Source of the DNA: Zhongshania aquimaris
Lineage (GTDB): Bacteria > Pseudomonadota > Gammaproteobacteria > Pseudomonadales > Spongiibacteraceae
Direction of reading: 5' to 3'
Assembly (NCBI RefSeq): GCF_019312595.1
Contig: NZ_JAHWDQ010000008.1
Coordinates: 1-64,000 of the forward strand
Length of the DNA: 64,000 nt
The number at the start of each line of letters is the position of its first letter. The first letter of the stretch is position 1. Shown piece after piece: positions 1-64,000 of the stretch. The translations under genes and the position numbers were made by a program. The notes under the pieces were generated by a model. That model was given only the letters and a program-made list of their open reading frames with translations. It had not been told where the DNA came from and ran no database searches.

Positions 1-3
1 GTT

Positions 4-121
4 TGCCTGGCGACCATAGAGACATGGAACCACCTGATCCCATCCCGAACTCAGAAGTGAAACGTGTCATCGCCGATGGTAGTTTGGGGTTTCCCCATGC
101 GAGAGTAGGTCATCGCCAGGC
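4..121 (+). rRNA. rrf: 5S ribosomal RNA
   Basis: The termini are complementary (TGCCTGGCG at the start, CGCCAGGC at the end), and the interior carries the 5S landmarks CCGAACTCAGAAGTGAAA and the GAGAGTAGG segment near the 3' end. The length of about 118 nt is normal. It lies at the extreme left edge, so 16S and 23S are presumably just outside the window. A strong terminator follows. Confidence 0.95.
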
Positions 122-130
122 TTCTAAACC

Positions 131-170
131 AAAGTGCCCCAGCTGAATTCAGTTGGGGCACTTTACTTTT
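131..170 (+). terminator. Intrinsic terminator of the rRNA operon
   Basis: Inverted repeat AAAGTGCCCCA / TGGGGCACTTT (131-141 and 154-164) with a self-complementary CTGAATTCAG in the loop, followed by ACTTTTT. It starts 10 nt past the 5S 3' end, as expected for the end of an rRNA operon. Confidence 0.9.
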
Positions 171-273
171 TGGCGCTAAAAAAGTTGGGCAACTGGCGCT
201 GACCGACGGTGAGGTCTCGCGCCATCCTTGGCGCTCGGGGCGTTGCCCTGCTTCCGCTGCGCTACAGCGCTCC

Positions 274-654
274 TCAACCCTCTAAATTTATCGGTGTAGC
301 GCTATAGGTATGGTTTTCGCGAAGGGTGTTCAATTCGTTCATGTGAATGCCAATCTGAGAGAGGGTATTTTCTTCATATGTTTCCGCTTTCAGTATCGGT
401 AGCAAAAGTAACTCTATGCTTGAGCAAATACGACTGACTTCCATGAAATTTAGAATAGCTGATGTGCCGGCGACTGAGTGAACCGTCCGGTGCAAGTTGT
501 AGATATCATCTGTGGGCTGGGGACTGTTTTGAACTGATTGCCAGACGCTAAGTATATCTTTGATTTTTTGGTCAAGTTTGAGAATGTAATTACGTTGTAG
601 TTCTGCTAACTGCGCATCTACTGAGCCCGAATTTCTACTATCGTTTTGACTCAT
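274..654 (-). CDS. Hpt-domain phosphotransfer protein
   Basis: 126-residue stand-alone histidine phosphotransfer protein. The phosphoacceptor is probably His59 in LHRTVHSVAGTSAIL, the position of the H-x-x-K/A-G signature of Hpt helical bundles; here the usual Lys is Val. The ATG at 654 overlaps the 3' end of the upstream receiver gene by 17 nt and has GGCGGA a few bases upstream, so translation is probably coupled. It is the last gene of a histidine kinase, receiver, Hpt series. By family knowledge it would relay phosphate between a receiver and a downstream regulator. No output domain is present and its final target is not visible here. Confidence 0.8.
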   Translation of the reverse strand: MSQNDSRNSGSVDAQLAELQRNYILKLDQKIKDILSVWQSVQNSPQPTDDIYNLHRTVHSVAGTSAILNFMEVSRICSSIELLLLPILKAETYEENTLSQIGIHMNELNTLRENHTYSATPINLEG

Positions 655-1042
655 AATAATTCCGCCATATAGTCCTTATTTCTTCACCCAGCGTCATTGG
701 GTTAAATGGTTTTGTAATAACAGCTACTGCCCCCATACTTTTTAATTTTTGGATTTCTTCAGATTGTGCTTTAGCTGTTATAAACACAATTGGAGTTTCA
801 ACGAAATCCGAGAGTTCTCGTATTCGTTCTAACAGCTGAGGGCCGTCCATTCCCGGCATCATCACATCTAATAAAATAAGTTGCGGCATAAAACTGGAAA
901 TTAGTTTTAAAGCTTCGGCACCATTGTTTGGTGTTGCGACGGTGAAGCCCGCGACTTGTGTTAGGGCAATATTGGCAACCACGCGGATATCGGGTTCGTC
1001 TTCAACATACATCAGACGAGAAAGTTCTGGTGGATTACTCAC
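638..1042 (-). CDS. Single-domain response regulator (CheY-like)
   Basis: About 134 residues forming only a receiver domain: acidic pair in YVEDEPD, phosphoacceptor Asp in LILLDVMMPGMDG, the Thr position in VFITA and the Lys in ITKPFNP. An upstream ATG at 1129 would overlap the kinase gene by 95 nt. The better start is GTG at 1042-1040, whose GTGAGTAA overlaps the kinase stop codon and which has GGAGAAG just upstream. With no effector domain, it probably passes phosphate from the adjacent PAS kinase to the Hpt protein downstream or acts by protein contact. Confidence 0.85.
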   Translation of the reverse strand: MSNPPELSRLMYVEDEPDIRVVANIALTQVAGFTVATPNNGAEALKLISSFMPQLILLDVMMPGMDGPQLLERIRELSDFVETPIVFITAKAQSEEIQKLKSMGAVAVITKPFNPMTLGEEIRTIWRNYYESKR

Positions 1043-2564
1043 TGCACTTCTCCGCTTCTTGATTGGCTTGCTGTATGTCAATGTAGAAGGTGCTGCCTTT
1101 ATCGAGCTCAGAAATGAATGACAATTCACCTTGGTGCTGCTCTACTATAGCCTTGGAAATATGTAAGCCGAGACCGGTGCCACTAATGGCACGTTTGTCC
1201 GACGTGTCGGCTTGAGTAAATTTTTCAAATACGCGGCTTTTAAATTCCAATGGAATGCCGAGGCCCTTATCAGTTACCGCGATACGAATTTTGTCTTTTA
1301 TGACGGTGGCGCTAACTTCAACTACGGAATTTTCATTAGAAAATTTTGCAGCATTTGACATTAAGTTGCTCATTACCTGCATCATACGATCGGGGTCTGC
1401 GTTGATGTAGATCGGATCTGGACAGTGCGTCAGAATAAATTTGACATGATGTTTCTTTGCGTAGGCTTGATTGTCGAATATTGCGGTATCTAAAAATGGC
1501 TTAACTCGTAGTTTTATACGATTAAACTGCATTTTTTCAGATTCGATTTTTGAAATATCTAGAATGTCATTTATGAGTAGTAGTAATCGGTCACTGTTTT
1601 TCTGTGCAATCTGAATAAGCGTATCTGCTTGGTCTGAATTAGCTTCGATTGCCCCGCCTATAATTAAATCCAGTGATGCTTTAATTGATGTGAGTGGGGT
1701 TCGAAGTTCGTGGCTTACTGTAGCAATAAATTCATCTTTAATTTGCTGTTCGTGTACGCGACGCATTGCGCTGCGTAATTTTTCTTCGGTTTCTTTGCGC
1801 TCGGAAATGTCTCGGACGATACCGGTGAACATGCGCTGACCATTCACTTCCATTTCACTTATTGCAAGTTCCAAGGGGAAGGTGCTGCCATTCTTACGCA
1901 GCCCAGTAACTTCCCTGCCTATACCGATTATCTTTTTCTCACCGGTACTTAAATAATTATCCAAATATTGATCGTGCTCGGCGCGATAGGGATTGGGCAT
2001 TAGCATCGAGACATTTTTGCCCGCCAATTCTTGTAGTTGGTAACCGAATATTTTTTCTGCCGCAGGGTTAACGGTTTCAATCAGACCCCGATCACTAATT
2101 GTAATCACACCATCGACGATGGTGTCGAGAATGGCTTTGGTGCGCGCTAATAGCTCTCTTAGTTTTTCCTCGGTATTCTTACGTTCAGAAATGTCGCGAA
2201 CAATCCCGGTGAACATGCGCTGGCCGTTCACTTCCATTTCGCTTATCGCGAGTTCTAACGGGAAGGTTGTTCCATCAAGTCGCATTCCAGTTACTTCTCG
2301 GCCAATACCGATTATTTTTTTATCACCGGTACTGAGGTAGTTTTGAAGGTAGCCATCATGCCCGTGACTGTAGTTGGAGGGCATGAGCATAGAGACATTG
2401 TTTCCGATAAGCTGTGCTTTATTGTAGCCAAATATATTTTCTGCCGCAGGGTTAACTGTTTCAATTAAACCGCGATCACTGATCGTAATGACACCGTCGA
2501 CGATTGTGTCTACGATCGCTTTCGTACGGGCAAGAAGATCATTAACTGCATCTTTATCGTTCAT
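1035..2564 (-). CDS. Double-PAS sensor histidine kinase
   Basis: 509 residues, with no membrane segment seen, so probably cytoplasmic. Order: PAS1 (about 10-130), PAS2 (about 138-258), HisKA with phosphoacceptor His285 in ATVSHELRTPLTSIK, then a HATPase_c domain with N-box NLMSNAAKFS, KGLGIP and GTGLGLHISKAI. The two PAS modules are near-duplicates (VDGVITISDRGLIETVNPAA occurs in both, 128 residues apart). The domain order resembles FixL-type kinases, but the ligand cannot be read from sequence. It overlaps the downstream receiver gene by 8 nt, so they are very likely co-transcribed and cognate. Confidence 0.88.
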   Translation of the reverse strand: MNDKDAVNDLLARTKAIVDTIVDGVITISDRGLIETVNPAAENIFGYNKAQLIGNNVSMLMPSNYSHGHDGYLQNYLSTGDKKIIGIGREVTGMRLDGTTFPLELAISEMEVNGQRMFTGIVRDISERKNTEEKLRELLARTKAILDTIVDGVITISDRGLIETVNPAAEKIFGYQLQELAGKNVSMLMPNPYRAEHDQYLDNYLSTGEKKIIGIGREVTGLRKNGSTFPLELAISEMEVNGQRMFTGIVRDISERKETEEKLRSAMRRVHEQQIKDEFIATVSHELRTPLTSIKASLDLIIGGAIEANSDQADTLIQIAQKNSDRLLLLINDILDISKIESEKMQFNRIKLRVKPFLDTAIFDNQAYAKKHHVKFILTHCPDPIYINADPDRMMQVMSNLMSNAAKFSNENSVVEVSATVIKDKIRIAVTDKGLGIPLEFKSRVFEKFTQADTSDKRAISGTGLGLHISKAIVEQHQGELSFISELDKGSTFYIDIQQANQEAEKCSE

Positions 2565-2746
2565 ATTTGGTCACTGCCGTGTGAGCTTTTCATAAAGATA
2601 TAAGCGTTAAAGTATCGGACCCTTGAGTCTAGGTTTATAGAGAGTGCTGGGGAACTGGGAAATATACTTAGATCGGGCTTAACTTTTTGATAGGTAAGGC
2701 TAAATGAGTATTTTTTGAGGCGAGTTAGGTTGTTTTGAAGCCTTAA

Positions 2747-3298
2747 TTATTTTACCTGCTGTTTTGCGAGCTTGCGGGCAAGTGTTCGTCGGTGCATACC
2801 TAGTCGCCGTGCAGTCTCGGAAATATTAAATCCGGTTTGCGCCAGGGTTTCGTGTATACGTTCCCATTCGAGAGTTTTGATTGAGGTGGCACGGCCCTTA
2901 ATTTCGGTTTCGACGTTACCTTCCGCATTGTTAAAAGCCGCTTCAATATCGTCGGTATTTGAGGGTTTGGCGAGGTAGTGACAGGCACCTAGTTTTACCG
3001 CTTCTACAGCTGTCGCAATGCTGGCGTAACCGGTGAGCACGACAATTAGTATGTCGGGATCGTGTTTGTGTAATGCCTGAACGCAGGCCAGCCCAGATGC
3101 ATTGCCATCGAGTTTAAGGTCGACTACGGCATAGTTAGGTGAATACTTTTCTAAATGGGTCTGTGCTCCTTCTAAGCTATTTGTGGTGACGACTGCATAG
3201 CCGCGTCGCTCAAATGAGCGGGCTAGGGTACGTGCGAAGGCTTCATCATCTTCAATGATTAAAAGATTCTTGCTTGTGTTTGGAATCCCATTACTCAT
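2747..3298 (-). CDS. regA: RegA/PrrA/RoxR-type redox response regulator
   Basis: 183 residues: receiver (1-120) with acidic pair in LLIIEDDEA, phosphoacceptor Asp60 in AVVDLKLDG and Lys in LAKPSN, then a linker and a C-terminal Fis-type helix-turn-helix (157-183, NISETARRLGMHRRTLARKL). This short receiver plus Fis-HTH architecture is that of RegA/PrrA/ActR/RoxR. It starts 4 bp after the regB stop, so the two form an operon. Family members activate or repress terminal oxidase and redox-balance genes; the adjacent cyo operon is the obvious candidate target (inference). The 182 bp between this gene and the PAS kinase contain no gene. Confidence 0.9.
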   Translation of the reverse strand: MSNGIPNTSKNLLIIEDDEAFARTLARSFERRGYAVVTTNSLEGAQTHLEKYSPNYAVVDLKLDGNASGLACVQALHKHDPDILIVVLTGYASIATAVEAVKLGACHYLAKPSNTDDIEAAFNNAEGNVETEIKGRATSIKTLEWERIHETLAQTGFNISETARRLGMHRRTLARKLAKQQVK

Positions 3299-3302
3299 AT
3301 CG

Positions 3303-4607
3303 CTAGGCCTCCTTTAGGTGGAGCGCATCTATAGGCAGGTGGATGTTTATTTCTGCACCTCCTTCTTCTCTATTTCTAGCTTTAACTCGGCCACCTAGAA
3401 TACGAGTCACATTAAACACGAGAAATAAACCTAGACCACTGCCTGGTCTGCCTTTAGTCGACTGGTAAGGTTGCCCTAGGCGATCAAAAATCTCTTTCGA
3501 GAAGCCAGGGCCTCGATCGATGACACGAATATGGAGCATATCGTTTTGGCGATAAACTTCAAGGCCGACCCATTCTGGAGAGGCGTCCAAGGCATTGTCG
3601 AGGAGGTTATAAATAGTTTGTTTTAAAACGGTATCAGATGCGATCTCGACGTCTTCGCCAAAGTGGTTTTCAAAGCGAAATTCGCCGACTTTTCGGGTCG
3701 ACGCCCACTCGCTGCTTAAATCGTCAAAAAACTCCCAGACGCTGGTTTCGCCCGAGGATTCACCGCGGGTTTCGCCCGCGGACATTAGGATGCCGCTGAC
3801 AATGGTTTTGCAACGCTGTACTTGGGTTTGCATTTCCGTAATTTCTTCTTCGAGACCTTTGTCGGCTTGTAGCGCTGGCATATGACGCCAATCGCCGAGA
3901 ATAACCGCTATGGTGGCCAGCGGAGTACCCAGCTCGTGGGCGGCGCCGGAGGCGAGTAAACCCATGCGTAAGATGTGTTCTTCCTCTGCGGCGCGTTGGC
4001 GGAGCTCCGCAAGACGTGCGTCGTGCTCGCGGTGAGTGCGGTTGATGCGATTGATAAATACCACTAACAAGGCAGCATTCAAGACAAGGCAAATTAACAT
4101 GCCCTCAACGTAATAGCTGCGGATACCTAAGTGATAATCTTGGGGTAAGTCGAGTGGTCGACCTGCTTCTGCGAGCCAAAGAAAACACAGTGTTGCCATG
4201 CCAAGTAGAGCCCAAGCGTAAGAAGGGGCTAAAAGCACAGCAGCTAAACCAACCTGCAAGAGGTAAAGGAAGACGAAGGGGTTGGTTGCGCCACCACTGA
4301 GATAAAGCTGTATCGTCAGTGTTCCCATGTCTACCAGTAGGCCAATGAATAATTCAGCGGTTTTCACTCGATGTCTAAATCGAAGTGCTAGCTCATTCAA
4401 TGCGTTGAATACGACGAGCCCAGCTAACACTGATAGCATTAATTGCATCGGCAGTTTTACGCCAAAACCGTAGTGGGTAACTAGAATGGTAAGCAGTTGG
4501 CCAAGCACCGCGAGCCATCGAAGTTGCACGAGCTGGCGCATATGCTTACCGAGGGTGTCAGTATCTGCGCTCGGAAGGTAGCTGCTTAAAAGAGTTTCGT
4601 CGCTCAT
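3303..4607 (-). CDS. regB: RegB/PrrB/RoxS-type redox sensor histidine kinase
   Basis: 434 residues, inner membrane. About six hydrophobic segments span residues 30-185 and include GGATNPF (105-111), the ubiquinone-contact motif conserved in RegB. His224 in GAAHELGTPLATIA is the phosphoacceptor, and Cys266 (VQRCKTIV) sits where the RegB redox-box cysteine lies. The HATPase domain follows (NLLDNALDAS, GSGLGLFLV). Both the quinone and cysteine switches therefore appear intact. First gene of regBA, downstream of and on the same strand as the quinol oxidase genes. Confidence 0.92.
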   Translation of the reverse strand: MSDETLLSSYLPSADTDTLGKHMRQLVQLRWLAVLGQLLTILVTHYGFGVKLPMQLMLSVLAGLVVFNALNELALRFRHRVKTAELFIGLLVDMGTLTIQLYLSGGATNPFVFLYLLQVGLAAVLLAPSYAWALLGMATLCFLWLAEAGRPLDLPQDYHLGIRSYYVEGMLICLVLNAALLVVFINRINRTHREHDARLAELRQRAAEEEHILRMGLLASGAAHELGTPLATIAVILGDWRHMPALQADKGLEEEITEMQTQVQRCKTIVSGILMSAGETRGESSGETSVWEFFDDLSSEWASTRKVGEFRFENHFGEDVEIASDTVLKQTIYNLLDNALDASPEWVGLEVYRQNDMLHIRVIDRGPGFSKEIFDRLGQPYQSTKGRPGSGLGLFLVFNVTRILGGRVKARNREEGGAEINIHLPIDALHLKEA

Positions 4608-4685
4608 AGCTATACAGGTATTTTGTTCGGTAAATTTGAGAGATTACACAGTATAACGTCGCCTGCGTATAAGTCGCAGTTTGCA

Positions 4686-5417
4686 TCAACATGTAGGTGC
4701 TTTGTGTTCTTCCCGTACAACAATTATGGCGGCGACAATGGCCAGAAGTGCTAGGCTAAACCAGGTTATGGCGTACACCAAGTGGTTGTTGTGAAAGCTA
4801 ATAACAGTGAGTCCGCCAACGGGGTGTTGGCTGCCTTGCTGATGTGCTTGGCTGGTCTCATGGCTTTTTTCGGCATCAATAAAGTAAGGTGCGGCGTACA
4901 AGTTTTGCATGTTTGCAATCGCTGCCACGTCACGTGAGTACCAGCGATTAGCGTTTGAATCATTATCTCGTACGGCGCTGCCCTTGGGTTCGCTTATTCG
5001 TAACAGGCCGATGAGATCTTGCTGGCCAGTCGGTGGCGGTGTGGCTTGAACCCCCTGATTGATGAAACCGCGATTAATTAATACGATACTGCCATCGCTT
5101 CGCCGAAAAGGCGTGATCACCCAGTAGCCACTGCCCAGCTCTGTTGCGGCGACAACGAGGGTGTCTTTATCGCTGATAAAATTGCCTGTCACCGATACGC
5201 GGCGATACTCGTCTGATTCTCTACTAATGTCTTGCCAGTATTCCGCCGTCGGTGCGGATTCTGGCGATGCGTGAGCTCGTGCATCAACTCTTTGAATAAG
5301 ATCTAGCTTCCACGCTCTCCGCTCCAGCTGCCAATTGCCGAGAAAAACAAAGCCGACAAAGATGAGGAGCCCGATGGCGAGGGTAATCACTTTTTTAAGC
5401 AATGAGGGCATCGCCAT
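4686..5417 (-). CDS. SURF1 family cytochrome oxidase biogenesis protein
   Basis: 243 residues with an N-terminal membrane segment (about 9-27), a periplasmic body and a C-terminal membrane segment (about 215-236): the Shy1/Surf1 layout. Family signs are GNWQLERRAWKLDLI after the first segment, INRGFI in the middle and NNHLVYAITWF before the last helix. SURF1 proteins help insert haem a into subunit I of haem-copper oxidases. Here the gene follows cyoD by 31 bp and sits where many cyo operons carry cyoE. A second start, MPSLLKK, lies two codons in. Confidence 0.85.
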   Translation of the reverse strand: MAMPSLLKKVITLAIGLLIFVGFVFLGNWQLERRAWKLDLIQRVDARAHASPESAPTAEYWQDISRESDEYRRVSVTGNFISDKDTLVVAATELGSGYWVITPFRRSDGSIVLINRGFINQGVQATPPPTGQQDLIGLLRISEPKGSAVRDNDSNANRWYSRDVAAIANMQNLYAAPYFIDAEKSHETSQAHQQGSQHPVGGLTVISFHNNHLVYAITWFSLALLAIVAAIIVVREEHKAPTC

Positions 5418-5448
5418 GGTTGATTTACTCGCAGCTGTGTCATGTGAG

Positions 5449-5814
5449 CTATGTACTGCCCATCATGCCCGGCATCATGTTCGCGTTCATGTGGTACATC
5501 ACCCACAGAGAACCTGCGAGCGTGATAAACAGTAAGACGATAGTGAAAATCAGAGAGAGCATATTCCAGCCGCCTTCTGAGTGAAAATTCATGTGCAGAA
5601 AGTAAATCATGTGCACAAGAATTTGCACTAAGGCAAACCCCAGTATAACCACGACGGTTGCATTGCGAGAGCTGAGTACATCCGCCATGACTAGCCAGAA
5701 GGGAATTGCGGTGAGAATGACCGAGGCGATAAAGCCGAGCATATAGCCGCTGAACGTGCTGTGCGGCCCTTCTTCGTCATGGTGGTCTAGGCTGTGTTGA
5801 TTGTGTTCGCTCAT
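5449..5814 (-). CDS. cyoD: Cytochrome bo3 ubiquinol oxidase subunit IV
   Basis: 121 residues with three membrane helices and the subunit IV motif VHMIYFLHMNFHSEGGWN. The reading frame is open upstream, but the start is ATG at 5814: it overlaps the cyoC stop as ATGA and the protein then begins MSEHNQHS like other CyoD proteins. Subunit IV is an assembly/stability subunit of the inner-membrane quinol oxidase. Last of cyoABCD. Confidence 0.92.
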   Translation of the reverse strand: MSEHNQHSLDHHDEEGPHSTFSGYMLGFIASVILTAIPFWLVMADVLSSRNATVVVILGFALVQILVHMIYFLHMNFHSEGGWNMLSLIFTIVLLFITLAGSLWVMYHMNANMMPGMMGST

Positions 5815-6437
5815 GACATTGATCCCATTAAATAGACAATGGTAAATACGCCAATCCAGACGACGTCGAGGAAATGCCAAAACATGGATAGGCAAAATAG
5901 GCGGCGGCGGTTTGGTACAGTAAGTCCGTGTTTACGAAGTTGAACGAGCAGGGTGATTAACCAAATAATGCCGAAGGTAACATGTAGCCCGTGGGTGCCG
6001 ACTAATGTAAAAAAAGCTGACCAGTATGCGCTGCGTTGTGGCGTAGCGCCTTCATGAATCAAATGATAAAACTCAAAGAGTTCTAATCCCAGAAAGGCGG
6101 CACCGAATATCCCTGTAATCGCTAACCAAATCATCGTTCCTTTTAGTTTTCCCTGCTGCATTTGCAACATGGCGAAACCATAGGTGATCGAAGAAAACAG
6201 CAGGAAGCTGGTATTCAGCGCAACAAGTGGCAGGTCAAACAGCTCAGCGCCAGTCGGGCCCCCCGCGTAACTTTGGCTAAGGACACTATATGTGGCGAAG
6301 AGCGCCGCGAAGATCAGGCAATCGCTCATTAGGTAGAGCCAAAAACCCAACAAGGTTCCGTTGGCAACGTGATGTTCTTCGCGCACTAAAAAATCGAAAC
6401 TGTCCGGCGCCGCGGGTAATGCAGTTGAATGAGACAT
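5811..6437 (-). CDS. cyoC: Cytochrome bo3 ubiquinol oxidase subunit III
   Basis: 208 residues, five membrane helices, COX3 fold, with FGFWLYLMSDCLIFAALFA-like N-terminal sequence (present as LLGFWLYLMSDCLIFAAL) and HGLHVTFGIIWL. The start MSHSTALP at 6437 lies 1 bp after the cyoB stop with GAGGTG upstream; the longer frame to 6470 would run into cyoB. Overlaps cyoD by 4 nt. Confidence 0.93.
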   Translation of the reverse strand: MSHSTALPAAPDSFDFLVREEHHVANGTLLGFWLYLMSDCLIFAALFATYSVLSQSYAGGPTGAELFDLPLVALNTSFLLFSSITYGFAMLQMQQGKLKGTMIWLAITGIFGAAFLGLELFEFYHLIHEGATPQRSAYWSAFFTLVGTHGLHVTFGIIWLITLLVQLRKHGLTVPNRRRLFCLSMFWHFLDVVWIGVFTIVYLMGSMS

Positions 6438-6438
6438 C

Positions 6439-8445
6439 TTAAGCAAGCACCTCGTTTCGTTTGGCTTCAAATTCAGCCTCGACTTTTTCTACCTCTTCAA
6501 CGGGGATGTAGTAGTCGCGCTTGTAGTTGAAGGTATGAACAATAATGGCGATCAATAATGCCGCAAACGACAGTCCGCCTAGCAGCCACATATGCCAAAT
6601 CATCGCAAAGCCAAACACAGCGCTTATACCAGCAACGACAATACCGGCTGCAGTATTTTTAGGCATGTGGATCGGCATAAAGCCGGTACTTGGGCGCACA
6701 AAGCCATTCGCCTTCATCTGCCACCAGGCGTCGTTGTCATATACGCGTGGTGTAAATGCAAAGTTATACTGGGGTGGTGGTGACGAGGTAGACCACTCCA
6801 ATGTGCGGCCGTTCCAAGGGTCGCCGGTTTCGTCTCGCAGTGAGTCACGTTTTTTATAACTGACGTAAAGTTGAATTAAGAAGCAGGCAATGCCAATACC
6901 AATGAGTACCGCGCCCCCTAGTGCTATTTGGAACCAGATTTGTATTGATGGATCGTCGAAGTGGCTCATTCGTCGCGTTACACCCATAAAGCCCAGCAGG
7001 TAAAGCGGCATGAAGGCGAGGTAGAAACCGATGAACCAGCACCAGAACGACGCCTTACCCCAGAACGGATCGAGTTTGTAACCGGTTACTTTTGGATACC
7101 AGTAAGTAATCGCTGCGAAGGTACCAAAGACCACACCACCAATGATGACATTATGGAAGTGGGCAATCAGAAACAGGCTGTTATGCAGCACAAAGTCTGC
7201 AGGTGGTACAGCTAATAACACCCCAGTCATGCCGCCGACAACAAAGGTAATCATAAAGCCGACGGTCCACAACATCGGTACATCAAATACGATGCGGCCG
7301 CGGTACATAGTGAATAACCAGTTAAATATCTTGGCCCCGGTGGGTATTGAGATAATCATCGTGGTGATGCCGAAGAAGCTATTCACCGTCGCCCCAGAGC
7401 CCATGGTAAAGAAGTGATGTAGCCAAACAAGATACGACAGAATGGTGATGACGAGCGTGGCGTAAACCATCGACGAGTATCCGAACAGACGTTTACCACT
7501 GTAGGTCGACACAATCTCGGAGAATACGCCGAAGATAGGCAAAATGAGTATGTATACCTCTGGATGACCCCAGATCCAAATTAGGTTGACGTACATCATG
7601 GCGTTGCCGCCAAGGTCATTGGTGAAGAAATTCATGCCCAGATAGCGATCAAGAGACAGTAATGTCATCACCGCAGTCAGCACCGGGAAGGCGGCGACAA
7701 TCAAAATGTTGGTACACAGCGCAGTCCACACAAACACTGGCATTTTCATCATGGTCATGCCGGGCGCGCGCATTTTAACAATGGTCACTACAAAGTTGAT
7801 GCCAGACAGTAATGTGCCGACCCCGGCTATCTGCAGTGACCAAATATAATAGTCGACCCCCACGCCTGGGCTTTGCAATATGCCGGTTAAGGGGGGGTAA
7901 GCGAGCCACCCAGATTTGGCGAATTCACCGATAAATAGCGATGCCATTACTAGGCCAGCGCCCGCTGCGGTCATCCAAAAACTTAAATTGTTCAAGAAGG
8001 GAAACGCGACATCTCGTGCGCCAATTTGCAGCGGCACAATGTAGTTCATTAAGCCAACAACGAAGGGCATGGCCACGAAGAAAATCATGATTACGCCGTG
8101 GGCGGTAAAGATCTGGTCGTAGTGGTGGGGAGGTAAATACCCAGTCGCATCGCCAAACGCCATGGCTTGATGGATACGCATCATGATGGCATCGGCAAAG
8201 CCGCGCAGCAACATCACGATCCCTAAAATCATATACATCACACCGATGCGTTTATGATCGATGCTTGTGATCCATTCGCGCCATAAATAACCCCAGACTT
8301 TGTAATAAGTGAGTGCACCGACAAGCGCGCCGCCACCTATCACGACAACGATAAACGTCGCCAATAGAATGGGGTCATGAAGAGGGATTGACTCCCAGCT
8401 GAGTCGACCGAATATCAGCTTGCTTAGTTCGAACTGTTCAGACAT
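6439..8445 (-). CDS. cyoB: Cytochrome bo3 ubiquinol oxidase subunit I
   Basis: 668 residues, the catalytic haem-copper subunit of a proton-pumping quinol oxidase in the inner membrane. Visible landmarks are [12 protein letters not shown] (CuB His and the crosslinked Tyr), [13 protein letters not shown] (two CuB His) and [11 protein letters not shown] (haem ligands). The quinol-site residues known from E. coli are all present in [13 protein letters not shown] (Arg, Asp) and [11 protein letters not shown] (His, Gln), so it is a quinol and not a cytochrome c oxidase. 78 bp separate it from cyoA. Confidence 0.96.
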
Positions 8446-8523
8446 GAAAATTACCGATGCCCACGGGGCATTGTCAGTGAATGGAACAAACGCGAGGCGA
8501 TTAAATTGATTGTGGCAAATAAT

Positions 8524-9486
8524 CTATAGTTCATGATGACCCTCGTGCCGCGCCTTAGGGTTAGCCGAAGAATCGTGGTTTTTGTGATGAGGTGACATCC
8601 AGTCCTTCATGCAAACGGAGCCGGCATCTACACAGCGGTTGAGAATGGCGTCGTACAGCTCGGGCGCAACGCTGCTGTAGTAGTGCACAGGATTCTTTTC
8701 GCTGGGTTGTTCAAGCACTTTGTAAACAGGGCGGCTAAGTTCATCGCCTTCGGCTTTAACTTTGGCAACCCATTCATCAAAGTTTTCTTCTCTCATGCCA
8801 AGAAACTTAAAACGCATATGGCTAAAGCCTTCGCCGGAGTAATTGGCAGAAAAGCCGTCGTAACTGCCGACTTCATTGATTACCGCGTGTAATTGGGTTT
8901 CCATGCCACCCATGGCATAGATTTGTCCGGCCAGAGCGGGAATGTAAAACGAGTTCATCATGGTGGTCGATGTGATTTTAAACTTGATCGGGCGGTCAAC
9001 CGGTGCCGCCAGCTGATTGACCACCGCGATACCTTGTTCTGGGTAGAAGAACAGCCATTTCCAGTCCATGGCCACCACCTCGACGATCAAGGGTTCAACA
9101 CCTTCAGGAACGGGCTTACCCTCGCTGATGCGATCCAATGGGCGATAGGGGTCAAGTTGGTGAGTGCTCACCCATGTGAGTGCGCCCAAAGCGATAATGA
9201 TAGCCAGCGGTGCCGCCCAAATAACTAACTCCAGGCTGGTGGAGTGATCCCAGTCTGGGGAGTAGGTGGCGTCTTTATTACTTGAACGGTAGCGCCAGGC
9301 GAATAACAGTGTTAGTGCGATAACGGGTACGACCACAATTAGCATGAGTATCGTAGCCCATACAATTAGGTTTGCCTGTTGAGCGGCGATATCGCCAGAG
9401 GGCGACATCACTACCGTATCGCAGCCTGATAGCAACACAATAATGGCCGTGAAGAATATATTGCGCAGAGTTCTGTGAATCGACAT
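8524..9486 (-). CDS. cyoA: Cytochrome bo3 ubiquinol oxidase subunit II (lipoprotein)
   Basis: 320 residues. The N-terminus is a lipoprotein signal ending LLSGC, followed by two membrane helices and a periplasmic cupredoxin domain. The CuA Cys ligands of cytochrome c oxidases are missing (the region reads ANYSGEGFSHM), as in quinol oxidases. ATG at 9486 is preferred; a TTG four codons upstream also keeps the frame. First gene of cyoABCD-SURF1. It is divergent from the MFS gene across about 150 bp that hold a perfect palindrome. Confidence 0.93.
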   Translation of the reverse strand: MSIHRTLRNIFFTAIIVLLSGCDTVVMSPSGDIAAQQANLIVWATILMLIVVVPVIALTLLFAWRYRSSNKDATYSPDWDHSTSLELVIWAAPLAIIIALGALTWVSTHQLDPYRPLDRISEGKPVPEGVEPLIVEVVAMDWKWLFFYPEQGIAVVNQLAAPVDRPIKFKITSTTMMNSFYIPALAGQIYAMGGMETQLHAVINEVGSYDGFSANYSGEGFSHMRFKFLGMREENFDEWVAKVKAEGDELSRPVYKVLEQPSEKNPVHYYSSVAPELYDAILNRCVDAGSVCMKDWMSPHHKNHDSSANPKARHEGHHEL

Positions 9487-9554
9487 CGCCACTCGCAAGT
9501 CCAGAGATTAGGTGAGGATGCGAACTCTAAGCTAATTGCGTGGGCGATAGAATT

Positions 9555-9567
9555 GGACAATTTGTCC
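9555..9567. promoter_or_regulatory. 13-bp palindrome GGACAATTTGTCC, candidate operator
   Basis: Perfect inverted repeat with one central base, in the intergenic region between the divergent cyoA and MFS genes. Its right half TTGTCC (9562-9567) could serve as a -35 for the transporter, with AATAAG as a -10 seventeen bases on. A repressor bound there would occlude that promoter and could also act on cyoA. It does not match FNR/Anr (TTGAT-N4-ATCAA). The binding protein is unknown. Confidence 0.4.
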
Positions 9568-9633
9568 TATGGCTGGCTCGTCGCAATAAGAGTAGGCTTT
9601 CCACCATTACTAAATTTGGATGAAATTTGCGCC

Positions 9634-10962
9634 ATGTCCAGTACAGCTAAACCCATGACGAATAACAACGCTAGCACCGCCGAAATGCAAAACCCCGAGA
9701 GGCATTCTTCCGTTGCTCCTGGTGAAATTGCCATCGGTGTGGTCATAGGTCGCGCATCAGAGCACTTCGACTTTTTTGTGTTCGGTATCGCCTGCGTGCT
9801 GGTATTTCCCAGCGTGTTCTTCCCTTTTGTTAGCAATTTAGAGGGTATGCTCTACGGCTTTGCGATTTTCTCGATGGCTTTTGTGGCGAGGCCATTCGGT
9901 ACCGCGTTGTTTATGAATATCCAGCGTCGCTGGGGGCGCAGTGTAAAACTCACAACATCACTATTTCTATTAGGCACGGCTACTGCGGGTATCGCCTTTT
10001 TGCCTGGTTACAATACCTTGGGTGGCGCGTCGATATTTTTATTGGCAATGTTTCGTGTCTTGCAGGGCTTTGCTTTAGGTGGCTCGTGGGACGGCTTGCC
10101 GTCGCTATTGGTGTTGAACGCACCAAAAGCTAAGCGCAGCTGGTATGCCATGATTGGCCAGCTCGGTGCGCCAATCGGTTTTTTAATCGCTAATTTATTA
10201 TTCTTATACTTAATTAACAGCGTTAGCAGCGAAGACTTTCAAGCCTGGGCTTGGCGTTATCCTTTCTTTGTGGCGTTCGCAATAAATGTCGTCGCGCTGT
10301 TTGCTCGTTTGCGCTTAGTACTAACCGAAGAGTATACGCAGGCACTAGAGGAGAGCGAACTAGAGCCAATTAGCACCCGTGAAATGCTAGACAAGCAGGG
10401 GCCAAATATTTTTCTGGGCGCCTTTGCCGCGCTGGCAAGTTATGCACTTTTTCATATCGTGACCATATTCCCCTTATCGTGGATTTTACTCGGTGAGTCT
10501 CAGCTAATTGGCAAGGTTCTTGTTGTTCAGGTGTTTGGCGCCTGCATTGGTATTGTCGCCACTATTCTTTCTGGCGTGATTGCTGACCGTATTGGTAAAC
10601 GGACAACCGTGTCCTTGATGGCGGTCTTGATTGGGATTTTTGCACTGTTTGCACCGATGCTGATGGGCGGCACACCAGCCATGCAAGATGCCTTTATATT
10701 AATTGGCTTTGCACTGCTGGGTATTTCTTATGGGCAGGCGTCTGGCACGGTAACCGCGAATTTTGAACGCCGTTTTCGCTATGCAGGTGCTGCATTAACT
10801 TCAGATTTAGCATGGTTGTTTGGCGCCGCTTTTGCGCCATTAATTGCACTTGGATTGTCGGTGCATTTCGGTCTTATGGCGGTAAGCCTATATTTGATAT
10901 CCGGCGCTCTTTGTACGCTATTGGCTCTGCGTATCAATAAGCACTTGGAAGCCGCTGATTAG
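9634..10962 (+). CDS. MFS transporter, metabolite:H+ symporter (MHS) type
   Basis: 442 residues, about 12 membrane helices. The first helix region ASEHFDFFVFGIACVLVFP matches the MHS family pattern (ProP, ShiA, KgtP), and the loop after helix 2 has RPFGTALF. Members import organic acids, betaines or shikimate with protons; the substrate here cannot be called. The frame is open back to 9475, but that extension would overlap cyoA, so the ATG at 9634 is preferred. Single-gene unit. Confidence 0.78.
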   Translation: MSSTAKPMTNNNASTAEMQNPERHSSVAPGEIAIGVVIGRASEHFDFFVFGIACVLVFPSVFFPFVSNLEGMLYGFAIFSMAFVARPFGTALFMNIQRRWGRSVKLTTSLFLLGTATAGIAFLPGYNTLGGASIFLLAMFRVLQGFALGGSWDGLPSLLVLNAPKAKRSWYAMIGQLGAPIGFLIANLLFLYLINSVSSEDFQAWAWRYPFFVAFAINVVALFARLRLVLTEEYTQALEESELEPISTREMLDKQGPNIFLGAFAALASYALFHIVTIFPLSWILLGESQLIGKVLVVQVFGACIGIVATILSGVIADRIGKRTTVSLMAVLIGIFALFAPMLMGGTPAMQDAFILIGFALLGISYGQASGTVTANFERRFRYAGAALTSDLAWLFGAAFAPLIALGLSVHFGLMAVSLYLISGALCTLLALRINKHLEAAD

Positions 10963-11055
10963 TCATACATAGCTAGTTGGAAAAGCCGCGATATCTATGA
11001 AATAGCCACGTAAAAGCCAGCAAAATCTTGGTGTGAGCGGCTATTAAACGTCGGT

Positions 11056-11316
11056 TTACGATATTTTTCGCGAGCTTCTTCTCAGAAAGTCTAACTCTTT
11101 CTTCAGGTATTCAATTTTTTCGTCAATGCTGGGCTTGCGGGGCGATTCGAGAGCGGATTGGTGTCTCAGATTTAGAAAGTCCTGAGCACTTAGCGCCGGT
11201 TCCGGGCAATCGCTACTAACACACCCAAACCTTGCAGGGTCGCCGCAGTCACTCTTCGCAACCAGTGACATAGGCGGTTTATAGTTGCCGACACAGTTGT
11301 CCTTTTCATTAGGCAT
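11056..11316 (-). CDS. Small hypothetical protein with cysteine-containing N-terminus
   Basis: 86 residues, not recognised. The N-terminal half has four cysteines (C8, C24, C32, C37 in the DCGDPARFGCVSSDCPEP region), and the C-terminal third is a charged helix (IDEKIEYLKKELDFLRR). No signal peptide. GGGAGAG lies 8-9 bp before the ATG, supporting real translation. The cysteine spacing could bind a metal, but this matches no family I can name. Confidence 0.5.
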   Translation of the reverse strand: MPNEKDNCVGNYKPPMSLVAKSDCGDPARFGCVSSDCPEPALSAQDFLNLRHQSALESPRKPSIDEKIEYLKKELDFLRRSSRKIS

Positions 11317-11802
11317 TGATTAACTCTCCCTAATCAGTATTTCTATCTTTCGCTCTCTCCATAGAGTGGGGCGCTTATCTAGCTGCTGTCATCGTTGCGT
11401 GTGATCTTCTTGTCATCAATGGCTTCTTGATTGCGAGCTCAACAGTTAAAACCACTTTAAAAAAGGGATGCTACCGTCAACGTGTTAATTCTTAATGAAT
11501 ATTGGCTTAAGACATAATTTTCCTTGTGTACTGGTAAATTGGGTTAAAGATAAATAGATGCGGCTGTAGTGTGATTTCTTGCGGAATCGGCGAAGGTAAT
11601 TTAAGGGGGTAGGGCTCTAGTGCGTGGTCAATGAGGATAGTTGCTAGCCAGACGTAAGGATTTGAAATGGGTTATTCGGGAGTCTATTTGTTGTCGCCTA
11701 GGGCAAGGCCTGCGAAGCGCGTTTACTATAATTTGTTTAAATCAGCTAGACTAAGCGCAGATAAGGACGAGTGTCCGTTGTAGCTAGAGTTGTAGCTAGA
11801 AA
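11317..11802. other. 486-bp intergenic region
   Basis: AT-rich tracts, no RNA gene recognised, no repeat apart from two GTAGCTAGA copies near the right end. The only coding candidate is the small ORF at 11667-11783. The left 50 bp hold the ribosome-binding site of the 86-residue gene. Confidence 0.6.
11667..11783 (+). CDS. Candidate 38-residue small protein
   Basis: ATG at 11667 with TAAGGA about 7 bp upstream. The frame reads MGYSGVYLLSPRARPAKRVY then continues basic and polar to TAG at 11781-11783, just short of the tRNA 3' end. Basic N-terminal half, one cysteine near the end. Not recognised and shorter than any statistically safe ORF; the ribosome-binding site is the only support. Confidence 0.25.
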   Translation: MGYSGVYLLSPRARPAKRVYYNLFKSARLSADKDECPL

Positions 11803-11879
11803 TGGTGGGCCCACCAGGACTTGAACCTGGGACCTGCCGATTATGAGTCGGATGCTCTAACCAACTGAGCTATGGGCCC
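11803..11879 (-). tRNA. ileX: tRNA-Ile2 (anticodon CAU, lysidine-modified type)
   Basis: 77-nt cloverleaf with encoded CCA: acceptor GGGCCCA pairs with TGGGCCC, the D-arm has AGCTCAGTTGGTTAGAGC, the anticodon loop is CTCATAA and the T-arm GGTTCAAGTCC. The CAU anticodon could be read as Met, but the loop context GACTCATAATC resembles E. coli ileX and not elongator tRNA-Met (GGCTCATAACC). Such tRNAs decode AUA after TilS converts the C to lysidine. Confidence 0.85.
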
Positions 11880-12036
11880 TAATTTCTAGTGTCGTCAAAA
11901 AACGTGCGCGCATTATAGAGCGCGGTGGCTAGGTTGGCCAGTGTTTGACGATATTCACTGAATAGAAATGACTAGGGTTTATGGTTTTTTGGGGATTAAA
12001 TTCGATAATCTCGTACAGATTTTAGGGAGGCGATAC

Positions 12037-13911
12037 TTGAGTAATCGCGATCGTATTTTTAAAGCCTATTTGGACGACCAGCGCCAGTCGTTACAAGCGC
12101 CCTTGGGGTCTGTAGAGGCATTCACTGAGTCACTGCTGGAGTTGCCCGTTATTTCGTCTTCTTCAGAGATGAAAGCCGATGTGAAGAAGATTGCTAAGGC
12201 CGCGGTGACCATGATCAAAATGCTGGAGTCGATTTCCGCGTTTTCTGCGGATTCCCAAACCGAGCTTTCCCGTCTGCGGCACGATTTACGTAATGCGATT
12301 GGTCTTGTAGATGGCTATGGCGATATGTTGCTCGAAGATTGTGAAGATGACGAGGCTGCAGAGTATATTCGCCAAATTCGTCACCAGTCCCGCTTGTTTC
12401 AGGGGCGTTTAGAGCAGTTTAAGTTGGGTGATGACGACAAGGCGGCTTCAGACCCGATAGCGGCTATTTTTAAAAGTTTTAAGCGCGGCATCATCCGCGA
12501 TGATCAAGAGCATATGGCCGCTAGTATCTTGGTGGTGGATGACAACGACAGCAGTCGCGATCTACTTGCCCACCAATTACAGCGTCAAAATTACATGGTG
12601 ATAGAGGCCGCCAGCGGTGAGCGTTGCTTGGAGATTATGCGCAGCGCCCAACCAGATTTGGTGTTGCTCGACCTAGTGATGCCGGACATGAACGGCTATG
12701 AGGTGCTTCAGGTCATTCGCAATGATGAGGCCCTGCGTCGAATACCGGTCGTTGTGGTAAGCGGCATGCAAGATGAAGAGGGGGCGGTGCGCTGTATTGA
12801 CGCGGGTGCTAGCGATTATCTCCTCAAACCGGTGAACGCGACCTTATTAAAGGCGAGAATTCGAGCGTCTCTAGAGGCGAAGGGCTGGCGGGATCGCGAG
12901 CGGGAATACCTTGCTGAGCTTGAAAAAAGTCAGCGCTTCATTCGCAAAATATTTGGCCGATACCTGTCCGATGAAATTGTGCAACGGCTGTTGGACGATA
13001 ACGATGGCCTGCAGCTGGGTGGCGAGCTGCGTCAAGTAACCATACTCATGGCAGATATTCGTGGTTTCTCGGCTTTGAGCCAGCAGCTCGGGCCTGAGCA
13101 GTGCGTAAAATTGCTGAATAACTACTTTGCTGCGATGACTGAAGTGGTTCAGCGCTTCAGAGGTACGGTCGACGAGTTTGTGGGTGATGGCATCTTGGTG
13201 ATTTTTGGCGCCCCGCTCAGCGATAAGGATGATTGTGATAGAGCGATAGCGTGTGCAGTGGCGATGCAGCTTGCGATTAAAGACGTGAATGCGCGCAATC
13301 GCGCTGACAATTTGCCTGAAATTGCCATGGGTATTGGTTTGAATACCGGCGATGTGGTGGCGGGAAATGTCGGTTCTGAAATCCGCTCTAAGTACGGGGT
13401 GGTGGGCCACAACGTTAATCTGACTGGGCGTATTGAATCATGCACGGTGGGTGGGCAAATATTGGCCTCGCCGGCGACGATAGCTGCCGCCTCGACTCAG
13501 GTATTGTCCGGCGATAAGGTGACCGTATCGCTCAAGGGTATGGGTGACGCGGTTGCCTTGACCGAAATTTTGGGCGTCGGAATGCCCTATGATTTAGTAC
13601 TGCCGCAGCCAGTGGATGAGTGGCAGGTATCAAAGGATCAAATTCAGCTGCAGCTCACCTTGATGGCGGGTAAACAAACTGCGTCGAAGCAATATGTAGT
13701 TCATGTTGATGCGCGCTCGGGTGACCGATTGCGTGTTACCAGTACCGAGCCTTTACCGATGTTGGTCGATGTGAGTATCGACGACTTTGACGCTGCGTGT
13801 TACGCAAAAGTAACGGCCCAGAGTGCAGACTCCGAATTTGAATATGTTTTAACACTGACGTCGACAAGTTCAGATTTACAAAGCGCGCTAAAAGGCGCAT
13901 TTGATGAATAA
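12037..13911 (+). CDS. Phosphoacceptor-receiver-class III nucleotide cyclase fusion
   Basis: 624 residues from the TTG at 12037, chosen because AGGGAGG lies 6 bp upstream; an ATG at 11968 gives 647 residues but has no such site. Residues about 75-130 contain RLRHDLRNAIG, a HisKA-like helix with His82, but no ATPase domain follows. A receiver comes next (ILVVDDND; Asp212 in LVLLDLVMPDMNG; Lys in LLKPVN), then a coiled linker and a class III cyclase domain with metal Asp340 (MADIRGFS) and Asp384 (VDEFVGDG) and transition-state Asn/Arg in NLTGRIE. About 110 unassigned C-terminal residues remain. It probably makes cAMP or cGMP under phosphorelay control. First of three genes with the receiver and hybrid kinase. 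Confidence 0.85.
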   Translation: MSNRDRIFKAYLDDQRQSLQAPLGSVEAFTESLLELPVISSSSEMKADVKKIAKAAVTMIKMLESISAFSADSQTELSRLRHDLRNAIGLVDGYGDMLLEDCEDDEAAEYIRQIRHQSRLFQGRLEQFKLGDDDKAASDPIAAIFKSFKRGIIRDDQEHMAASILVVDDNDSSRDLLAHQLQRQNYMVIEAASGERCLEIMRSAQPDLVLLDLVMPDMNGYEVLQVIRNDEALRRIPVVVVSGMQDEEGAVRCIDAGASDYLLKPVNATLLKARIRASLEAKGWRDREREYLAELEKSQRFIRKIFGRYLSDEIVQRLLDDNDGLQLGGELRQVTILMADIRGFSALSQQLGPEQCVKLLNNYFAAMTEVVQRFRGTVDEFVGDGILVIFGAPLSDKDDCDRAIACAVAMQLAIKDVNARNRADNLPEIAMGIGLNTGDVVAGNVGSEIRSKYGVVGHNVNLTGRIESCTVGGQILASPATIAAASTQVLSGDKVTVSLKGMGDAVALTEILGVGMPYDLVLPQPVDEWQVSKDQIQLQLTLMAGKQTASKQYVVHVDARSGDRLRVTSTEPLPMLVDVSIDDFDAACYAKVTAQSADSEFEYVLTLTSTSSDLQSALKGAFDE

Positions 13912-13926
13912 GGTATGGGTGCTGTA

Positions 13927-14298
13927 ATGCCGACGATATTACTTGTCGAAGATAATGAAATGAACCGCGATATGTTGAGTCGTCGTTTAAAACGCAAAGG
14001 CTACGAGGTGCTGTTGGCGATTGATGGTCAACAAGGCATTGATATGTGCCTTTCGGTCAGACCAGATTTAATGCTTTTAGACATGAGTTTACCGGTAAAA
14101 GACGGCTGGCAAGTCGCGCGAGAAATGAAGGCGAGTGAGTCGCTGCAAACGATTCCTATCATTGCGCTAACCGCACATGCGATGGCCGATGATCGTCAGC
14201 GCGCCTTGTTGGCGGGCTGCGATGATTATGATACCAAGCCGGTTGACCTGCCTCGATTGCTTGGCAAGATTGAACATCTACTCGGTGTTACCGAATGA
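13927..14298 (+). CDS. Single-domain response regulator (DivK-like)
   Basis: 123-residue receiver: LLVEDNEMNRDML, Asp in LMLLDMSLPVKDG, Thr in IIALTAHAM and Lys in YDTKPVDL. The ALTAHAM/TKPV pattern is typical of DivK and hybrid-kinase receivers. An ATG at 13915 is also in frame but sits 1 base from AAGG, so the second ATG is preferred. Its stop overlaps the next start as ATGA, so it is coupled to the hybrid kinase, its likely phosphodonor. Confidence 0.88.
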   Translation: MPTILLVEDNEMNRDMLSRRLKRKGYEVLLAIDGQQGIDMCLSVRPDLMLLDMSLPVKDGWQVAREMKASESLQTIPIIALTAHAMADDRQRALLAGCDDYDTKPVDLPRLLGKIEHLLGVTE

Positions 14299-16493
14299 GT
14301 TTTACCCGCCGTTTAACATTTTCTTTTGTCGCTATTTTGGTGCTGTCGCTTGGCAGTGTATTAATTCAAGTATGGGGTAACGATACGCGGCGCAGGAATG
14401 TGTGGTTGTTGCAACACGTGATTCGTACCCAGTCGGAGCTAAACGACTTTAGTCAGCGAATGTATAGCGCCCATCGCAAGATATTGGTGGTCGATGCCTT
14501 AGCTGAATCCGGCGCCCAAAATGCGGTGACTGAGGTGGAGCGCGGCGAGTTGCTTGCTGGTATTGATGTACTGGCCGCCCTCGAAAAGGAGTTAAACAGG
14601 GATTTACAAGAATACTTGGAAGCGGGGCGTTACGAGCCTTTAGGGGCCGCTGAATTGCTTGACCATTGGCGGGAGTTTCTACAGGCGAATGCTGGGCCGC
14701 ATGGCGAAGACTTGCAGCGAGAATACGAGGCGCTAAGTTCACGTATCAGCGCGAATGAATGGTATCTCTTAACACGTTCCGATGAAATCAATGCGGGCTT
14801 GCGTGAAGTCGTTAGTATGACCAATAAAGTGGCCTTGGCGGTGTTTTTACTGGCGCTAATTACCACATTTGTTCTCGGCTATTACATGACTCGGTATACC
14901 AGGCGCGCGATTCGGCAGTTGCAAAAAGGCACGTCTGAGTGGGGGCAGGGTAATTTTGATTACAGCATCGCTGATATGGGGCATGACGAATTTGGTCAGC
15001 TGGCAAATTCCTTTAATGATATGGCCTCGAGTCTTCGGCAAGCGATGGGACGAGTCCGAGAGGCGAGCAGGCGAGCGGATGCGGCGAACCAGGCAAAGAG
15101 TGGCTTTCTGGCCAATATGAGCCATGAGCTGCGTACGCCGATGAATGCCATTATTGGCTATTCTGAAATGCTCTTAGAGGAAATTGCAGAAGAAGAGCAG
15201 CTTTCAGTAAATGATTTACAGCCTGATCTGGAGAAAATTCAATTAGCGGGCAAGCACCTGCTGACTCTGATTAATGATGTGTTAGATATTTCTAAAATTG
15301 AATCTGGTCGGATGGCGGTCTTCTGGGAAGATGTCGCTTTAGATGCTGTATTGCGTGATGTTGAAATCACAGTTGCGCCATTGATGGAGAAGAATGGCAA
15401 TACCCTACATTGTGATTTCGATTTGCACGATGAACGGATTCGCACCGACGTGACGCGCCTGCGACAAATACTGTTGAATTTGCTGAGTAACGCGGCAAAG
15501 TTTACCCGCGCTGGCGATGTGTATCTTAGCGTGGCTGAGCAGAGGGAAGATGGCCAAGATTATTTAATGGCAGTGGTTAGAGATACCGGCATTGGTATGA
15601 GTGAAGAGCAGTTGGGCCGAGTTTTTGATGCGTTTGTGCAGGCCGATTTGTCTACCACAAAACAATATGGCGGCTCGGGTTTAGGTCTAACAATTTCGCG
15701 CAAATTCGCTGAGCTGCTGGGTGGCACTATCACGGCAAGCAGTGAGTTGGGGAAGGGTTCTACCTTCAAGCTAAAACTACCTGTGGGTGATGGCGATGGG
15801 GCTAAGGTAGCTTTAGAGAAAAATGCCAGCGGCGATATTCTGGTTATCGATGACGACCTTGCGGCTTTGGATTTAAGCCACCGGGCGCTTAGCCGAGAGG
15901 GGTACCGGGTGCGGACAGCCTCGTCTGGTGCTGAGGGTTTAGAAATGGCAAGGCAGCATCGGCCAGATTTGGTGGTGCTCGATGTAATGATGCCGGGCTT
16001 GGACGGCTGGCAAGTGCTGCATAGCATACGTGGCGATGCGGTGCTTGGCAGCGTGCCGGTATTAATGTTGTCGATGTTGAATGAGCATGATCTCGGTTTA
16101 CTGCTTGGTGCCAGTGGTTATTTGGTGAAACCAGTAGAAAGTGCTGAGCTAGCGGCGGTGGTGCGCGACCTGCTACCGGCAACGGCGGTGGGCAATATGC
16201 TGCTTATAGAGGAGGGCGATACGCTGGCTAAGGTCATTGAGCAGCTTCCCGGGGCCGAGCATTGGAAAATTTATCACAGCGGTGATTTAACGCGGGTGGC
16301 TGAATTGCTAACCGAGTTGCCGTGGCAGTTGATTGTGATGGGCCCGCACAGCGATAGCGGTCAAGTCACTCGATTGGTCGCGCATCTGCGCACTGAGCAT
16401 TGGCGCACTGTGCCGATGTTGATGGCACAAACCGAGGCGGAAATGCTTAGTTTGCGTGGTCAATTAGGCGCCTACTTGGATCGCGACGAGTAA
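14295..16493 (+). CDS. Hybrid histidine kinase with a degenerate second receiver
   Basis: 732 residues. Membrane helix 1 (about 8-26), a periplasmic helical sensor region (27-177), helix 2 (178-197), HAMP (198-250), HisKA with His277 in ANMSHELRTPMNAIIGYSEM, HATPase_c (NLLSNAAKFT; DTGIGM; GSGLGLTISRKF), then a receiver (about 510-630) with ILVIDDD and VVLDVMMPGLDG. The last 100 residues have receiver-like spacing but lack the acidic pocket and phosphoacceptor (LIVMGPHS), so they form a pseudo-receiver. Last gene of a three-gene signalling operon; the signal is unknown. Confidence 0.9.
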   Translation: MSFTRRLTFSFVAILVLSLGSVLIQVWGNDTRRRNVWLLQHVIRTQSELNDFSQRMYSAHRKILVVDALAESGAQNAVTEVERGELLAGIDVLAALEKELNRDLQEYLEAGRYEPLGAAELLDHWREFLQANAGPHGEDLQREYEALSSRISANEWYLLTRSDEINAGLREVVSMTNKVALAVFLLALITTFVLGYYMTRYTRRAIRQLQKGTSEWGQGNFDYSIADMGHDEFGQLANSFNDMASSLRQAMGRVREASRRADAANQAKSGFLANMSHELRTPMNAIIGYSEMLLEEIAEEEQLSVNDLQPDLEKIQLAGKHLLTLINDVLDISKIESGRMAVFWEDVALDAVLRDVEITVAPLMEKNGNTLHCDFDLHDERIRTDVTRLRQILLNLLSNAAKFTRAGDVYLSVAEQREDGQDYLMAVVRDTGIGMSEEQLGRVFDAFVQADLSTTKQYGGSGLGLTISRKFAELLGGTITASSELGKGSTFKLKLPVGDGDGAKVALEKNASGDILVIDDDLAALDLSHRALSREGYRVRTASSGAEGLEMARQHRPDLVVLDVMMPGLDGWQVLHSIRGDAVLGSVPVLMLSMLNEHDLGLLLGASGYLVKPVESAELAAVVRDLLPATAVGNMLLIEEGDTLAKVIEQLPGAEHWKIYHSGDLTRVAELLTELPWQLIVMGPHSDSGQVTRLVAHLRTEHWRTVPMLMAQTEAEMLSLRGQLGAYLDRDE

Positions 16494-16507
16494 AGACCTC
16501 TTCGACT

Positions 16508-17056
16508 TTATTGCAGGGTAAGCTGGCGCAATTTTTCGATAGCGCGCTGCAGATTAAATGTCTCGTTCAGCAACTGCTGTTGCCTAGCCTCTGCCTGTTC
16601 GCGCAGGGCTATTTCTCGATTTAAATCTAATCTCTGTTCTAGACAAAGCTTAGCGCTGAGAAGAAACATATCTAAGCTCGGCTTGTTTTGTGGCCAGCGC
16701 ATTATTTGTTGGTATAGGCGATCCATAGTTGCGGTCGCTAAGGCCAAATTAAACATCGGGCTGTTTGGGTGTAAATAAACCAGTGTTAGGCCGGCGAGTG
16801 ACTCTTGGATAGTATTTTGGTCAGTGCTCTCTTTGAGCAGCGCTTGAAAATCAGCCTCCGCCGCCGCAAATTGCTGCAAATTAAGTTGCTGCAGCGCTTG
16901 TGTAATGCTGCTGGTTTGCCGACTGCTGTCTAATGCGGGTGGTGTAAATTGAAACGAGTCATCCTGAGGCGGGGCGGTTTGGCAGCCAGTGATTAGGCCG
17001 ACAAAAACAAGATAAAAGCTTGCGGTGCTTAGCAGGCGAGTGGCGTTAGCTAGCAT
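16508..17056 (-). CDS. Outer-membrane-type lipoprotein with TPR-like and coiled-coil segments
   Basis: 182 residues from ATG 17056 (MLANATRLLS), with GGAAA upstream; the frame is open to 17110, but the longer form would bury the signal peptide. Lipobox LITGC, then helical repeats (LQQFAAAEADFQALL; LAGLTLVYLHP) and a C-terminal coiled coil ending IEKLRQLTLQ. Size and layout recall QseG/YfhG-type lipoproteins that partner envelope kinases, but I cannot confirm the family. It converges with the hybrid kinase gene 14 bp away. Confidence 0.6.
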   Translation of the reverse strand: MLANATRLLSTASFYLVFVGLITGCQTAPPQDDSFQFTPPALDSSRQTSSITQALQQLNLQQFAAAEADFQALLKESTDQNTIQESLAGLTLVYLHPNSPMFNLALATATMDRLYQQIMRWPQNKPSLDMFLLSAKLCLEQRLDLNREIALREQAEARQQQLLNETFNLQRAIEKLRQLTLQ

Positions 17057-17080
17057 CGTAGGGTTTCCATGTAAATGTTG

Positions 17081-17120
17081 AGAGCCGAGTTTGCCTTTGG
17101 CGCTTGGCAAGCTCGGCTCT
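17081..17120 (-). terminator. Long stem-loop after rpoD
   Basis: AGAGCCGAG (17081-17089) pairs with CTCGGCTCT (17112-17120), with an inner TTGCC/GGCAA extension. It starts 12 bp past the rpoD stop and precedes the lipoprotein gene. The T-tract is weak, so termination may be partial. Confidence 0.55.
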
Positions 17121-17131
17121 TATCACCGGAC

Positions 17132-18919
17132 TTATTCGTCTAGGAAGCTGCGCAGGTGATCTGAGCGAGTTGGGTGACGCAATTTACGTAAGGCCTTCGC
17201 TTCGATCTGACGAATACGCTCGCGCGTTACGTCGAACTGCTTGCCCACCTCTTCAAGGGTGTGGTCGGTGTTCATATCGATACCAAAACGCATGCGCAAG
17301 ACTTTTGCTTCGCGGGCGGTAAGTCCCGATAAGACATCTTTAGTCGCTTCACGCAAACCTTCGCCAGTGGCAGAATCAATGGGTGAAGAGATGGTGCTGT
17401 CTTCAATGAAATCGCCCAAGTGTGAATCTTCATCGTCACCGATGGGGGTTTCCATTGAGATAGGTTCTTTGGCAATTTTAAGTACTTTACGTACTTTGTC
17501 TTCCGGCATTTCCATGCGCTCGCCAAGTTCTTCTGGTGTGGGTTCGCGACCCATTTCCTGAAGCATTTGACGCGAGATGCGATTCAGCTTGTTGATCGTT
17601 TCAATCATATGCACTGGAATACGAATAGTGCGCGCCTGATCCGCAATAGAGCGAGTAATGGCCTGACGTATCCACCACGTTGCATAGGTAGAGAATTTGT
17701 AGCCGCGACGGTATTCAAACTTATCTACCGCTTTCATCAGGCCGATATTGCCTTCCTGAATTAAGTCGAGGAATTGCAGGCCGCGGTTGGTGTATTTTTT
17801 CGCTATTGAGATAACCAAACGCAGGTTGGCCTCGACCATTTCTTTCTTGGCGCGACGGGCGCGCGCTTCACCGATAGATACGCGACGGTTGATTTCTTTA
17901 ATATCAGAAATCGTCAGGTCTTGGCGCTCTTCAATGTAGGCTATTTTGTTTTGAATACGGCGGATAACGTCGCTGTAGTCGGCGAGCTTAGCGTGCTTCT
18001 TCAGAAGCTCGTCAGCCCACTTTAGATTGGCTTCATTGCCTTGGAAGCTGCGAATAAACTCTTTGCGATCAATGCCGACGTTCTTCACGCAAATGGTCAT
18101 GATCTCGCGTTCCATTGAGCGAATAGAGCTCAATGTGGTGCGAACTTCTTCAATCAAGGGATCGAACATGCTAGGTGTGAGCTTGAAGAACTTAAATAGC
18201 TCTCCCAGGGCGTTTAATTCTTTGGCAGTTTGCTTGCTGTAACGACCGTGCTCGGCAATCGATTTTTCGACTTTGTCGGATTGTTTCTGCAGGGCGGCAA
18301 AGCGGATTTTAGCTTCTTCTGGATCCGGGCCAGAGACGGCGTCTTCGTCATCATCGCTGGCTTCTGCCGCGGCAGCAGCTTGAGCCTGTGGCGAGGGCAC
18401 ATTGTCTGCGGGGTCTAAATAGCCGCTCATAATGTCGCCTAGGCGGCGCTCTTCAGCAACAACCTTGTTGTATTCGCCCAATACGCCTGTGACAACGCCT
18501 GGGTAGAATGCAAGTGCGGCCATGACTTCACGGATGCCTTCTTCGATCCGTTTTGCGATGACGATCTCGCCTTCGCGGGTTAGCAGTTCAACCGTACCCA
18601 TTTCACGCATATACATACGCACTGGGTCAGTGGTGCGGCCGGTTTCGGTCTCAACGGCTGCCAGGGCTGCGGCGGCCTCTGCGGCGGCGATATCATCTGG
18701 TGAGTCACTACCAGCCATGATCAGGGTGTCCTCATCAGGCGCGTGTTCAAACACCTGAATACCCATGTCGTTGATCATTTGGATGATTTCTTCGACCTGA
18801 TCCGGATCAGAGATGTCTTCCGGTAAGTGGTCGTTAACCTCAGAGTACGTTAGATAACCCTGCTCCTTGCCTTTGGCAATGAGTTGTTTGAGGCGCGATT
18901 GATGCTTTGAGTCACTCAT
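17132..18919 (-). CDS. rpoD: RNA polymerase primary sigma factor (sigma-70)
   Basis: 595 residues. Region 1.1 at the N-terminus, region 1.2 ([16 protein letters not shown]), the acidic non-conserved insert ([15 protein letters not shown]), region 2 with the 2.3/2.4 core ([15 protein letters not shown]), region 3 ([14 protein letters not shown]) and region 4.2 helix-turn-helix ([20 protein letters not shown]). Slightly shorter than the E. coli protein, with the difference in the acidic insert. Distal gene of the macromolecular synthesis operon. Confidence 0.98.
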
Positions 18920-19091
18920 TCTTTCAAATTACTCGTTAGGTGCAGGTTAAAAAATAGCCGCGAATTATACTCTATTTACCCTTGGTACGACCAGTAAATT
19001 CCGGACTTGTTCTGGTAAATGGCGTTTCATCGCTGTTGTTTGGTGCTGTAAAAATTAGTCACTAGTGTGTATGCGGTGTCAGCCTGCTGTT

Positions 19092-20951
19092 TTATAAGCG
19101 GTGCTTTTGCTTTAAAAGCTGCTGAATCGCAAGCAACTGCTGTTTATCTGCCTCGCTAAGTTCAGCGTAGTTCGCGCTAGCTGGTTTGTCGACTTCATTA
19201 CCGCTACGTAATTTATCGACGTGGTTGCGCAGTACTTGAGTCGATTTTTGAGTTTCGATGTGTGCCAAAGTGTCGAAAAATGCAGCTTCGGCTTTTTCGT
19301 CGTTTAATTCTGTGCCGAGTAGCTCAATTGTTTTGAGTGCCTCGGTCATAACCTCGTATTCGGGCTGGCCATACCAGTGGCCTAGCAGCATTGCTGTGCT
19401 GGAGTCTGGCCGCTTGCGCAGCAGCGCAATGGTGTTATTGAGTAGCGTTGCCGCTGCGGAATCTTCACTGTTATTTATGTTTGCTGGCCCCGTTGCTGCG
19501 CCGCGTGGGTTGAACAGCAGCATAGCTAGTGCGAACAGTAACGGGTCGCGTTGCGAGCCCGGTAGTTTGGCTGTGAGCTTTTGTGTACTGCGGCGTTGTT
19601 CGGGTGCGGCGGGTGCGGTGACTTCCGGCGGAGTCGGTGCCGGCACTTCGTCGAGCAGTTGGTCAATCGACTGACGGCTAAGACCGGTGCGATTTGCCAG
19701 TGAATCAAGCATGAGCTGGCGGAATACGCCGTCTGGTAGGAGTTGCAGCCGCGGTAGCGCTAATTTGCTTAGACGCGCTTTGCCTTCCAGTGTATCTGGG
19801 TCGGTTTGTTCATGTAGTGATTCAAAAAAATAGCGTTCCAGTGGCGCGGCATTGGCGAGCAGTTTTTGAAATCCGGCGGCGCCATCTCGGTTTACGACGC
19901 TGTCGGGGTCGTCGCCCTCGGGTAAAAATAAAAATCTAATTCGGCGGCCGTCTTCCATGACGGGAAGTGCGTTTTCAAGTGCGCGCTCTGCGGCCTTGCG
20001 CCCAGCGGCGTCACCGTCAAAACAGAAAATGAGTTCGCTCGCGTAGCGGAACGCTGTGCGCAGGTGCTCGGTGTTGCTAGCCGTGCCAAGGGTGGCGATG
20101 CCTGTCATGATACCGTGCTGGGCAAGCGCGACCACATCCATATAACCCTCTACCACCAGCAGTTGTTCGAGGTGGCGATTATTTTGGCGCGCCTGATACA
20201 GGCCGTAAAGTTCTTTGCCTTTATGGAAAATGTCGGTTTCCGGTGAGTTTAGGTACTTGGGTTTGTCGTCACCTAATACCCGGCCGCCGAAGGCGATGAC
20301 CCGGCCGCGATTGTCGCGGATGGGGAACATGATGCGGTCGCGGAAGCGGTCATAGAGTTTTCCGTCTTCTTTTTCAATTAGCATGCCCGCATCAATCAGC
20401 TGCTGTTTGTGCTCCTCTGTGTCGCCAAAGGTTTTTAGCAAATTGTCCCAGCCTGGCGGGGCAAAGCCAATATTGAAGTCGCGGGCGATGCGGCCGCTTA
20501 GGCCGCGACGCTTTAGGTAATCAATCGCGCGCTGTGATTGCGGGTCTGAGCGAAGCTGCTTTTGATAATAAGCCGACACCTGCTCCATCAGATCGTAAAT
20601 GGTTTTGCGGCGTTCTTGTTTTACCTGCTGCTGCGGACTGAGTTCCTCGCGGGGAACCTCTAGTCCGGCGATGTGGGCGAGATTGTCGACGGCGCTGGGA
20701 AAATCCTGGCGCTCGTAATCCATAATAAAGCCGACAGCATTGCCGCCCGCGCCACAGCCAAAGCAGTAGTAAAATTGTTTGTCTGGGTTAACGCTAAAGG
20801 AGGGCGTTTTTTCTTCGTGGAAAGGGCAGCGGGCACTGTAATTCTTGCCGGTTTTTTTGAGCGATACGCGGCGATTTATGACGTCAACGATATCAACTCG
20901 GGAGAGTAGATCGTCGATAAAATATTGGGGGATACGTCCTTTTGCGGCCAC
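19092..20951 (-). CDS. dnaG: DNA primase
   Basis: 619 residues. N-terminal zinc ribbon (CPFHEEKTPSFSVNP; YYCFGCGAGG), RNA polymerase core with TOPRIM motifs (LLVVEGYMDVVAL; FCFDGDAAGRKA), then a C-terminal helicase-binding domain (about 450-619) that begins after a proline/alanine-rich linker (PAPTPPEVTAPAAPEQ). It synthesises replication primers with DnaB. 172 bp before rpoD may hold an extra rpoD promoter. Confidence 0.97.
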   Translation of the reverse strand: MAAKGRIPQYFIDDLLSRVDIVDVINRRVSLKKTGKNYSARCPFHEEKTPSFSVNPDKQFYYCFGCGAGGNAVGFIMDYERQDFPSAVDNLAHIAGLEVPREELSPQQQVKQERRKTIYDLMEQVSAYYQKQLRSDPQSQRAIDYLKRRGLSGRIARDFNIGFAPPGWDNLLKTFGDTEEHKQQLIDAGMLIEKEDGKLYDRFRDRIMFPIRDNRGRVIAFGGRVLGDDKPKYLNSPETDIFHKGKELYGLYQARQNNRHLEQLLVVEGYMDVVALAQHGIMTGIATLGTASNTEHLRTAFRYASELIFCFDGDAAGRKAAERALENALPVMEDGRRIRFLFLPEGDDPDSVVNRDGAAGFQKLLANAAPLERYFFESLHEQTDPDTLEGKARLSKLALPRLQLLPDGVFRQLMLDSLANRTGLSRQSIDQLLDEVPAPTPPEVTAPAAPEQRRSTQKLTAKLPGSQRDPLLFALAMLLFNPRGAATGPANINNSEDSAAATLLNNTIALLRKRPDSSTAMLLGHWYGQPEYEVMTEALKTIELLGTELNDEKAEAAFFDTLAHIETQKSTQVLRNHVDKLRSGNEVDKPASANYAELSEADKQQLLAIQQLLKQKHRL

Positions 20952-21020
20952 GTTAGTGTTTCCGGAGCAGAAGTTGAGTGAGCGTATCAGTCGGTGTTGG
21001 TGTTGGCAATTGCCTAGAGC

Positions 21021-21473
21021 TTAGGCCAGTAGCGCTTTAATCTTCTGGCTAACGGCACCCATGTCGGCGCGGCCCTGAACCTGGGGCTTGAGTACAGCAA
21101 CAACCTTGCCCATGTCTTTAACCGCTTCGGCGCCGCTGCTGATAATGGCTTCTTTAATGAGGCCTTCTAGCTCTTCGTCGCTTAAGGGGGTGGGCATATA
21201 AGATTGGATGACGCCCATTTCAAAGCGCTCCTGCTCTGCCAGATCTTCACGGCCAGCATTTTCATACTGGCTGATCGAGTCACGGCGTTGCTTACACATT
21301 TTGTCGAGCACAGCCAGAACGCGCACATCATCAATATCAATGCGCTCGTCGACTTCAATGCGTTTTATTTCTGCGAGTATGAGTCGCACGGCATTCAATG
21401 TCGCTTTGTCTTTGGCTCGCATCGCGGCTTTCATCGCGTCTGTGAGTGTTTGTTTAAGCGTTTGATCTGCCAT
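21021..21473 (-). CDS. yqeY: GatB/YqeY domain-containing protein
   Basis: 150 residues, entirely helical, with the family features LNAVRLILAEIKRIEVDER and MGKVVAVLKPQVQGRADMG. The family resembles the tRNA-binding tail of GatB, but its biochemical role is not settled. It sits between rpsU and dnaG, the usual position in Pseudomonas-like genomes, and is co-transcribed in the same direction. Confidence 0.9.
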   Translation of the reverse strand: MADQTLKQTLTDAMKAAMRAKDKATLNAVRLILAEIKRIEVDERIDIDDVRVLAVLDKMCKQRRDSISQYENAGREDLAEQERFEMGVIQSYMPTPLSDEELEGLIKEAIISSGAEAVKDMGKVVAVLKPQVQGRADMGAVSQKIKALLA

Positions 21474-21529
21474 GGGCTCGCAGAGTTTCCTTTATAGAAG
21501 GAGGGGCGTAGCTAAAGCGCAAAGGCGCT

Positions 21530-21559
21530 ACTAAGCACTCTTGAAAGGAGTGTCTTAGT
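21530..21559 (-). terminator. Stem-loop over the rpsU stop, likely attenuator
   Basis: ACTAAG-CACTC and GAGTG-T-CTTAGT pair around a 7-nt loop, overlapping the end of rpsU. No strong T-tract follows, so partial termination or an mRNA-processing hairpin fits better than a full stop. E. coli has an attenuator at the equivalent rpsU-dnaG position. Confidence 0.45.
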
Positions 21560-21770
21560 AGAGGCGTTGTTGCTTTTTGTTGTCGCGTGATACTTTTTTA
21601 GCGTGACGCTTAACAGCGGCTGCTGCTTGGCGCTTACGAACAGAAGTTGGCTTCTCGTAGAATTCACGACGACGAACTTCTGCTAATACGCCTGCTTTCT
21701 CGCAAGAACGCTTAAAACGGCGTAGGGCGATATCAAATGGTTCGTTTTCTTTGAGTTTGACTGAAGGCAT
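21555..21770 (-). CDS. rpsU: 30S ribosomal protein S21
   Basis: 71 residues, the standard length: [20 protein letters not shown], then [20 protein letters not shown] and a very basic tail. Ribosome-binding site GGACAGG lies 8 bp before the ATG. First gene of rpsU-yqeY-dnaG-rpoD and divergent from tsaD. Confidence 0.97.
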
Positions 21771-21955
21771 TCGTTAAACCTGTCCTAATCAATGTGCAAA
21801 ATTTGCTGTTTGCACCGCTAAATTGAAAGCGGCACTCCAAGGGCGCTGAATTCTATACTCTGTTGTGGCAAAAAGCAAAGCCATTAAGGCGATTACTGGT
21901 GCGAATCCAACTGAGCCAGTATCATGCGCCCTCAATTAGTGTGGGATGTCTGAAA

Positions 21956-22981
21956 GTGCGTGTTTTGGGACTGGAAACCTCCTGTGATGAAACAGGTGTG
22001 GCGATATACGATTCTGAGCGGGGTTTGCTTGCAGAGGCTCTTTATAGCCAGATAGCGCTGCACGCTGAATTTGGCGGTGTGGTGCCGGAACTAGCTTCGC
22101 GCGATCACGTGCGCAAACTGCTGCCGCTGGTGCGTGAAGTCTTGGAAAAGGCCGGTATGCGCGGCAGCGATTTAGATGGCGTCGCATTTACCAATGGCCC
22201 AGGGCTGGCGGGAGCGTTAATGGTGGGGGCTTGTGCCGGTCGCGCTATGGCATACGGCTGGGGGATTCCCGCTGTTGCAGTACATCATATGGAAGGGCAT
22301 TTATTGGCCCCGATGCTTGAGGAAAATGCGCCGAGCTTTCCATTTATTGCATTACTTGTTTCCGGTGGCCATACCCAGCTGGTGCGCGTTGATGGCATAG
22401 GTCGATACCGTATTCTGGGTGAGTCACTCGATGACGCCGCTGGCGAGGCTTTTGACAAGGCTGCAAAAATGCTCGGCTTGGGGTATCCCGGCGGGCCGCA
22501 GGTAGCGAAGGCGGCAGAGCGAGGAATCGTCGGCCGCTACACATTTCCACGGCCAATGGTAAATCGTCCGGGCTTAGATTTTAGTTTTAGCGGTTTGAAA
22601 ACATTTACCTTAAATACCGTCGCTGCCAGCAAAGAGGCGGGGACGTATAATGAGCAGGATCAGGCAGACATCGCAGTTGCGTTTCAAGAGGCGGTAGTCG
22701 ATACCTTGGTGATTAAATGCACCCGAGCACTGGTTCAAGAGAATTTAAGCACCTTAGTGATGGCCGGTGGTGTGAGTGCTAATAAAGTGCTGCGTGAACG
22801 CTTGGCGCAGAAATTGGCCAAATCAGGTGGCAGTGTATTTTATCCACGCCCAGAATTTTGTACCGATAACGGTGCGATGATCGCGTATGCGGGGCATTGT
22901 CGATTGCGGGCCGGCCAACACGAAGATTTAGGCGTTTCAATACGGCCCCGCTGGCCGATGACCGAATTAACTCCAGTCTGA
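21956..22981 (+). CDS. tsaD: tRNA N6-adenosine threonylcarbamoyltransferase
   Basis: 341 residues of the ASKHA/Kae1 fold: [15 protein letters not shown] at the start, metal-binding [17 protein letters not shown] and ATP-site [13 protein letters not shown]. It transfers threonylcarbamoyl to A37 of ANN-decoding tRNAs. The frame is open to 21863, but the family start corresponds to the GTG at 21956 (VRVLGLETS), which gives the usual length. It heads tsaD-folB-folK. Confidence 0.95.
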
Positions 22982-23010
22982 TTTATTCCGTGTCGGGCAA
23001 AGGGCAGTTT

Positions 23011-23364
23011 ATGGATATTGTGTATATACGTGGTTTGCAAGCCGATGCGGTTATCGGTATTTACGATTTTGAGCGCGCCCACCGCCAGAGCTTGGTGTTG
23101 GATCTTGAGTTGGGCACCGACATTCGTCCCGCAGCGGCGGGCGACGATATTAGCCTCACCTTAAATTATAAAGCCGTTACTGAAACCGTAGAGCGTTTTG
23201 TAAAAGAGAGCGATTTTGCCTTAGTCGAGACCTTGGCTCAGCGCTGTGCAGAAATGATTATGAGTGAATTCAAGGTGCCCTGGTTGCGCCTGAGCTTGAG
23301 TAAGCCCGGTGCAATGCGCCAAGCGCAGGATGTTGGGATTATTATTGAGCGTGGTCAGCGCTAA
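23011..23364 (+). CDS. folB: Dihydroneopterin aldolase
   Basis: 117 residues: MDIVYIRGLQADAVIGIYDF, Tyr in LNYKAV, then FALVETLAQRCAE with the catalytic-region Glu and LSKPGAM. ATG 23011 has AGGG upstream and gives the canonical length; the open frame continues back into tsaD. It cleaves dihydroneopterin to 6-hydroxymethyl-dihydropterin, the substrate of FolK encoded 2 bp downstream. Confidence 0.94.
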   Translation: MDIVYIRGLQADAVIGIYDFERAHRQSLVLDLELGTDIRPAAAGDDISLTLNYKAVTETVERFVKESDFALVETLAQRCAEMIMSEFKVPWLRLSLSKPGAMRQAQDVGIIIERGQR

Positions 23365-23366
23365 TT

Positions 23367-23876
23367 ATGTCCGAGGTTTTTTTAAGCTTGGGTAGTAATA
23401 CCAGCCGTTACCGGCATATGACCATTGCGCTCGATACCCTCAGTCAGCATTTCGGCCCATTGATGTTGTCCCGTGTTTATGAAAGCGAGTCGGTGGGTTT
23501 TCAAGGCACGCTTTTTTTAAATATGGCGGTGGGGTTTTCTACTGACATACCCTTGGCTGACTTGGCCGCGCAGCTGCGCGACATTGAGTTAAGCAATGGC
23601 CGCTTGCCGAACGCGCCTAAGTTTAGTCCGCGCACCTTAGATATTGATATTTTAAGTTATGGTGAGCTCACTGGCTGTCACAGCGGCATCGAGCTGCCCC
23701 GCGATGAAGTTCTCTACAATGCCTTTGTACTATTGCCGCTCACCGAGATAGCGCCAGATCATTGCCATCCTATTGATGGGCGCAGCTACCGTGATTTGTG
23801 GGCTGCTTATTCCTCCGATCAAAAATTGTGGCGAGTGCCATTTCAGTGGCAGGGTAGCAATATTTCTGAGGGCTAG
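23367..23876 (+). CDS. folK: 2-amino-4-hydroxy-6-hydroxymethyldihydropteridine pyrophosphokinase
   Basis: 169 residues with [12 protein letters not shown] at the N-terminus and [14 protein letters not shown] containing the metal-binding Asp pair. It makes the pyrophosphorylated pterin for folate synthesis, directly after FolB in the pathway. It converges on cca; the two stop codons share one CTAG tetranucleotide. Confidence 0.93.
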
Positions 23877-24958
23877 GCATTCAGTTCTGTCAGACGCTTT
23901 AAGCGTGCTGCTCGCAGCGCCTCTCCTAATGCGGGGCCTGTAAAGCCCTTGGCGATTAAGTCTGCAGCTCGAATTTCCCGCAATGCGCTAGCGGCGTCTA
24001 GCACTGGTTCTAGGCGCTGTTCGTCGGGCAAGCGCAATCTTGCGACGACGACAAATGAACCTAATAGCTGCGGGCGTCGCGTGTAATCAAAACTTTCCAG
24101 CAATGCTAGCCAATCTACAGCGCTATTCAGTGTTGGCAGGGGAATATTGGCGGCGCAGCGCTCGGCAAGCCATGCGGCGCTATTGCTGGCGCGCAATTCG
24201 CGACATAGGGTTCTACATTGCTCTGCATCTAAGTCGCTACAGCTTATAGCGAAGCGAATATCCGCATCGGCCCCTGCTTCAGCGGCTTTTGCCAAGCTGT
24301 TTAGTGTTGCCGTGCTTAACGCCGGAGGCCACATCGGAAATAGCGCATGTAAGGCGCGGCACCTGAGTAAAACCTGAAAAAATACCTCGGGTGATTTCTC
24401 GTTTAGTGCCTTGTATAACTCCACCCAAATACGCTCGGCGGCGATGGTCGCAAGCTCGCCGTTGTCGCTCATTTCTCGCATTAAGACTTGGGTTTCGTCT
24501 GCGACCGTAAAACCGAGGTGAGCGTAGCGCGCCGCGAAGCGCGCAACCCGCAAAATACGCAGCGGGTCTTCACTAAAAGCCGGTGATACATGACGAAGCA
24601 GGCGATTATTTAGATCTTGCAGGCCGCCGTAGGGATCAATGATCTCGCCGCTGTCATCTTCAGCTATCGCATTGATGGTTAGGTCGCGGCGGCTGAGATC
24701 CTCTTCAAGAGTGATGTCAGGGCTGAAATCGCAGATGAAGCCGTGATATCCAACACCGGATTTTCGCTCTGTGCGAGCGAGGGCATACTCTTCCTTAGAC
24801 TTAGGGTGCAAAAAAACCGGGAAGTCTTTGCCAACTTGTTGAAAGCCTTGGTCGAGCAAATCTTCTGGACGTGCACCCACCACCACCCAGTCTCGTTCGT
24901 GAAAGGGGTAGCCTAATAATTTGTCGCGCACGGCGCCGCCGACGAGATAGGTTTTCAT
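23873..24958 (-). CDS. cca: CCA tRNA nucleotidyltransferase, HD-less form
   Basis: 361 residues of the class II nucleotidyltransferase family: [31 protein letters not shown] and [21 protein letters not shown] 24958 gives the canonical [10 protein letters not shown] start; the frame opens back to 25000. It ends well short of the E. coli enzyme (about 410 residues) and lacks the C-terminal HD phosphohydrolase domain, as do some other bacterial Cca proteins. It adds or repairs 3' CCA on tRNAs. Confidence 0.92.
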
Positions 24959-25009
24959 GGTGCAGAGTTCGGTGTTGGGTATTTGCAGGGAGTATAGCAA
25001 AAGGGCGAG

Positions 25010-25243
25010 TCGGACGTCGGGTGTCGGGTGTCTGACGAAAATTCAAAAACAGTCCGAGCGAGTTTTTGAGTGAGCAAAGCGAATGTCCCTGGCGTCCGAC
25101 TTCAGGCTTCTGACGTCCGACGTCCGACTAAAACCGAGTCAGATGTCGGAAGTCTGATGAAAAATCAAAAGGAGTTCGAACGGGTTTTTGAATGAGCAAA
25201 GCGAATGCCCTTAGCGTCCGACTTCAGGCCCCCGACGTCCGAC
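25010..25243. repeat. Two tandem copies of a palindromic intergenic repeat
   Basis: Copy 1 is about 25010-25128, copy 2 about 25138-25243. Each begins with a GTCGGACGTCGG-like arm (diverged to CAGATGTCGG in copy 2), has a central CAAAA...GTTTTTGA dyad, contains the conserved core GTTTTTGAGTGAGCAAAGCG (A for G at one position in copy 2) and GCGTCCGACTTCAGG, and ends with CGACGTCCGAC, the inverse of its start. No coding potential. The structure fits a REP/MITE-like mobile palindrome. It fills the gap between cca and apaH. Confidence 0.75.
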
Positions 25244-25287
25244 ACACTCAAGCACGCATCTCCCGTCTCTCCTCAAGCGTCCAGCAA

Positions 25288-26094
25288 TTAGCAAGAACAC
25301 CGATGAAACTCCCCGCTATCCATATTCAGCATCGTCATGTGGCGGCCCCAAACGCAGCCGCTGTCTAGCGCAATGATATCGCTGCGATTGGTTTCGCACT
25401 CCAGTGCTGCCCAGTGGCCGAAGATGAGTGTTTCGCTGCGGCTGCCTTCGGCTTGCCATTCAAACCATGGCCGGTAGGGTGCTGGAATGTCGGCGGCGCC
25501 CCCTTTGAAACTCAGTTCCAGTTTGCCCGTGACATCGCAAATACGCATGCGGGTTAAATGATTGGTGATGGCACGCAGGCGATCGTAGCCGGTAAGGTTG
25601 TCGTCCCAAGTTAGTGGCTCATCGCCGTACATATTGCGAAAGAAGTCGTCTACATGGGGGCTTTGTAATACCGTTTCGACTTCGCGGCTAAGCGCGAGCG
25701 CTTGTTCGCTAGTCCACGCGCTGGGAATGCCGGCGTGGCTCATTAGGTAGCGGCCATCGTCTGATTTACGCACCAAGGCCTGCTGCAGTAGCCAGTGCAT
25801 GAGCTCGTCACAGTCTGGGGCGTTTAGCAGCGCTTGGAGGGTGGGGTGGCGTCCGCGCTCAGTGGTGCCGCGGGCTAAGGCAATGCAGTGGAGGTCGTGA
25901 TTGCCAAGGGTAATGCGCAGTGATTCTTTGATGCTATAAAGATAGCGCAGCGTATCGAGGGAGTCCGGGCCGCGATTAATGAGGTCGCCAACCAGCCAGA
26001 GCTGGTCGCGCTGAGGATTAAAGCTAACTTGATCTAACAGGCATTGCAGGGGCGCTAGGCAGCCCTGCAAGTCACCTACCGCGTATCGGCCCAC
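25288..26094 (-). CDS. apaH: Bis(5'-nucleosyl)-tetraphosphatase, symmetrical
   Basis: 268 residues with PPP-type metallophosphatase motifs: YAVGDLQG, LVGDLINRGPDS, LGNHDLH and MSHAGIP. It hydrolyses Ap4A to two ADP. The start is GTG at 26094. Last gene of the lptD-surA-pdxA-rsmA-apaG-apaH series, 9 bp after apaG. Confidence 0.96.
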   Translation of the reverse strand: MGRYAVGDLQGCLAPLQCLLDQVSFNPQRDQLWLVGDLINRGPDSLDTLRYLYSIKESLRITLGNHDLHCIALARGTTERGRHPTLQALLNAPDCDELMHWLLQQALVRKSDDGRYLMSHAGIPSAWTSEQALALSREVETVLQSPHVDDFFRNMYGDEPLTWDDNLTGYDRLRAITNHLTRMRICDVTGKLELSFKGGAADIPAPYRPWFEWQAEGSRSETLIFGHWAALECETNRSDIIALDSGCVWGRHMTMLNMDSGEFHRCSC

Positions 26095-26103
26095 GCGAGC
26101 GCC

Positions 26104-26481
26104 TTAATGCAATGCCGATGGGCGTGCGAGAGAGAAAATGCCAATAGGCGCGATAAATGGACGACCAGAAGCACTAATCATTTCGTAGCTGCCTTCCATG
26201 GTGCCAACGGCGGTGTCGATGACCGCTCCCGATGTGTAGCTAAAGGATTCGCCAGGGCCAATCAAGGGTTGTTTGCCAATAACCCCTTCGCCTTGTACCT
26301 CCTGAACCTGATTGTCGCCGTCAGTAATAATCCAATGCCGGTTTAAAAGGCGAACAGCCTCTTCGCCGGTATTGCGAATTGTAATGGTGTAGGCAAAGGC
26401 AAAGCGTTGCTGTGCGGGCTCTGATTGGTCGGGTAGAAATTGACTCTCTACCTGGATTTCTACTGGTTCTGATTCGGTCAT
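26104..26481 (-). CDS. apaG: ApaG/Co2+-Mg2+ efflux-associated protein
   Basis: 125 residues of the DUF525/ApaG beta-sandwich: FAYTITIRNTG, LLNRHWIITDG, VQGEGVIGKQP and MEGSYEM. The biochemical role of the family is unsettled. Position between rsmA and apaH is conserved. Confidence 0.95.
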   Translation of the reverse strand: MTESEPVEIQVESQFLPDQSEPAQQRFAFAYTITIRNTGEEAVRLLNRHWIITDGDNQVQEVQGEGVIGKQPLIGPGESFSYTSGAVIDTAVGTMEGSYEMISASGRPFIAPIGIFSLARPSALH

Positions 26482-26496
26482 GATGTGCTCCGCAAA

Positions 26497-27294
26497 TTAC
26501 TCGCTGTTGCTGTCCACCGCATTGGCGATGGCAACATAGTCCGCTAAGCCCAGTTGTTCAGGACGAAGGCCAGAGTCGATACCCAAGCTTTCTATCGCCT
26601 CGCTATCGATAACCGCTTTTAAGGTATTGCGCAAGGTTTTTCGGCGCTGGTTGAAAGCGCTGCGCAAGACCGTTTGCAGGGTCTCGACATTGTTCGCTGG
26701 GCACGGTGGTGTTTCGTAGGGCGTTAGTCTAACGATGGCGGATTGTACCTTGGGACGGGGGGTAAAAGCTTCCGGTGGCACATCAAATAGCGATTCTACT
26801 TCACAAAAATATTGGGCCATGATGCCGAGCCGCCCGTAGGTCTTGCTGCCGGGCTGGGCGGCGAGCCGATCTACCACTTCTTTTTGCAGCATAAAATGCA
26901 TGTCAGCAATGCAGTTATGGGCGGTAAGCAGGTGGAAAATGAGCGGCGTAGAGATGTTGTAGGGCAGATTGCCGACCACGCGTAGCTTGTCGCCCGCAGC
27001 TAAGGCGGTAAAGTCGAATTTGAGCGCGTCACCCTGATGAATTCGGAAATTAGTTTCGCCGCCGAATTTTCCCTCAAGAATCGGAATAAGGTCGCGGTCT
27101 AACTCAATCACGTCGAGTTGACATCCAGAGGCAAGAATTGACTCGGTGATCGCGCCTTGGCCGGGACCGATTTCCAGCACTCGCTGATTTTCTAGCGGAC
27201 TAACGGCGCGGACTATGCGGCGAATAATACCTTGATCATTGAGGAAATTCTGACCAAAGCGTTTGCGCGCTTGGTGCTGTGGAGGTGATTGCAT
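26497..27294 (-). CDS. rsmA: 16S rRNA (A1518/A1519-N6) dimethyltransferase
   Basis: 265 residues: RKRFGQNFL start, SAM motif I VLEIGPGQGAITE, motif IV NLPYNISTPL and C-terminal FNQRRKTLRNTLK. It dimethylates two adjacent adenosines in helix 45 of 16S rRNA. The pdxA stop and this ATG overlap by one base (TAATG), implying translational coupling. Confidence 0.97.
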   Translation of the reverse strand: MQSPPQHQARKRFGQNFLNDQGIIRRIVRAVSPLENQRVLEIGPGQGAITESILASGCQLDVIELDRDLIPILEGKFGGETNFRIHQGDALKFDFTALAAGDKLRVVGNLPYNISTPLIFHLLTAHNCIADMHFMLQKEVVDRLAAQPGSKTYGRLGIMAQYFCEVESLFDVPPEAFTPRPKVQSAIVRLTPYETPPCPANNVETLQTVLRSAFNQRRKTLRNTLKAVIDSEAIESLGIDSGLRPEQLGLADYVAIANAVDSNSE

Positions 27295-28289
27295 TAAAGA
27301 CTATTCCTGCTGCTGTGCTCCGCCATTGAGATGGCGGTGGTGAGCGCGGCATAGAAACTGCCGCTGTCGGCGCGGCCGCTGCCGGCTAAATCCAGCGCGG
27401 TGCCGTGGTCGACTGAAGTGCGAACAATCGGCAGGCCAAGGGTGATATTTACGGCTCGGCCAAATCCCTGATACTTAAGTACGGGCAGGCCCTGGTCGTG
27501 GTACATCGCCAGCACCGCGTCGCAGTGTTCAAGATGATGTGGCGTAAATGCGGTGTCTGCGGGTAAGGGGCCACTTAAGTGCCAGCCGCGTGTTCGCAGT
27601 TGCTCCAGACAGGGAATAATCGTATCGATTTCCTCTCTGCCCATATGGCCACCTTCGCCGGCGTGGGGGTTTAGTCCTAGCACCAAAATGCGCGGCTGCT
27701 GGCAGCCAAACTGCTGCAGTAGTGCACCGTGTAAAATTTCGGTGACGCGTTGCAGGTTGTCACTGGTGACGGCGGCGGGAACGGCGCTCAGCGGCAAATG
27801 CGTGGTGACCAGCGCGACCCGCAGTTGCTCGGTGGCGAGCATCATGACAACTTTATCGACATGGCAGCGCTCAGCCAAAAATTCGGTATGACCGCTAAAG
27901 GGAATGCCGGCGTCGTTAATAATCGATTTTTGCACAGGCCCAGTGACGAGCGCTTGGCAGTCGCCGTTCTTACATGCGTCGGTTGCGCGGCGCAGCGTTT
28001 CCAATACGTAATGAGCATTGTCGACATTGAGAATACCGGCTTCAGCAGGGCTGTGGCAGGGAATACTCACCACCCGCAAATGACCGCTGCGATGTGCCAT
28101 CGGCGCGGCGCTAAAGTCGGCTTCGCTTATGTGTAAGGGCAGGCCGATATCAGCGGCACGCTGAATTAACAAAGCGGGGTCGGCAAAGGCAATTAATTCG
28201 GCGTCAAAATCTTGTTGGGCGAGCTTAACTAAAAGCTCAGGTCCGACCCCGGCAGGTTCGCCGGGGGTAATGGCAATACGTGATGGCAT
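27294..28289 (-). CDS. pdxA: 4-hydroxythreonine-4-phosphate dehydrogenase
   Basis: 331 residues: [14 protein letters not shown] at the start, [36 protein letters not shown] and [14 protein letters not shown], including the conserved metal-binding His residues. NAD-dependent step of pyridoxal phosphate synthesis. It overlaps surA by one base (TAATG), the same arrangement as at its 3' end. Confidence 0.97.
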
Positions 28290-29545
28290 TAAATTTTGAT
28301 GTCGACAAAGGCTTCGCTGCGGATTTTACGAAGCCATATATCAAGCTCATCGGCGTATTTGCGCTCGTGCAATGCATTGCGAGCGATTTGCTTGCGCATA
28401 TCATTGGTCACGTCCTTGGTGCGGCGCTCAACCACTTTGATAACATGCCAGCCGAATTGGCTTGCGACTGGCACATGAATTTCGCCGGGGCTGGTTTCGT
28501 CCATTGCCTTTTGGAACTCAGGGACGAGCTGCCCGGGGGTGGTCCAGCCGAGGTCGCCGCCTTCTTGGGCAGAGCCGATATCTTCGGAATACTCTTTAGC
28601 TAACTCGCGGAAGTCTTCGCCATTTAAAGCGCGCTGACGCAGTTGCTTGGCCAGTGCAATGGTTTGTGCTTCGTCGCGAATCGCAGAGGGTTTGAGCAGA
28701 ATATGGCTGGCACGAGTCTGTTTAACCAGTTGTTTTACGCCGCGGCTTTCCAAGAGTTTGATGATATGGAAACCGCTGGCGCTTTGCAGTGGCTCTGATA
28801 CATCGCCATCGGTCATTTTTGACGCTACACCTTTAAACAGGGCGGGAAGCTCGGTGCCTTTGCGCCAGCCAAGATCGCTGATGCTGATATCGGTGTTCGC
28901 ATTGTCGACATCTTTACCGGAGCGCAGTTTTGCGCTTAAGGCTTTAGCCCTGTTTTCAGCCGCTTTGCGCTCGGTGTCGGTAGCTTCTGAGCTAACCGGA
29001 ATAAGAATATGAGAAAAATGGAATTCTGGCGACGTGACCTCTTTGCCTTCTGAGGATTGCAGGTAGTTTTGAATTTCCTGCTCCGTCACTTGAATGCGTT
29101 GGTTCACATTGCCCATTTGTACGCGCTGGAGAATCATTTCACGGCCAATTTGTTCGCGAACCGCGAGATAGGATGCACCGCTCGACGTCAACGCCTGTTG
29201 GAATTGCGATAGGGTCATATTGTTGTTAGCGGCTATACGTGCAACCGCTGCGTTAAGCTCTTCGTCTTCAATGCGCAAGCCGTAGCGGTTTGCCATTTGC
29301 ATCTGAATATTTTCGAGCACCAGTAAGTCGAGAATTTCTTTGCGGAGCTCCTCTTCTGGCGGTGCTTGTTTGCCTGTCCGCGCAATATTGGCCTTGATAC
29401 TATCTAGGCGTTCATCGAGTTCGCTGGCAAGAATGATGTCGTCATCGACGATGGCCACCACCTTGTCTAGCCATTTGGTTTCGGCCTGGGTGAGTGGGGC
29501 AAGTGCGATTAGTAGCACGGCGGTGAAAGCTTTTAGTAAGCGCAT
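28289..29545 (-). CDS. surA: Periplasmic chaperone / peptidyl-prolyl isomerase SurA
   Basis: About 418 residues from MRLLKAFT; in-frame ATGs also lie at 29554 and 29569, inside lptD. Signal peptide with cleavage near LTQA-ETKW, SurA N-terminal domain ([20 protein letters not shown]), then two parvulin domains (about 170-265 and 280-385; HFSHILIP and ASHILLKP mark their starts). It chaperones outer-membrane proteins, including LptD encoded directly upstream. Confidence 0.94.
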
Positions 29546-29546
29546 A

Positions 29547-31952
29547 TTATTCATCAGATAAGTAGCCAAAAATACTGTCCTTTAAAACACTGGTGACTGC
29601 GGTGCCTAGGCCCCCGAGTCCTTTTAACTGAAATTCGATCAACACGGCCGAGTTGTTTTGAGTCCCGGTATTGCCTGTGCTGCTAAGGTTAGACCCGATG
29701 TCGTTGTCGGGTTCCAAGGCCCGCTGATAAACAATACGGGTCAGCCAACAGCAATTTTGGTATTCCGCACCAATCAGATTCTCGACGGGTCGATTGTCTT
29801 CAAAATCGTACTGGGTTTTGGCGTACAGCTTCCACTGGTCGTTTAGCGGCAAGCTTATTGAGACATCGCCTTGCTTAACATCATTCTCTAAACCGCCAAG
29901 GGTATTCCCCTCGCGGCGAAATGTATAACCGGCATTAAATAAGGCGCCGCTATCGCTGCGCTGATGGTAGCTTAGATTGGTCTGATTGAGCACCCCTTGG
30001 CGAGCATCATATAAAACATCGACGCTCAGCCAGCGATAGTCGTCGGGCAGAATGCGAATTTGGCCGGCTAAATCTGAATTATTGCTTTTCCGCACATCGT
30101 CGCCGGGTAGCTGCACTCGCCCGTCGTCAAAATAGTGCAGCTGGCCGAGGCTAGCGGTAAGCACCTCTCGGCCAGCTTCGTTATTGATAAAACGGCTACT
30201 GACCCCAACGGCGACCTGGTTGGCATCATCTAAGCGGTCGTGACCAGTGAAACGCGTGTCGCGAAATAGCTGCTGATAAGTAAAAGTCAGAGCTGAGCTG
30301 TCGAAGTCGGGCTGATCGCTTTGGTCAACGTACTCTGAATAGCGATAAAACAGTCGTGGCTCAAGGGTTTGAGTCCAGTCTTGATCGGTGATGCTGAGAT
30401 CTCGTTCAAAGTACAAGCCGCTGTCTAGGGTAAATTGACTGCTATTGGCGCTAAGCTGGTTGTCGATGCCAACTAAGTCGGCGTCCTCGAGCTCATAGGC
30501 CACATGGCGGCTTTTGAAGGCAGGTTCTACAAAGCCCCAGCGCCAGCGCATAGGTAGGCTGGCACCGGCAGTGCCAAACAGGCGCTGTCCGGTTATTTTG
30601 TTGCCGCCTTCGCTAAGCTTGTCGCGGTGATCGAACTGGGTGTACTCAAACTCCATGCTGGGTTCTAGTTGGAAGTTTTTGGCTGGTGATTGGTAGTTTA
30701 GACGCAGCTGCGGCAATTTTTGATAGGGGTCTTCCACTGCCGCAACCGTCTGGTAGCGTTGAACTTCTATACGGCCGCTCCAGTCGTCTGAATTATAGTT
30801 TACTGCGGCTTGCTGATTGAGGTGGCTGCTGCGTTTTACGGCTAAATTGGCCAGTCCGAGGTCGCGGAAATACTCGTCATCGCTGACTTTGGTGAAGTCT
30901 ATCTCGGTGCCCCAGCGCTCATTCATATAGCCGTTTTCACTAATACCCAGCAACCAGCGGTCGATCTCATCTCGTTTGTCATTGGGCAGGTAGCTGGTGT
31001 TGACAGCCCATTCGCTGTACTTATTTAAGTAGCGCAATTCGGTTTCAAGTGCCTCACCCCGTTGTTCAATAAACCTAGGGGTGATAATCGCGTCGTAGTT
31101 AGGCGCAAGGTTTAGATAGTACGGCGTTGAGATGTCTAGGCTGCTGTCGGCAAAGCCAATTGACGGGAATAAAAAGCCAGTGGCGCGACGCTCGTCAACG
31201 GGGAAGTTCAGATACGGACTGTAAAATACGGGAATGTCATAGACTCGGATACTGGTGCCGCGGGCAACTCCTCGACCACTGTCGTAATTTAAATCAATGC
31301 TGTCGGCGTGCAGAGACCATGTTTCATTGTCAGGGGTGCACTGCGTGTAACTTGCTTGTTCTAGTTCAAAGCGGGAGTAATCTGGCCGCGCAATTCGGCC
31401 GGCTGTGCCGCGGGCACCGGTGTCAAAACTTAGAATCTCTGCTTGTTCCAGCGAGCCTAGGCCTTTATTTGTGTCAATTTGGGCGAACTCACCGCGCAAC
31501 ATAATACCGGGTTGGCGCAATACCACATTGTCACGCAGCAGCACCGTATTATTACTGCGATTATATTGTGCGTAACCGGCATCCAGGCTTAGGTCGCCTT
31601 TACGCAATTGCACGTCGCCGGTCATAGTCGCTTTAGTGCCGACTGACTCTATGGTGTCGGCAGACACGTTTAGCGGCGCTTTTAGCGGTGATTGGTCTGA
31701 GCCCTGCCAATTTCGTGATGGCTCTATGAATCTACCTTGGCAGCCCGGGCTTAGTCCACATTTAGAGGCGTCGCTAAGGTGGGAGTTAGGTACCCAGTGC
31801 CAGTGCTGGTAATAAAGTGGCAATTCAGACGTGTCGGTATTAAGTGCTGAGGCGTCAGTACTGCCACAATCTGCGCTGGTATTAACCTGTGCTATCGCCG
31901 CCCCTGATAGGGTGGTGAGAAGAGAGATTAGGAGTAGACGAAACGCTGGCAT
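29547..31952 (-). CDS. lptD: LPS-assembly outer-membrane protein LptD
   Basis: 801 residues. Signal peptide (LLTTLSGAAIA), an N-terminal periplasmic OstA domain with MTGDVQLRKGD and YNRSNNTVLLRDNV, then a large beta-barrel. The C-terminal YQNCCWLTRIVYQRAL holds the paired cysteines that form disulphides with N-terminal cysteines (KCGLSPGC region). It inserts LPS into the outer leaflet with LptE. First gene of its operon and divergent from amgK. Confidence 0.96.
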   Translation of the reverse strand: MPAFRLLLISLLTTLSGAAIAQVNTSADCGSTDASALNTDTSELPLYYQHWHWVPNSHLSDASKCGLSPGCQGRFIEPSRNWQGSDQSPLKAPLNVSADTIESVGTKATMTGDVQLRKGDLSLDAGYAQYNRSNNTVLLRDNVVLRQPGIMLRGEFAQIDTNKGLGSLEQAEILSFDTGARGTAGRIARPDYSRFELEQASYTQCTPDNETWSLHADSIDLNYDSGRGVARGTSIRVYDIPVFYSPYLNFPVDERRATGFLFPSIGFADSSLDISTPYYLNLAPNYDAIITPRFIEQRGEALETELRYLNKYSEWAVNTSYLPNDKRDEIDRWLLGISENGYMNERWGTEIDFTKVSDDEYFRDLGLANLAVKRSSHLNQQAAVNYNSDDWSGRIEVQRYQTVAAVEDPYQKLPQLRLNYQSPAKNFQLEPSMEFEYTQFDHRDKLSEGGNKITGQRLFGTAGASLPMRWRWGFVEPAFKSRHVAYELEDADLVGIDNQLSANSSQFTLDSGLYFERDLSITDQDWTQTLEPRLFYRYSEYVDQSDQPDFDSSALTFTYQQLFRDTRFTGHDRLDDANQVAVGVSSRFINNEAGREVLTASLGQLHYFDDGRVQLPGDDVRKSNNSDLAGQIRILPDDYRWLSVDVLYDARQGVLNQTNLSYHQRSDSGALFNAGYTFRREGNTLGGLENDVKQGDVSISLPLNDQWKLYAKTQYDFEDNRPVENLIGAEYQNCCWLTRIVYQRALEPDNDIGSNLSSTGNTGTQNNSAVLIEFQLKGLGGLGTAVTSVLKDSIFGYLSDE

Positions 31953-32099
31953 CGGTTAGTGATTTTATTCTGGCGATGGAGCCCGGATTGGCGAAGGTGG
32001 ATAATAAAGCATTCTCTGCTAGGATGCCCGCCTGAGTGCATAAAAGGCGAAAAAACGCTTCTCAAAGATCGCTCAACAGGCTCATTGACGGAATAATAT

Positions 32100-33134
32100 A
32101 TGGATCACATTTTAAGCGAGCTGCATGCTTGGTGCCTTCAGCAGCTGGACTTGTCTGCCGGCGATGCGGCCAATGAGCTGGATGTCGTGTCCGGTGACGC
32201 GAGTTTTCGCCGCTATTATCGAATGTCGTTGAAGGCTGGTGGCACTGTCATCGCTGTTCATGCACCGCCAGATAAAGAAGACAATTTGTCCTTCGCGACA
32301 GTGCAGGCGCTGTTGAGTCGCCATGCTGCGCGCGTGCCTAAACTACTGGCTTGGGACGAAGCACGGGGCTTTTTGCTGCAGGAAGATTTTGGTGATCAGT
32401 TACTGTGCCCGTTGCTAGTGAACAGTGCGGCGGCGGATCATTATTATCGTCGCGCCTTCCGCGTGTTGTTGGCAATGCAGGCTATTCCTAGCAATGCTCA
32501 CAAATTGCCGCTTTACGACAGCGCGCGGCTACATACCGAAATGGGTCTATTCCCAGAATGGTTTGTGGAGGGCCTTTTGCAATACCGCTTAAGCGCCGAT
32601 GAGCGGGCGCTATTGAATAATGTGTTTGAAAAATTGAGCCTGCGTGCCCTACAACAGGCACAGGTGGTGGTGCACCGCGACTTTCATAGTCGCAATCTCA
32701 TGGTTTTGCCGGATGAAAGCCTCGGCATGATCGATTTTCAGGATGCGGTGCAAGGGCCAATCACTTACGACTTAGTGTCTTTGGTGCGGGACTGTTATAT
32801 CAGCTGGTCGCCGGAACAAGTCGACGATTGGATAGCGGTGTATCGGCAAATGGCTATGCGATCAGGGTTGCTGGGCAATATTAGCGAGTCCGATTTTTTA
32901 CAGGACGTTGACTGGATGGGCTTGCAGCGCCATATCAAGGTGCTGGGTATTTTTGCCCGTTTGCATCTGCGCGATGGTAAATCGGCGTATCTGGACGATT
33001 TGCCCCTGGTTATCACTTATACCTTGAGCGTGGCGAGTCAATATCCTGAGTTCGAGCCGTTTTGTGCCTGGTTTGAAGACAAGTTAATCCCCCTTATCGT
33101 CAAGCAAGCTTGGTTTAAGGAGCTTGCGTTGTGA
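32100..33134 (+). CDS. amgK: N-acetylmuramate/N-acetylglucosamine kinase AmgK
   Basis: 344 residues of the aminoglycoside-phosphotransferase fold: FRRYYRM in the N-lobe, Brenner motif VVHRDFHSRNLMV and metal-binding MIDFQDA. Next to murU and divergent from lptD, exactly as in Pseudomonas, it is AmgK and not an antibiotic-resistance enzyme. It phosphorylates the anomeric carbon of MurNAc and GlcNAc in cell-wall recycling that bypasses MurA. Overlaps murU by 4 nt. Confidence 0.9.
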   Translation: MDHILSELHAWCLQQLDLSAGDAANELDVVSGDASFRRYYRMSLKAGGTVIAVHAPPDKEDNLSFATVQALLSRHAARVPKLLAWDEARGFLLQEDFGDQLLCPLLVNSAAADHYYRRAFRVLLAMQAIPSNAHKLPLYDSARLHTEMGLFPEWFVEGLLQYRLSADERALLNNVFEKLSLRALQQAQVVVHRDFHSRNLMVLPDESLGMIDFQDAVQGPITYDLVSLVRDCYISWSPEQVDDWIAVYRQMAMRSGLLGNISESDFLQDVDWMGLQRHIKVLGIFARLHLRDGKSAYLDDLPLVITYTLSVASQYPEFEPFCAWFEDKLIPLIVKQAWFKELAL

Positions 33135-33820
33135 AAGCGATGATACTCGCTGCAGGCTTGGGTACACGGATGCGCCCGTTGACGGACCATACGCCAAAGC
33201 CCTTGTTGCGTGCTGGCGGTAAAGCCTTAATTGACTATCATATTGAGAAATTAGCCGCAGCGGGCATCACTGATATAGTCGTCAACTGCTCGTGGCTGGC
33301 AGACCAGCTGGAAACCTACTTGGGTGATGGCAGTCGTTATGGTGTTCGTATTTTTGTCTCCCGCGAAGAAGAGCCTCTGGAAACCGGCGGTGGCATTGTG
33401 CAAGCTCTGCCGCTGCTGAGCGGCGAGAATAATGACGCCCCCTTTTTACTAGTGAACGGCGATATTTGGACGGATTTTGATTTCGCGACATTAATGAGCT
33501 GTAAGCCGGAAGCGGGACACTTGGTGATGATAAAAAATCCATCACATAATCCGCTGGGCGACTTTGTCCTCAGTGCGAATGGGCTACTTACAGAAAAGCC
33601 GGACAGTGCGGCGGCCAATAATACGACCACTTTTTCGGGCATCAGTGTGTGGCGACCTTCGGTGTTTAGTGAGTTTAGTCTTGGCCGGCGTGCATTAAAG
33701 CCCGTGATGGTGGCGGCGATATTAAGGCAGGCCCTGAGTGGGCAACTGTATGAGGGCCACTGGTGGGATATTGGTACCCCTGATCGCCTAGCGGCGCTGG
33801 ATGCGTTTTTAAGCTCTTAG
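33131..33820 (+). CDS. murU: N-acetylmuramate alpha-1-phosphate uridylyltransferase
   Basis: 229 residues of nucleotidyltransferase fold: MILAAGLGTRMRPLTD, KPLLRAGGKALIDYHI, LLVNGDIWTD and WWDIGTPDRLAAL. GTG start overlapping the amgK stop (GTGA). It makes UDP-MurNAc from MurNAc-1-phosphate supplied by AmgK. The organism should therefore recycle muropeptides independently of fosfomycin-sensitive MurA (family knowledge). Confidence 0.9.
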   Translation: MKAMILAAGLGTRMRPLTDHTPKPLLRAGGKALIDYHIEKLAAAGITDIVVNCSWLADQLETYLGDGSRYGVRIFVSREEEPLETGGGIVQALPLLSGENNDAPFLLVNGDIWTDFDFATLMSCKPEAGHLVMIKNPSHNPLGDFVLSANGLLTEKPDSAAANNTTTFSGISVWRPSVFSEFSLGRRALKPVMVAAILRQALSGQLYEGHWWDIGTPDRLAALDAFLSS

Positions 33821-33932
33821 AGTGGTGGCTGATTCTGTGGGCAAATGGTCGTAAAATGCTAGGCATTGAATTCACGTGTTTGTGCTTAACGGCGCGGATA
33901 ATATTTATATAGTCAAACAAGCGGAAATGAAT

Positions 33933-34601
33933 ATGACAGATTATTGGATAGCACCTTCTATATTGTCGGCAAACTTTGCGTGTCTGGGCGCGGAGGTTGA
34001 CGCGGTGCTGGAAGCGGGTGCGGACATCGTCCATTTCGACGTGATGGATAATCACTATGTGCCCAATTTAACGATTGGGCCAATGGTCTGCAAAGCACTG
34101 CGTAAACACGGTGTAAAAGCACAAATCGATGTGCATTTAATGGTGTCGCCAGTTGATCGTATGATTACTGATTTCGCCGAAGCAGGGGCTAGCATAATTA
34201 CCTTTCACCCAGATGCTTCAACCCACGTTGACCGTTCACTGCAGATGATTCGCGATGCGGGTTGCAAAGCCGGTTTGGTTTTAAATCCTGCGGTCGGCCC
34301 TGAGGTTTTGAAATATGTCATGGATAAACTCGACATAATTTTGCTGATGTCAGTCAATCCGGGATTTGGTGGGCAAAGTTTTATCCCGTCAACGATAGAT
34401 AAGATAAAGGAAGTGCGGGCACTTATCGATGCCTCGGGTCGCGATATCCGCTTAGAGGTCGACGGCGGAATTTCAGCTAAAAATATCGCAGAAATTGCCG
34501 CGGCAGGGGCAGACACTTTTGTAGCGGGTTCTGCTATTTTTAATGGTGGCGCTTATGCGGACGTCATTGAAAAAATGAGAAGTGAACTCGCTAGCGTATG
34601 A
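33933..34601 (+). CDS. rpe: Ribulose-phosphate 3-epimerase
   Basis: 222-residue TIM barrel: [50 protein letters not shown] and LEVDGGI. ATG 33933 has GCGGAA upstream; another ATG lies two codons earlier. Pentose phosphate pathway. Overlaps gph by 4 nt. Confidence 0.96.
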
Positions 34602-35293
34602 AGACACTGCAGGGCCTGCTCGACGGTCGCGAATTAAAAGCAATTTTATTTGATTTGGACGGCACGCTAATTGATAGCGTGCCGGATCTGGCAGCGGCAT
34701 TAGATGCGAGTTTAGAACAGCTTTATTACACCCCCGCAGGTCTTGTGCGCACGCGGTCGTGGGTTGGCAATGGTGCGCGCAAATTAGTGCAGCGCGCTTT
34801 GGCCAACGCCTTAGAAATTCCAGAAAATGCGGTAAGCCCGTCTTTAATTGATCAATTGCTCGCGGTGTTTTTTGACCATTACGGTGAGCATAGTTGTGAG
34901 CAAACGGTGCTGTATGATGGTGTGTATGACGCCTTATCAAACTGGCATCAGCAGGGTATACGGATGGCCTGTGTGACTAATAAGCCTGCTCGTTTTAGCG
35001 ACCCTATTCTGGTTCATTTCGGCCTGCAACAATTTATGCCCGTGCTGGTTGGTGGTGACACCTTGGCGGTGCGCAAGCCTGATCCTGCCCCTCTATTGTT
35101 GGCGTGTGAACAGCTTGGCGTTGATGTGGCGAACACGGTAATGGTGGGTGACTCAGTCAACGATGTAAGGGCTGCAAGGGCGGCAGGCATGCCGGTTGCC
35201 TGTGTTAGCTATGGCTATAACCATGGCGCCCCGGTTGCAGATGCAAACCCCGATTTGTTAGTGGATAACTTCTTCGATTTAGTTCGCTCTTAA
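34598..35293 (+). CDS. gph: Phosphoglycolate phosphatase
   Basis: 231-residue HAD hydrolase: [20 protein letters not shown], motif II VTNKP, motif III Lys in [10 protein letters not shown] and motif [14 protein letters not shown]. The rpe-gph pairing supports phosphoglycolate as substrate. In Pseudomonas trpE often follows; here cobB does. Confidence 0.93.
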
Positions 35294-35360
35294 CTGCCTT
35301 ATTAATTTTCACTAATGAGAAAGTTTGCCGTCACTTCAACTGCATTAACGATAATTCACT

Positions 35361-36677
35361 ATGAGTAGTATTTTTTGCCCGGCCCTGTTTATTGCCGCAC
35401 CGTCGTCGGGACAGGGTAAAACCACTATCACTGCGGCGATTGCTCGTTATCATAGTCTGCAGGGGCGCCAGGTTCGCATTTTCAAAATGGGGCCGGATTA
35501 TCTTGACCCGCAAATTCTAGAGCAAGCCTCTGGCCACCCCGTCGTGCAATTAGACTTGTGGATGGCAGGGGAGGACTACTGTCGCCACCAGTTTTATCAG
35601 GCAGCTGAAACTGCTGATTTAATTTTAGTCGAAGGCGCTATGGGAATGTTTGACGGCGAGCCGTCTAGTGCAGATTTAGCCGCGACGTTTAATATTCCAG
35701 TGGCATTGCTGATGGATGTTAAGGGCATGGCGCAGACCGCCGCCGCCCTTGCGACAGGATTGGCGAATTATCGCGATGATGTACGTGTGCTTGGCTTGAT
35801 CGCAAATAACTGCGCTTCTGATCGGCACCGTCAACTGATAGCAAATGCCTTGCCCGCACACTTACCATTATTGGCCACAATGAGTCGTGACCCTGAAATT
35901 AGTTTGCCGGAGCGCCATTTAGGTTTGGTGCAAGCAAGTGAAGTGCGCGACGAACTAGAGAGGTGTTTTAATAAAGCAGCAGCAATGATTGCTCAGGGCG
36001 CGCTTGCAACATTGCCCGCGCCGGTGGAGTTCAGCTCTCGCGAACTGCCAGTTGTTGCACCGCTACTTTTGGGGCAGCGCATTGCCATTGCGCGTGACGA
36101 TGCCTTTAGTTTTATTTACGCCGCCAATCTCCAAATGCTGAAAGATATGGGCGCGGAGTTGATGTATTTTTCCCCTTTGCTGGACCAGCAATTACCAGAC
36201 GCAGATGTGTTGTGGTTGCCAGGTGGATACCCCGAATTACACGCCAGCGCCTTGGCTGAAAACACTGTGATGCGATCGCAAATTCGCGATTTTTATTTGG
36301 CGGATAAGGTCATTTTGGCGGAGTGCGGTGGTTTTATGTATTGCCTAGAAAGCCTGCGTGATCTGAGTGGAAATAGCTTTGAGATGCTCGGGCTGTTGAG
36401 CGGTCAAGCGGCGATGCGAGATCGCGGTGGTTGCCAGGGGATGCAAACCGCCGTGTTGCCCGAGGGCGATATTCGCGCCCACGCCCATCATCGTTCCGCA
36501 TCGGATAATACGCCTGATCCGATTGGCTGTGGTCGCCGACAGCGCCATCCAGCGCCGGGCGAAGAAATTTACCGCAGCCGTGGTTTGACGGCATCGTATT
36601 TACATTTATTTTTCCCGTCTAATCCAGCCGCGATAGCCACCTTATTTAATTCAAAGCGTAAACCTGAATCCGCGTGA
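35361..36677 (+). CDS. cobB: Cobyrinate a,c-diamide synthase
   Basis: 438 residues: P-loop-like APSSGQGKTTITAAIARYH, GPDYLDP, VEGAMGMFDG, then a glutamine amidotransferase domain with WLPGGYPELHA and catalytic Cys in LAECGGFMYCLE, ending SYLHLFFPSNP with the catalytic His. It amidates the a and c side chains of cobyrinate with glutamine and ATP. No other cobalamin gene is in the window, and the surroundings are unrelated. Confidence 0.92.
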   Translation: MSSIFCPALFIAAPSSGQGKTTITAAIARYHSLQGRQVRIFKMGPDYLDPQILEQASGHPVVQLDLWMAGEDYCRHQFYQAAETADLILVEGAMGMFDGEPSSADLAATFNIPVALLMDVKGMAQTAAALATGLANYRDDVRVLGLIANNCASDRHRQLIANALPAHLPLLATMSRDPEISLPERHLGLVQASEVRDELERCFNKAAAMIAQGALATLPAPVEFSSRELPVVAPLLLGQRIAIARDDAFSFIYAANLQMLKDMGAELMYFSPLLDQQLPDADVLWLPGGYPELHASALAENTVMRSQIRDFYLADKVILAECGGFMYCLESLRDLSGNSFEMLGLLSGQAAMRDRGGCQGMQTAVLPEGDIRAHAHHRSASDNTPDPIGCGRRQRHPAPGEEIYRSRGLTASYLHLFFPSNPAAIATLFNSKRKPESA

Positions 36678-36748
36678 TTTCTCCGCTTATGCAAATAAAG
36701 GGTCAGACTTGAATGTTGAGAATCTCATTACGCCAGCCAGTATTCGGT

Positions 36749-37234
36749 TTAGTTTTGATTTATTTTGCTACCCTTTAGCGTGGCATTTGTCGGGCTCTTA
36801 ACAATAATATCTGAAGAGCCCCGTATGTCTAATACAGTACCTGAGATGATGATGTTGCCATTCTTTTTCATGGTGATCGAAGATTGTCCACTTTGCAGGG
36901 TAAGTTCATCGCCTGAGTTTATGACCAGCTTTTTAGCCGTTGTCATCGTTAAATCACGCCGAGAATTTATGCTTAAACTACTGCCATTGTCTTGCAGGCT
37001 CGGGCTTGCAACACCGCGTTCAACCTGCATATCTGCAGCCACCCGAAGTGTGCCATCGGCTTCCCTTTGTATAATACTTTTAAGTGCATCGAGTTCCTTG
37101 CGAAGCTGGATAATTTGCTTTTGGAGATCATCGTCTCTTACGGTGCTGGAAGTATCAGCTGCTACGGCAGCACTTGTCATTGTTACGCTCAAGCCAAAGC
37201 CCATGACGAGTATTAATCCTTTAACGGTAGTCAT
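36749..37234 (-). CDS. Secreted protein with coiled coil and VgrG-tip-like beta-helix
   Basis: 161 residues. Signal peptide (cleavage near AAVAADTSS), a short coiled coil (DLQKQIIQLRKELDALKSII), then about 75 residues of short repeating strands (LTMTTAKKLVINSGDELTLQ; SITMKKNGNIIISG; SSDIIVKSPTNATLKGSKI). The strand pattern resembles the C-terminal beta-helix of VgrG/gp5 spikes, which is normally the tail of a large T6SS protein, not a small exported one. Function unknown. Divergent from the PlcP-like gene across 204 bp holding a Pho box. Confidence 0.6.
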   Translation of the reverse strand: MTTVKGLILVMGFGLSVTMTSAAVAADTSSTVRDDDLQKQIIQLRKELDALKSIIQREADGTLRVAADMQVERGVASPSLQDNGSSLSINSRRDLTMTTAKKLVINSGDELTLQSGQSSITMKKNGNIIISGTVLDIRGSSDIIVKSPTNATLKGSKINQN

Positions 37235-37357
37235 TATTTTCTTCTCGCTGTGTGTTGTATCTGTTGATGGGCGTCATATATCTGCCAATGGATGATTCTA
37301 TACTTGCTGTCTGAATCATAGATGAACGGCGACGGTTTGGTAGGGTCCCAGATAAAA

Positions 37358-37397
37358 TTGTCATAAATCTGTCTTCAAAAAGCCCTCTGTTTGTCAC
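37358..37397 (+). promoter_or_regulatory. Pho box upstream of plcP-olsF
   Basis: TTGTCAT-AAAT-CTGTCTT (37358-37375) matches the PhoB consensus CTGTCAT-A(A/T)A(A/T)-CTGTCAT in both 7-bp repeats with the 4-bp AT spacer, differing at only two positions of the paired heptamers. A further half-site TTGTCAC lies at 37391, exactly 33 bp (three 11-bp steps) from the first, and TAATCT as a possible -10 begins 10 bp after it. The start codon is at 37439. Predicts induction under phosphate limitation. Confidence 0.65.
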
Positions 37398-37438
37398 TTT
37401 TAAGTCCTAATCTTGCCACAAATGCATAAAGAGGATGC

Positions 37439-38263
37439 ATGAGCGTGGAAACAGGGAATAGATACAAAACGATTTGGCTATCCGACATTCATCTCGGCTT
37501 TAAAGATTGTCGAGCTGACTACCTTCTCAATTTTCTCAACAGTGTTGAATGCGAGACGCTTTATCTTGTTGGTGATGTTGTAGATCTATGGGCGCTCAAA
37601 CGCACCTTTCACTGGCCGGCAAGCCACTACGATGTGGTTCGCGCTTTGTTTGCCAAAGCCAGTGAGGGCACGCGGGTTGTCTATATTCCCGGTAACCACG
37701 ACGAGCCGATGCGCGATTACGTCGGCCACATCCTCGGTCCTATTGAAATCAAGCGCGAGGCAATCCATACCACAGTAAGCGGTAAACGTTTGCTGATGTT
37801 CCATGGCGACTGTCTAGACGAGCACATCTTGCTAAGCAAATGGGAGAATCTTATCGGTGACGCTGCCTATGATTTTCTGCTGTTTTTAAATCGCTGGGCT
37901 AATTTTTTCCGTCGCCGCTTTGGGCGCAATTACTGGTCGCTGGCTACGTATATAAAACAGCGTATCCCCAACGCTCGGCAGGTCATTACCGTGTTTGAAG
38001 ATGCGGCGGTTAAAGAGGCCGCGAGACGAGGTCTCGATGGTGTTATATGCGGGCATATTCACCAGCCCGCTTTGAAGAAAATAAAGGGTCTGTTGTACTG
38101 CAACGACGGTGATTGGATTGAAAACTGTACCTTATTGGGTGAAACCCATGAAGGAAATTTAGAATTGGTGCAGTGGACTGAACATCAAACCTTATTGCAA
38201 AGCATGACAGGCAATGGCGGCCCGGTGAAAGCGGAAATTCTACCGCTGCGGCGTGCTGGGTGA
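37439..38263 (+). CDS. plcP: PlcP-like phospholipase C (calcineurin-fold metallophosphoesterase)
   Basis: 274 residues with the metallophosphoesterase motifs SDIHLG, GDVVDLW, GNHD, FHGD and CGHIHQP. Automated pipelines often call this type a UDP-2,3-diacylglucosamine diphosphatase (LpxH). The pattern HLGFKDCRADYLLNFL, YNxW-like LLYCNDGDWIENC and the preceding Pho box agree better with PlcP, which in Sinorhizobium and marine bacteria degrades phospholipids to diacylglycerol when phosphate is scarce. AGAGG precedes the ATG. The olsF-like gene starts 18 bp downstream. An LpxH-like role is the alternative. Confidence 0.68.
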   Translation: MSVETGNRYKTIWLSDIHLGFKDCRADYLLNFLNSVECETLYLVGDVVDLWALKRTFHWPASHYDVVRALFAKASEGTRVVYIPGNHDEPMRDYVGHILGPIEIKREAIHTTVSGKRLLMFHGDCLDEHILLSKWENLIGDAAYDFLLFLNRWANFFRRRFGRNYWSLATYIKQRIPNARQVITVFEDAAVKEAARRGLDGVICGHIHQPALKKIKGLLYCNDGDWIENCTLLGETHEGNLELVQWTEHQTLLQSMTGNGGPVKAEILPLRRAG

Positions 38264-38281
38264 TAATCAGGAGTAAATGTC

Positions 38282-40021
38282 ATGATTTCTGTCGATGCTG
38301 TGATTGATGAGCAATTTCCTAAAATTTCCAAGGGCAATCCGCGTATAAAGAGAACGCTGTCAGCCCTACTAAAATATCTTTTTCACGAGGCGGAATTTAA
38401 GCAGTTTGAAAAAGATTTCCCCTACGTTCAGGGCTTGGACTTTATTGAAAAAGGCCTGGATTATTTTGATTTTGGCTACGCGGTAAGCGCATTAGATAAA
38501 GAGCGTATTCCCGTTAGTGGCAGAGTCGTCATCATTTCAAACCATCCCATCGGCAGTCTCGATGGTCTCGCTTTGCTCAAGTTGGTGTCGGAAGTACGCG
38601 GCGATGTTAAAGTCATTGCGAACGAGTTGCTATATGCCATCAAGCCGCTGCGGTCATTGCTGCTTCCCGTCGACAATATGAGCGGTAAGCGCAATCGCAA
38701 AGAAAATTTGCAGGCAATTCACAGTCATCTGAGCGGTGAAGGTGCGGTAATTATTTTTCCCGCTGGCGAGGTTTCTCGTTTTAGTCCGGCGGGTATTCGC
38801 GATGGTCGTTGGCGCAATGGATTTATTAAATTTGCGAGTAAAGCTAAGGCGCCTATTTTACCTGTGCATATCAATGCGCGAAATTCGGTATTCTTCTATG
38901 CCCTGTCATTGCTTGCGAAACCGCTGTCGACTCTGTGGCTTATTCGGGAGATGTTCAAACAGAATAATCGCACCGTACGGGTGACTATTGGACCTGTGAT
39001 AGAAGCGGATGTATACGAAAAGCTACCGTTGACCGCACCAGCTAAAGTACGTTTATTTAAAAAGCATATTTATAAACTCGGTCGAAGAAAACGCGGTGGT
39101 GAACCCTGTTTTATGCCTGTTGCGCAGGCAGTAGCTCACCCAGAGGACCGTCAGGAGTTGCGGCGCGCTATTCGCAAGTGTGATCACTTAGGCAGCACCC
39201 GTGACGGCATGGAAATTTATTGCTATCAGTACAGCGGTGACTGCACGGTGATGCGAGAAATTGGTCGTCTTCGCGAAGTGAGTTTTCGGGCGGTGGGTGA
39301 AGGTACCGGCCGCCGTCGCGACGTAGATGCATTTGATGCCTACTATGATCACATTGTGCTTTGGGACGAGAATCAACTTGAATTGGTCGGCGCTTATCGT
39401 CTAAAGCGTGTGACGGATTTAGCTGACGGCCAAACCCTATACAGCGAATCGCTTTTCGAATATCAGATACCTTATGCTGAAGAGTATTTCGAGTGCGGAG
39501 CAGAGTTAGGGCGCAGCTTTGTTCAGCCGCGCTACTGGGGGCGAAACGGTCTGGATTACTTGTGGCAGGGTTTGGGAACCTATCTTCGCCGCTACCCTGA
39601 AGTACGCTATTTGTTTGGCCCTGTTAGCTTGAGTGATAGTTTACCCCGCGGCGCCAAAGATTTATTGATTCAGTTTTATCAGCGCCACTTCCCCGCAACT
39701 CAGCCTTGGGCGAATGCCAATAGCCCGTATAAAAGTGAATTAGCTGAAGCCGTATTTAGCGGCGACGACTACCGCACCGAGTTTGCACAGTTAAAAGATC
39801 AGTTGGCGGCAATGGGCTGCGCTGTACCTACCTTGTACAAGCAATACACAGAGTTGTGTGACGAAGGTGGCGTGAGTTTTACAGCGTTTAATGTTGACCC
39901 AGACTTCGCAGACTGCATTGACGGCCTGGTTTTGGTAGACCTACAAAGAATGAAATCAGCCCGTCGCAAGCGCTATCTGGGCGAAGACATTACTGAGGCG
40001 CGCGCGAATAAAGTGGCGTGA
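38282..40021 (+). CDS. olsF: OlsF-like bifunctional ornithine-lipid acyltransferase
   Basis: 579 residues with two catalytic parts. Residues about 60-265 form a PlsC-type lysolipid O-acyltransferase with the His/Asp motif SNHPIGSLDGLALL (HX5D spacing), FPAGEVSRFS and PILPVHI. Residues about 290-480 form an OlsB/hemolysin-type GNAT N-acyltransferase (VMREIGRLREVSFRAVGEG; LELVGAYRLKR; ELGRSFVQPRYWG). This order is that of OlsF, which makes ornithine lipids alone by N- then O-acylation. AGGAG lies just before the ATG. Position behind a Pho box and plcP fits phosphate-free membrane lipid production. Confidence 0.78.
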   Translation: MISVDAVIDEQFPKISKGNPRIKRTLSALLKYLFHEAEFKQFEKDFPYVQGLDFIEKGLDYFDFGYAVSALDKERIPVSGRVVIISNHPIGSLDGLALLKLVSEVRGDVKVIANELLYAIKPLRSLLLPVDNMSGKRNRKENLQAIHSHLSGEGAVIIFPAGEVSRFSPAGIRDGRWRNGFIKFASKAKAPILPVHINARNSVFFYALSLLAKPLSTLWLIREMFKQNNRTVRVTIGPVIEADVYEKLPLTAPAKVRLFKKHIYKLGRRKRGGEPCFMPVAQAVAHPEDRQELRRAIRKCDHLGSTRDGMEIYCYQYSGDCTVMREIGRLREVSFRAVGEGTGRRRDVDAFDAYYDHIVLWDENQLELVGAYRLKRVTDLADGQTLYSESLFEYQIPYAEEYFECGAELGRSFVQPRYWGRNGLDYLWQGLGTYLRRYPEVRYLFGPVSLSDSLPRGAKDLLIQFYQRHFPATQPWANANSPYKSELAEAVFSGDDYRTEFAQLKDQLAAMGCAVPTLYKQYTELCDEGGVSFTAFNVDPDFADCIDGLVLVDLQRMKSARRKRYLGEDITEARANKVA

Positions 40022-40034
40022 AACATCATGTGCT

Positions 40035-40068
40035 AAGCTAGCTAAGGATTTTGCCTTAGCTAGCTTTT
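40035..40068 (+). terminator. Intrinsic terminator after olsF
   Basis: AAGCTAGCTAAGG and CCTTAGCTAGCTT pair perfectly (13 bp) around ATTTTG, followed by TT then AAAA. It starts 14 bp after the olsF stop and may also end the convergent hydrolase operon. Confidence 0.85.
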
Positions 40069-40101
40069 AAAAGTCCCTATATTGCTTGTGGTTTGTTCAG
40101 C

Positions 40102-40869
40102 TCAATTAGCGATCTGCTTGAAGCTGGCGAGCAAATAGTCTGCGTCATCAATCGGTAAGTCATGCCCAGCCGTGTTATGTAGCCATAGCGGCCAGTGATA
40201 TTTCTCTGCCAGATACTCACTACATTGATACGACACCATTCTATCCGCGCGACTGCTAATGAAATGACCGTGGGAATTTGCGAGGCCTTCTTTTGAGGGC
40301 GAGTAAAAGCGTGATGCCGCAATTAGCTGGCGTATCACATTGCGTATACTTGCTGGGTGGCGGGCGCGTATCTGACACCACTGTTCGAGCAGTGCCGCAT
40401 GGCTAGATTTATTATTGCTCACCATATTGAGTATTGCGCGCTCTTGCTTGCGCGGTGACAAAGCAAATAGCGCGTAAAGTGTTGCAGGCAGCGCGCTGGG
40501 TTTTAAGCGTTTAAAGAAGCCACAGTCTGCGCTGCTGGTGCTAATGAATATAACCTTGGCAATATTATTCGGCGACGTTGTCAACCAATCTAGTGCCACC
40601 ATGCCACCTAATGACAGTGCAACAATGCCGAATGTTGAATTGTTATTGGCTAGCTCTGCGGGAAGCCGCTGCTGAATGTCGCGGCGTATCTCCGAAATGG
40701 TGAGGGGAGACCTGCGCAGGTGCTCGCTACCGAATCCGGGTAGATCAATAGCGTGACAATACCATCCGAGTTCGCTTTCACAGCGTTTTATAAATTCCCC
40801 CCAATGAGCTTGCTCCCGGCTCAGACCGCGAAGAAATAGCCAGTGCTTAATGTCGGCGTTGGCGTTCAT
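40102..40869 (-). CDS. Alpha/beta hydrolase
   Basis: 255 residues. Oxyanion region HWLFLRGLSREQAHWGEF, nucleophile elbow VALSLGGMVALDW (Ser with Ala in place of the first Gly), and His in NTAGHDLPIDDADYL near the C-terminus. General shape resembles BioH/YcdJ-type carboxylesterases; the substrate is unknown. It overlaps the upstream carboxypeptidase-like gene by 4 nt, so it belongs to that operon and not to biotin synthesis. Confidence 0.75.
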   Translation of the reverse strand: MNANADIKHWLFLRGLSREQAHWGEFIKRCESELGWYCHAIDLPGFGSEHLRRSPLTISEIRRDIQQRLPAELANNNSTFGIVALSLGGMVALDWLTTSPNNIAKVIFISTSSADCGFFKRLKPSALPATLYALFALSPRKQERAILNMVSNNKSSHAALLEQWCQIRARHPASIRNVIRQLIAASRFYSPSKEGLANSHGHFISSRADRMVSYQCSEYLAEKYHWPLWLHNTAGHDLPIDDADYLLASFKQIAN

Positions 40870-41996
40870 AGTTGGCGATACCAGAGACTTTGTGCCATTT
40901 GCTGCATCTCCCGCTCCTGTTCGCCTTTGGGTTGCCAGTGCTCGATGTTTCTTGCCGCAGCCAGTAGAAAGTCAATTAATAGCAGATGGCCGCGCAGAAC
41001 TCTAGCGTGGCGGTGAGGAACGGTGGGGTTGAATAATCCGGCAAAACTAAAAAGTTGTTGGGGATGTTTTTTAACCCACAGCCATGACCCCATTTCGAGG
41101 GTGAGCGGCAGTAAGGTAATTCCTTCAGCGCGACATTGTCGATGAAAATAATCCCAAATATCACCGTGACTCAGGTAGTGCATGGCTTGCGGGCCAAACA
41201 CATAATTGTGATGGGGGAAGTTGCGCTCCCACAGTAATTTCAGCGCGACATAGCTGCCGATGTCGTCGATGGGTTGACGGCGATAGGCATAGGGAATCCA
41301 CAGATGATCTTGAAAGCCAAATCCGGAATGAAAGTCGACGACAATACTGGGGCGGTCTACTTGGCAGTAGCGTTTAATAATATTTTGCAGGGCAACAAAT
41401 TCGCTTTCGAAATCAGCTCCGCGTTTTCCTCTATACCAGGGAATAGCTTTTGATATGCGCTGACCGCCGACTAAAAACGGAACCTTGTCTTCTGCATCAA
41501 TAGGAGCGTGGCGATTTAAGTCGATGCCGTTTGGGTTGCAGCGGGAGTCTTGCAACATGCCGCCGGGATTAACTAGTGGCACTGCGACTATGGCGATCTC
41601 GCTTTCAAATTGCGATCGCCAATTGCTATCCCAGCGGCACCGTTCTATTACTGTTTCTAGCCACGCTAACAGAACTTGAGTGCCTATGCGCTCTACGCCG
41701 TGGATGCCGGCGGTGAGTAGCAGGCAGTGCTTTGCAATGTCTGGGTTGCCAATGGTGAGCGATACGACGGGTAAGGTAAATTCATCGACGTCAACGAGGG
41801 CTTCGGTGCGGGTGGTAATTAAATCGCCAGCTTGCCGGCAAAGTTGTTCGGTGGAAAGGAGCTCAGAAAGCCGGTGGCGAAGACGGCCACGGCAGTCGTC
41901 CATCACACTGGTGAAATCTGGGAAATCCGGCCCGTACGAGGCGGTGTCCGTATGGTTTGCTATGTCCTCCATACGGGCTTGTTCTTTATATCCCAT
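40866..41996 (-). CDS. M14-type zinc carboxypeptidase / DUF2817-like protein
   Basis: 376 residues from ATG 41996 (MGYKEQARMED); the frame opens to 42053 and other ATGs lie inside. The metal-site pattern TAGIHGVERIG (His and Glu), then NPNGIDLNRH (Asn-Arg) and VVDFHSGFG (His) give the order of M14/AstE-like amidohydrolases. Near the C-terminus LTLEMGSW offers the catalytic Glu. No signal peptide. Substrate unknown. It lies 8 bp after the glycosyltransferase stop and overlaps the hydrolase gene. Confidence 0.72.
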   Translation of the reverse strand: MGYKEQARMEDIANHTDTASYGPDFPDFTSVMDDCRGRLRHRLSELLSTEQLCRQAGDLITTRTEALVDVDEFTLPVVSLTIGNPDIAKHCLLLTAGIHGVERIGTQVLLAWLETVIERCRWDSNWRSQFESEIAIVAVPLVNPGGMLQDSRCNPNGIDLNRHAPIDAEDKVPFLVGGQRISKAIPWYRGKRGADFESEFVALQNIIKRYCQVDRPSIVVDFHSGFGFQDHLWIPYAYRRQPIDDIGSYVALKLLWERNFPHHNYVFGPQAMHYLSHGDIWDYFHRQCRAEGITLLPLTLEMGSWLWVKKHPQQLFSFAGLFNPTVPHRHARVLRGHLLLIDFLLAAARNIEHWQPKGEQEREMQQMAQSLWYRQL

Positions 41997-42004
41997 GGTT
42001 GGTA

Positions 42005-43066
42005 TCAGCCTGTCGCGGCAATCATGTCGGCGGGTCGACCAGTTTGTTCCCAAAGTTCTGACACCAGTTTTGAGCTGTCATGCCACTCGCCGCTCAATAG
42101 CCAGTCGCAAATTGCCGCGGCGACATCGGGATAGTACGCGGCAGTTTGCGCGGGGATATTAGCGAGCCAGTTTTCAATATGCTGTGCTGAGAAGTCATAC
42201 ATAACAGTTGCGGCGCCTAGTTGTTGCAGGGCGGCGGCGTTACCTAATTGTTCTGACTGCCCCGCTACCGGTTTTGCGAGGGCCGGAATTCCCATATGCA
42301 GGCATTCGCTAATTAATTCAAACCCCGCATTGCAGATAACGCCTTTGGCTCGACATAGATTATGTTTGAAGTCGTGTAGGCTAGTTGGTCTAAGGCTTAT
42401 ATTTGCGCGCTCCTCACGCGGTAATTGAGGCGCGAATTGAATAAATTTTTGATTGGGAAATGTCGCGAGTGCCGCACTGACTAGTTGCTGATCTTCAAAG
42501 GGCAGGTACACGACGATGTGCGCCGGCGAGCCGCAAGGCTGGCGAATTTCGGCAGGGTTGATTATCGGCGGCGCGATATTGGCGTTAAACGCATCCCAGT
42601 GTAATCCCAAGCGGTATTGAGTGGGTGCAAAGAATTTCATAATAAGACGGTTGCGAAGGTCAACCCCGCTTTGAGGTACGTCGGGGTAGCCAAATGCGTA
42701 CTGGTGGCCAATTCCGATGACAGGCTTTTTCTTTAGACGGCCGGCCCAGGCGGTGACGGGTTCAAAATCGGTAATGATTGCATCGTAAAAGCTGATATCG
42801 AGTTTGCGAACATCCCGAATAAACGTTAGCGGTTTGGTTTGGACTAGGGTTTGTATTGCGCTAATGCTACCTTTATTTGTAGCGAAACTGAGGCCATCTC
42901 TGAGTTGGTAGTCGCCGAAAATCTCCATATCAAAATACTGGTCGGCGGCGCGACCAGAGAACAAAAATTGAACGTCTATATTTTTTTCGGAAAAGTGCGT
43001 GGCCAACATGCGGGCGCGGGAAATATGGCCATTGCCGGTTCCCTGCACACCGTATAGGAGTTTCAT
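42005..43066 (-). CDS. MJ1255/VC2487 family glycosyltransferase
   Basis: 353 residues, GT-B fold similar to MurG/GT28. The N-terminus MKLLYGVQGTGNGHISRARM is the hallmark of this family. The C-terminal half has CNAGFELISECLHMGIPALA followed by PVAGQSEQLGNAAALQQLG, the nucleotide-sugar site. GT28-like enzymes commonly glycosylate lipids, so with PAP2 upstream a glycolipid role is possible; this is inference. 123 bp after PAP2. Confidence 0.8.
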   Translation of the reverse strand: MKLLYGVQGTGNGHISRARMLATHFSEKNIDVQFLFSGRAADQYFDMEIFGDYQLRDGLSFATNKGSISAIQTLVQTKPLTFIRDVRKLDISFYDAIITDFEPVTAWAGRLKKKPVIGIGHQYAFGYPDVPQSGVDLRNRLIMKFFAPTQYRLGLHWDAFNANIAPPIINPAEIRQPCGSPAHIVVYLPFEDQQLVSAALATFPNQKFIQFAPQLPREERANISLRPTSLHDFKHNLCRAKGVICNAGFELISECLHMGIPALAKPVAGQSEQLGNAAALQQLGAATVMYDFSAQHIENWLANIPAQTAAYYPDVAAAICDWLLSGEWHDSSKLVSELWEQTGRPADMIAATG

Positions 43067-43189
43067 AATGGATCTCTCATGATTGGGTTGCTACCACTGT
43101 GTTCACTGCGTGATGGAGGTGAAGATTGGGAGTGGTAGGTGACGTTTTGCGACGGCATGATATCCGCGCGCATGATCAGAAAAATGGTA

Positions 43190-43720
43190 TTAGACTGCTG
43201 CGACAATCGAATGTCCCAGATGCGCGATCCCAATACCTAAGCTGGCGCCGGCTAGGGTGTCGGTGGGGAAATGCACGCCGAGTATTACCCGCGAGGCACC
43301 CACGGCAACAGCCCACAAGAAAAGTGGAATACCGATAGCCCCGAAAAACAGCACCGTCATGGTCGCTAGTAAAAAGGCGGCCGCGGTGTGGCCTGAGGGG
43401 AAACTGAATTCGTCTGAGGCAATAATGGCGGCACTAAAAGCGGGAATGGCGGCGGGCGGTCGCTTTCTGCGGCAGGTGTTTTTTAGCACCCAGTAAATGG
43501 GCAGCCATGCGGCAAAACTAATCATAACCGCACTAAAATAGCTTAGACCTTGGTTTGCCCCCATCATGTAAACGCAAAGGGGAAGGCCTAGCTGGGCATA
43601 GCCGTCGCCGGTTTTTGATACACTTCGGGCTACACGAGACAACTGTTGCTGGTGGCGGGTATTCACGCAGGCCAGAAACATTCGCACATCGAACTGATTT
43701 ATCGACTGTATTAAGCGCAT
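43190..43720 (-). CDS. PAP2 family membrane phosphatase
   Basis: 176 residues from ATG 43720 with AGGA upstream; the frame opens to 43786. Several membrane helices and the three PAP2 phosphatase motifs: KNTCRRKRPP, PSGHTAAAF and SRVILGVHFPTD. It dephosphorylates a lipid phosphate (phosphatidate, phosphatidylglycerophosphate or undecaprenyl-PP) at the membrane. Pho-like half-sites precede it. Confidence 0.87.
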   Translation of the reverse strand: MRLIQSINQFDVRMFLACVNTRHQQQLSRVARSVSKTGDGYAQLGLPLCVYMMGANQGLSYFSAVMISFAAWLPIYWVLKNTCRRKRPPAAIPAFSAAIIASDEFSFPSGHTAAAFLLATMTVLFFGAIGIPLFLWAVAVGASRVILGVHFPTDTLAGASLGIGIAHLGHSIVAAV

Positions 43721-43757
43721 AGTTTTATCCTCACATCTGAAACCATACGCTGATGTG

Positions 43758-43797
43758 TTTTCAATATTGTGACAAATGTATTGCAATTTTAAGACAG
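43758..43797 (-). promoter_or_regulatory. Pho-like 11-bp-phased array upstream of PAP2
   Basis: On the minus strand CTGTCTT (43797-43791), TTGCAAT (43786-43780), TTGTCAC (43775-43769) and TTGAAAA (43764-43758) recur with an exact 11-bp period, the spacing of PhoB heptamers. The first and third fit well, the others poorly. TATGGT follows the last heptamer by 10 bp as a possible -10. Confidence 0.42.
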
Positions 43798-43867
43798 AGT
43801 TGGATGAGGTTAGGTGATGGAGGAGGGCCTAAATACATGCAGAACTGACTAGTGAGGTAGATGTATC

Positions 43868-44491
43868 TTAGGCATTTTCAATCAGCAGAATGCTGCCCCG
43901 ATGATGGCGGCTAGTAAGTACTTCTGAGGGTATTAATTCGGCAAAAAAGTCGTCGATGCACGCTTCGGCTACCGCTAAGAAAGGTGGGCGGTGAGGGTCT
44001 GCAATAATGATTTTTTCAACACCGGCATCAACGGCGCGGTGAATTAAATCGAAGACTTCTTCGCTCATCTCATCCCAAAAGCAAATGTCGCTGGCAATGA
44101 TAACGTCGTACTGAGCTAAAGTGTCTGCATCTAAGGCTTCGAAGCGGGCACATTGAGTGTTTATGTTTACCGCATTGTGCTGCGCTAGCAGCGACAAGTA
44201 GGGAAAGACAGCGGGATCGGCATCGACGGCAGTTACCGTGGCTTGAAGATGCTTGGCGCAATATATGCTTGCTAGCCCCCATCCGCAGCCTAGGTCGAGC
44301 ACTTTGCTTGCAGCCGGTAGCGGGTTTTTTTGTAAATAGTCGATAAGCAGATAGGCGCTGCCCCACAGTTTATTGCCGTGTAGCTGGGTCGCGTGCGTGG
44401 CCCGCTTTAGGCGGCGCATATCGGGGTGTGAGGCGAGTAGGGTTCGCACTCCAAAATAGTCTCGAATCTGGATTGGTGACGTATTGGGCAT
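43868..44491 (-). CDS. SAM-dependent methyltransferase, lysine-methyltransferase-like
   Basis: 207 residues: motif I VLDLGCGWGLASIYCAKHL, acidic loop AVDADPAVFPYL, motif IV ASDICFWDEM and IIADPHRPPFL. The overall pattern recalls the METTL/ETF-beta lysine methyltransferase group rather than small-molecule enzymes, but the target is not known. Monocistronic, with sthA divergent 169 bp away. Confidence 0.72.
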   Translation of the reverse strand: MPNTSPIQIRDYFGVRTLLASHPDMRRLKRATHATQLHGNKLWGSAYLLIDYLQKNPLPAASKVLDLGCGWGLASIYCAKHLQATVTAVDADPAVFPYLSLLAQHNAVNINTQCARFEALDADTLAQYDVIIASDICFWDEMSEEVFDLIHRAVDAGVEKIIIADPHRPPFLAVAEACIDDFFAELIPSEVLTSRHHRGSILLIENA

Positions 44492-44660
44492 AGGCGTGTC
44501 CTACTAAAGTCTGGCTTGCTTATGTTGTATAGCGTCGGTGACGATATACAGAGCCGCGATCTTAATTGTGAAAAGAATGTATTACCATGATCATCATCAA
44601 GATATTCCTTAGCTCACTCATGCTGAGTAGCTATGTTTACAGATTTAACGGACGGGTTCT

Positions 44661-46052
44661 GTGACGAAATTTGATTACGACGTTTTAGTATTAGGTAGTG
44701 GCCCCGCCGGAGAAAGCGCTGCGCTGAATGCCATGAAGCACGGGCATCGGGTGGCGGTGGTGGAGGCGCAAGACGCCGTCGGTGGTGCATGTACCCATCA
44801 AGGTACTATTCCATCAAAGGCCTTACGGCATATGGTGAGACAGGCTATTAGATACAATACCACGCCAGCGTTTCGCGATATTGGTGACGCGCGAACACTA
44901 AGTTATCCCCGTCTACTTAGTCATGCCAATGAAGTCATTTCGCGGCAGGTGGATATGCGCAGTCGCTTCTACTACCGCAATCAGATTCGTCTTATTTTTG
45001 GTCGCGGCCACTTTGTTGATAAGAATACTGTTGAAGTGGTGACGGATGAGGGGCAGGCGGAATCCTTTACCGCGAGTAGTGTGGTAATAGCTACTGGCTC
45101 GCGGCCCTACCGCCCGGCAAATATCGACTTTTCTCACCCTCGGATCTATGACAGCGATACCATTCTGAAAATGACCAACACCCCGAATAAAATCATTGTT
45201 TATGGAGCGGGTGTTATCGGCTGCGAGTACGCGTCAATTTTTTCCGGTATTGGCATCAAAATCGAGTTAATCAATGGTCGGGATCGTCTGCTGGAGTTTT
45301 TAGACGACGAAATTTCCGATGCCTTGAGTTATCAACTTCGGAATATGGGAGTGATGATCCGCCACCGTGAAGTGTATAAATCGGTTGTTGCTAGCGACAA
45401 GGGCGTCGAAGTATTGCTGGAGTCTGGTAAGCGTATCCACGCCGATGCGCTCCTTTGGTGTAATGGTCGAAGCGGTAATACCAATCAATTAGGTTTGGAT
45501 CAGATTGGTCTGGAAACAGATCATCGCGGTCAGTTAATTGTGGACGAGCATTACCAAACCACTGTGCCGGGCATTTTCGCTGCTGGAGACGTCATCGGTT
45601 GGCCGAGCTTGGCGAGTGCCGCTTACGACCAAGGGCGTTCAGCGGCGGCATCAGCCCGCGGCAAAGAGCAGTGTCGTTTTGTGGATGACGTGCCAACAGG
45701 CATTTACACACTGCCTGAAATTAGCTCGGTGGGGCAGACTGAGCGCGAGCTGACCGAAGCGAAAATTCCTTACGAGGTGGGTCGCGCATTTTTTAAAGAT
45801 ACCGCCCGCGGCCAGATAAGTGGTGAGACGGTTGGAATGCTTAAACTGCTCTTTCACCCCGAGACCTTGGAAATTCTCGGTATTCATTGCTTTGGTGCCG
45901 AAGCGGCGGAAATTATCCATATCGGTCAGGCCATAATGAAACAGCAGAATGGCGGCAATACCCTGCGCTATTTTGTGACCACTACGTTTAATTACCCGAC
46001 CATGGCTGAAGCCTACCGAACGGCGGCGCTGAATGGTTTAAATCGCTTGTAG
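44661..46052 (+). CDS. sthA: Soluble pyridine nucleotide transhydrogenase
   Basis: 463 residues, flavoprotein disulphide reductase fold: [15 protein letters not shown] (FAD), [33 protein letters not shown] (NAD), FAAGDVIG and a C-terminal dimer domain. The second redox Cys is replaced by Thr (CTHQGT), the signature of SthA/UdhA. It moves hydride between NADPH and NAD+. The start is GTG. Confidence 0.95.
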
Positions 46053-46163
46053 TGCGCTGGATTTGCTAAGCCTTCGGCCATCTTTGAGCCAGTAACGTGT
46101 TTTGCTAGTGGTTTGGTAAGGTCGCTGTTAAGAAAATATTTACACTATAGGTATAAATTTTTA

Positions 46164-46192
46164 TTGACAGAAATTCGAGTTCGTCATAAATA
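46164..46192 (+). promoter_or_regulatory. Sigma-70 promoter of the small acidic protein gene
   Basis: TTGACA (46164-46169), a 17-bp spacer, TAAATA (46187-46192): consensus -35, five of six in the -10, ideal spacing. Transcription should begin near 46199, about 60 bp before the ATG at 46262. Confidence 0.7.
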
Positions 46193-46261
46193 GTGCCCTG
46201 AACAACCACGGTTAGCCGAGGGGTTCATTCTGTATCTACGATGTACTGGAGTGGGCAAGTA

Positions 46262-46444
46262 ATGGCAAATGACCTAGCCGATGATGATATTGACGATATC
46301 CTTGAAGACGATTCAGCCCCTGATTTTGAGGAGCGCCGACTTATGGGTGGAGGCGATAGCAGTATTCGTCGCAAAATTGAAGAGCGTTTAGAGCGCAAAC
46401 GCCTGATGGATGAGTTGGATCTATTGGACGATTTCGACCTTTAA
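46262..46444 (+). CDS. Small acidic PA3496-like protein
   Basis: 60 residues: acidic N-terminus (ADDDIDDILEDD), then a charged helix SIRRKIEERLERKRLMDELD and acidic end DLLDDFDL. This resembles the PA3496 family of short pseudomonad proteins of unsettled role. ATG 46262 has GGAG 11 bp upstream; an earlier ATG at 46241 keeps the frame. It has its own promoter and terminator, so it looks like a strongly expressed single gene. Confidence 0.7.
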   Translation: MANDLADDDIDDILEDDSAPDFEERRLMGGGDSSIRRKIEERLERKRLMDELDLLDDFDL

Positions 46445-46485
46445 AGCCTTTATTTCACTGCTACATAGTGAAATCTCCGTTTGTA

Positions 46486-46506
46486 CGCCACGTCCTGTGG
46501 CGTTTT
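46486..46506 (+). terminator. Intrinsic terminator after the small acidic protein gene
   Basis: CGCCAC-GTCCT-GTGGCG followed by TTTT. A weaker TTTCACT/AGTGAAA hairpin precedes it at about 46453-46473. Confidence 0.8.
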
Positions 46507-46704
46507 CCTTACTAATTTCTTGAGTTACCGACTCGGTATTACAGTCTGTATTGCTGATTTTGAGTCGCGGTTATAACATGCAGAGATAATTTGCATGTAA
46601 TAGCTACCGGCGTTAGGGTTAAGCCATTGCTGAGACTGGTCTTCTGGCCCCAGTGATGGCAGCAGAAAAATCCCCTTGCGTGATAAATAAAACAGGAATG
46701 AGTA

Positions 46705-47481
46705 ATGAATTGGAAAGCCTTATCTGCAGTAGTGGTGATCGTCGCCGTCGCCGGGTTTGTTTGGTACGTTTTAGATCGCTCGGCAAATAGTGAGTATAAC
46801 GAACCGGTAGTTGAGACGGTCGATGACGCAGCCGCCAAAAAGAAGGTGAAAGAGACACTGGCGGTAGAGTCGGAGTCTGATTACAACGAAAAGGCGGCTT
46901 CGGCGCCTGAGCCACCTGTTGCAATCGATGGCAGCGATGAGCAGCTGCGCTCTGCGGCAGCGACTTTGTCGGCACCGTTGGCTGAATGGATGCAGCCTGA
47001 TGAGCAAGTTCGGAAGTGGGTTTCTGTGGTCGATCAGCTCGCTACTTACCGATTCCCGACCAAGCATCTACCGCTGGTGTATAACAAAGAGCCTTTCTTG
47101 GCAGTTAAGACAGAAAAAGGCTTCAAGAACGACCCAGGAAACTACAAGCGTTGGGACGGGCTAGTCAATACGGTAACGGCGGTGGAGCCGAAAAGCTTGG
47201 CGATTTACTATAAAAAATGGTCGCCATTTTTAGAGGGCAGCTACAATGAATTGGGTAACCCCCAGTCGTTCGATAATCAGTTGCGCACAATGATTGAACA
47301 TTTGCTGATGGTTGAGCCCATTCCCGAGGATGCCGCCCTGAAGCAACCCAAGGTGTTGTATGAATACGTTGATCCAGTTTTAGAGAATGCGGATCCGCTA
47401 AGTAAATGGATGTGGCGCCTCGGGCCGGAAAACATGAAGAAACTGCAGGACTGGCTGCGGGACTTAGAACGCTTCCTTTAG
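46705..47481 (+). CDS. DUF3014 family membrane-anchored protein
   Basis: 258 residues. One N-terminal membrane anchor (ALSAVVVIVAVAGFVWYVL), a low-complexity linker, then the DUF3014 domain from about residue 70: VSVVDQLATYRFPTKHLPL, FKNDPGNYKRWDGLV, YNELGNP and LEYVDPVLE-like VLYEYVDPVLENADPLSKW. The bulk is probably periplasmic. Function of the family is not known. Single gene with its own terminator. Confidence 0.83.
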   Translation: MNWKALSAVVVIVAVAGFVWYVLDRSANSEYNEPVVETVDDAAAKKKVKETLAVESESDYNEKAASAPEPPVAIDGSDEQLRSAAATLSAPLAEWMQPDEQVRKWVSVVDQLATYRFPTKHLPLVYNKEPFLAVKTEKGFKNDPGNYKRWDGLVNTVTAVEPKSLAIYYKKWSPFLEGSYNELGNPQSFDNQLRTMIEHLLMVEPIPEDAALKQPKVLYEYVDPVLENADPLSKWMWRLGPENMKKLQDWLRDLERFL

Positions 47482-47507
47482 TATTTTAGCGCTAATTGGC
47501 CCCTCTG

Positions 47508-47540
47508 TTTCGCCATCCGTTTGGATGGCGAAAATTGTTT
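47508..47540 (+). terminator. Intrinsic terminator after the DUF3014 gene
   Basis: TTTCGCCATCC (47508-47518) pairs with GGATGGCGAAA (47523-47533), loop GTTT, then ATTGTTTT. Confidence 0.85.
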
Positions 47541-47607
47541 TACACTTGGTTACACTTCTGCTCCCGAATCCACTCATATAATAATTCTATGCAGCAGGTG
47601 AATAGCT

Positions 47608-48531
47608 ATGCCGGTAAGCCCCGTTGATTTAAATAATACCAATATCCTAATTACTGGCCCAACTGGGCAAGTCGCCGCACCGATCGTCGATGCGCTTAGT
47701 AAGATTGCCAATGTCACGGCGCTGGCGCGTTTTAGTAAAGATAGTGATAAAGCGGCGCTAGAGTCGCGTGGTATCAAGGTTATTCGCGCCGATCTCGCTG
47801 ATAAGAGCAGCTTACAAGCCTGTCCTGATGAGTTTGACTATGTATTGAATTTGGCTGTGGTTAAATCGGGGAACTTTGCCTACGATCTGGCTGCAAATGG
47901 CGAAGGGGTGGGGAATCTAATGGCTCGCTGCAAAAGTGCTAAGGCCTTTTTGCACTTCTCGTCCACTGCGGTATACGAATACGCGGGCCACTCTCCGCGC
48001 AAAGAATCAGATCCATTGGGTGATAATCATCGCGCCATGTTCCCCACGTACAGTATTGCTAAAATTGCGGCAGAAACGGTGTGCCGTTTCGCCGCGAAGC
48101 AATTTTCTATCCCCACCACGATTGCCCGTCTCAGTGTGCCTTACGGTAATAATGGCGGCTGGCCCTATTTTCACATGCTGATGATGAAGGAGAATATCCC
48201 TATTGATATTCATCCTGAAGGACCAAATACCTACAATCTGTTGCATGCCGAAGACTACATTGAAAAGATCCCGTATTTATTGGCTGCCGCGAGTGCTGAT
48301 GTCACCACGACCAACTTTGGTGGTTCTCAGGCGGTAAGTATTGAGGAGTGGTGCGGGTATATAACCGAGCTGACTGGGTTTGCACCAAAGTTTAACGAGA
48401 AAGCCTCGGCATTCGGTAGCCTGTCTATAGATACCACTCTCATGCATGAACTTATCGGTGAAACCCGAGTAGATTGGCGCGACGGTATTCGCGCCATGCT
48501 TGAAAATCTAGCGCCACAGGCACTTAAATAA
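47608..48531 (+). CDS. NAD(P)-dependent epimerase/dehydratase (extended SDR)
   Basis: 307 residues: Rossmann motif ILITGPTGQVAAPIVDAL, LHFSSTAVYEYAG (catalytic Ser/Thr region), YSIAKIAAETVC (Tyr-xxx-Lys) and a substrate domain. The sugar or other substrate cannot be predicted. AGGTGA precedes the ATG. It is followed 25 bp on by the convergent MaoC gene; no operon partner. Confidence 0.8.
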   Translation: MPVSPVDLNNTNILITGPTGQVAAPIVDALSKIANVTALARFSKDSDKAALESRGIKVIRADLADKSSLQACPDEFDYVLNLAVVKSGNFAYDLAANGEGVGNLMARCKSAKAFLHFSSTAVYEYAGHSPRKESDPLGDNHRAMFPTYSIAKIAAETVCRFAAKQFSIPTTIARLSVPYGNNGGWPYFHMLMMKENIPIDIHPEGPNTYNLLHAEDYIEKIPYLLAAASADVTTTNFGGSQAVSIEEWCGYITELTGFAPKFNEKASAFGSLSIDTTLMHELIGETRVDWRDGIRAMLENLAPQALK

Positions 48532-48556
48532 AGTGCTGGGTGAGCCGGCCGCTATC

Positions 48557-49426
48557 TTATAGTGGCTGGATAAAGCCGATGAGATGCGGTTTTACACCGG
48601 TTTTATCCCGCAATTCAAAATCCAAACTCGACTCGCCTTGCTCGTAATCTAGCCGCACGCTAGCCGGCAAAAATATGGGCGTTTTGAAATCGACATGGCA
48701 GCGAAACGCGTTGCTCTTAACGTCATCACTTAATGCCGCTAAGCAAGCGGCTTTGCTCCACATGCCGTGGATAACCATGCGCTTAAAGCCCAGTACCTTG
48801 GCACTGAGGTCATGGAGATGAATGGGGTTAAAGTCGCCAGAGGCGCGGGCGTATTGGCGGGCGTCGCTGCGCTTGATCTCAATAGTGCGGGAGTTCAGGT
48901 AATTGCGTGGCTCGGCGCGAGCCGCCTTGGGAGCGCTGGCGATATTGGTTCTGGCACGGGATAAATAGCGGCTAGTATCTTCCCACACCAGTTCGTCACC
49001 GCAGAATGCGTCACAGTGAAATGTGAATTCATAACCCTTGTCAGTGACATTGTGTTCGGCTACTTGGCAGCGGAGCAGGACTTCTTCCTCGCTGCTGATC
49101 TGTCGATGTTGAACAATAGTATTACTTAAATGTACGCAGCCCATAGGTGAAACTGGGAAGTCTTTATTGAGCATCAATTTCATATGCAAACGAAAGACTT
49201 GCACGTGGAGAAAGCTGGGCGACAGAAAGGGACTACTTTCACTAAAGCCACAGGCCTCGTTGTAGCGACGCAGCTGTTTAATATTGCTTTTGATATTGCC
49301 CACTACCAATATTTGCATAGGAAAGATCGGCGTACTACTGGGCTTTTTTCGGGTAATCGCCGCCTTTAGCAGCATTGGCGGTGTGCTGGGTAGTGACTTG
49401 AGCCTGAACTCATTGCTTGCGGTCAT
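48557..49426 (-). CDS. MaoC-like (R)-hydratase, HtdX type
   Basis: 289 residues with two hot-dog halves. The C-terminal half holds the hydratase motif YARASGDFNPIHLHDLSAKV followed by GFKRMVIHGMW, with catalytic Asp and His. It would hydrate trans-2-enoyl-CoA/ACP to the (R)-3-hydroxy form. Length and context agree with mycobacterial HtdX. GGAG lies about 10 bp before the ATG. Divergent from the AraC gene. Confidence 0.8.
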   Translation of the reverse strand: MTASNEFRLKSLPSTPPMLLKAAITRKKPSSTPIFPMQILVVGNIKSNIKQLRRYNEACGFSESSPFLSPSFLHVQVFRLHMKLMLNKDFPVSPMGCVHLSNTIVQHRQISSEEEVLLRCQVAEHNVTDKGYEFTFHCDAFCGDELVWEDTSRYLSRARTNIASAPKAARAEPRNYLNSRTIEIKRSDARQYARASGDFNPIHLHDLSAKVLGFKRMVIHGMWSKAACLAALSDDVKSNAFRCHVDFKTPIFLPASVRLDYEQGESSLDFELRDKTGVKPHLIGFIQPL

Positions 49427-49598
49427 TCGACTCTATCTCCATACTGAGCGTGGCACACTGGTTTGTAACAATTGCATACATACCCTAAAGTATAAAGAAA
49501 AATGCGGCATCAAGAATTTGCCCAGCCTCAGTGTCGTTTACGGCAGTTCGGTCAATGCTCGCCAGTGTTGATATTTTGTACAAAAGATACCCGCTTGA

Positions 49599-50651
49599 AT
49601 GACAGCATCAAACGCTAAAAATTTTTCCGATCTCAGCGACTCCAGTTTCCTGATTCAGCTGGTATATCCGGCTATGCAGAGTATGGGGCTGGATGTTGAG
49701 CGTATCGTCAGCGAGTGCAGAATCTCGCCAAACCTGTTGCAAGATCGTAGTGCTCGCTTCCCACACACAGCCCAATTACAGTTTTGGCGAGTATTGGAAG
49801 AAGTGAGCGGAGATCAAAATATTGGTCTGCACTTGGCCGATGCCGTTCAAGTATATCGTGGTCAAGTATTGGAATACTTGTTTCTGAGCAGCCCAAATTT
49901 TGGCGAAGGTTTAAAGCGTTCGCAGAACTATCAGCGCTTGGTGACCGATGCCATGCAGTTTGAACTGCAAATTGGCGAACCGCAATCGCGAATGGTGCTT
50001 GAGTTTGCAGGAGATGATGACCCTAGTTTCCGTCACCGCAATGAATGTTTTGCGCGTTTTTTGATCCGTTATTTTCAGGCGGTGACCGACGGCGCGTTCG
50101 TGATTGATGCGGTCAATTTAACTCATGCTGCGGTTGGCGATGTGGCGGAATACGAAAGGGTATTTGGTTGCCCCGTGCATTTTGAACAAAATGAATCCTC
50201 CTTGGTGTTCGCCACTTCAATTTTGGCGACACCCTCTACTCATGCCGAGCCCGACTTACTCAAATTGCACGAGAAATTGGCTAGCAAGCAATTGGAGCGA
50301 TTGTCGCGTCAGGATGTGGTTGGCGACGTGCGGCAAATAATTGCTGAAATGCTTGAGCTTGGTCAGCCAAGCCTAGAAAACATTGCCGCTCGTTTAAATA
50401 TGAATGAGCGTGTTTTGCGCGCCCGCCTCACTGAGGCCGGTACGAGCTTTAATCAGGTATTGGCGGATTACCGCTGCGTATTAGCTAAGCGTTTATTGGC
50501 TCGCACCGATGAGAGTATTGCTGATGTCGTGTATTTGACCGGTTTTTCGGAGCCCAGCACGTTCTATCGGGCCTTCAAACGCTGGACTGAGTTGACGCCC
50601 ATTGAATATCGCCAGCAGAAAAAAGCGGTGCAGGCTTTAGAAAGTGAGTGA
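49599..50651 (+). CDS. AraC-family transcriptional regulator
   Basis: 350 residues: an N-terminal Arabinose_bd-like domain (10-200, FPHTAQLQFWRVLEEVSGDQ) as in OruR/ArgR-type regulators, and a C-terminal double helix-turn-helix (250-345) with LENIAARLNMNERVLRARL and SIADVVYLTGFSEPSTFYRA followed by FKRWTELTPIEYR. Divergent from maoC across 172 bp, so maoC is a likely target; the effector is unknown. Confidence 0.88.
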   Translation: MTASNAKNFSDLSDSSFLIQLVYPAMQSMGLDVERIVSECRISPNLLQDRSARFPHTAQLQFWRVLEEVSGDQNIGLHLADAVQVYRGQVLEYLFLSSPNFGEGLKRSQNYQRLVTDAMQFELQIGEPQSRMVLEFAGDDDPSFRHRNECFARFLIRYFQAVTDGAFVIDAVNLTHAAVGDVAEYERVFGCPVHFEQNESSLVFATSILATPSTHAEPDLLKLHEKLASKQLERLSRQDVVGDVRQIIAEMLELGQPSLENIAARLNMNERVLRARLTEAGTSFNQVLADYRCVLAKRLLARTDESIADVVYLTGFSEPSTFYRAFKRWTELTPIEYRQQKKAVQALESE

Positions 50652-50669
50652 GTCTACTCTTCAGCGGGT

Positions 50670-51560
50670 TTAGATTTCGTTTCTCAGACGCAAAAAACTC
50701 GCAAATCGCGGCGTGCCATTGCTGCTAACCCCGTAGTATTTGTAAGTAATCACTGAGCCAATAGGCGGTGGAGTCTCGCGCTCGGCATCTGAAAATCCGC
50801 TGCCAATTTTGAATCTCAGCCCTTCCTTGGTTTCCACTAAAATGGCACCTAGCATCCCTTTGTACTTCCCTTTGCCTAGGAGGTGCTCTACAACAGTTGC
50901 CTCGGCATCTTGGTGGCGCTTTAGTTTGAGTAGGTCATCACTGCGATTGGAATGGTATGGCGCGCTAGCTAAATGCAACATCAGGCCTTCGCCACCCGCT
51001 TCAATAACCTCGTCAAGGTAGTTCATCAAGGTAAGTTCATCGCTGAATTTTCGCTGTATGACTAAGTGTAGATAGGGCGAGGAAGTATTGCTGATAATCT
51101 GTTTCAGCAGCGTCAAACGATAATCAAAACTACCTTCTGTCCTGGGAAGGTCAAATGCCATGAAACGAATCGTCTTCCATTCAGATTCAACGGGATTCTG
51201 TTTGCGTACCGCGCCAGATAGGGCGTCAAACTTTCCTCGTCCCATCCACAGCTCGCCGTCGATCGCAGCGCTGGGGAAGTCTGCTATAAACCAGTTCGGA
51301 GCCTGATATATATTGCCCTGCCTTGAAACGAGCTGGTGCCCATTCCAAAATGCGCGCACCCCGTCGTACTTTTCACTTACCCAATATTTATCGAGGTCAA
51401 TGTCACTGCGATAGACATTGGCGAGCATTAACGCGGGTTTGGAAAGGGCCTCGGCGGCATAAAGCAATGTATGTGGGATTAATACTAGCGTGACAATCAG
51501 TGTGTTGATTAGTAATGACACTAGTTTGCGATACTTGTATGAAAAGCGACGAGGGGTCAT
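50670..51560 (-). CDS. LigE-like ATP-dependent DNA ligase with export signal
   Basis: 296 residues from the ATG at 51560, which has GGAGG 7 bp upstream; a start at 51581 is disfavoured. An N-terminal signal peptide/anchor (LLINTLIVTLVLIPHTLLYA), then the nucleotidyltransferase core with active Lys in VSEKYDGVRAFWNG, DGELWMG and EGLMLHLA, and an OB-fold end (KIGSGFSDAERETPP). No extra binding domains. Periplasmic Lig E enzymes of Gram-negatives have this form and are linked to natural uptake or biofilm DNA; that role is inference. Confidence 0.85.
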   Translation of the reverse strand: MTPRRFSYKYRKLVSLLINTLIVTLVLIPHTLLYAAEALSKPALMLANVYRSDIDLDKYWVSEKYDGVRAFWNGHQLVSRQGNIYQAPNWFIADFPSAAIDGELWMGRGKFDALSGAVRKQNPVESEWKTIRFMAFDLPRTEGSFDYRLTLLKQIISNTSSPYLHLVIQRKFSDELTLMNYLDEVIEAGGEGLMLHLASAPYHSNRSDDLLKLKRHQDAEATVVEHLLGKGKYKGMLGAILVETKEGLRFKIGSGFSDAERETPPPIGSVITYKYYGVSSNGTPRFASFLRLRNEI

Positions 51561-51678
51561 TGTGAATCCTCCATGATTCAAACTTTGCTCTGACCATCAT
51601 ACCGTTGCTGGGAGAAAACATAAAAGATCGCCGGTATTCGCGATCGATAAATCTAGGTCTGTATTATTATTGCAAAGG

Positions 51679-51698
51679 CCCCGCCTAAATAGGCGGGG
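51679..51698 (-). terminator. Hairpin after fabG
   Basis: CCCCGCCTA and TAGGCGGGG pair perfectly around AA, 31 bp past the fabG stop, ahead of the ligase gene. On the minus strand CCTTTG follows, so the T-tract is short. Confidence 0.6.
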
Positions 51699-51729
51699 CG
51701 GTATATTACATAGAAAATGTTAGCGTGGG

Positions 51730-53112
51730 TTAAGCGCCAAACCACGATTGGCCACATACTCTCACGGTATTACCACTCACACCGCGCGACGCCGGATTGC
51801 CGAAGAATGAAATCGTTTCGGCCACATCAACAGGCAAACCACCCTGCGATAGTGAGTTAAGGCGGCGGCCAAACATGCGGGTAAACAATGGAATTGCTGC
51901 AGTCATTGCAGTTTCTATAAAGCCGGGCGCGACTGCGTTCACGGTGATATTTTTATCGGCTAGCTCTTTTGACTGGGCCATGAAATCAACATAACCAATA
52001 ACACCGGCTTTTGATGCGGCATAATTGGTTTGTCCTCGTTGACCACCAATACCGTTCATAGATGAAACCCCGATAATGCTGCCGCCGTCGTTGATGGTGT
52101 TGGTTTTGAGTAACTCAGCCGTGATGCGCTGAGCGGCTGCTAAGTTGATATCTAGCGTCATCTGCCAATGTGGTTCGCTCATATTCGCAATGGTTTTATC
52201 GCGGGTTACGCCAGCGTTGTGAACAATAATATCGACGCCGCCGAGTTCGCCAAGTGCTTTAGTGATAATGGCGGGAGCGTCAGCACTAGTGATGTCGGCA
52301 ATAACCGCTTTTCCGTTTAGGCGCGTCATGACCTTGTTCAAGTCAGTCTCCATAGGCGCAACATCGACACCGACAACGGTCGCGCCATCGCGGGCCAGAG
52401 TGTCAGCGATGGCTTCGCCAATACCCCGTGAGGCGCCAGTCACCAAGGCAATTTTGCCGGCCAATGGCTTATGCCAGTCAGATATCGTGTTTGCGCTTGC
52501 CGCCCGCACTTTTATTACTTGGCCGCTGATATACGCTGACTTAGGTGACAAGATAAAACGCAGGCTGCTATCCAGGTTGGCGTCGGCGCCGTCGGCAACG
52601 GTAATTAATTGCGCTGTCGCGCCTTTGCTGCCCACTTCTTTGGCCAAAGAGCGGCTCAAACCTTCAAGTGAACGTTGGGTTGCAGCGGCTTCGGGGGTGG
52701 CGCACAACAAGTGCGGGCGTCCCAGAATCACAATTCTACCGCTACTTTTAAGTTTGCGAATGTTGGCATTAAAAAAGCGGTAGGCTGATACTAGCTCGGT
52801 AGCGTCAAGCAAGCCGCTGCCATCAAATACGAGTGCCTGATAGCGTTCTGCAGTATTGCTATCTGTATTACCACCCAGTTGAGTGGCGGCCTCTGGGCTG
52901 TAAAACACCTGGGCATCACTCTCAGCGAAATTGCTTTGCACTCGGCTGAGTAACTGTGCGTTGTCACCTGCGCCGACTAAAACGGCACCCGAGAAATAGC
53001 TGTGCTGTGTGGTGTCATAGCGGAGTAACTCAGTTGGTACGGTTACACCCATGGCGCCAAGCAGTTTTTTACCTGCTGCAGAATTAATCAGCTTTTCGAT
53101 TCTATCGCTCAT
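51730..53112 (-). CDS. fabG: High-molecular-weight 3-oxoacyl-ACP/CoA reductase (FabG4-like)
   Basis: 460 residues, nearly twice normal FabG. The N-terminal ~205 residues are a degenerate Rossmann domain; the C-terminal domain is a full SDR with LVTGASRGIGEAIADTL, NAGVTRD, Ser in IIGVSSMNGIGG and YAASKAG. Start MSDRIEKL at 53112 has GGAGA 8 bp upstream; the open frame to 53223 is unsupported. The architecture is that of mycobacterial FabG4, which reduces 3-oxoacyl-CoA. Divergent from the thiolase gene. Confidence 0.88.
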   Translation of the reverse strand: MSDRIEKLINSAAGKKLLGAMGVTVPTELLRYDTTQHSYFSGAVLVGAGDNAQLLSRVQSNFAESDAQVFYSPEAATQLGGNTDSNTAERYQALVFDGSGLLDATELVSAYRFFNANIRKLKSSGRIVILGRPHLLCATPEAAATQRSLEGLSRSLAKEVGSKGATAQLITVADGADANLDSSLRFILSPKSAYISGQVIKVRAASANTISDWHKPLAGKIALVTGASRGIGEAIADTLARDGATVVGVDVAPMETDLNKVMTRLNGKAVIADITSADAPAIITKALGELGGVDIIVHNAGVTRDKTIANMSEPHWQMTLDINLAAAQRITAELLKTNTINDGGSIIGVSSMNGIGGQRGQTNYAASKAGVIGYVDFMAQSKELADKNITVNAVAPGFIETAMTAAIPLFTRMFGRRLNSLSQGGLPVDVAETISFFGNPASRGVSGNTVRVCGQSWFGA

Positions 53113-53354
53113 ACTCAGATCTCCATCAGGGGTGTTAAATACAGTAATTCGGTCTACATTACATAGCAGCTTTGTCGAACATGGCTCTGTCAAATACCGA
53201 GCACAGTTCTTTAATGGCTGCATTGTAGCCGCACTACTCTATAAGATGATTGACAGTGCCGACCTATAGAACGGTCAATTCAGCCAATGTGGCTATAGAG
53301 AAGCTTGCTAAACTGCGGCCACTTTACTCTTATATGATTTTTTGAGGTCAGATT

Positions 53355-54653
53355 ATGTCACAGGCAATTAAGCGCGTAGCGATCATTGGCGGTAACCGTA
53401 TTCCGTTTACTCGCTCCAACACAGCCTATTTCGGCGTGAGCAACCAGTCTATGCTAACTGCAGCAATAGAGGGCTTGGTGCAGCGTTATAATTTGCAAGG
53501 TGTGTTGCTCGGCGATGTAGTTGCCGGTGCCGTAATGAAGCATAGCCGCGATTTTAACCTGACCCGCGAGTCCGTATTAGGTACCTCTCTTAACTCGGAT
53601 ACGCCCTGTTTCGATATTCAACAAGCCTGCGGTACCGGTTTGCAAGCGATCAATGTCGTTGCCAACCAAATAGCGCTCGGTCAAATTGAAGCGGGTATTG
53701 CCGGTGGCGTAGACACCACCTCTGATGCACCTATTGGTGTAAGTGAGGGCTTACGTAAGATTTTGTTGCAAGTGAATAAAGCTCGTAGTTTTAGCGAACG
53801 TGTAAAGCCCTTTTTGCAGTTGCGTCCGAAAGATGTCGGTGTCTTGATTCCTGCCAATGCTGAGCCGCGCACGCGTATGTCTATGGGCGAGCACACAGAA
53901 GTGACCGCAAAAGCCTGGCAGATTCCCCGTGACCAGCAAGATGAGCTGGCCTGTACTAGTCATAAAAATTTAGCCGCCGCGTATGAGCGTGGATTTTTCG
54001 ATGACCTGATTACACCCTTCAATGGCGTGAACAAAGACAATATTTTGCGTGCTGACACGACTATTGAAAAACTGTCTTCGTTAAAGCCCGCTTTTGACAA
54101 GGAAAGTGGCCAAGGCACGTTGACGGCAGGTAATTCATCAACGTTGACCGACGGTGCTTCAGTGGTATTGCTGGCAAGTGAAGAGTGGGCAAAAGAGCGC
54201 GGTTTACAGGTGCGAGCTTACCTCACTATTGTTGAAACAGCTGCGGTGGACTTCTTTGGGAAAGACGGTGCCACAGAAAAAGAAGGATTATTACTGGCTC
54301 CAGCTTATGCGGTACCGCGTATGCTGGCGAAAGCGGGGCTAACTTTGCAGGATTTTGACTACTACGAGATTCACGAGGCATTTGCCGCGCAGGTGTTAGC
54401 GACCCTTAAGGCGTGGGAGGATGAGGCTTTCTGTAAAGATAAGTTGGGCCTTGATCGTGCGCTGGGCAGTATTGATCGTAGCAAGTTAAATGTTAACGGT
54501 AGTTCCTTAGCAGCGGGTCACCCTTTTGCAGCCACGGGTGGCCGTATTGTGGCGACCTTGGCCAAAATGCTGGAAGAAAAGGGCAGTGGCCGTGGTTTGA
54601 TTTCAATTTGTGCCGCCGGTGGGCAGGGCGTTACCGCCATTATTGAACGTTAA
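53355..54653 (+). CDS. fadI: Acetyl-CoA C-acyltransferase (thiolase, FadI/FadA2-like)
   Basis: 432 residues: nucleophilic Cys in DIQQACGTGLQAINV, HEAFAAQVLAT, GHPFAATGGRIV and second Cys in ISICAAGGQGVTAI. It cleaves or forms 3-oxoacyl-CoA. Length and sequence style fit FadI/FadA2 better than PhaA. Paired divergently with the FabG4-like reductase. Confidence 0.88.
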   Translation: MSQAIKRVAIIGGNRIPFTRSNTAYFGVSNQSMLTAAIEGLVQRYNLQGVLLGDVVAGAVMKHSRDFNLTRESVLGTSLNSDTPCFDIQQACGTGLQAINVVANQIALGQIEAGIAGGVDTTSDAPIGVSEGLRKILLQVNKARSFSERVKPFLQLRPKDVGVLIPANAEPRTRMSMGEHTEVTAKAWQIPRDQQDELACTSHKNLAAAYERGFFDDLITPFNGVNKDNILRADTTIEKLSSLKPAFDKESGQGTLTAGNSSTLTDGASVVLLASEEWAKERGLQVRAYLTIVETAAVDFFGKDGATEKEGLLLAPAYAVPRMLAKAGLTLQDFDYYEIHEAFAAQVLATLKAWEDEAFCKDKLGLDRALGSIDRSKLNVNGSSLAAGHPFAATGGRIVATLAKMLEEKGSGRGLISICAAGGQGVTAIIER

Positions 54654-54670
54654 TTTTCTAAGTGTGATTA

Positions 54671-54704
54671 AAAAGGCCCTCAGCTTGCGCTGAGGGCCTT
54701 TTTT
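54671..54704. terminator. Bidirectional intrinsic terminator
   Basis: AAAAGGCCCTCAGC and GCTGAGGGCCTTTT pair around TTGC with T-rich tracts in both orientations. It serves fadI (+) and the convergent lipoprotein gene (-). Confidence 0.9.
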
Positions 54705-54722
54705 TCCTTTTGTAGTTTGTCC

Positions 54723-55061
54723 TTATTTACCGTAGCTCGCACAGTCACCAAGCTCATAGCCAATGACTTTTTCGTCGGCACAGGCGCTGCAGGCGTTTCC
54801 GTAAGTATTATGTCTTTCGGACGGACACGGAGCTGTTACACAGCGGATACCGGTATCCACATGGCCACACACTGGGCGGTATTCCCGCGTACACATTTCT
54901 GGCCTTGGTGATTCACATTGGGTGAAACCACCTTGCATTCTGGACGTAGGGGCTTCTTTAGGCGTGCTAGTGCATGCGCTGAGCGCGAATAAAGCTAATA
55001 AGAAGACGCTAAAACGAGACAATTGCTTGTTTAGATTATTGCGTCCCTTCAATAAAACCAT
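54723..55061 (-). CDS. Lipoprotein with a Kazal-like cysteine-rich domain
   Basis: 112 residues. Lipoprotein signal with lipobox LSAC (ALFALSACTSTP). The mature part has eight cysteines after the lipid-bearing one; the stretch PEMCTREYRPVCG then TYGNACSACA follows the Kazal pattern C-x(n)-P-V-C-G ... T/Y-x-N-x-C. Kazal domains typically block serine proteases. Here it would sit on the cell envelope; the target is unknown. GGGGTG lies 5 bp before the ATG. Confidence 0.72.
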   Translation of the reverse strand: MVLLKGRNNLNKQLSRFSVFLLALFALSACTSTPKEAPTSRMQGGFTQCESPRPEMCTREYRPVCGHVDTGIRCVTAPCPSERHNTYGNACSACADEKVIGYELGDCASYGK

Positions 55062-55311
55062 CTGTCACCCCAGTTAATTGCTTTGCATGAGTAATAGGAG
55101 CCTCAGCTTAACGGTCTGCGCGCGCTTGCTCAAGATCGATGTTTTGCTACGCAGCTCTTCAATGAACTCCTCTGTAGAATAACTGTCATAGCCTTACGCT
55201 ATCAACGGCATTCTAAATCAATATTTTAGATATGGATGTGTCTTTGTTAAGCTGGTCAACAAGGTTTAGTTACAAACATTAAGCTATCAAACCACCAAAG
55301 GGAGAATGTGT

Positions 55312-55782
55312 ATGAAAGCTATCGATATTGGTATTAACGAAGCGAATCGTGAACAGATTGCCGGCGGGTTAAAGGTATTACTTGCAGATTCCTATACGCT
55401 CTATCTGCAAACTCATAATTTCCATTGGAATGTGACCGGCCCGCGTTTTCGCGACCTTCACCTGATGTTCGAGGAGCATTACACCGAGTTAGCACTGGCG
55501 GTAGATGATATTGCTGAGCGTATCCGTACCCTAGATGTCGCGGCGCCAGGAACCTATAAAGAATTTGCTCGCCTCAGTTCGATTGAGGAATTCGACGGCG
55601 TGCCAGATGCCGATGCGATGGTGGACATCCTCACCAAAGGTCATGAGCAAGTAGTGAAGAGTTGTCGTACCGTTTTGAAGGTGGCGCAAGAGGCTGACGA
55701 CGAATCTACCGCTTCGCTAGTGTCCGACCGTATGCGAATTCATGAGAAGACAGCTTGGATGCTGCGCGCGATTAACAAATAG
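55312..55782 (+). CDS. dps: Dps family DNA-protecting ferritin
   Basis: 156 residues from the ATG at 55312, which has GGGAG 8 bp upstream. Four-helix ferritin fold with the interfacial ferroxidase motif [20 protein letters not shown] and [17 protein letters not shown]. It oxidises and stores iron and protects DNA from peroxide. 250 bp upstream contain no gene. Strong terminator follows. Confidence 0.93.
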
Positions 55783-55798
55783 TCGTACGATTGTTCTG

Positions 55799-55836
55799 GA
55801 ATGCGGCTGCTGCTGAGCTGCCGCATTCTTCTTTTT
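55799..55836 (+). terminator. Intrinsic terminator after dps
   Basis: GAATGCGGC (55799-55807) pairs with GCCGCATTC (55820-55828), then TTCTTTTT. Confidence 0.88.
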
Positions 55837-55962
55837 AGCAAACCTCCTATCGATAAAGTGCCCCGTGTAACATCGCGATAATCCTTGCGTCTACTTTTTA
55901 GCCATTTTTAACATTGGCTTATACATATTCGATAACGGCACATTAACACGCGGGATCAGATT

Positions 55963-56739
55963 ATGAACAAGGCGCTAAATTTTACTGCGTTTGGACTGTT
56001 GCTAAGTGCGGTGATTGTCGCTTTCCCGCTGCAGGCCTTGGAACTGCAAAGCCAGCGCGAAGCGGTAACGACAATTGAGCTGTACACCTCCGAAGGTTGC
56101 AGTAGCTGCCCACGTGCAGATGCTTGGTTGTCGTCACTTAGCAAGGATTCAGCTATTTTTTCCCGAGTTATACCTCTCGCATTTCATGTCGACTATTGGA
56201 ACGAGCTTGGCTGGCGAGATCGCTTTTCAGAGGCGGCATTTTCCTCCCGTCAACGGGCCTTAAGCCGCGCTAATATCGTGTCACAGGTGTATACACCGGG
56301 CTTTGTTGTTAATAATCGAGAGTGGCGGGCGTGGTTTAGTCGAGGCCACCTTGTTACCGCCGATCAATTACCAAACTCCAATAATGAGGTGGGCGTGTTG
56401 GCGGTGCGCTGGCCCGAGTATACCAAGCCTCTTTCGCTCAGCTTTGCGCCTATCAAAGAGGATGCTTCCAGTTTCCAGTTGCATGTCGCTATTATCGGCA
56501 TGGGTTTAGAGACTCAAGTTCGTCGGGGTGAAAACCGCGGCCGGCTGCTGAAGCATGACTTTGTTGTGCTCTCCCACGCTGAATATCCTTTTGGCGTCGC
56601 TTCTCATGGCAAGCATTTAACTAAAAACCTGGCGGCTCCAGACATCCCTGACGAGGGGCAGCAAAGAACTGTATTAGTGGTTTGGGTTTCAGAAGGTGAT
56701 TCACCAGCAATAGTGCAAGCGGTAGCAGGATATTTGTAG
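55963..56739 (+). CDS. DUF1223 family secreted thioredoxin-like protein
   Basis: 258 residues. Signal peptide (cleavage near LQALELQS), then ELYTSEGCSSCPRADAWLSSL, the CxxC-bearing start of DUF1223, and HVDYWNELGWRDRFS. The fold is thioredoxin-like; the family's function is unknown. The CSSC pair would be active in the periplasm. Monocistronic. Confidence 0.85.
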   Translation: MNKALNFTAFGLLLSAVIVAFPLQALELQSQREAVTTIELYTSEGCSSCPRADAWLSSLSKDSAIFSRVIPLAFHVDYWNELGWRDRFSEAAFSSRQRALSRANIVSQVYTPGFVVNNREWRAWFSRGHLVTADQLPNSNNEVGVLAVRWPEYTKPLSLSFAPIKEDASSFQLHVAIIGMGLETQVRRGENRGRLLKHDFVVLSHAEYPFGVASHGKHLTKNLAAPDIPDEGQQRTVLVVWVSEGDSPAIVQAVAGYL

Positions 56740-57192
56740 GGCCTGCTTAAAAATTAATCTGGCATAAGTAAGTGGTACCATTTCATTGTCAGTTTCTCGC
56801 TATACTCTCAATAAGATCGGCTTAAATGACTCTCTAAATGGCAGTATAGAGTTGGCGAAGAAAAATGCTTGAGTCCATATCGTACCGTCACTGTCACCAA
56901 TGCTCATTTTGGTTTGTATGGGCGCGCTCATCCTGTTTCTGCTCGCTTGTTGACCACGGACCTGCGAGGCGCAATGTTTCAGCGGTCTTGTGTAAAATCT
57001 GTTTACTCGTCATTGTGATCCATTTGGCGTCACTCTCTGTATCAAATGGAGTGCGAGGGCATCGATTTTATGGCTAGTAGGCTTAAAGACACATGCGCTC
57101 TAGTAAAGAGGTTATGGCCTTAAAATGGCGTCCAAAGACTAAAGGTCTAAGGTCTTATCCTTGCAAATAAGTAGGCCTATTAAGAGGTGGTA
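56740..57192. other. 453-bp intergenic region
   Basis: No convincing gene. A 70-codon frame at 56865-57077 is Cys- and aromatic-rich, has no ribosome-binding site and matches no family. The right end carries AGAGGTGG, the ribosome-binding site of the next gene, and presumably its promoter. Confidence 0.6.
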
Positions 57193-59349
57193 ATGCTAAA
57201 GAAAGTCGTGTTTTTAAGCTTGATTGCACTCCTTATAGTCGCATTTTTTGGCTTCGGTTTCGATCATTACCTCAGCTTAGACGGGGTCAAACAACTACAA
57301 ATCGACCTCGCGGCATGGCGTACCGAGCGGCCTGTGATTTTGGCGGTAATATTGTTTTTCTCTTATATCGTTATTACCGCATTGTCCCTCCCCGGGGCCG
57401 CTGTGATGACATTGCTGGTGGGCGGCATCTTCGGTCTAGCGTGGGGCGTTTTGATTGCATCGTTCGCATCGAGTATCGGTGCTACGCTCGCCTTTATTAT
57501 GACTCGCTACGTGTTGCGAGATTCAGTGCAAAGCCGCTTTTCCAGTCGACTAAAGGCTATTAACGACGGGGTCGCCCGCGACGGTAGTTTCTATCTTTTT
57601 AGTCTTCGTCTAGTGCCGGTATTCCCCTTTTTCCTAATTAATATGTTGATGGCCTTAACGCCTATCAAACTGAGGCAATTTTACTGGGTTAGTCAGCTTG
57701 GTATGTTGCCGGGGACCTTGGTATATGTGAATGCGGGCAGTCAGCTTAGTGAGTTATCGAGTTTATCGGGAATATTGTCGCCCTCATTATTGTTCTCCTT
57801 TGTACTCCTTGGCGTGTTCCCTTTGCTTGCGAAAAAGACTTTGGGCTGGCTTGCTGCGAGAAAGAAAAATAGCCAGTGGTCGCGCCCTCGAAAATTTGAC
57901 CGTAACTTAATTGTTATCGGTGGCGGAGCAGCCGGATTGGTTAGCGCCTATATCGCGGCGGCAGTAAAGGCGAAAGTGACCTTGGTCGAAGCCCACAAGA
58001 TGGGGGGCGATTGCTTGAACTATGGTTGTGTGCCGAGTAAAGCCTTGATTAAAACCGCCAAACTTGCAGCGCAGCAGCGACATGGTGAGCGCTATGGTCT
58101 TGGGGCGACTCAGCCTCACATCGACTTTCGACGCATTATGGCGCGGATAAATGACGTCATCTCAAAAATTGAGCCTCATGATAGCGTAGCGCGCTATACC
58201 GAACTTGGTGTTGAGGTGTTGCAAGGTTATGCGCGACTAATTGACCCTTGGACTGTGGAAATAGCCTTGAATGACGGAGGTGTGCAGCGCTTAACATCAC
58301 GGGCTATAGTTATAGCCGCGGGTGCTGAACCGGTGGTGCCGCCATTGCCTGGACTAGACGCGGTGGGATACGTAACCAGCGACACTTTGTGGGAGTCGCT
58401 GGCGGAGAGTGAAAAGCCACCTGCTCGCTTGCTGGTGCTAGGTGGCGGGCCAATTGGTTGTGAGTTATCACAGAGCTTTGCAAGGCTGGGTTCTGAGGTT
58501 ACCCAGCTTGAAATGCTTTCCCGTATTATGATGCGTGATGATGAAGATGTATCGGCGGCGGCAGCGCAGTCACTGAAGGACGACGGCGTAAAAATTCTCA
58601 CTAGCACTAAGGCGATTCGCTGTGAGCGGGATGGCAAGCAAAAACGTATCATTGTGTGCGACGAGGCGGGGAGCGAGCGGGAGATCGAGTTTGATGTCCT
58701 GTTGTGCGCAGTTGGCCGCAAGCCGCGAACCAAAGGTTATGGCTTAGCGGATATAGGCTGCGACATTGAAAGCTTAAAAGGTAATGAGTATTTAGAAACC
58801 AGCTATCCCCATATTTTATTAGCTGGCGATGTTGTCGGGCCCTATCAATTTACACATATGGCCGCGCATCAAGCGTGGTATGCAGCGGTAAATGCCCTGT
58901 TTGGCAGCTATAAGAAATTTAAAGTCGACTATTCCCTTGTTCCCCGTGTGACGTATGTTGACCCCGAAGTGGCCAGTGTTGGCCTCAATGAATTGGAAGC
59001 TAATGAGCGGGGGATTAGTTACGAAGTAACACGATATGGTATTGATGATCTTGACCGGGCAATTTGTGACAGCCAAGCTGAAGGCTTTATCAAGGTTCTC
59101 ACGGCACCAAAAAGCGACCGGATTCTGGGTGTTACCATTGTAGGCGCACAGGCAGGAGAATTATTGGCCGAGTATGTTCTGGCGATGAAGAATGGTATCG
59201 GCCTGAAGAAAATTCTGGGCACAATTCACAGCTATCCGAGTATGTCGGAAGCAAATAAGTATGTAGCTGGTGAGTGGCAAAAAGCGCATACCCCGCAGTG
59301 GGCTTTGAGTTACTTAGTTAGGTTTCATGCATGGCGAAGAGGTAAGTAA
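57193..59349 (+). CDS. TVP38/DedA-like membrane domain fused to a disulphide oxidoreductase
   Basis: 718 residues from ATG 57193 (AGAGGTGG upstream). Residues 1-235 are a TVP38/TMEM64-type membrane domain (LSLPGAAVMTLLVGGIFGL; RLVPVFPFFLINMLMA). Residues about 240-718 are a flavoprotein: VIGGGAAGLVSAYIAA, redox pair in GGDCLNYGCVPSKAL, VLGGGPIGCELSQSFARLGS, LLAGDVVG and C-terminal HSYPSMSEANKY. It keeps the active His of glutathione-reductase-like enzymes and lacks the C-terminal Cys pair of MerA, so it is not a mercuric reductase. Heads a five-gene run. Confidence 0.85.
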   Translation: MLKKVVFLSLIALLIVAFFGFGFDHYLSLDGVKQLQIDLAAWRTERPVILAVILFFSYIVITALSLPGAAVMTLLVGGIFGLAWGVLIASFASSIGATLAFIMTRYVLRDSVQSRFSSRLKAINDGVARDGSFYLFSLRLVPVFPFFLINMLMALTPIKLRQFYWVSQLGMLPGTLVYVNAGSQLSELSSLSGILSPSLLFSFVLLGVFPLLAKKTLGWLAARKKNSQWSRPRKFDRNLIVIGGGAAGLVSAYIAAAVKAKVTLVEAHKMGGDCLNYGCVPSKALIKTAKLAAQQRHGERYGLGATQPHIDFRRIMARINDVISKIEPHDSVARYTELGVEVLQGYARLIDPWTVEIALNDGGVQRLTSRAIVIAAGAEPVVPPLPGLDAVGYVTSDTLWESLAESEKPPARLLVLGGGPIGCELSQSFARLGSEVTQLEMLSRIMMRDDEDVSAAAAQSLKDDGVKILTSTKAIRCERDGKQKRIIVCDEAGSEREIEFDVLLCAVGRKPRTKGYGLADIGCDIESLKGNEYLETSYPHILLAGDVVGPYQFTHMAAHQAWYAAVNALFGSYKKFKVDYSLVPRVTYVDPEVASVGLNELEANERGISYEVTRYGIDDLDRAICDSQAEGFIKVLTAPKSDRILGVTIVGAQAGELLAEYVLAMKNGIGLKKILGTIHSYPSMSEANKYVAGEWQKAHTPQWALSYLVRFHAWRRGK

Positions 59350-59350
59350 G

Positions 59351-60205
59351 ATGGTTTTTCATAAAACAATAAAAATATTACAAGGTTTTTTAGTTGGCGT
59401 ATTTCTATTGTCTCTGGCAATGTCGTCATTTGCGGCGGATTTTTCTCATCGAGCTTGGGATGACTTACTGCAACGGCATGTCCGTGTGATAAACGACGGT
59501 CAGGCTTCACAAGTTGATTACGCCGCAATGATGAATGACCGCAAAACGCTGCAAGCGTATTTGGCGAGTTTGTCGGCAGTTACCCAGCCTGCATTCGACG
59601 GTTGGTCAAAGGATCAGCAGTTAGCGTTTTTAATTAATGCCTATAATGCTTGGACGGTTGAATTCGTGCTAACCAGTTACCCCGATATTGAATCTATCAA
59701 GGATCTCGGTTCTTTTTTTGGGTCGCCCTGGAAAAAGGAGTTTATAAATTTATTGGGCGAGACCCGCAGTCTCGACAATATTGAACACACACTTATTCGC
59801 GGTTCGGGCCTATACAATGAGCCGCGCATTCATTTTGCCGTGAATTGCGCGAGTATTGGCTGCCCTGCATTATTGAACCGCGCGTACACTGCGGCGCAAT
59901 TAAATAGGCAATTAGAATATGTTACTCGTAAATTCTTAAGTGATCGCACTCGAAATTATTTCCTTAACGCGGAGCTGCATGTATCACCCATTTTTAATTG
60001 GTATAAAGCAGACTTTGAAAAGGGCTGGGGTGGCGCGAATTCGGTGTCGGAATTTTTAGGGCTCTATACTGATGCTTTAGGTTTGGGCGAGACTGGTGTT
60101 GTCGTGATTGTTAATGGTAAACCAGCATCTCAACATTTACGGGAAGGCAGCTTAGGTATTAGCTACACCGATTACGATTGGGATTTAAATGACGTTCGTC
60201 AGTGA
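59351..60205 (+). CDS. DUF547 secreted protein
   Basis: 284 residues from MVFHKTIK at 59351, 1 bp after the preceding stop, with GAAGAGG upstream. Signal peptide (AMSSFAADFS), then the DUF547 pattern: QLAFLINAYNAWTVEFVL, LDNIEHTLIRG and HFAVNCASIGCPAL. Distantly related to transglutaminase/NlpC-like folds by some descriptions; activity unknown. Co-transcribed with the TVP38-flavoprotein. Confidence 0.85.
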   Translation: MVFHKTIKILQGFLVGVFLLSLAMSSFAADFSHRAWDDLLQRHVRVINDGQASQVDYAAMMNDRKTLQAYLASLSAVTQPAFDGWSKDQQLAFLINAYNAWTVEFVLTSYPDIESIKDLGSFFGSPWKKEFINLLGETRSLDNIEHTLIRGSGLYNEPRIHFAVNCASIGCPALLNRAYTAAQLNRQLEYVTRKFLSDRTRNYFLNAELHVSPIFNWYKADFEKGWGGANSVSEFLGLYTDALGLGETGVVVIVNGKPASQHLREGSLGISYTDYDWDLNDVRQ

Positions 60206-60232
60206 GGTTTTTTCCTGTGGTCGTATAAATAA

Positions 60233-60937
60233 ATGAGTATACCGCCTGAAAATTCACTTCCTGTTTTGTCCGTGGTCATTCCAGTACTAAATGAGGCCGC
60301 AGTGTTGCCAAGCTTATTGGCGACACTGGAAAGGCAACTTGCTAGCGTCAATTTTGTTGTTGAGGTGATATTTGTCGATGGTGCTAGTGTTGATAACTCC
60401 GCAGAACTAATTAGAGCACAGGGATATTCCTGCGTGCATAGCGAACGCGGGAGGGCGCAGCAAATGAATACCGGTGCAGCTCAGGCCTCAGCAGGAAAAA
60501 TATTATTTTTGCACGCTGACAGTGACCTTGCCGATGGTAGCTTTAATGCGGTAGTGGCCGCGCTGGAAACTAAACATTGGGGGCGCTTTGATGCTCGTAT
60601 TTCCGGCGACGCAATGATGTTTTTCGTGATTGCCTTTTGCATGAACTGGCGCTCTCGACTCAGCGGTATTGCAACCGGTGATCAGGGGATATTTGTTCGA
60701 CGGGCAAGCTTTGAAAAGGTTGGCGGCTTTCCAAATCAGGCGTTGATGGAAGATATCGCCTTGTCGGCGAGGCTTCGGAAGCTATCATCTCCAGCGTGTT
60801 TGAAATTAAAAATATGTACCTCTGGTCGTCGCTGGCAGCAGCGAGGAATATGGCGAACAATCTTTTTAATGTGGCGTTTGCGGTTTACATATTGGCTGGG
60901 CGCGTCGCCTCAAAAATTGGCGAAACGCTATGAATAA
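60233..60937 (+). CDS. TIGR04283-type family 2 glycosyltransferase
   Basis: 234 residues: GT2 start VVIPVLNEAAVLPSLL, EVIFVDGASVDNSAE, SERGRAQQMNTGA, FLHADSDL (DxD-like), then GDQGIFVRRASFEKVGGFP and MEDIALSARLR. This is the subfamily now named for arsenosugar biosynthesis. Cytoplasmic, with hydrophobic C-terminal stretch. Overlaps the next gene by 8 nt. Confidence 0.85.
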   Translation: MSIPPENSLPVLSVVIPVLNEAAVLPSLLATLERQLASVNFVVEVIFVDGASVDNSAELIRAQGYSCVHSERGRAQQMNTGAAQASAGKILFLHADSDLADGSFNAVVAALETKHWGRFDARISGDAMMFFVIAFCMNWRSRLSGIATGDQGIFVRRASFEKVGGFPNQALMEDIALSARLRKLSSPACLKLKICTSGRRWQQRGIWRTIFLMWRLRFTYWLGASPQKLAKRYE

Positions 60938-61610
60938 TACACTGCCAAGTAAGAAGATCTGTGTTCAGATTATGGCTAAGGCGCCAGTAGCGGGTTTAGC
61001 TAAAACACGTTTAATTCCAGCCTTGGGCGAAGTTGGTGCCGCAGCTTTGGCCAAAAAAATGCTTGATAAAATTTTGAACGATTGTACAAGTCTGATGGAA
61101 AATCGTGAGTGGCATTTTGAATGTACGCTGTGGATGACGCCTGTGCCGGAATCACCCAGTTGGCAGAGTATAAAAATTCCAAATGGTATTCAGCAGTCTT
61201 CACAGTATGGCGATGATCTCGGTGAGCGGATGGCACATGCCGTGGAGCAAGGGCTTACTGCCGATTCCTGTGCAGTTATTATCATTGGCAGTGACTGCCC
61301 CGAAATAAATCCATCGGTGTTGATCTGGGCGGCGACCGTCTTGCGAGATCACGACGCTTGCATGGTTCCCTGCGCGGATGGCGGCTACGCTTTATTAGGG
61401 TTGCGTAACTATGAGCCACGACTGTTCGTTGATATTCCATGGAGTAGCGAACACGTTGCGGATTTAACTCGGCGACGTTTGATTGAGTGTGGCATGAGCT
61501 ATGTCGAAGCGGCGCTGGTTCACGATATAGATGTCGCAGCTGATCTTGCTTATCTACCTTCAGCTTGGCCAGAGTCTAGACTTGCAATGCATATTAGGAC
61601 GGAAAAATGA
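60930..61610 (+). CDS. TIGR04282-type glycosyltransferase (DUF2064)
   Basis: 226 residues: IMAKAPVAGLAKTRLIPALG at the start, GDDLGERMAHAVEQGL, IIGSDCPEI and PCADGGYALLGL followed by WSSEHV. GT-A-like nucleotidyl/glycosyl transferase fold. The usual genomic partner of TIGR04283, overlapping it here. Overlaps the MOSC gene by 4 nt (ATGA). Confidence 0.85.
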   Translation: MNNTLPSKKICVQIMAKAPVAGLAKTRLIPALGEVGAAALAKKMLDKILNDCTSLMENREWHFECTLWMTPVPESPSWQSIKIPNGIQQSSQYGDDLGERMAHAVEQGLTADSCAVIIIGSDCPEINPSVLIWAATVLRDHDACMVPCADGGYALLGLRNYEPRLFVDIPWSSEHVADLTRRRLIECGMSYVEAALVHDIDVAADLAYLPSAWPESRLAMHIRTEK

Positions 61611-62137
61611 ATGCACAGGGTCGCTTAATCTCCCGTTTTTTAGATGAGCTGCCGGCGGGGAAGCTTGAGTGGATTGGAGTGCGTCCCGAGCGTAAAGTGC
61701 CGATGGTCTCGCTGGCGAAAACGATTGCGATTGCTGACCGGGGTTTGCAGGGTGACCGCAGGCTAGATGGCAGCAAAGGGTCGGCTCGGCAAGTGAGTAT
61801 AATCAGCGTCGAGTTTATTCGCGCTATTGCCGACAACTTGGGGCGTGAACATATTCCAGTCGATATTTTAAGAAGAAATTTGCTGGTGTCGGGCATTAAC
61901 CTAAACGCTCTGCGGCATCAGTATTTTACGATAGGCGATGCGGTATTTCAGGCAACAGCGCAATGTCACCCCTGTTCCCGAATGGAAACGGCGTTGGGTA
62001 AAGGCGGTTTGGTAGCGATGTTGGGCTACGGTGGTTTGTGCGCTAAAATTTTAGAGTCTGGTGAGATTAAATGCGGTGATGAGTTAGTGTATATGCCACC
62101 AGACCAATATCAAGAGCGGCAGCTCAGCTTGTATTAG
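61607..62137 (+). CDS. MOSC domain protein (YiiM-like)
   Basis: 176 residues forming one MOSC domain: GLQGDRRLDG, RQVSIISVEFIRAIA, LRRNLLVSGINLN, CHPCSRMETALG with the conserved Cys, and YGGLCAKIL. MOSC proteins handle sulphur or reduce N-hydroxylated compounds through a molybdenum cofactor. Its translational coupling to the two glycosyltransferases is unusual. Confidence 0.83.
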   Translation: MNAQGRLISRFLDELPAGKLEWIGVRPERKVPMVSLAKTIAIADRGLQGDRRLDGSKGSARQVSIISVEFIRAIADNLGREHIPVDILRRNLLVSGINLNALRHQYFTIGDAVFQATAQCHPCSRMETALGKGGLVAMLGYGGLCAKILESGEIKCGDELVYMPPDQYQERQLSLY

Positions 62138-62155
62138 TGTTTGACCGCTGCGGCG

Positions 62156-63133
62156 CTAATTCATTTGTCGATGGAAGAAGGCCCATATTTCGGCGGGGCC
62201 ATTGATCTCCTTGCTAGTTGCACCAAGGATGCGTGGAAATCTAAAGTAGGGTTGCGGAATAGTGTGTCCACCGCCGGTCACCGTATACAGCATAATTTCT
62301 GCGTGTTGATTGTCTCGCCATGCAATGTATTTTGTTGCAGTGGGGTCGTCGTGTTGGCTATTAAAAAAATATTTGGTCTCGCTCGGCGCGCCGTGATACC
62401 CCGCAGTGCGGGCGAAATGTTCGGCGGTGGCGATGGACGACAATACATCGCCACGGTCACCGAAGCCGAATAGCGTTACTCGGCCGCCATGATAGGGGTT
62501 TATCGGATCGTCGGTGCCATTCATTACTAACACCGGAACGGCTACGCCCTTGTCGAAGCAGTCCAGATTGCTTGCGCTGGGTAAATTGGCGCTGATTGCC
62601 GCAATGCCGCCAATGTTGTTCGGCTGCTCTAAAGCAAATCGAAAGCCCAAATGCCCCCCGTTTGAGAATCCCGCCATAAAGGACTTGGTAGAATTGCTGC
62701 CAAAGCGATGTTGAAAATGGCTCATAAGCGTTTTGATAAATTTAATATCGTCTATGTTTTGTGCCCGCGCGGGATAGTTGGCCGTCTTGCGGCAATCATT
62801 CCAATTATTTTTATACCCTGCGGGATATACCAATATAAACTTGTGTTGATCGGCAAGTTGTTCGAATTGGTATGCGGTATATCCGCGGATGTCGTCAATG
62901 CTTTGTAATGACCCGTGTAGCATGAAGACGAGGGCAGGTTGATCCGGTAAATTATTAGGTAGATAAAATGAGTAGCTGCGCTGGATGTCGTCGATCTCTA
63001 ATGTGTCACTGCGGAATTCGCCATTAAGAGCGGGGCGAGATACAGCGGGACTGTATCCATAATAAGCGAGCAGCAAAGCAATACTGGCTATGATGCTAAG
63101 AGCAATACTTTTAATACCAGAGCGTTTACGCAT
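62156..63133 (-). CDS. LpqC-like esterase (PHB depolymerase/feruloyl esterase family)
   Basis: 325 residues. N-terminal signal/anchor (IALSIIASIALLLAYYGYSP), oxyanion region VFMLHGSLQS, nucleophile elbow FMAGFSNGGHLGFRFALEQ, and Asp/His supplied by NGTDDPINPYHGG and GGGHTIPQ. Likely secreted or periplasmic. Substrate could be a short polyester or feruloyl ester. Convergent with the MOSC gene 18 bp away. Confidence 0.82.
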   Translation of the reverse strand: MRKRSGIKSIALSIIASIALLLAYYGYSPAVSRPALNGEFRSDTLEIDDIQRSYSFYLPNNLPDQPALVFMLHGSLQSIDDIRGYTAYQFEQLADQHKFILVYPAGYKNNWNDCRKTANYPARAQNIDDIKFIKTLMSHFQHRFGSNSTKSFMAGFSNGGHLGFRFALEQPNNIGGIAAISANLPSASNLDCFDKGVAVPVLVMNGTDDPINPYHGGRVTLFGFGDRGDVLSSIATAEHFARTAGYHGAPSETKYFFNSQHDDPTATKYIAWRDNQHAEIMLYTVTGGGHTIPQPYFRFPRILGATSKEINGPAEIWAFFHRQMN

Positions 63134-63193
63134 GATAGGTTTCTTTATTATTGAACGCAGGCAGAGGACAAAACAAAATCGTGCAAAGGCCTC

Positions 63194-64000
63194 TTAGTAG
63201 TAATACTCCAAACCTATCTCGATATAGCTATCTCTTCGCAAGGAGTAGATAGGATCTAGGCTATCATCGCCGTGAAAGTGAAATACCTCTGCGGTAACTC
63301 TAGTGCTGTCGCCAATTCGGGTACTGGCCTCCATAAACGCGGATCGACTGTCTTGATCGTCAACATCTTGGCTGTAGCCAAACAAAATTTCACTTGAGGC
63401 GATGTCATTTAAACTGAGCCTGCCGCCAACAAAGATATCGTTTTGAAAGGGGCTGGCGTTCGGCCGTGGCCTGGAATCATAGGAATATTCTAATAACAAT
63501 CCTAAATCCCAAAACAAGCTATTGATACCCGTTAAGGTATATTCAAATCCAGCGGTACTGGCAGCGTAATTGTCGGCCAAGGAATGTCCAATACTGCGCC
63601 GATAAATGGCTTCTAATTTCCATAGCCAGTCACCGCTAACATATTGAGCATCAATACCACTTTGCTCAATAAGCGCATAGTGGGGAATGAGAGCAATGCC
63701 CGCAGCTGTGGCTCGCGGCAGGTAAAGTGGCTCACGGGATGTGCCATTAAACCATGACAGGCCAACATTCCAGTCGCCAAGATAATGGCTCCAGCGCAAG
63801 GCGTAGTCGATGTGCTCCTCTTTTCTGTCAGACTGATATTGCTCGGCATCGTTTAGCGTAATGGGTATCGAGCGCAGCCGGCCTTCCTTACCCGCAAACT
63901 CGCGCTCGCGGAATGTCGGTAAGACAAAAACATCCACTACTCCCCAGTCTTGTATGCTGGCGTAGTGAATCATGGGCTGGCCTAATTTATCTTCGCCGTC
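63194..64000 (-). CDS. Outer-membrane beta-barrel protein, 5' end beyond the window
   Basis: At least 268 residues, open through the right edge; the ATG at 63973 is internal because the frame continues upstream (DGEDKLGQP before it). Alternating strands with aromatic girdles (YALRWSHYLGDWNVGLSWF; FWDLGLLLEYSYDSRP; SYIEIGLEYYY) and a terminal Tyr fit a C-terminal barrel signature. Barrel type (porin or alginate-type export) unknown. Confidence 0.72.
   Translation of the reverse strand, partial: DGEDKLGQPMIHYASIQDWGVVDVFVLPTFREREFAGKEGRLRSIPITLNDAEQYQSDRKEEHIDYALRWSHYLGDWNVGLSWFNGTSREPLYLPRATAAGIALIPHYALIEQSGIDAQYVSGDWLWKLEAIYRRSIGHSLADNYAASTAGFEYTLTGINSLFWDLGLLLEYSYDSRPRPNASPFQNDIFVGGRLSLNDIASSEILFGYSQDVDDQDSRSAFMEASTRIGDSTRVTAEVFHFHGDDSLDPIYSLRRDSYIEIGLEYYY

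Follow-up and report, generated by a model that had tools for sequence, protein, structure and literature searches.

A putative PhoB-controlled plcP-olsF operon for lipid replacement in Zhongshania aquimaris and the recurrence of the gene pair in related bacteria

The window analysed here is a 64,000-nucleotide stretch of the Zhongshania aquimaris genome (contig NZ_JAHWDQ010000008.1, positions 1 to 64,000). On its forward strand, a promoter region precedes two closely spaced genes:

37358..37375, forward strand: Pho box 1, half-sites TTGTCAT (37358-37364) and CTGTCTT (37369-37375), aligned in 21 genomes of the family
37380..37397, forward strand: second Pho box, half-sites AAGCCCT (37380-37386, degenerate) and TTGTCAC (37391-37397), which extend the 11-bp periodicity
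37408..37413, forward strand: -10 element TAATCT, 10 nt past the last half-site, as in E. coli pstS
37439..38263, forward strand: plcP, PlcP-type metallophosphoesterase (phospholipase C), from its Metallophos domain, tree position and motif
38282..40021, forward strand: olsF, bifunctional ornithine lipid synthase with an N-terminal acyltransferase and a C-terminal GNAT N-acyltransferase (NF052615)

The first-pass annotation had placed olsF 18 bp past plcP, which agrees with a plcP end at 38263 and an olsF start at 38282. The box it described, TTGTCAT-AAAT-CTGTCTT, is present 63 bp before the ATG at 37439 (64 bp had been given). The true start of plcP is probably the GTG at 37445, because the ATG is missing or directly followed by a stop codon in relatives L009-L012.

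The letters of the Pho box are by themselves insufficient to establish significance, since their counts are at chance level. The window holds 4 matches against 4.02 expected when as many as 3 departures from the E. coli consensus are allowed; with no more than 1 mismatch, the genome holds 22 against 18 for the reversed pattern. The box is more than chance because the promoter footprint around it is conserved. We lined up on their best box the upstream regions of 21 genomes of the window's family, the window's own included; in L014 and L022 the in-register box was taken over another equally good or better one. Conservation of half-site 1 is consequently in part by construction. In contrast, two features are independent of the box choice: half-site 4, at +33, reads nTGTCA(C/T) in 21/21 genomes, and a TAnnnT -10 stands exactly 10 nt past it in all 21, although some of these genomes are close relatives and do not count as 21 independent cases. 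This register bears out the Pho promoter that had been claimed. Half-site 3 is less conserved than half-site 4. The majority-base share was 0.86 in the box, 0.66 in columns 29-51 and 0.78 in columns 51-66, against 0.38 in the 40 bp upstream.

A strict signature of this promoter (two TGTCA, one TGTC and TA...T at fixed spacing) occurs once on both strands of the window, at 37358. It was found in 15/21 family genomes, or 14/20 without the window's own, and had 0 occurrences in 152,460 control bases. The spacing of half-sites and -10 is the same in the E. coli pstS promoter (L098). Letter identity to that promoter was rejected as evidence, as 34/61 letters match in register and 36 match one repeat (11 bp) off; the best other window position matches 33 of 61. 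A scan with the sigma-70 consensus found no ordinary promoter ahead of plcP. In 16 of the 79 named PlcP loci having 200 bp upstream, a Pho box with 2 mismatches or fewer is found there, as compared with none of 79 control stretches within the gene. Such a box precedes plcP in three of six plcP-olsF loci read from the order outside the window's family, the best box has 2-4 mismatches in the seven named plcP-olsF loci, and boxes are weak or missing in several other plcP-olsF loci. Four exact-match boxes occur in the genome, two of them ahead of genes named by eye as a PstS-type binding protein and PhoB. A galU-like gene also has an exact box in this genome, with at most 1 mismatch in 7/17 same-genus loci; we do not claim it as a regulon member, as the box is kept in part of the genus only. 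Judged from its sequence, the plcP box belongs to a full PhoB-type promoter, and binding of PhoB is predicted.

Several lines of evidence separate the phosphoesterase from LpxH. Its product scores below both LpxH equivalog cut-offs (41 vs 134 bits and 36.7 vs 190.35 bits). In a tree of 32 PlcP and 5 LpxH rows it groups with PlcP, the two being split at 100/100; a tree of this kind had been proposed at first pass, and the genome has a separate LpxH on contig C1 (302.9 bits). The refuting outcome named at first pass, a place among LpxH in a genome with no other lpxH, did not arise. A S. meliloti protein encoded on pSymB, which we take to differ from the chromosomal plcP, is a single row of that tree. 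The motif GNHD occurs in 32/32 PlcP rows, the window's included, and GNRD in 5/5 LpxH rows. The metallophosphoesterase residues D16, H18, D46, N86, H87, D88, H122, H206 and H208 are present and invariant in the 32 PlcP rows. The protein is 45% identical over 242 aa to a P. aeruginosa protein paired with a downstream glycosyltransferase (L230), which the gene order in L230 and PMC8528852 make PA3219, a PlcP backed by mutant evidence. As first suggested, the window phosphoesterase is a PlcP-type phospholipase C and not LpxH, and it is predicted to cleave phospholipids. The expected mislabelling of such genes as lpxH was also encountered: in 32 plasmid records with a PlcP match, 24 of the 25 labelled matches read 'UDP-2,3-diacylglucosamine diphosphatase'.

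The ORF at 38282-40021 is OlsF, as had been proposed, and synthesis of ornithine lipid is predicted from its sequence. It matches the OlsF equivalog NF052615 with 821.6 bits against a cut-off of 620, over residues 1-566 of 579, and fuses PF19576 (residues 8-241) to a GNAT N-acyltransferase (PF13444, residues 330-429). GlsA and GlsB models remain below their own cut-offs on this protein. No separate OlsB was found in the genome with one OlsB model, whose single match is the OlsF's own domain (64.4 vs 350 bits).

The adjacency of plcP and olsF, proposed at first pass for a survey of relatives, was counted in three samples, gaps being taken between match ends and not from stop to start codon. In the order, both genes lie within 500 bp in 20 of the 40 genomes having both, in 8 families; outside the window's family there are 12 adjacent genomes in 7 families. 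This count used OlsF rows above the cut-off (51/194 genomes) plus the partial row G200, and 77 PlcP genomes including the partial G070 and the fragment G035, to the exclusion of lower OlsF-like and LpxH-like rows; G035, among the adjacent genomes, has a plcP fragment only (29.9 bits). Elsewhere in the class, the pair is adjacent in 8/28 genomes with both genes (without the window's own), in 8 families. OlsF rows were kept there to E 1e-80, so that some are below the cut-off: of the eight, it is passed in G265, G291, G477 and G551 and not in G284, G289, G330 and G417. In the remaining 20/40 order genomes and 20/28 of the class sample, the two genes either have a gap of over 500 bp or sit on separate contigs. 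In the named PlcP loci, olsF follows plcP in 7/80, all Alteromonadaceae or Colwelliaceae, and in two Nitrosomonas loci it lies 2.9-3.2 kb from plcP on the opposite strand. The pair is thus shared by many related bacteria, in some of which other lipid-handling genes adjoin it. The pairing, called unusual at first pass for its one-protein OlsF in place of olsBA, recurs across families and is not peculiar to this genome. We found no report of a plcP-olsF pair in the literature.

A second group of genes converges on the pair from the reverse strand:

40035..40066, no strand assigned: 13-bp stem-loop, possible shared terminator of the convergent gene groups (fold -20.9 kcal/mol, z -3.33)
40102..40869, reverse strand: alpha/beta hydrolase (ABH) of presumed role, adjoining the M14 gene
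40866..41972, reverse strand: M14 zinc carboxypeptidase-type hydrolase (PF00246), ORF open to 42053
42005..43066, reverse strand: MJ1255/VC2487-family glycosyltransferase, MurG-like (TIGR00661, 214.2 bits vs 195.9)
43190..43786, reverse strand: PAP2-family phosphatase opening the convergent cluster (PF01569, synteny); a later ATG at 43720 is possible
43769..43797, reverse strand: weaker Pho-like array CTGTCTT-N4-TTGCAAT-N4-TTGTCAC ahead of PAP2

The stem-loop at 40035-40066 is not among the terminators listed by a consensus scan. PF00246 matches 9/9 aligned M14 members, and the best PDB profile match is carboxypeptidase B (9.7e-08). The AlphaFold models are weak (pLDDT 58.5 for M14, 69.4 for the glycosyltransferase), so that their fold matches back the sequence-based family calls only. 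The window's genus keeps the PAP2, glycosyltransferase, M14 and ABH genes in synteny, and pieces of this cluster are also found close to plcP in Nitrosomonas, among others. ABH adjoins M14 in all 10 plcP regions with an M14 match (8/31 genomes; 2/80 named loci); a Methylomagnum alpha/beta hydrolase adjacent to M14 was not counted as a relative because it does not match the window's hydrolase. Two Nitrosomonas loci hold plcP, olsF, M14, ABH and glycosyltransferase genes within about 8 kb, and in G188, from another family, plcP-olsF is followed by co-directional M14 and hydrolase genes. The array near PAP2 has at most 3 mismatches in 9/11 loci and a shuffle share of at most 0.05 in 7/11, with no -10 seen at the 10-nt spacing. 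No Pho box was found ahead of M14 in 11 loci (shuffle share never below 0.20) or ahead of the methyltransferase in 9 loci (never below 0.10), and in Nitrosomonas, where plcP and M14 diverge, the best boxes on the M14 side have 4 and 5 mismatches.

Very probably, plcP and olsF form one PhoB-activated operon that replaces membrane lipid under phosphate starvation. Judging by the promoter sequence and its conservation, the tandem 11-bp half-sites would be occupied by PhoB, which would bring RNA polymerase to the -10 at 37408-37413. PlcP is known to release diacylglycerol and a phosphate-bearing head group from phosphatidylglycerol and phosphatidylethanolamine, and the window's protein, by family membership, would do likewise. 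OlsF, by equivalog membership, would acylate ornithine twice from acyl-ACP, yielding a zwitterionic, phosphorus-free ornithine lipid. The two enzymes would act in parallel, PlcP removing phospholipid and OlsF refilling the membrane. Because we know of no use of diacylglycerol by OlsF, the operon joins parallel branches and does not tell the fate of the diacylglycerol, which would go elsewhere. Its usual users are Agt and BtaA. A single Agt-type query found no Agt in the genome, reaching 19.9 bits along 80 residues, and PF11899, the BtaA domain, has no match there. Nameable sinks would be the MJ1255-type glycosyltransferase, giving glycolipid, and DgkA, giving phosphatidate, both with some Pho-box evidence in relatives. 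Counting against the operon model, a 2022 study of Ruegeria reports aminolipid formation independent of PlcP remodelling (PMC9938194). In the Tara metagenomes, the nitrogen-to-phosphorus measure was tracked by the abundance of olsB but not by that of olsF (PMC6298996).

Compared with known plcP systems, the locus differs in its partner gene, olsF encoding an aminolipid synthase not known to us to use diacylglycerol, and in lying in a genome where neither Agt nor BtaA was found (one Agt-type query; PF11899). It resembles plcP-agt (PA3219-PA3218 of P. aeruginosa, SAR11, Methylosinus) in joining PlcP to a downstream gene for a phosphorus-free lipid, with a Pho box ahead (PMC4796936, PMC8528852). 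Partners in six plcP contexts described in 2016 were btaAB, agt and other glycosyltransferases, olsF not being named in the excerpted text (PMC4796936). V. cholerae shares OlsF (VC0489), which is induced there via PhoB in low phosphate; the word 'phospholipase' is absent from that paper, which is not one of the four papers found to contain plcP, olsF and ornithine lipid together (PMC12186959). In P. putida BIRD-1, PlcP and ornithine-lipid synthesis (and DagK) are likewise under PhoBR, but the two-protein OlsAB replaces the single OlsF, and plcP (PPUBIRD1_1390) stands apart from olsAB (0974, 0975), not adjacent as here (PMC5082522). Desulfovibrio alaskensis G20 requires OlsF and a glycolipid route in low phosphate, but plcP has 0 occurrences in that paper, and the locus tags of olsF and agt are distinct (Dde_3661 and Dde_3613; PMC5193443).

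Two other readings concern the enzymes themselves. The phosphoesterase can hardly be a second LpxH for lipid A synthesis lying beside olsF by accident: its weak similarity to the LpxH models (41 and 36.7 bits) and its public label would fit, but both cut-offs are missed, a 302.9-bit LpxH lies elsewhere in the genome, the 100/100 split and the GNHD motif set it with PlcP, and its pairing with olsF is recurrent. It also seems improbable that the OlsF protein makes another aminolipid, such as glycine or lysine lipid, or serves mainly a non-phosphate stress. One V. cholerae OlsF does respond to low salinity and not to phosphate (PMC12186959), a homologue has been proposed for lysine lipid (PMC11631085), and olsF abundance in the Tara data did not follow phosphorus (PMC6298996); yet the equivalog cut-off of OlsF is passed, those of GlsA and GlsB are not, and the Pho promoter is conserved.

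Within the operon model, the destination of diacylglycerol admits two proposals. We know of no activity for the MJ1255/VC2487 family; still, its member at 42005-43066 might replace Agt and glycosylate diacylglycerol, so that the locus would make both ornithine lipid and glycolipid, a serious candidate although we lean somewhat against it. The failure to find Agt or PF11899 fits this, as does the gene's presence in the plcP/olsF region of 9/31 genomes (six belonging to the window's genus) and in 3/80 named loci. It lies near plcP in Nitrosomonas, LSUCC0057 and Aureibacter (Bacteroidota), starting about 100 bp past the plcP match on a plasmid of the latter, and in 2/2 Nitrosomonas loci a Pho box of its own precedes it, with a -10 at 10 nt. 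The protein is MurG-like by profile (E 0.0025) and by fold, and GT28 is a known glycoglycerolipid-synthase family (PMC8231724). However, the gene is absent from 22/31 genome regions and 77/80 named regions, no good box directly precedes it in the window's genus, where the PAP2 array is weak, and its model is modest (pLDDT 69.4, TM about 0.5). An Aeromonas record has the PAP2-glycosyltransferase pair away from plcP, no Aeromonas being among the 32 plasmid records with a PlcP match. We found no lipid function for the family in the literature, the one paper found on VC2487 or MJ1255 being, to judge from its title and opening of the abstract, about natural transformation. Alternatively, and more doubtfully, DgkA would turn diacylglycerol into phosphatidate in a head-group-stripping cycle with PlcP, OlsF supplying the replacement lipid. 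In 16/18 same-genus genomes (two second dgkA copies, L121 and L122, left out), a gene identified by eye as DgkA-like is preceded by a Pho box of 2 mismatches or fewer, and in 17/18 a TAnnnT lies 10-11 nt further on, counted by eye. In P. putida BIRD-1, low phosphate raises DagK together with PlcP and OlsAB (PMC5082522). The box ahead of the DgkA-like gene is a lead only, because it overlaps the coding start of a divergent acyltransferase-like gene. In its favour, third positions of the divergent gene's codons 2-5 are conserved at 0.89-1.00, whereas those of the invariant Leu7 and Pro10 reach 0.44 and 0.39, but the opening codons of a gene are frequently under other constraints. Moreover, the box is lacking in a second genus (0/2 loci), and re-phosphorylation uses up the gained phosphate and alone saves no phosphorus.

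A broader and rather unlikely reading makes the locus a six-gene phosphate-starvation lipid island of two convergent PhoB-controlled operons, with the MJ1255-type glycosyltransferase as PlcP partner and M14 with ABH in ornithine-lipid turnover. The MurG-like enzyme would then be a new kind of diacylglycerol glycosyltransferase; ABH would remove the ester-linked chain, after which M14 would cut the amide bond of N-acyl-ornithine. The free alpha-carboxylate and the basic side chain of this substrate would suit a carboxypeptidase-B-like M14.

The plcP gene is a marker of lipid remodelling in phosphorus-poor waters and has mostly been tied to glycolipids or betaine lipids (PMC4796936). If the plcP-olsF operon model is correct, many plcP carriers would also swap phospholipid for ornithine lipid, given that the pair recurs in Alteromonas-like and other gammaproteobacteria. 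The operon would tie together two branches called independent in Ruegeria (PMC9938194). It also raises the question of where diacylglycerol goes in a genome in which no Agt or BtaA was found, for which the neighbouring genes provide testable candidates.

The Pho box, the phosphoesterase ORF and the second ORF described by the first-pass annotation were all found in the window:

37358-37375, Pho box of 18 bp, read from the sequence
37439-38263, plcP phosphoesterase ORF, 274 residues, read from the sequence
38282-40021, olsF ORF, 579 residues, read from the sequence
40035-40066, 13-bp stem-loop 3' of olsF; the fold was found and is absent from the list of the consensus terminator scan
40102-43786, minus strand, cluster of PAP2, MJ1255-type glycosyltransferase, M14 and alpha/beta-hydrolase genes, convergent to plcP-olsF

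In the plcP gene of one compared genome (G009, locus L009), TGA is the second codon after ATG, so the GTG directly behind is probably the real plcP start in the genus.

In order to assign the first ORF, its product was compared with two LpxH models, against which it scores 41 and 36.7 bits, below the respective cut-offs of 134 and 190.35. A separate LpxH is encoded in the same genome (302.9 bits) and is 21% identical to the plcP product. A tree was built from 32 PlcP-type proteins and 5 LpxH, and support for the split between them is 100/100; the motif GNHD is found in all 32 PlcP-type proteins, and the same position reads GNRD in all 5 LpxH. The phosphoesterase of 37439-38263 is thus predicted to be PlcP and not LpxH, as had been proposed. 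The expectation that annotation would give such genes an LpxH-type name was also borne out: among 32 plasmid records with a match, 24 of the 25 labelled matches are called 'UDP-2,3-diacylglucosamine diphosphatase'. The plcP product is 45% identical to a P. aeruginosa protein encoded immediately upstream of a glycosyltransferase gene (locus L230). This gene pair matches the PA3219-PA3218 operon, which was examined with mutants in PMC8528852. L230 lies on plasmid pPALO11, and its plcP-glycosyltransferase pair resembles the chromosomal one. The product of the second ORF (38282-40021) reaches 821.6 bits against the OlsF model (cut-off 620), with domains PF19576 and PF13444 both in place, which by sequence identifies it as OlsF, again as first read. 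The sole match in the genome of the one OlsB model used is OlsF's own domain.

The box before plcP had been described as near-consensus for PhoB. Its letters alone are at chance level, but the elements around it are conserved. We aligned 21 family genomes, among them that of the window and some close kin, on the best box of each; agreement in half-site 1 is partly by construction, as the alignment is anchored on that box. Outside the alignment choice are half-site 4 (at +33) and, 10 nt downstream of it, a hexamer of the form TAnnnT; both are present in 21/21 genomes. The majority-base share is 0.86 in the box, 0.66 in columns 29-51 and 0.78 in columns 51-66; it falls to 0.38 in the unconserved 40 bp upstream. 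A strict four-part signature occurs once in the window, in 15/21 family genomes and nowhere in 152,460 control bases, and the E. coli pstS promoter has identical spacing. Conservation, rather than the letters of the box, decides for a predicted Pho promoter. Four exact-match Pho boxes were found in the genome, two of which precede genes whose translations read by eye as a PstS-type protein and PhoB. Another (L027, contig C12:46060-46077), kept in only part of the genus, precedes a gene whose translation reads by eye as GalU; its supply of UDP-glucose would suit a glycolipid branch. Downstream of the box at C1:780727-780744 (L026), no ORF of at least 70 codons was found within 400 bp. Elsewhere in the genome, at C12:55455-55472 (L045), a Pho box with a -10-like element precedes a dgkA-like gene and overlaps a divergently oriented acyltransferase-like gene at its start, where third codon positions are conserved to an unusual degree.

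Adjacency of plcP and olsF was then sought in relatives, as the first-pass annotation had suggested. Within the order, both genes are present in 40 of 194 genomes and lie within 500 bp in 20 of these 40, spanning 8 families, with the order plcP-olsF in 19/20; eight of these pairs come from the window's own family, and in one of the 20 genomes (G035) plcP is present only as a fragment. In the rest of the class, 8 of the 28 genomes with both genes have them within 500 bp (8 families; 4 divergent, 3 olsF-plcP, 1 plcP-olsF), the OlsF match being under the family cut-off in 4 of these 8. The genes are further apart or on separate contigs in 20/40 and 20/28 genomes, respectively. Among the best 80 PlcP loci of named genomes, which are not a census, olsF follows within 285 bp in 7, including three Alteromonas, a Glaciecola and an uncultured Thalassotalea; in two Nitrosomonas, it lies about 3 kb away on the opposite strand. 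Since arrangements differ between families, repeated association is suggested. Section 13 of PMC4796936, which describes six kinds of plcP context, does not name olsF as a partner. No report of a plcP-olsF operon was recognised by title or abstract start in the literature covered, supplements, preprints and most subscription journals being outside it. The pair appears to combine known parts in a new way that recurs among gammaproteobacteria.

The convergent cluster is syntenic in 6 of the 7 genus members read. Across 11 regions from relatives (7 of the genus), the glycosyltransferase and PAP2 genes occur in 8 and the M14 and hydrolase genes in 7; all four are absent from the region of one genus member (G018). 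A further 20 regions yielded one with the glycosyltransferase and one with the M14-hydrolase pair, and the best 80 named plcP loci yielded 3 and 2, respectively. As it is not nearby in most surveyed plcP loci, we treat the cluster as a recurrent neighbourhood outside the core definition. Parts of it also lie near plcP or olsF in Nitrosomonas, LSUCC0057 and the compared genomes G188, G037 and G417. G188 carries plcP-olsF-M14-hydrolase on a single strand, and G037 has the glycosyltransferase and PAP2 genes between plcP and olsF. In two Nitrosomonas loci, plcP shares its strand with the glycosyltransferase, while M14, hydrolase and olsF lie on the opposite strand; in one Nitrosomonas locus, an ORF reading by eye as patatin-like (L151:6874-7788) separates plcP from the glycosyltransferase. 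On an Aureibacter plasmid, from a different phylum, the glycosyltransferase follows plcP. Photobacterium and Cupriavidus records show M14 and hydrolase with no plcP in view. On a Methylomagnum ishizawai plasmid (L270), an M14 carboxypeptidase relative adjoins two alkaline phosphatase genes, and the annotated alpha/beta hydrolase beside it does not match that of the window. The best solved match of the M14 profile is carboxypeptidase B (9.7e-08).

PlcP enzymes break down phospholipid, and OlsF enzymes convert ornithine and acyl-ACP to ornithine lipid. The diacylglycerol released by PlcP is not known to serve OlsF as a substrate. Its usual users are not evident in the genome by sequence search: an Agt-type query, which shares 53% identity with the glycosyltransferase adjoining plcP in P. 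aeruginosa, gave 19.9 bits over 80 residues, and PF11899, which we take to be the BtaA domain, had no match. The MJ1255-type glycosyltransferase might glycosylate this diacylglycerol. Its gene has a Pho box with canonical -10 spacing in both Nitrosomonas loci, and such a role is conceivable, though somewhat doubtful. A six-gene phosphate-starvation lipid island of two convergent operons is improbable; the PAP2 gene of the genus has a weaker Pho-like array of three half-sites, and no good Pho box was found on the Nitrosomonas M14 side. The OlsF matches below cut-off and the lack of boxes before the glycosyltransferase and M14 genes count slightly against these two readings and that of the plcP-olsF operon. 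Even so, plcP and olsF very probably form a single predicted PhoB-activated operon for lipid replacement under phosphate starvation; judged from sequence, the finding is real and had been read correctly. Such an operon would join phospholipid removal with ornithine-lipid replacement under PhoB, and the PAP2-glycosyltransferase-M14-hydrolase genes may supply the answer to where PlcP's diacylglycerol goes.
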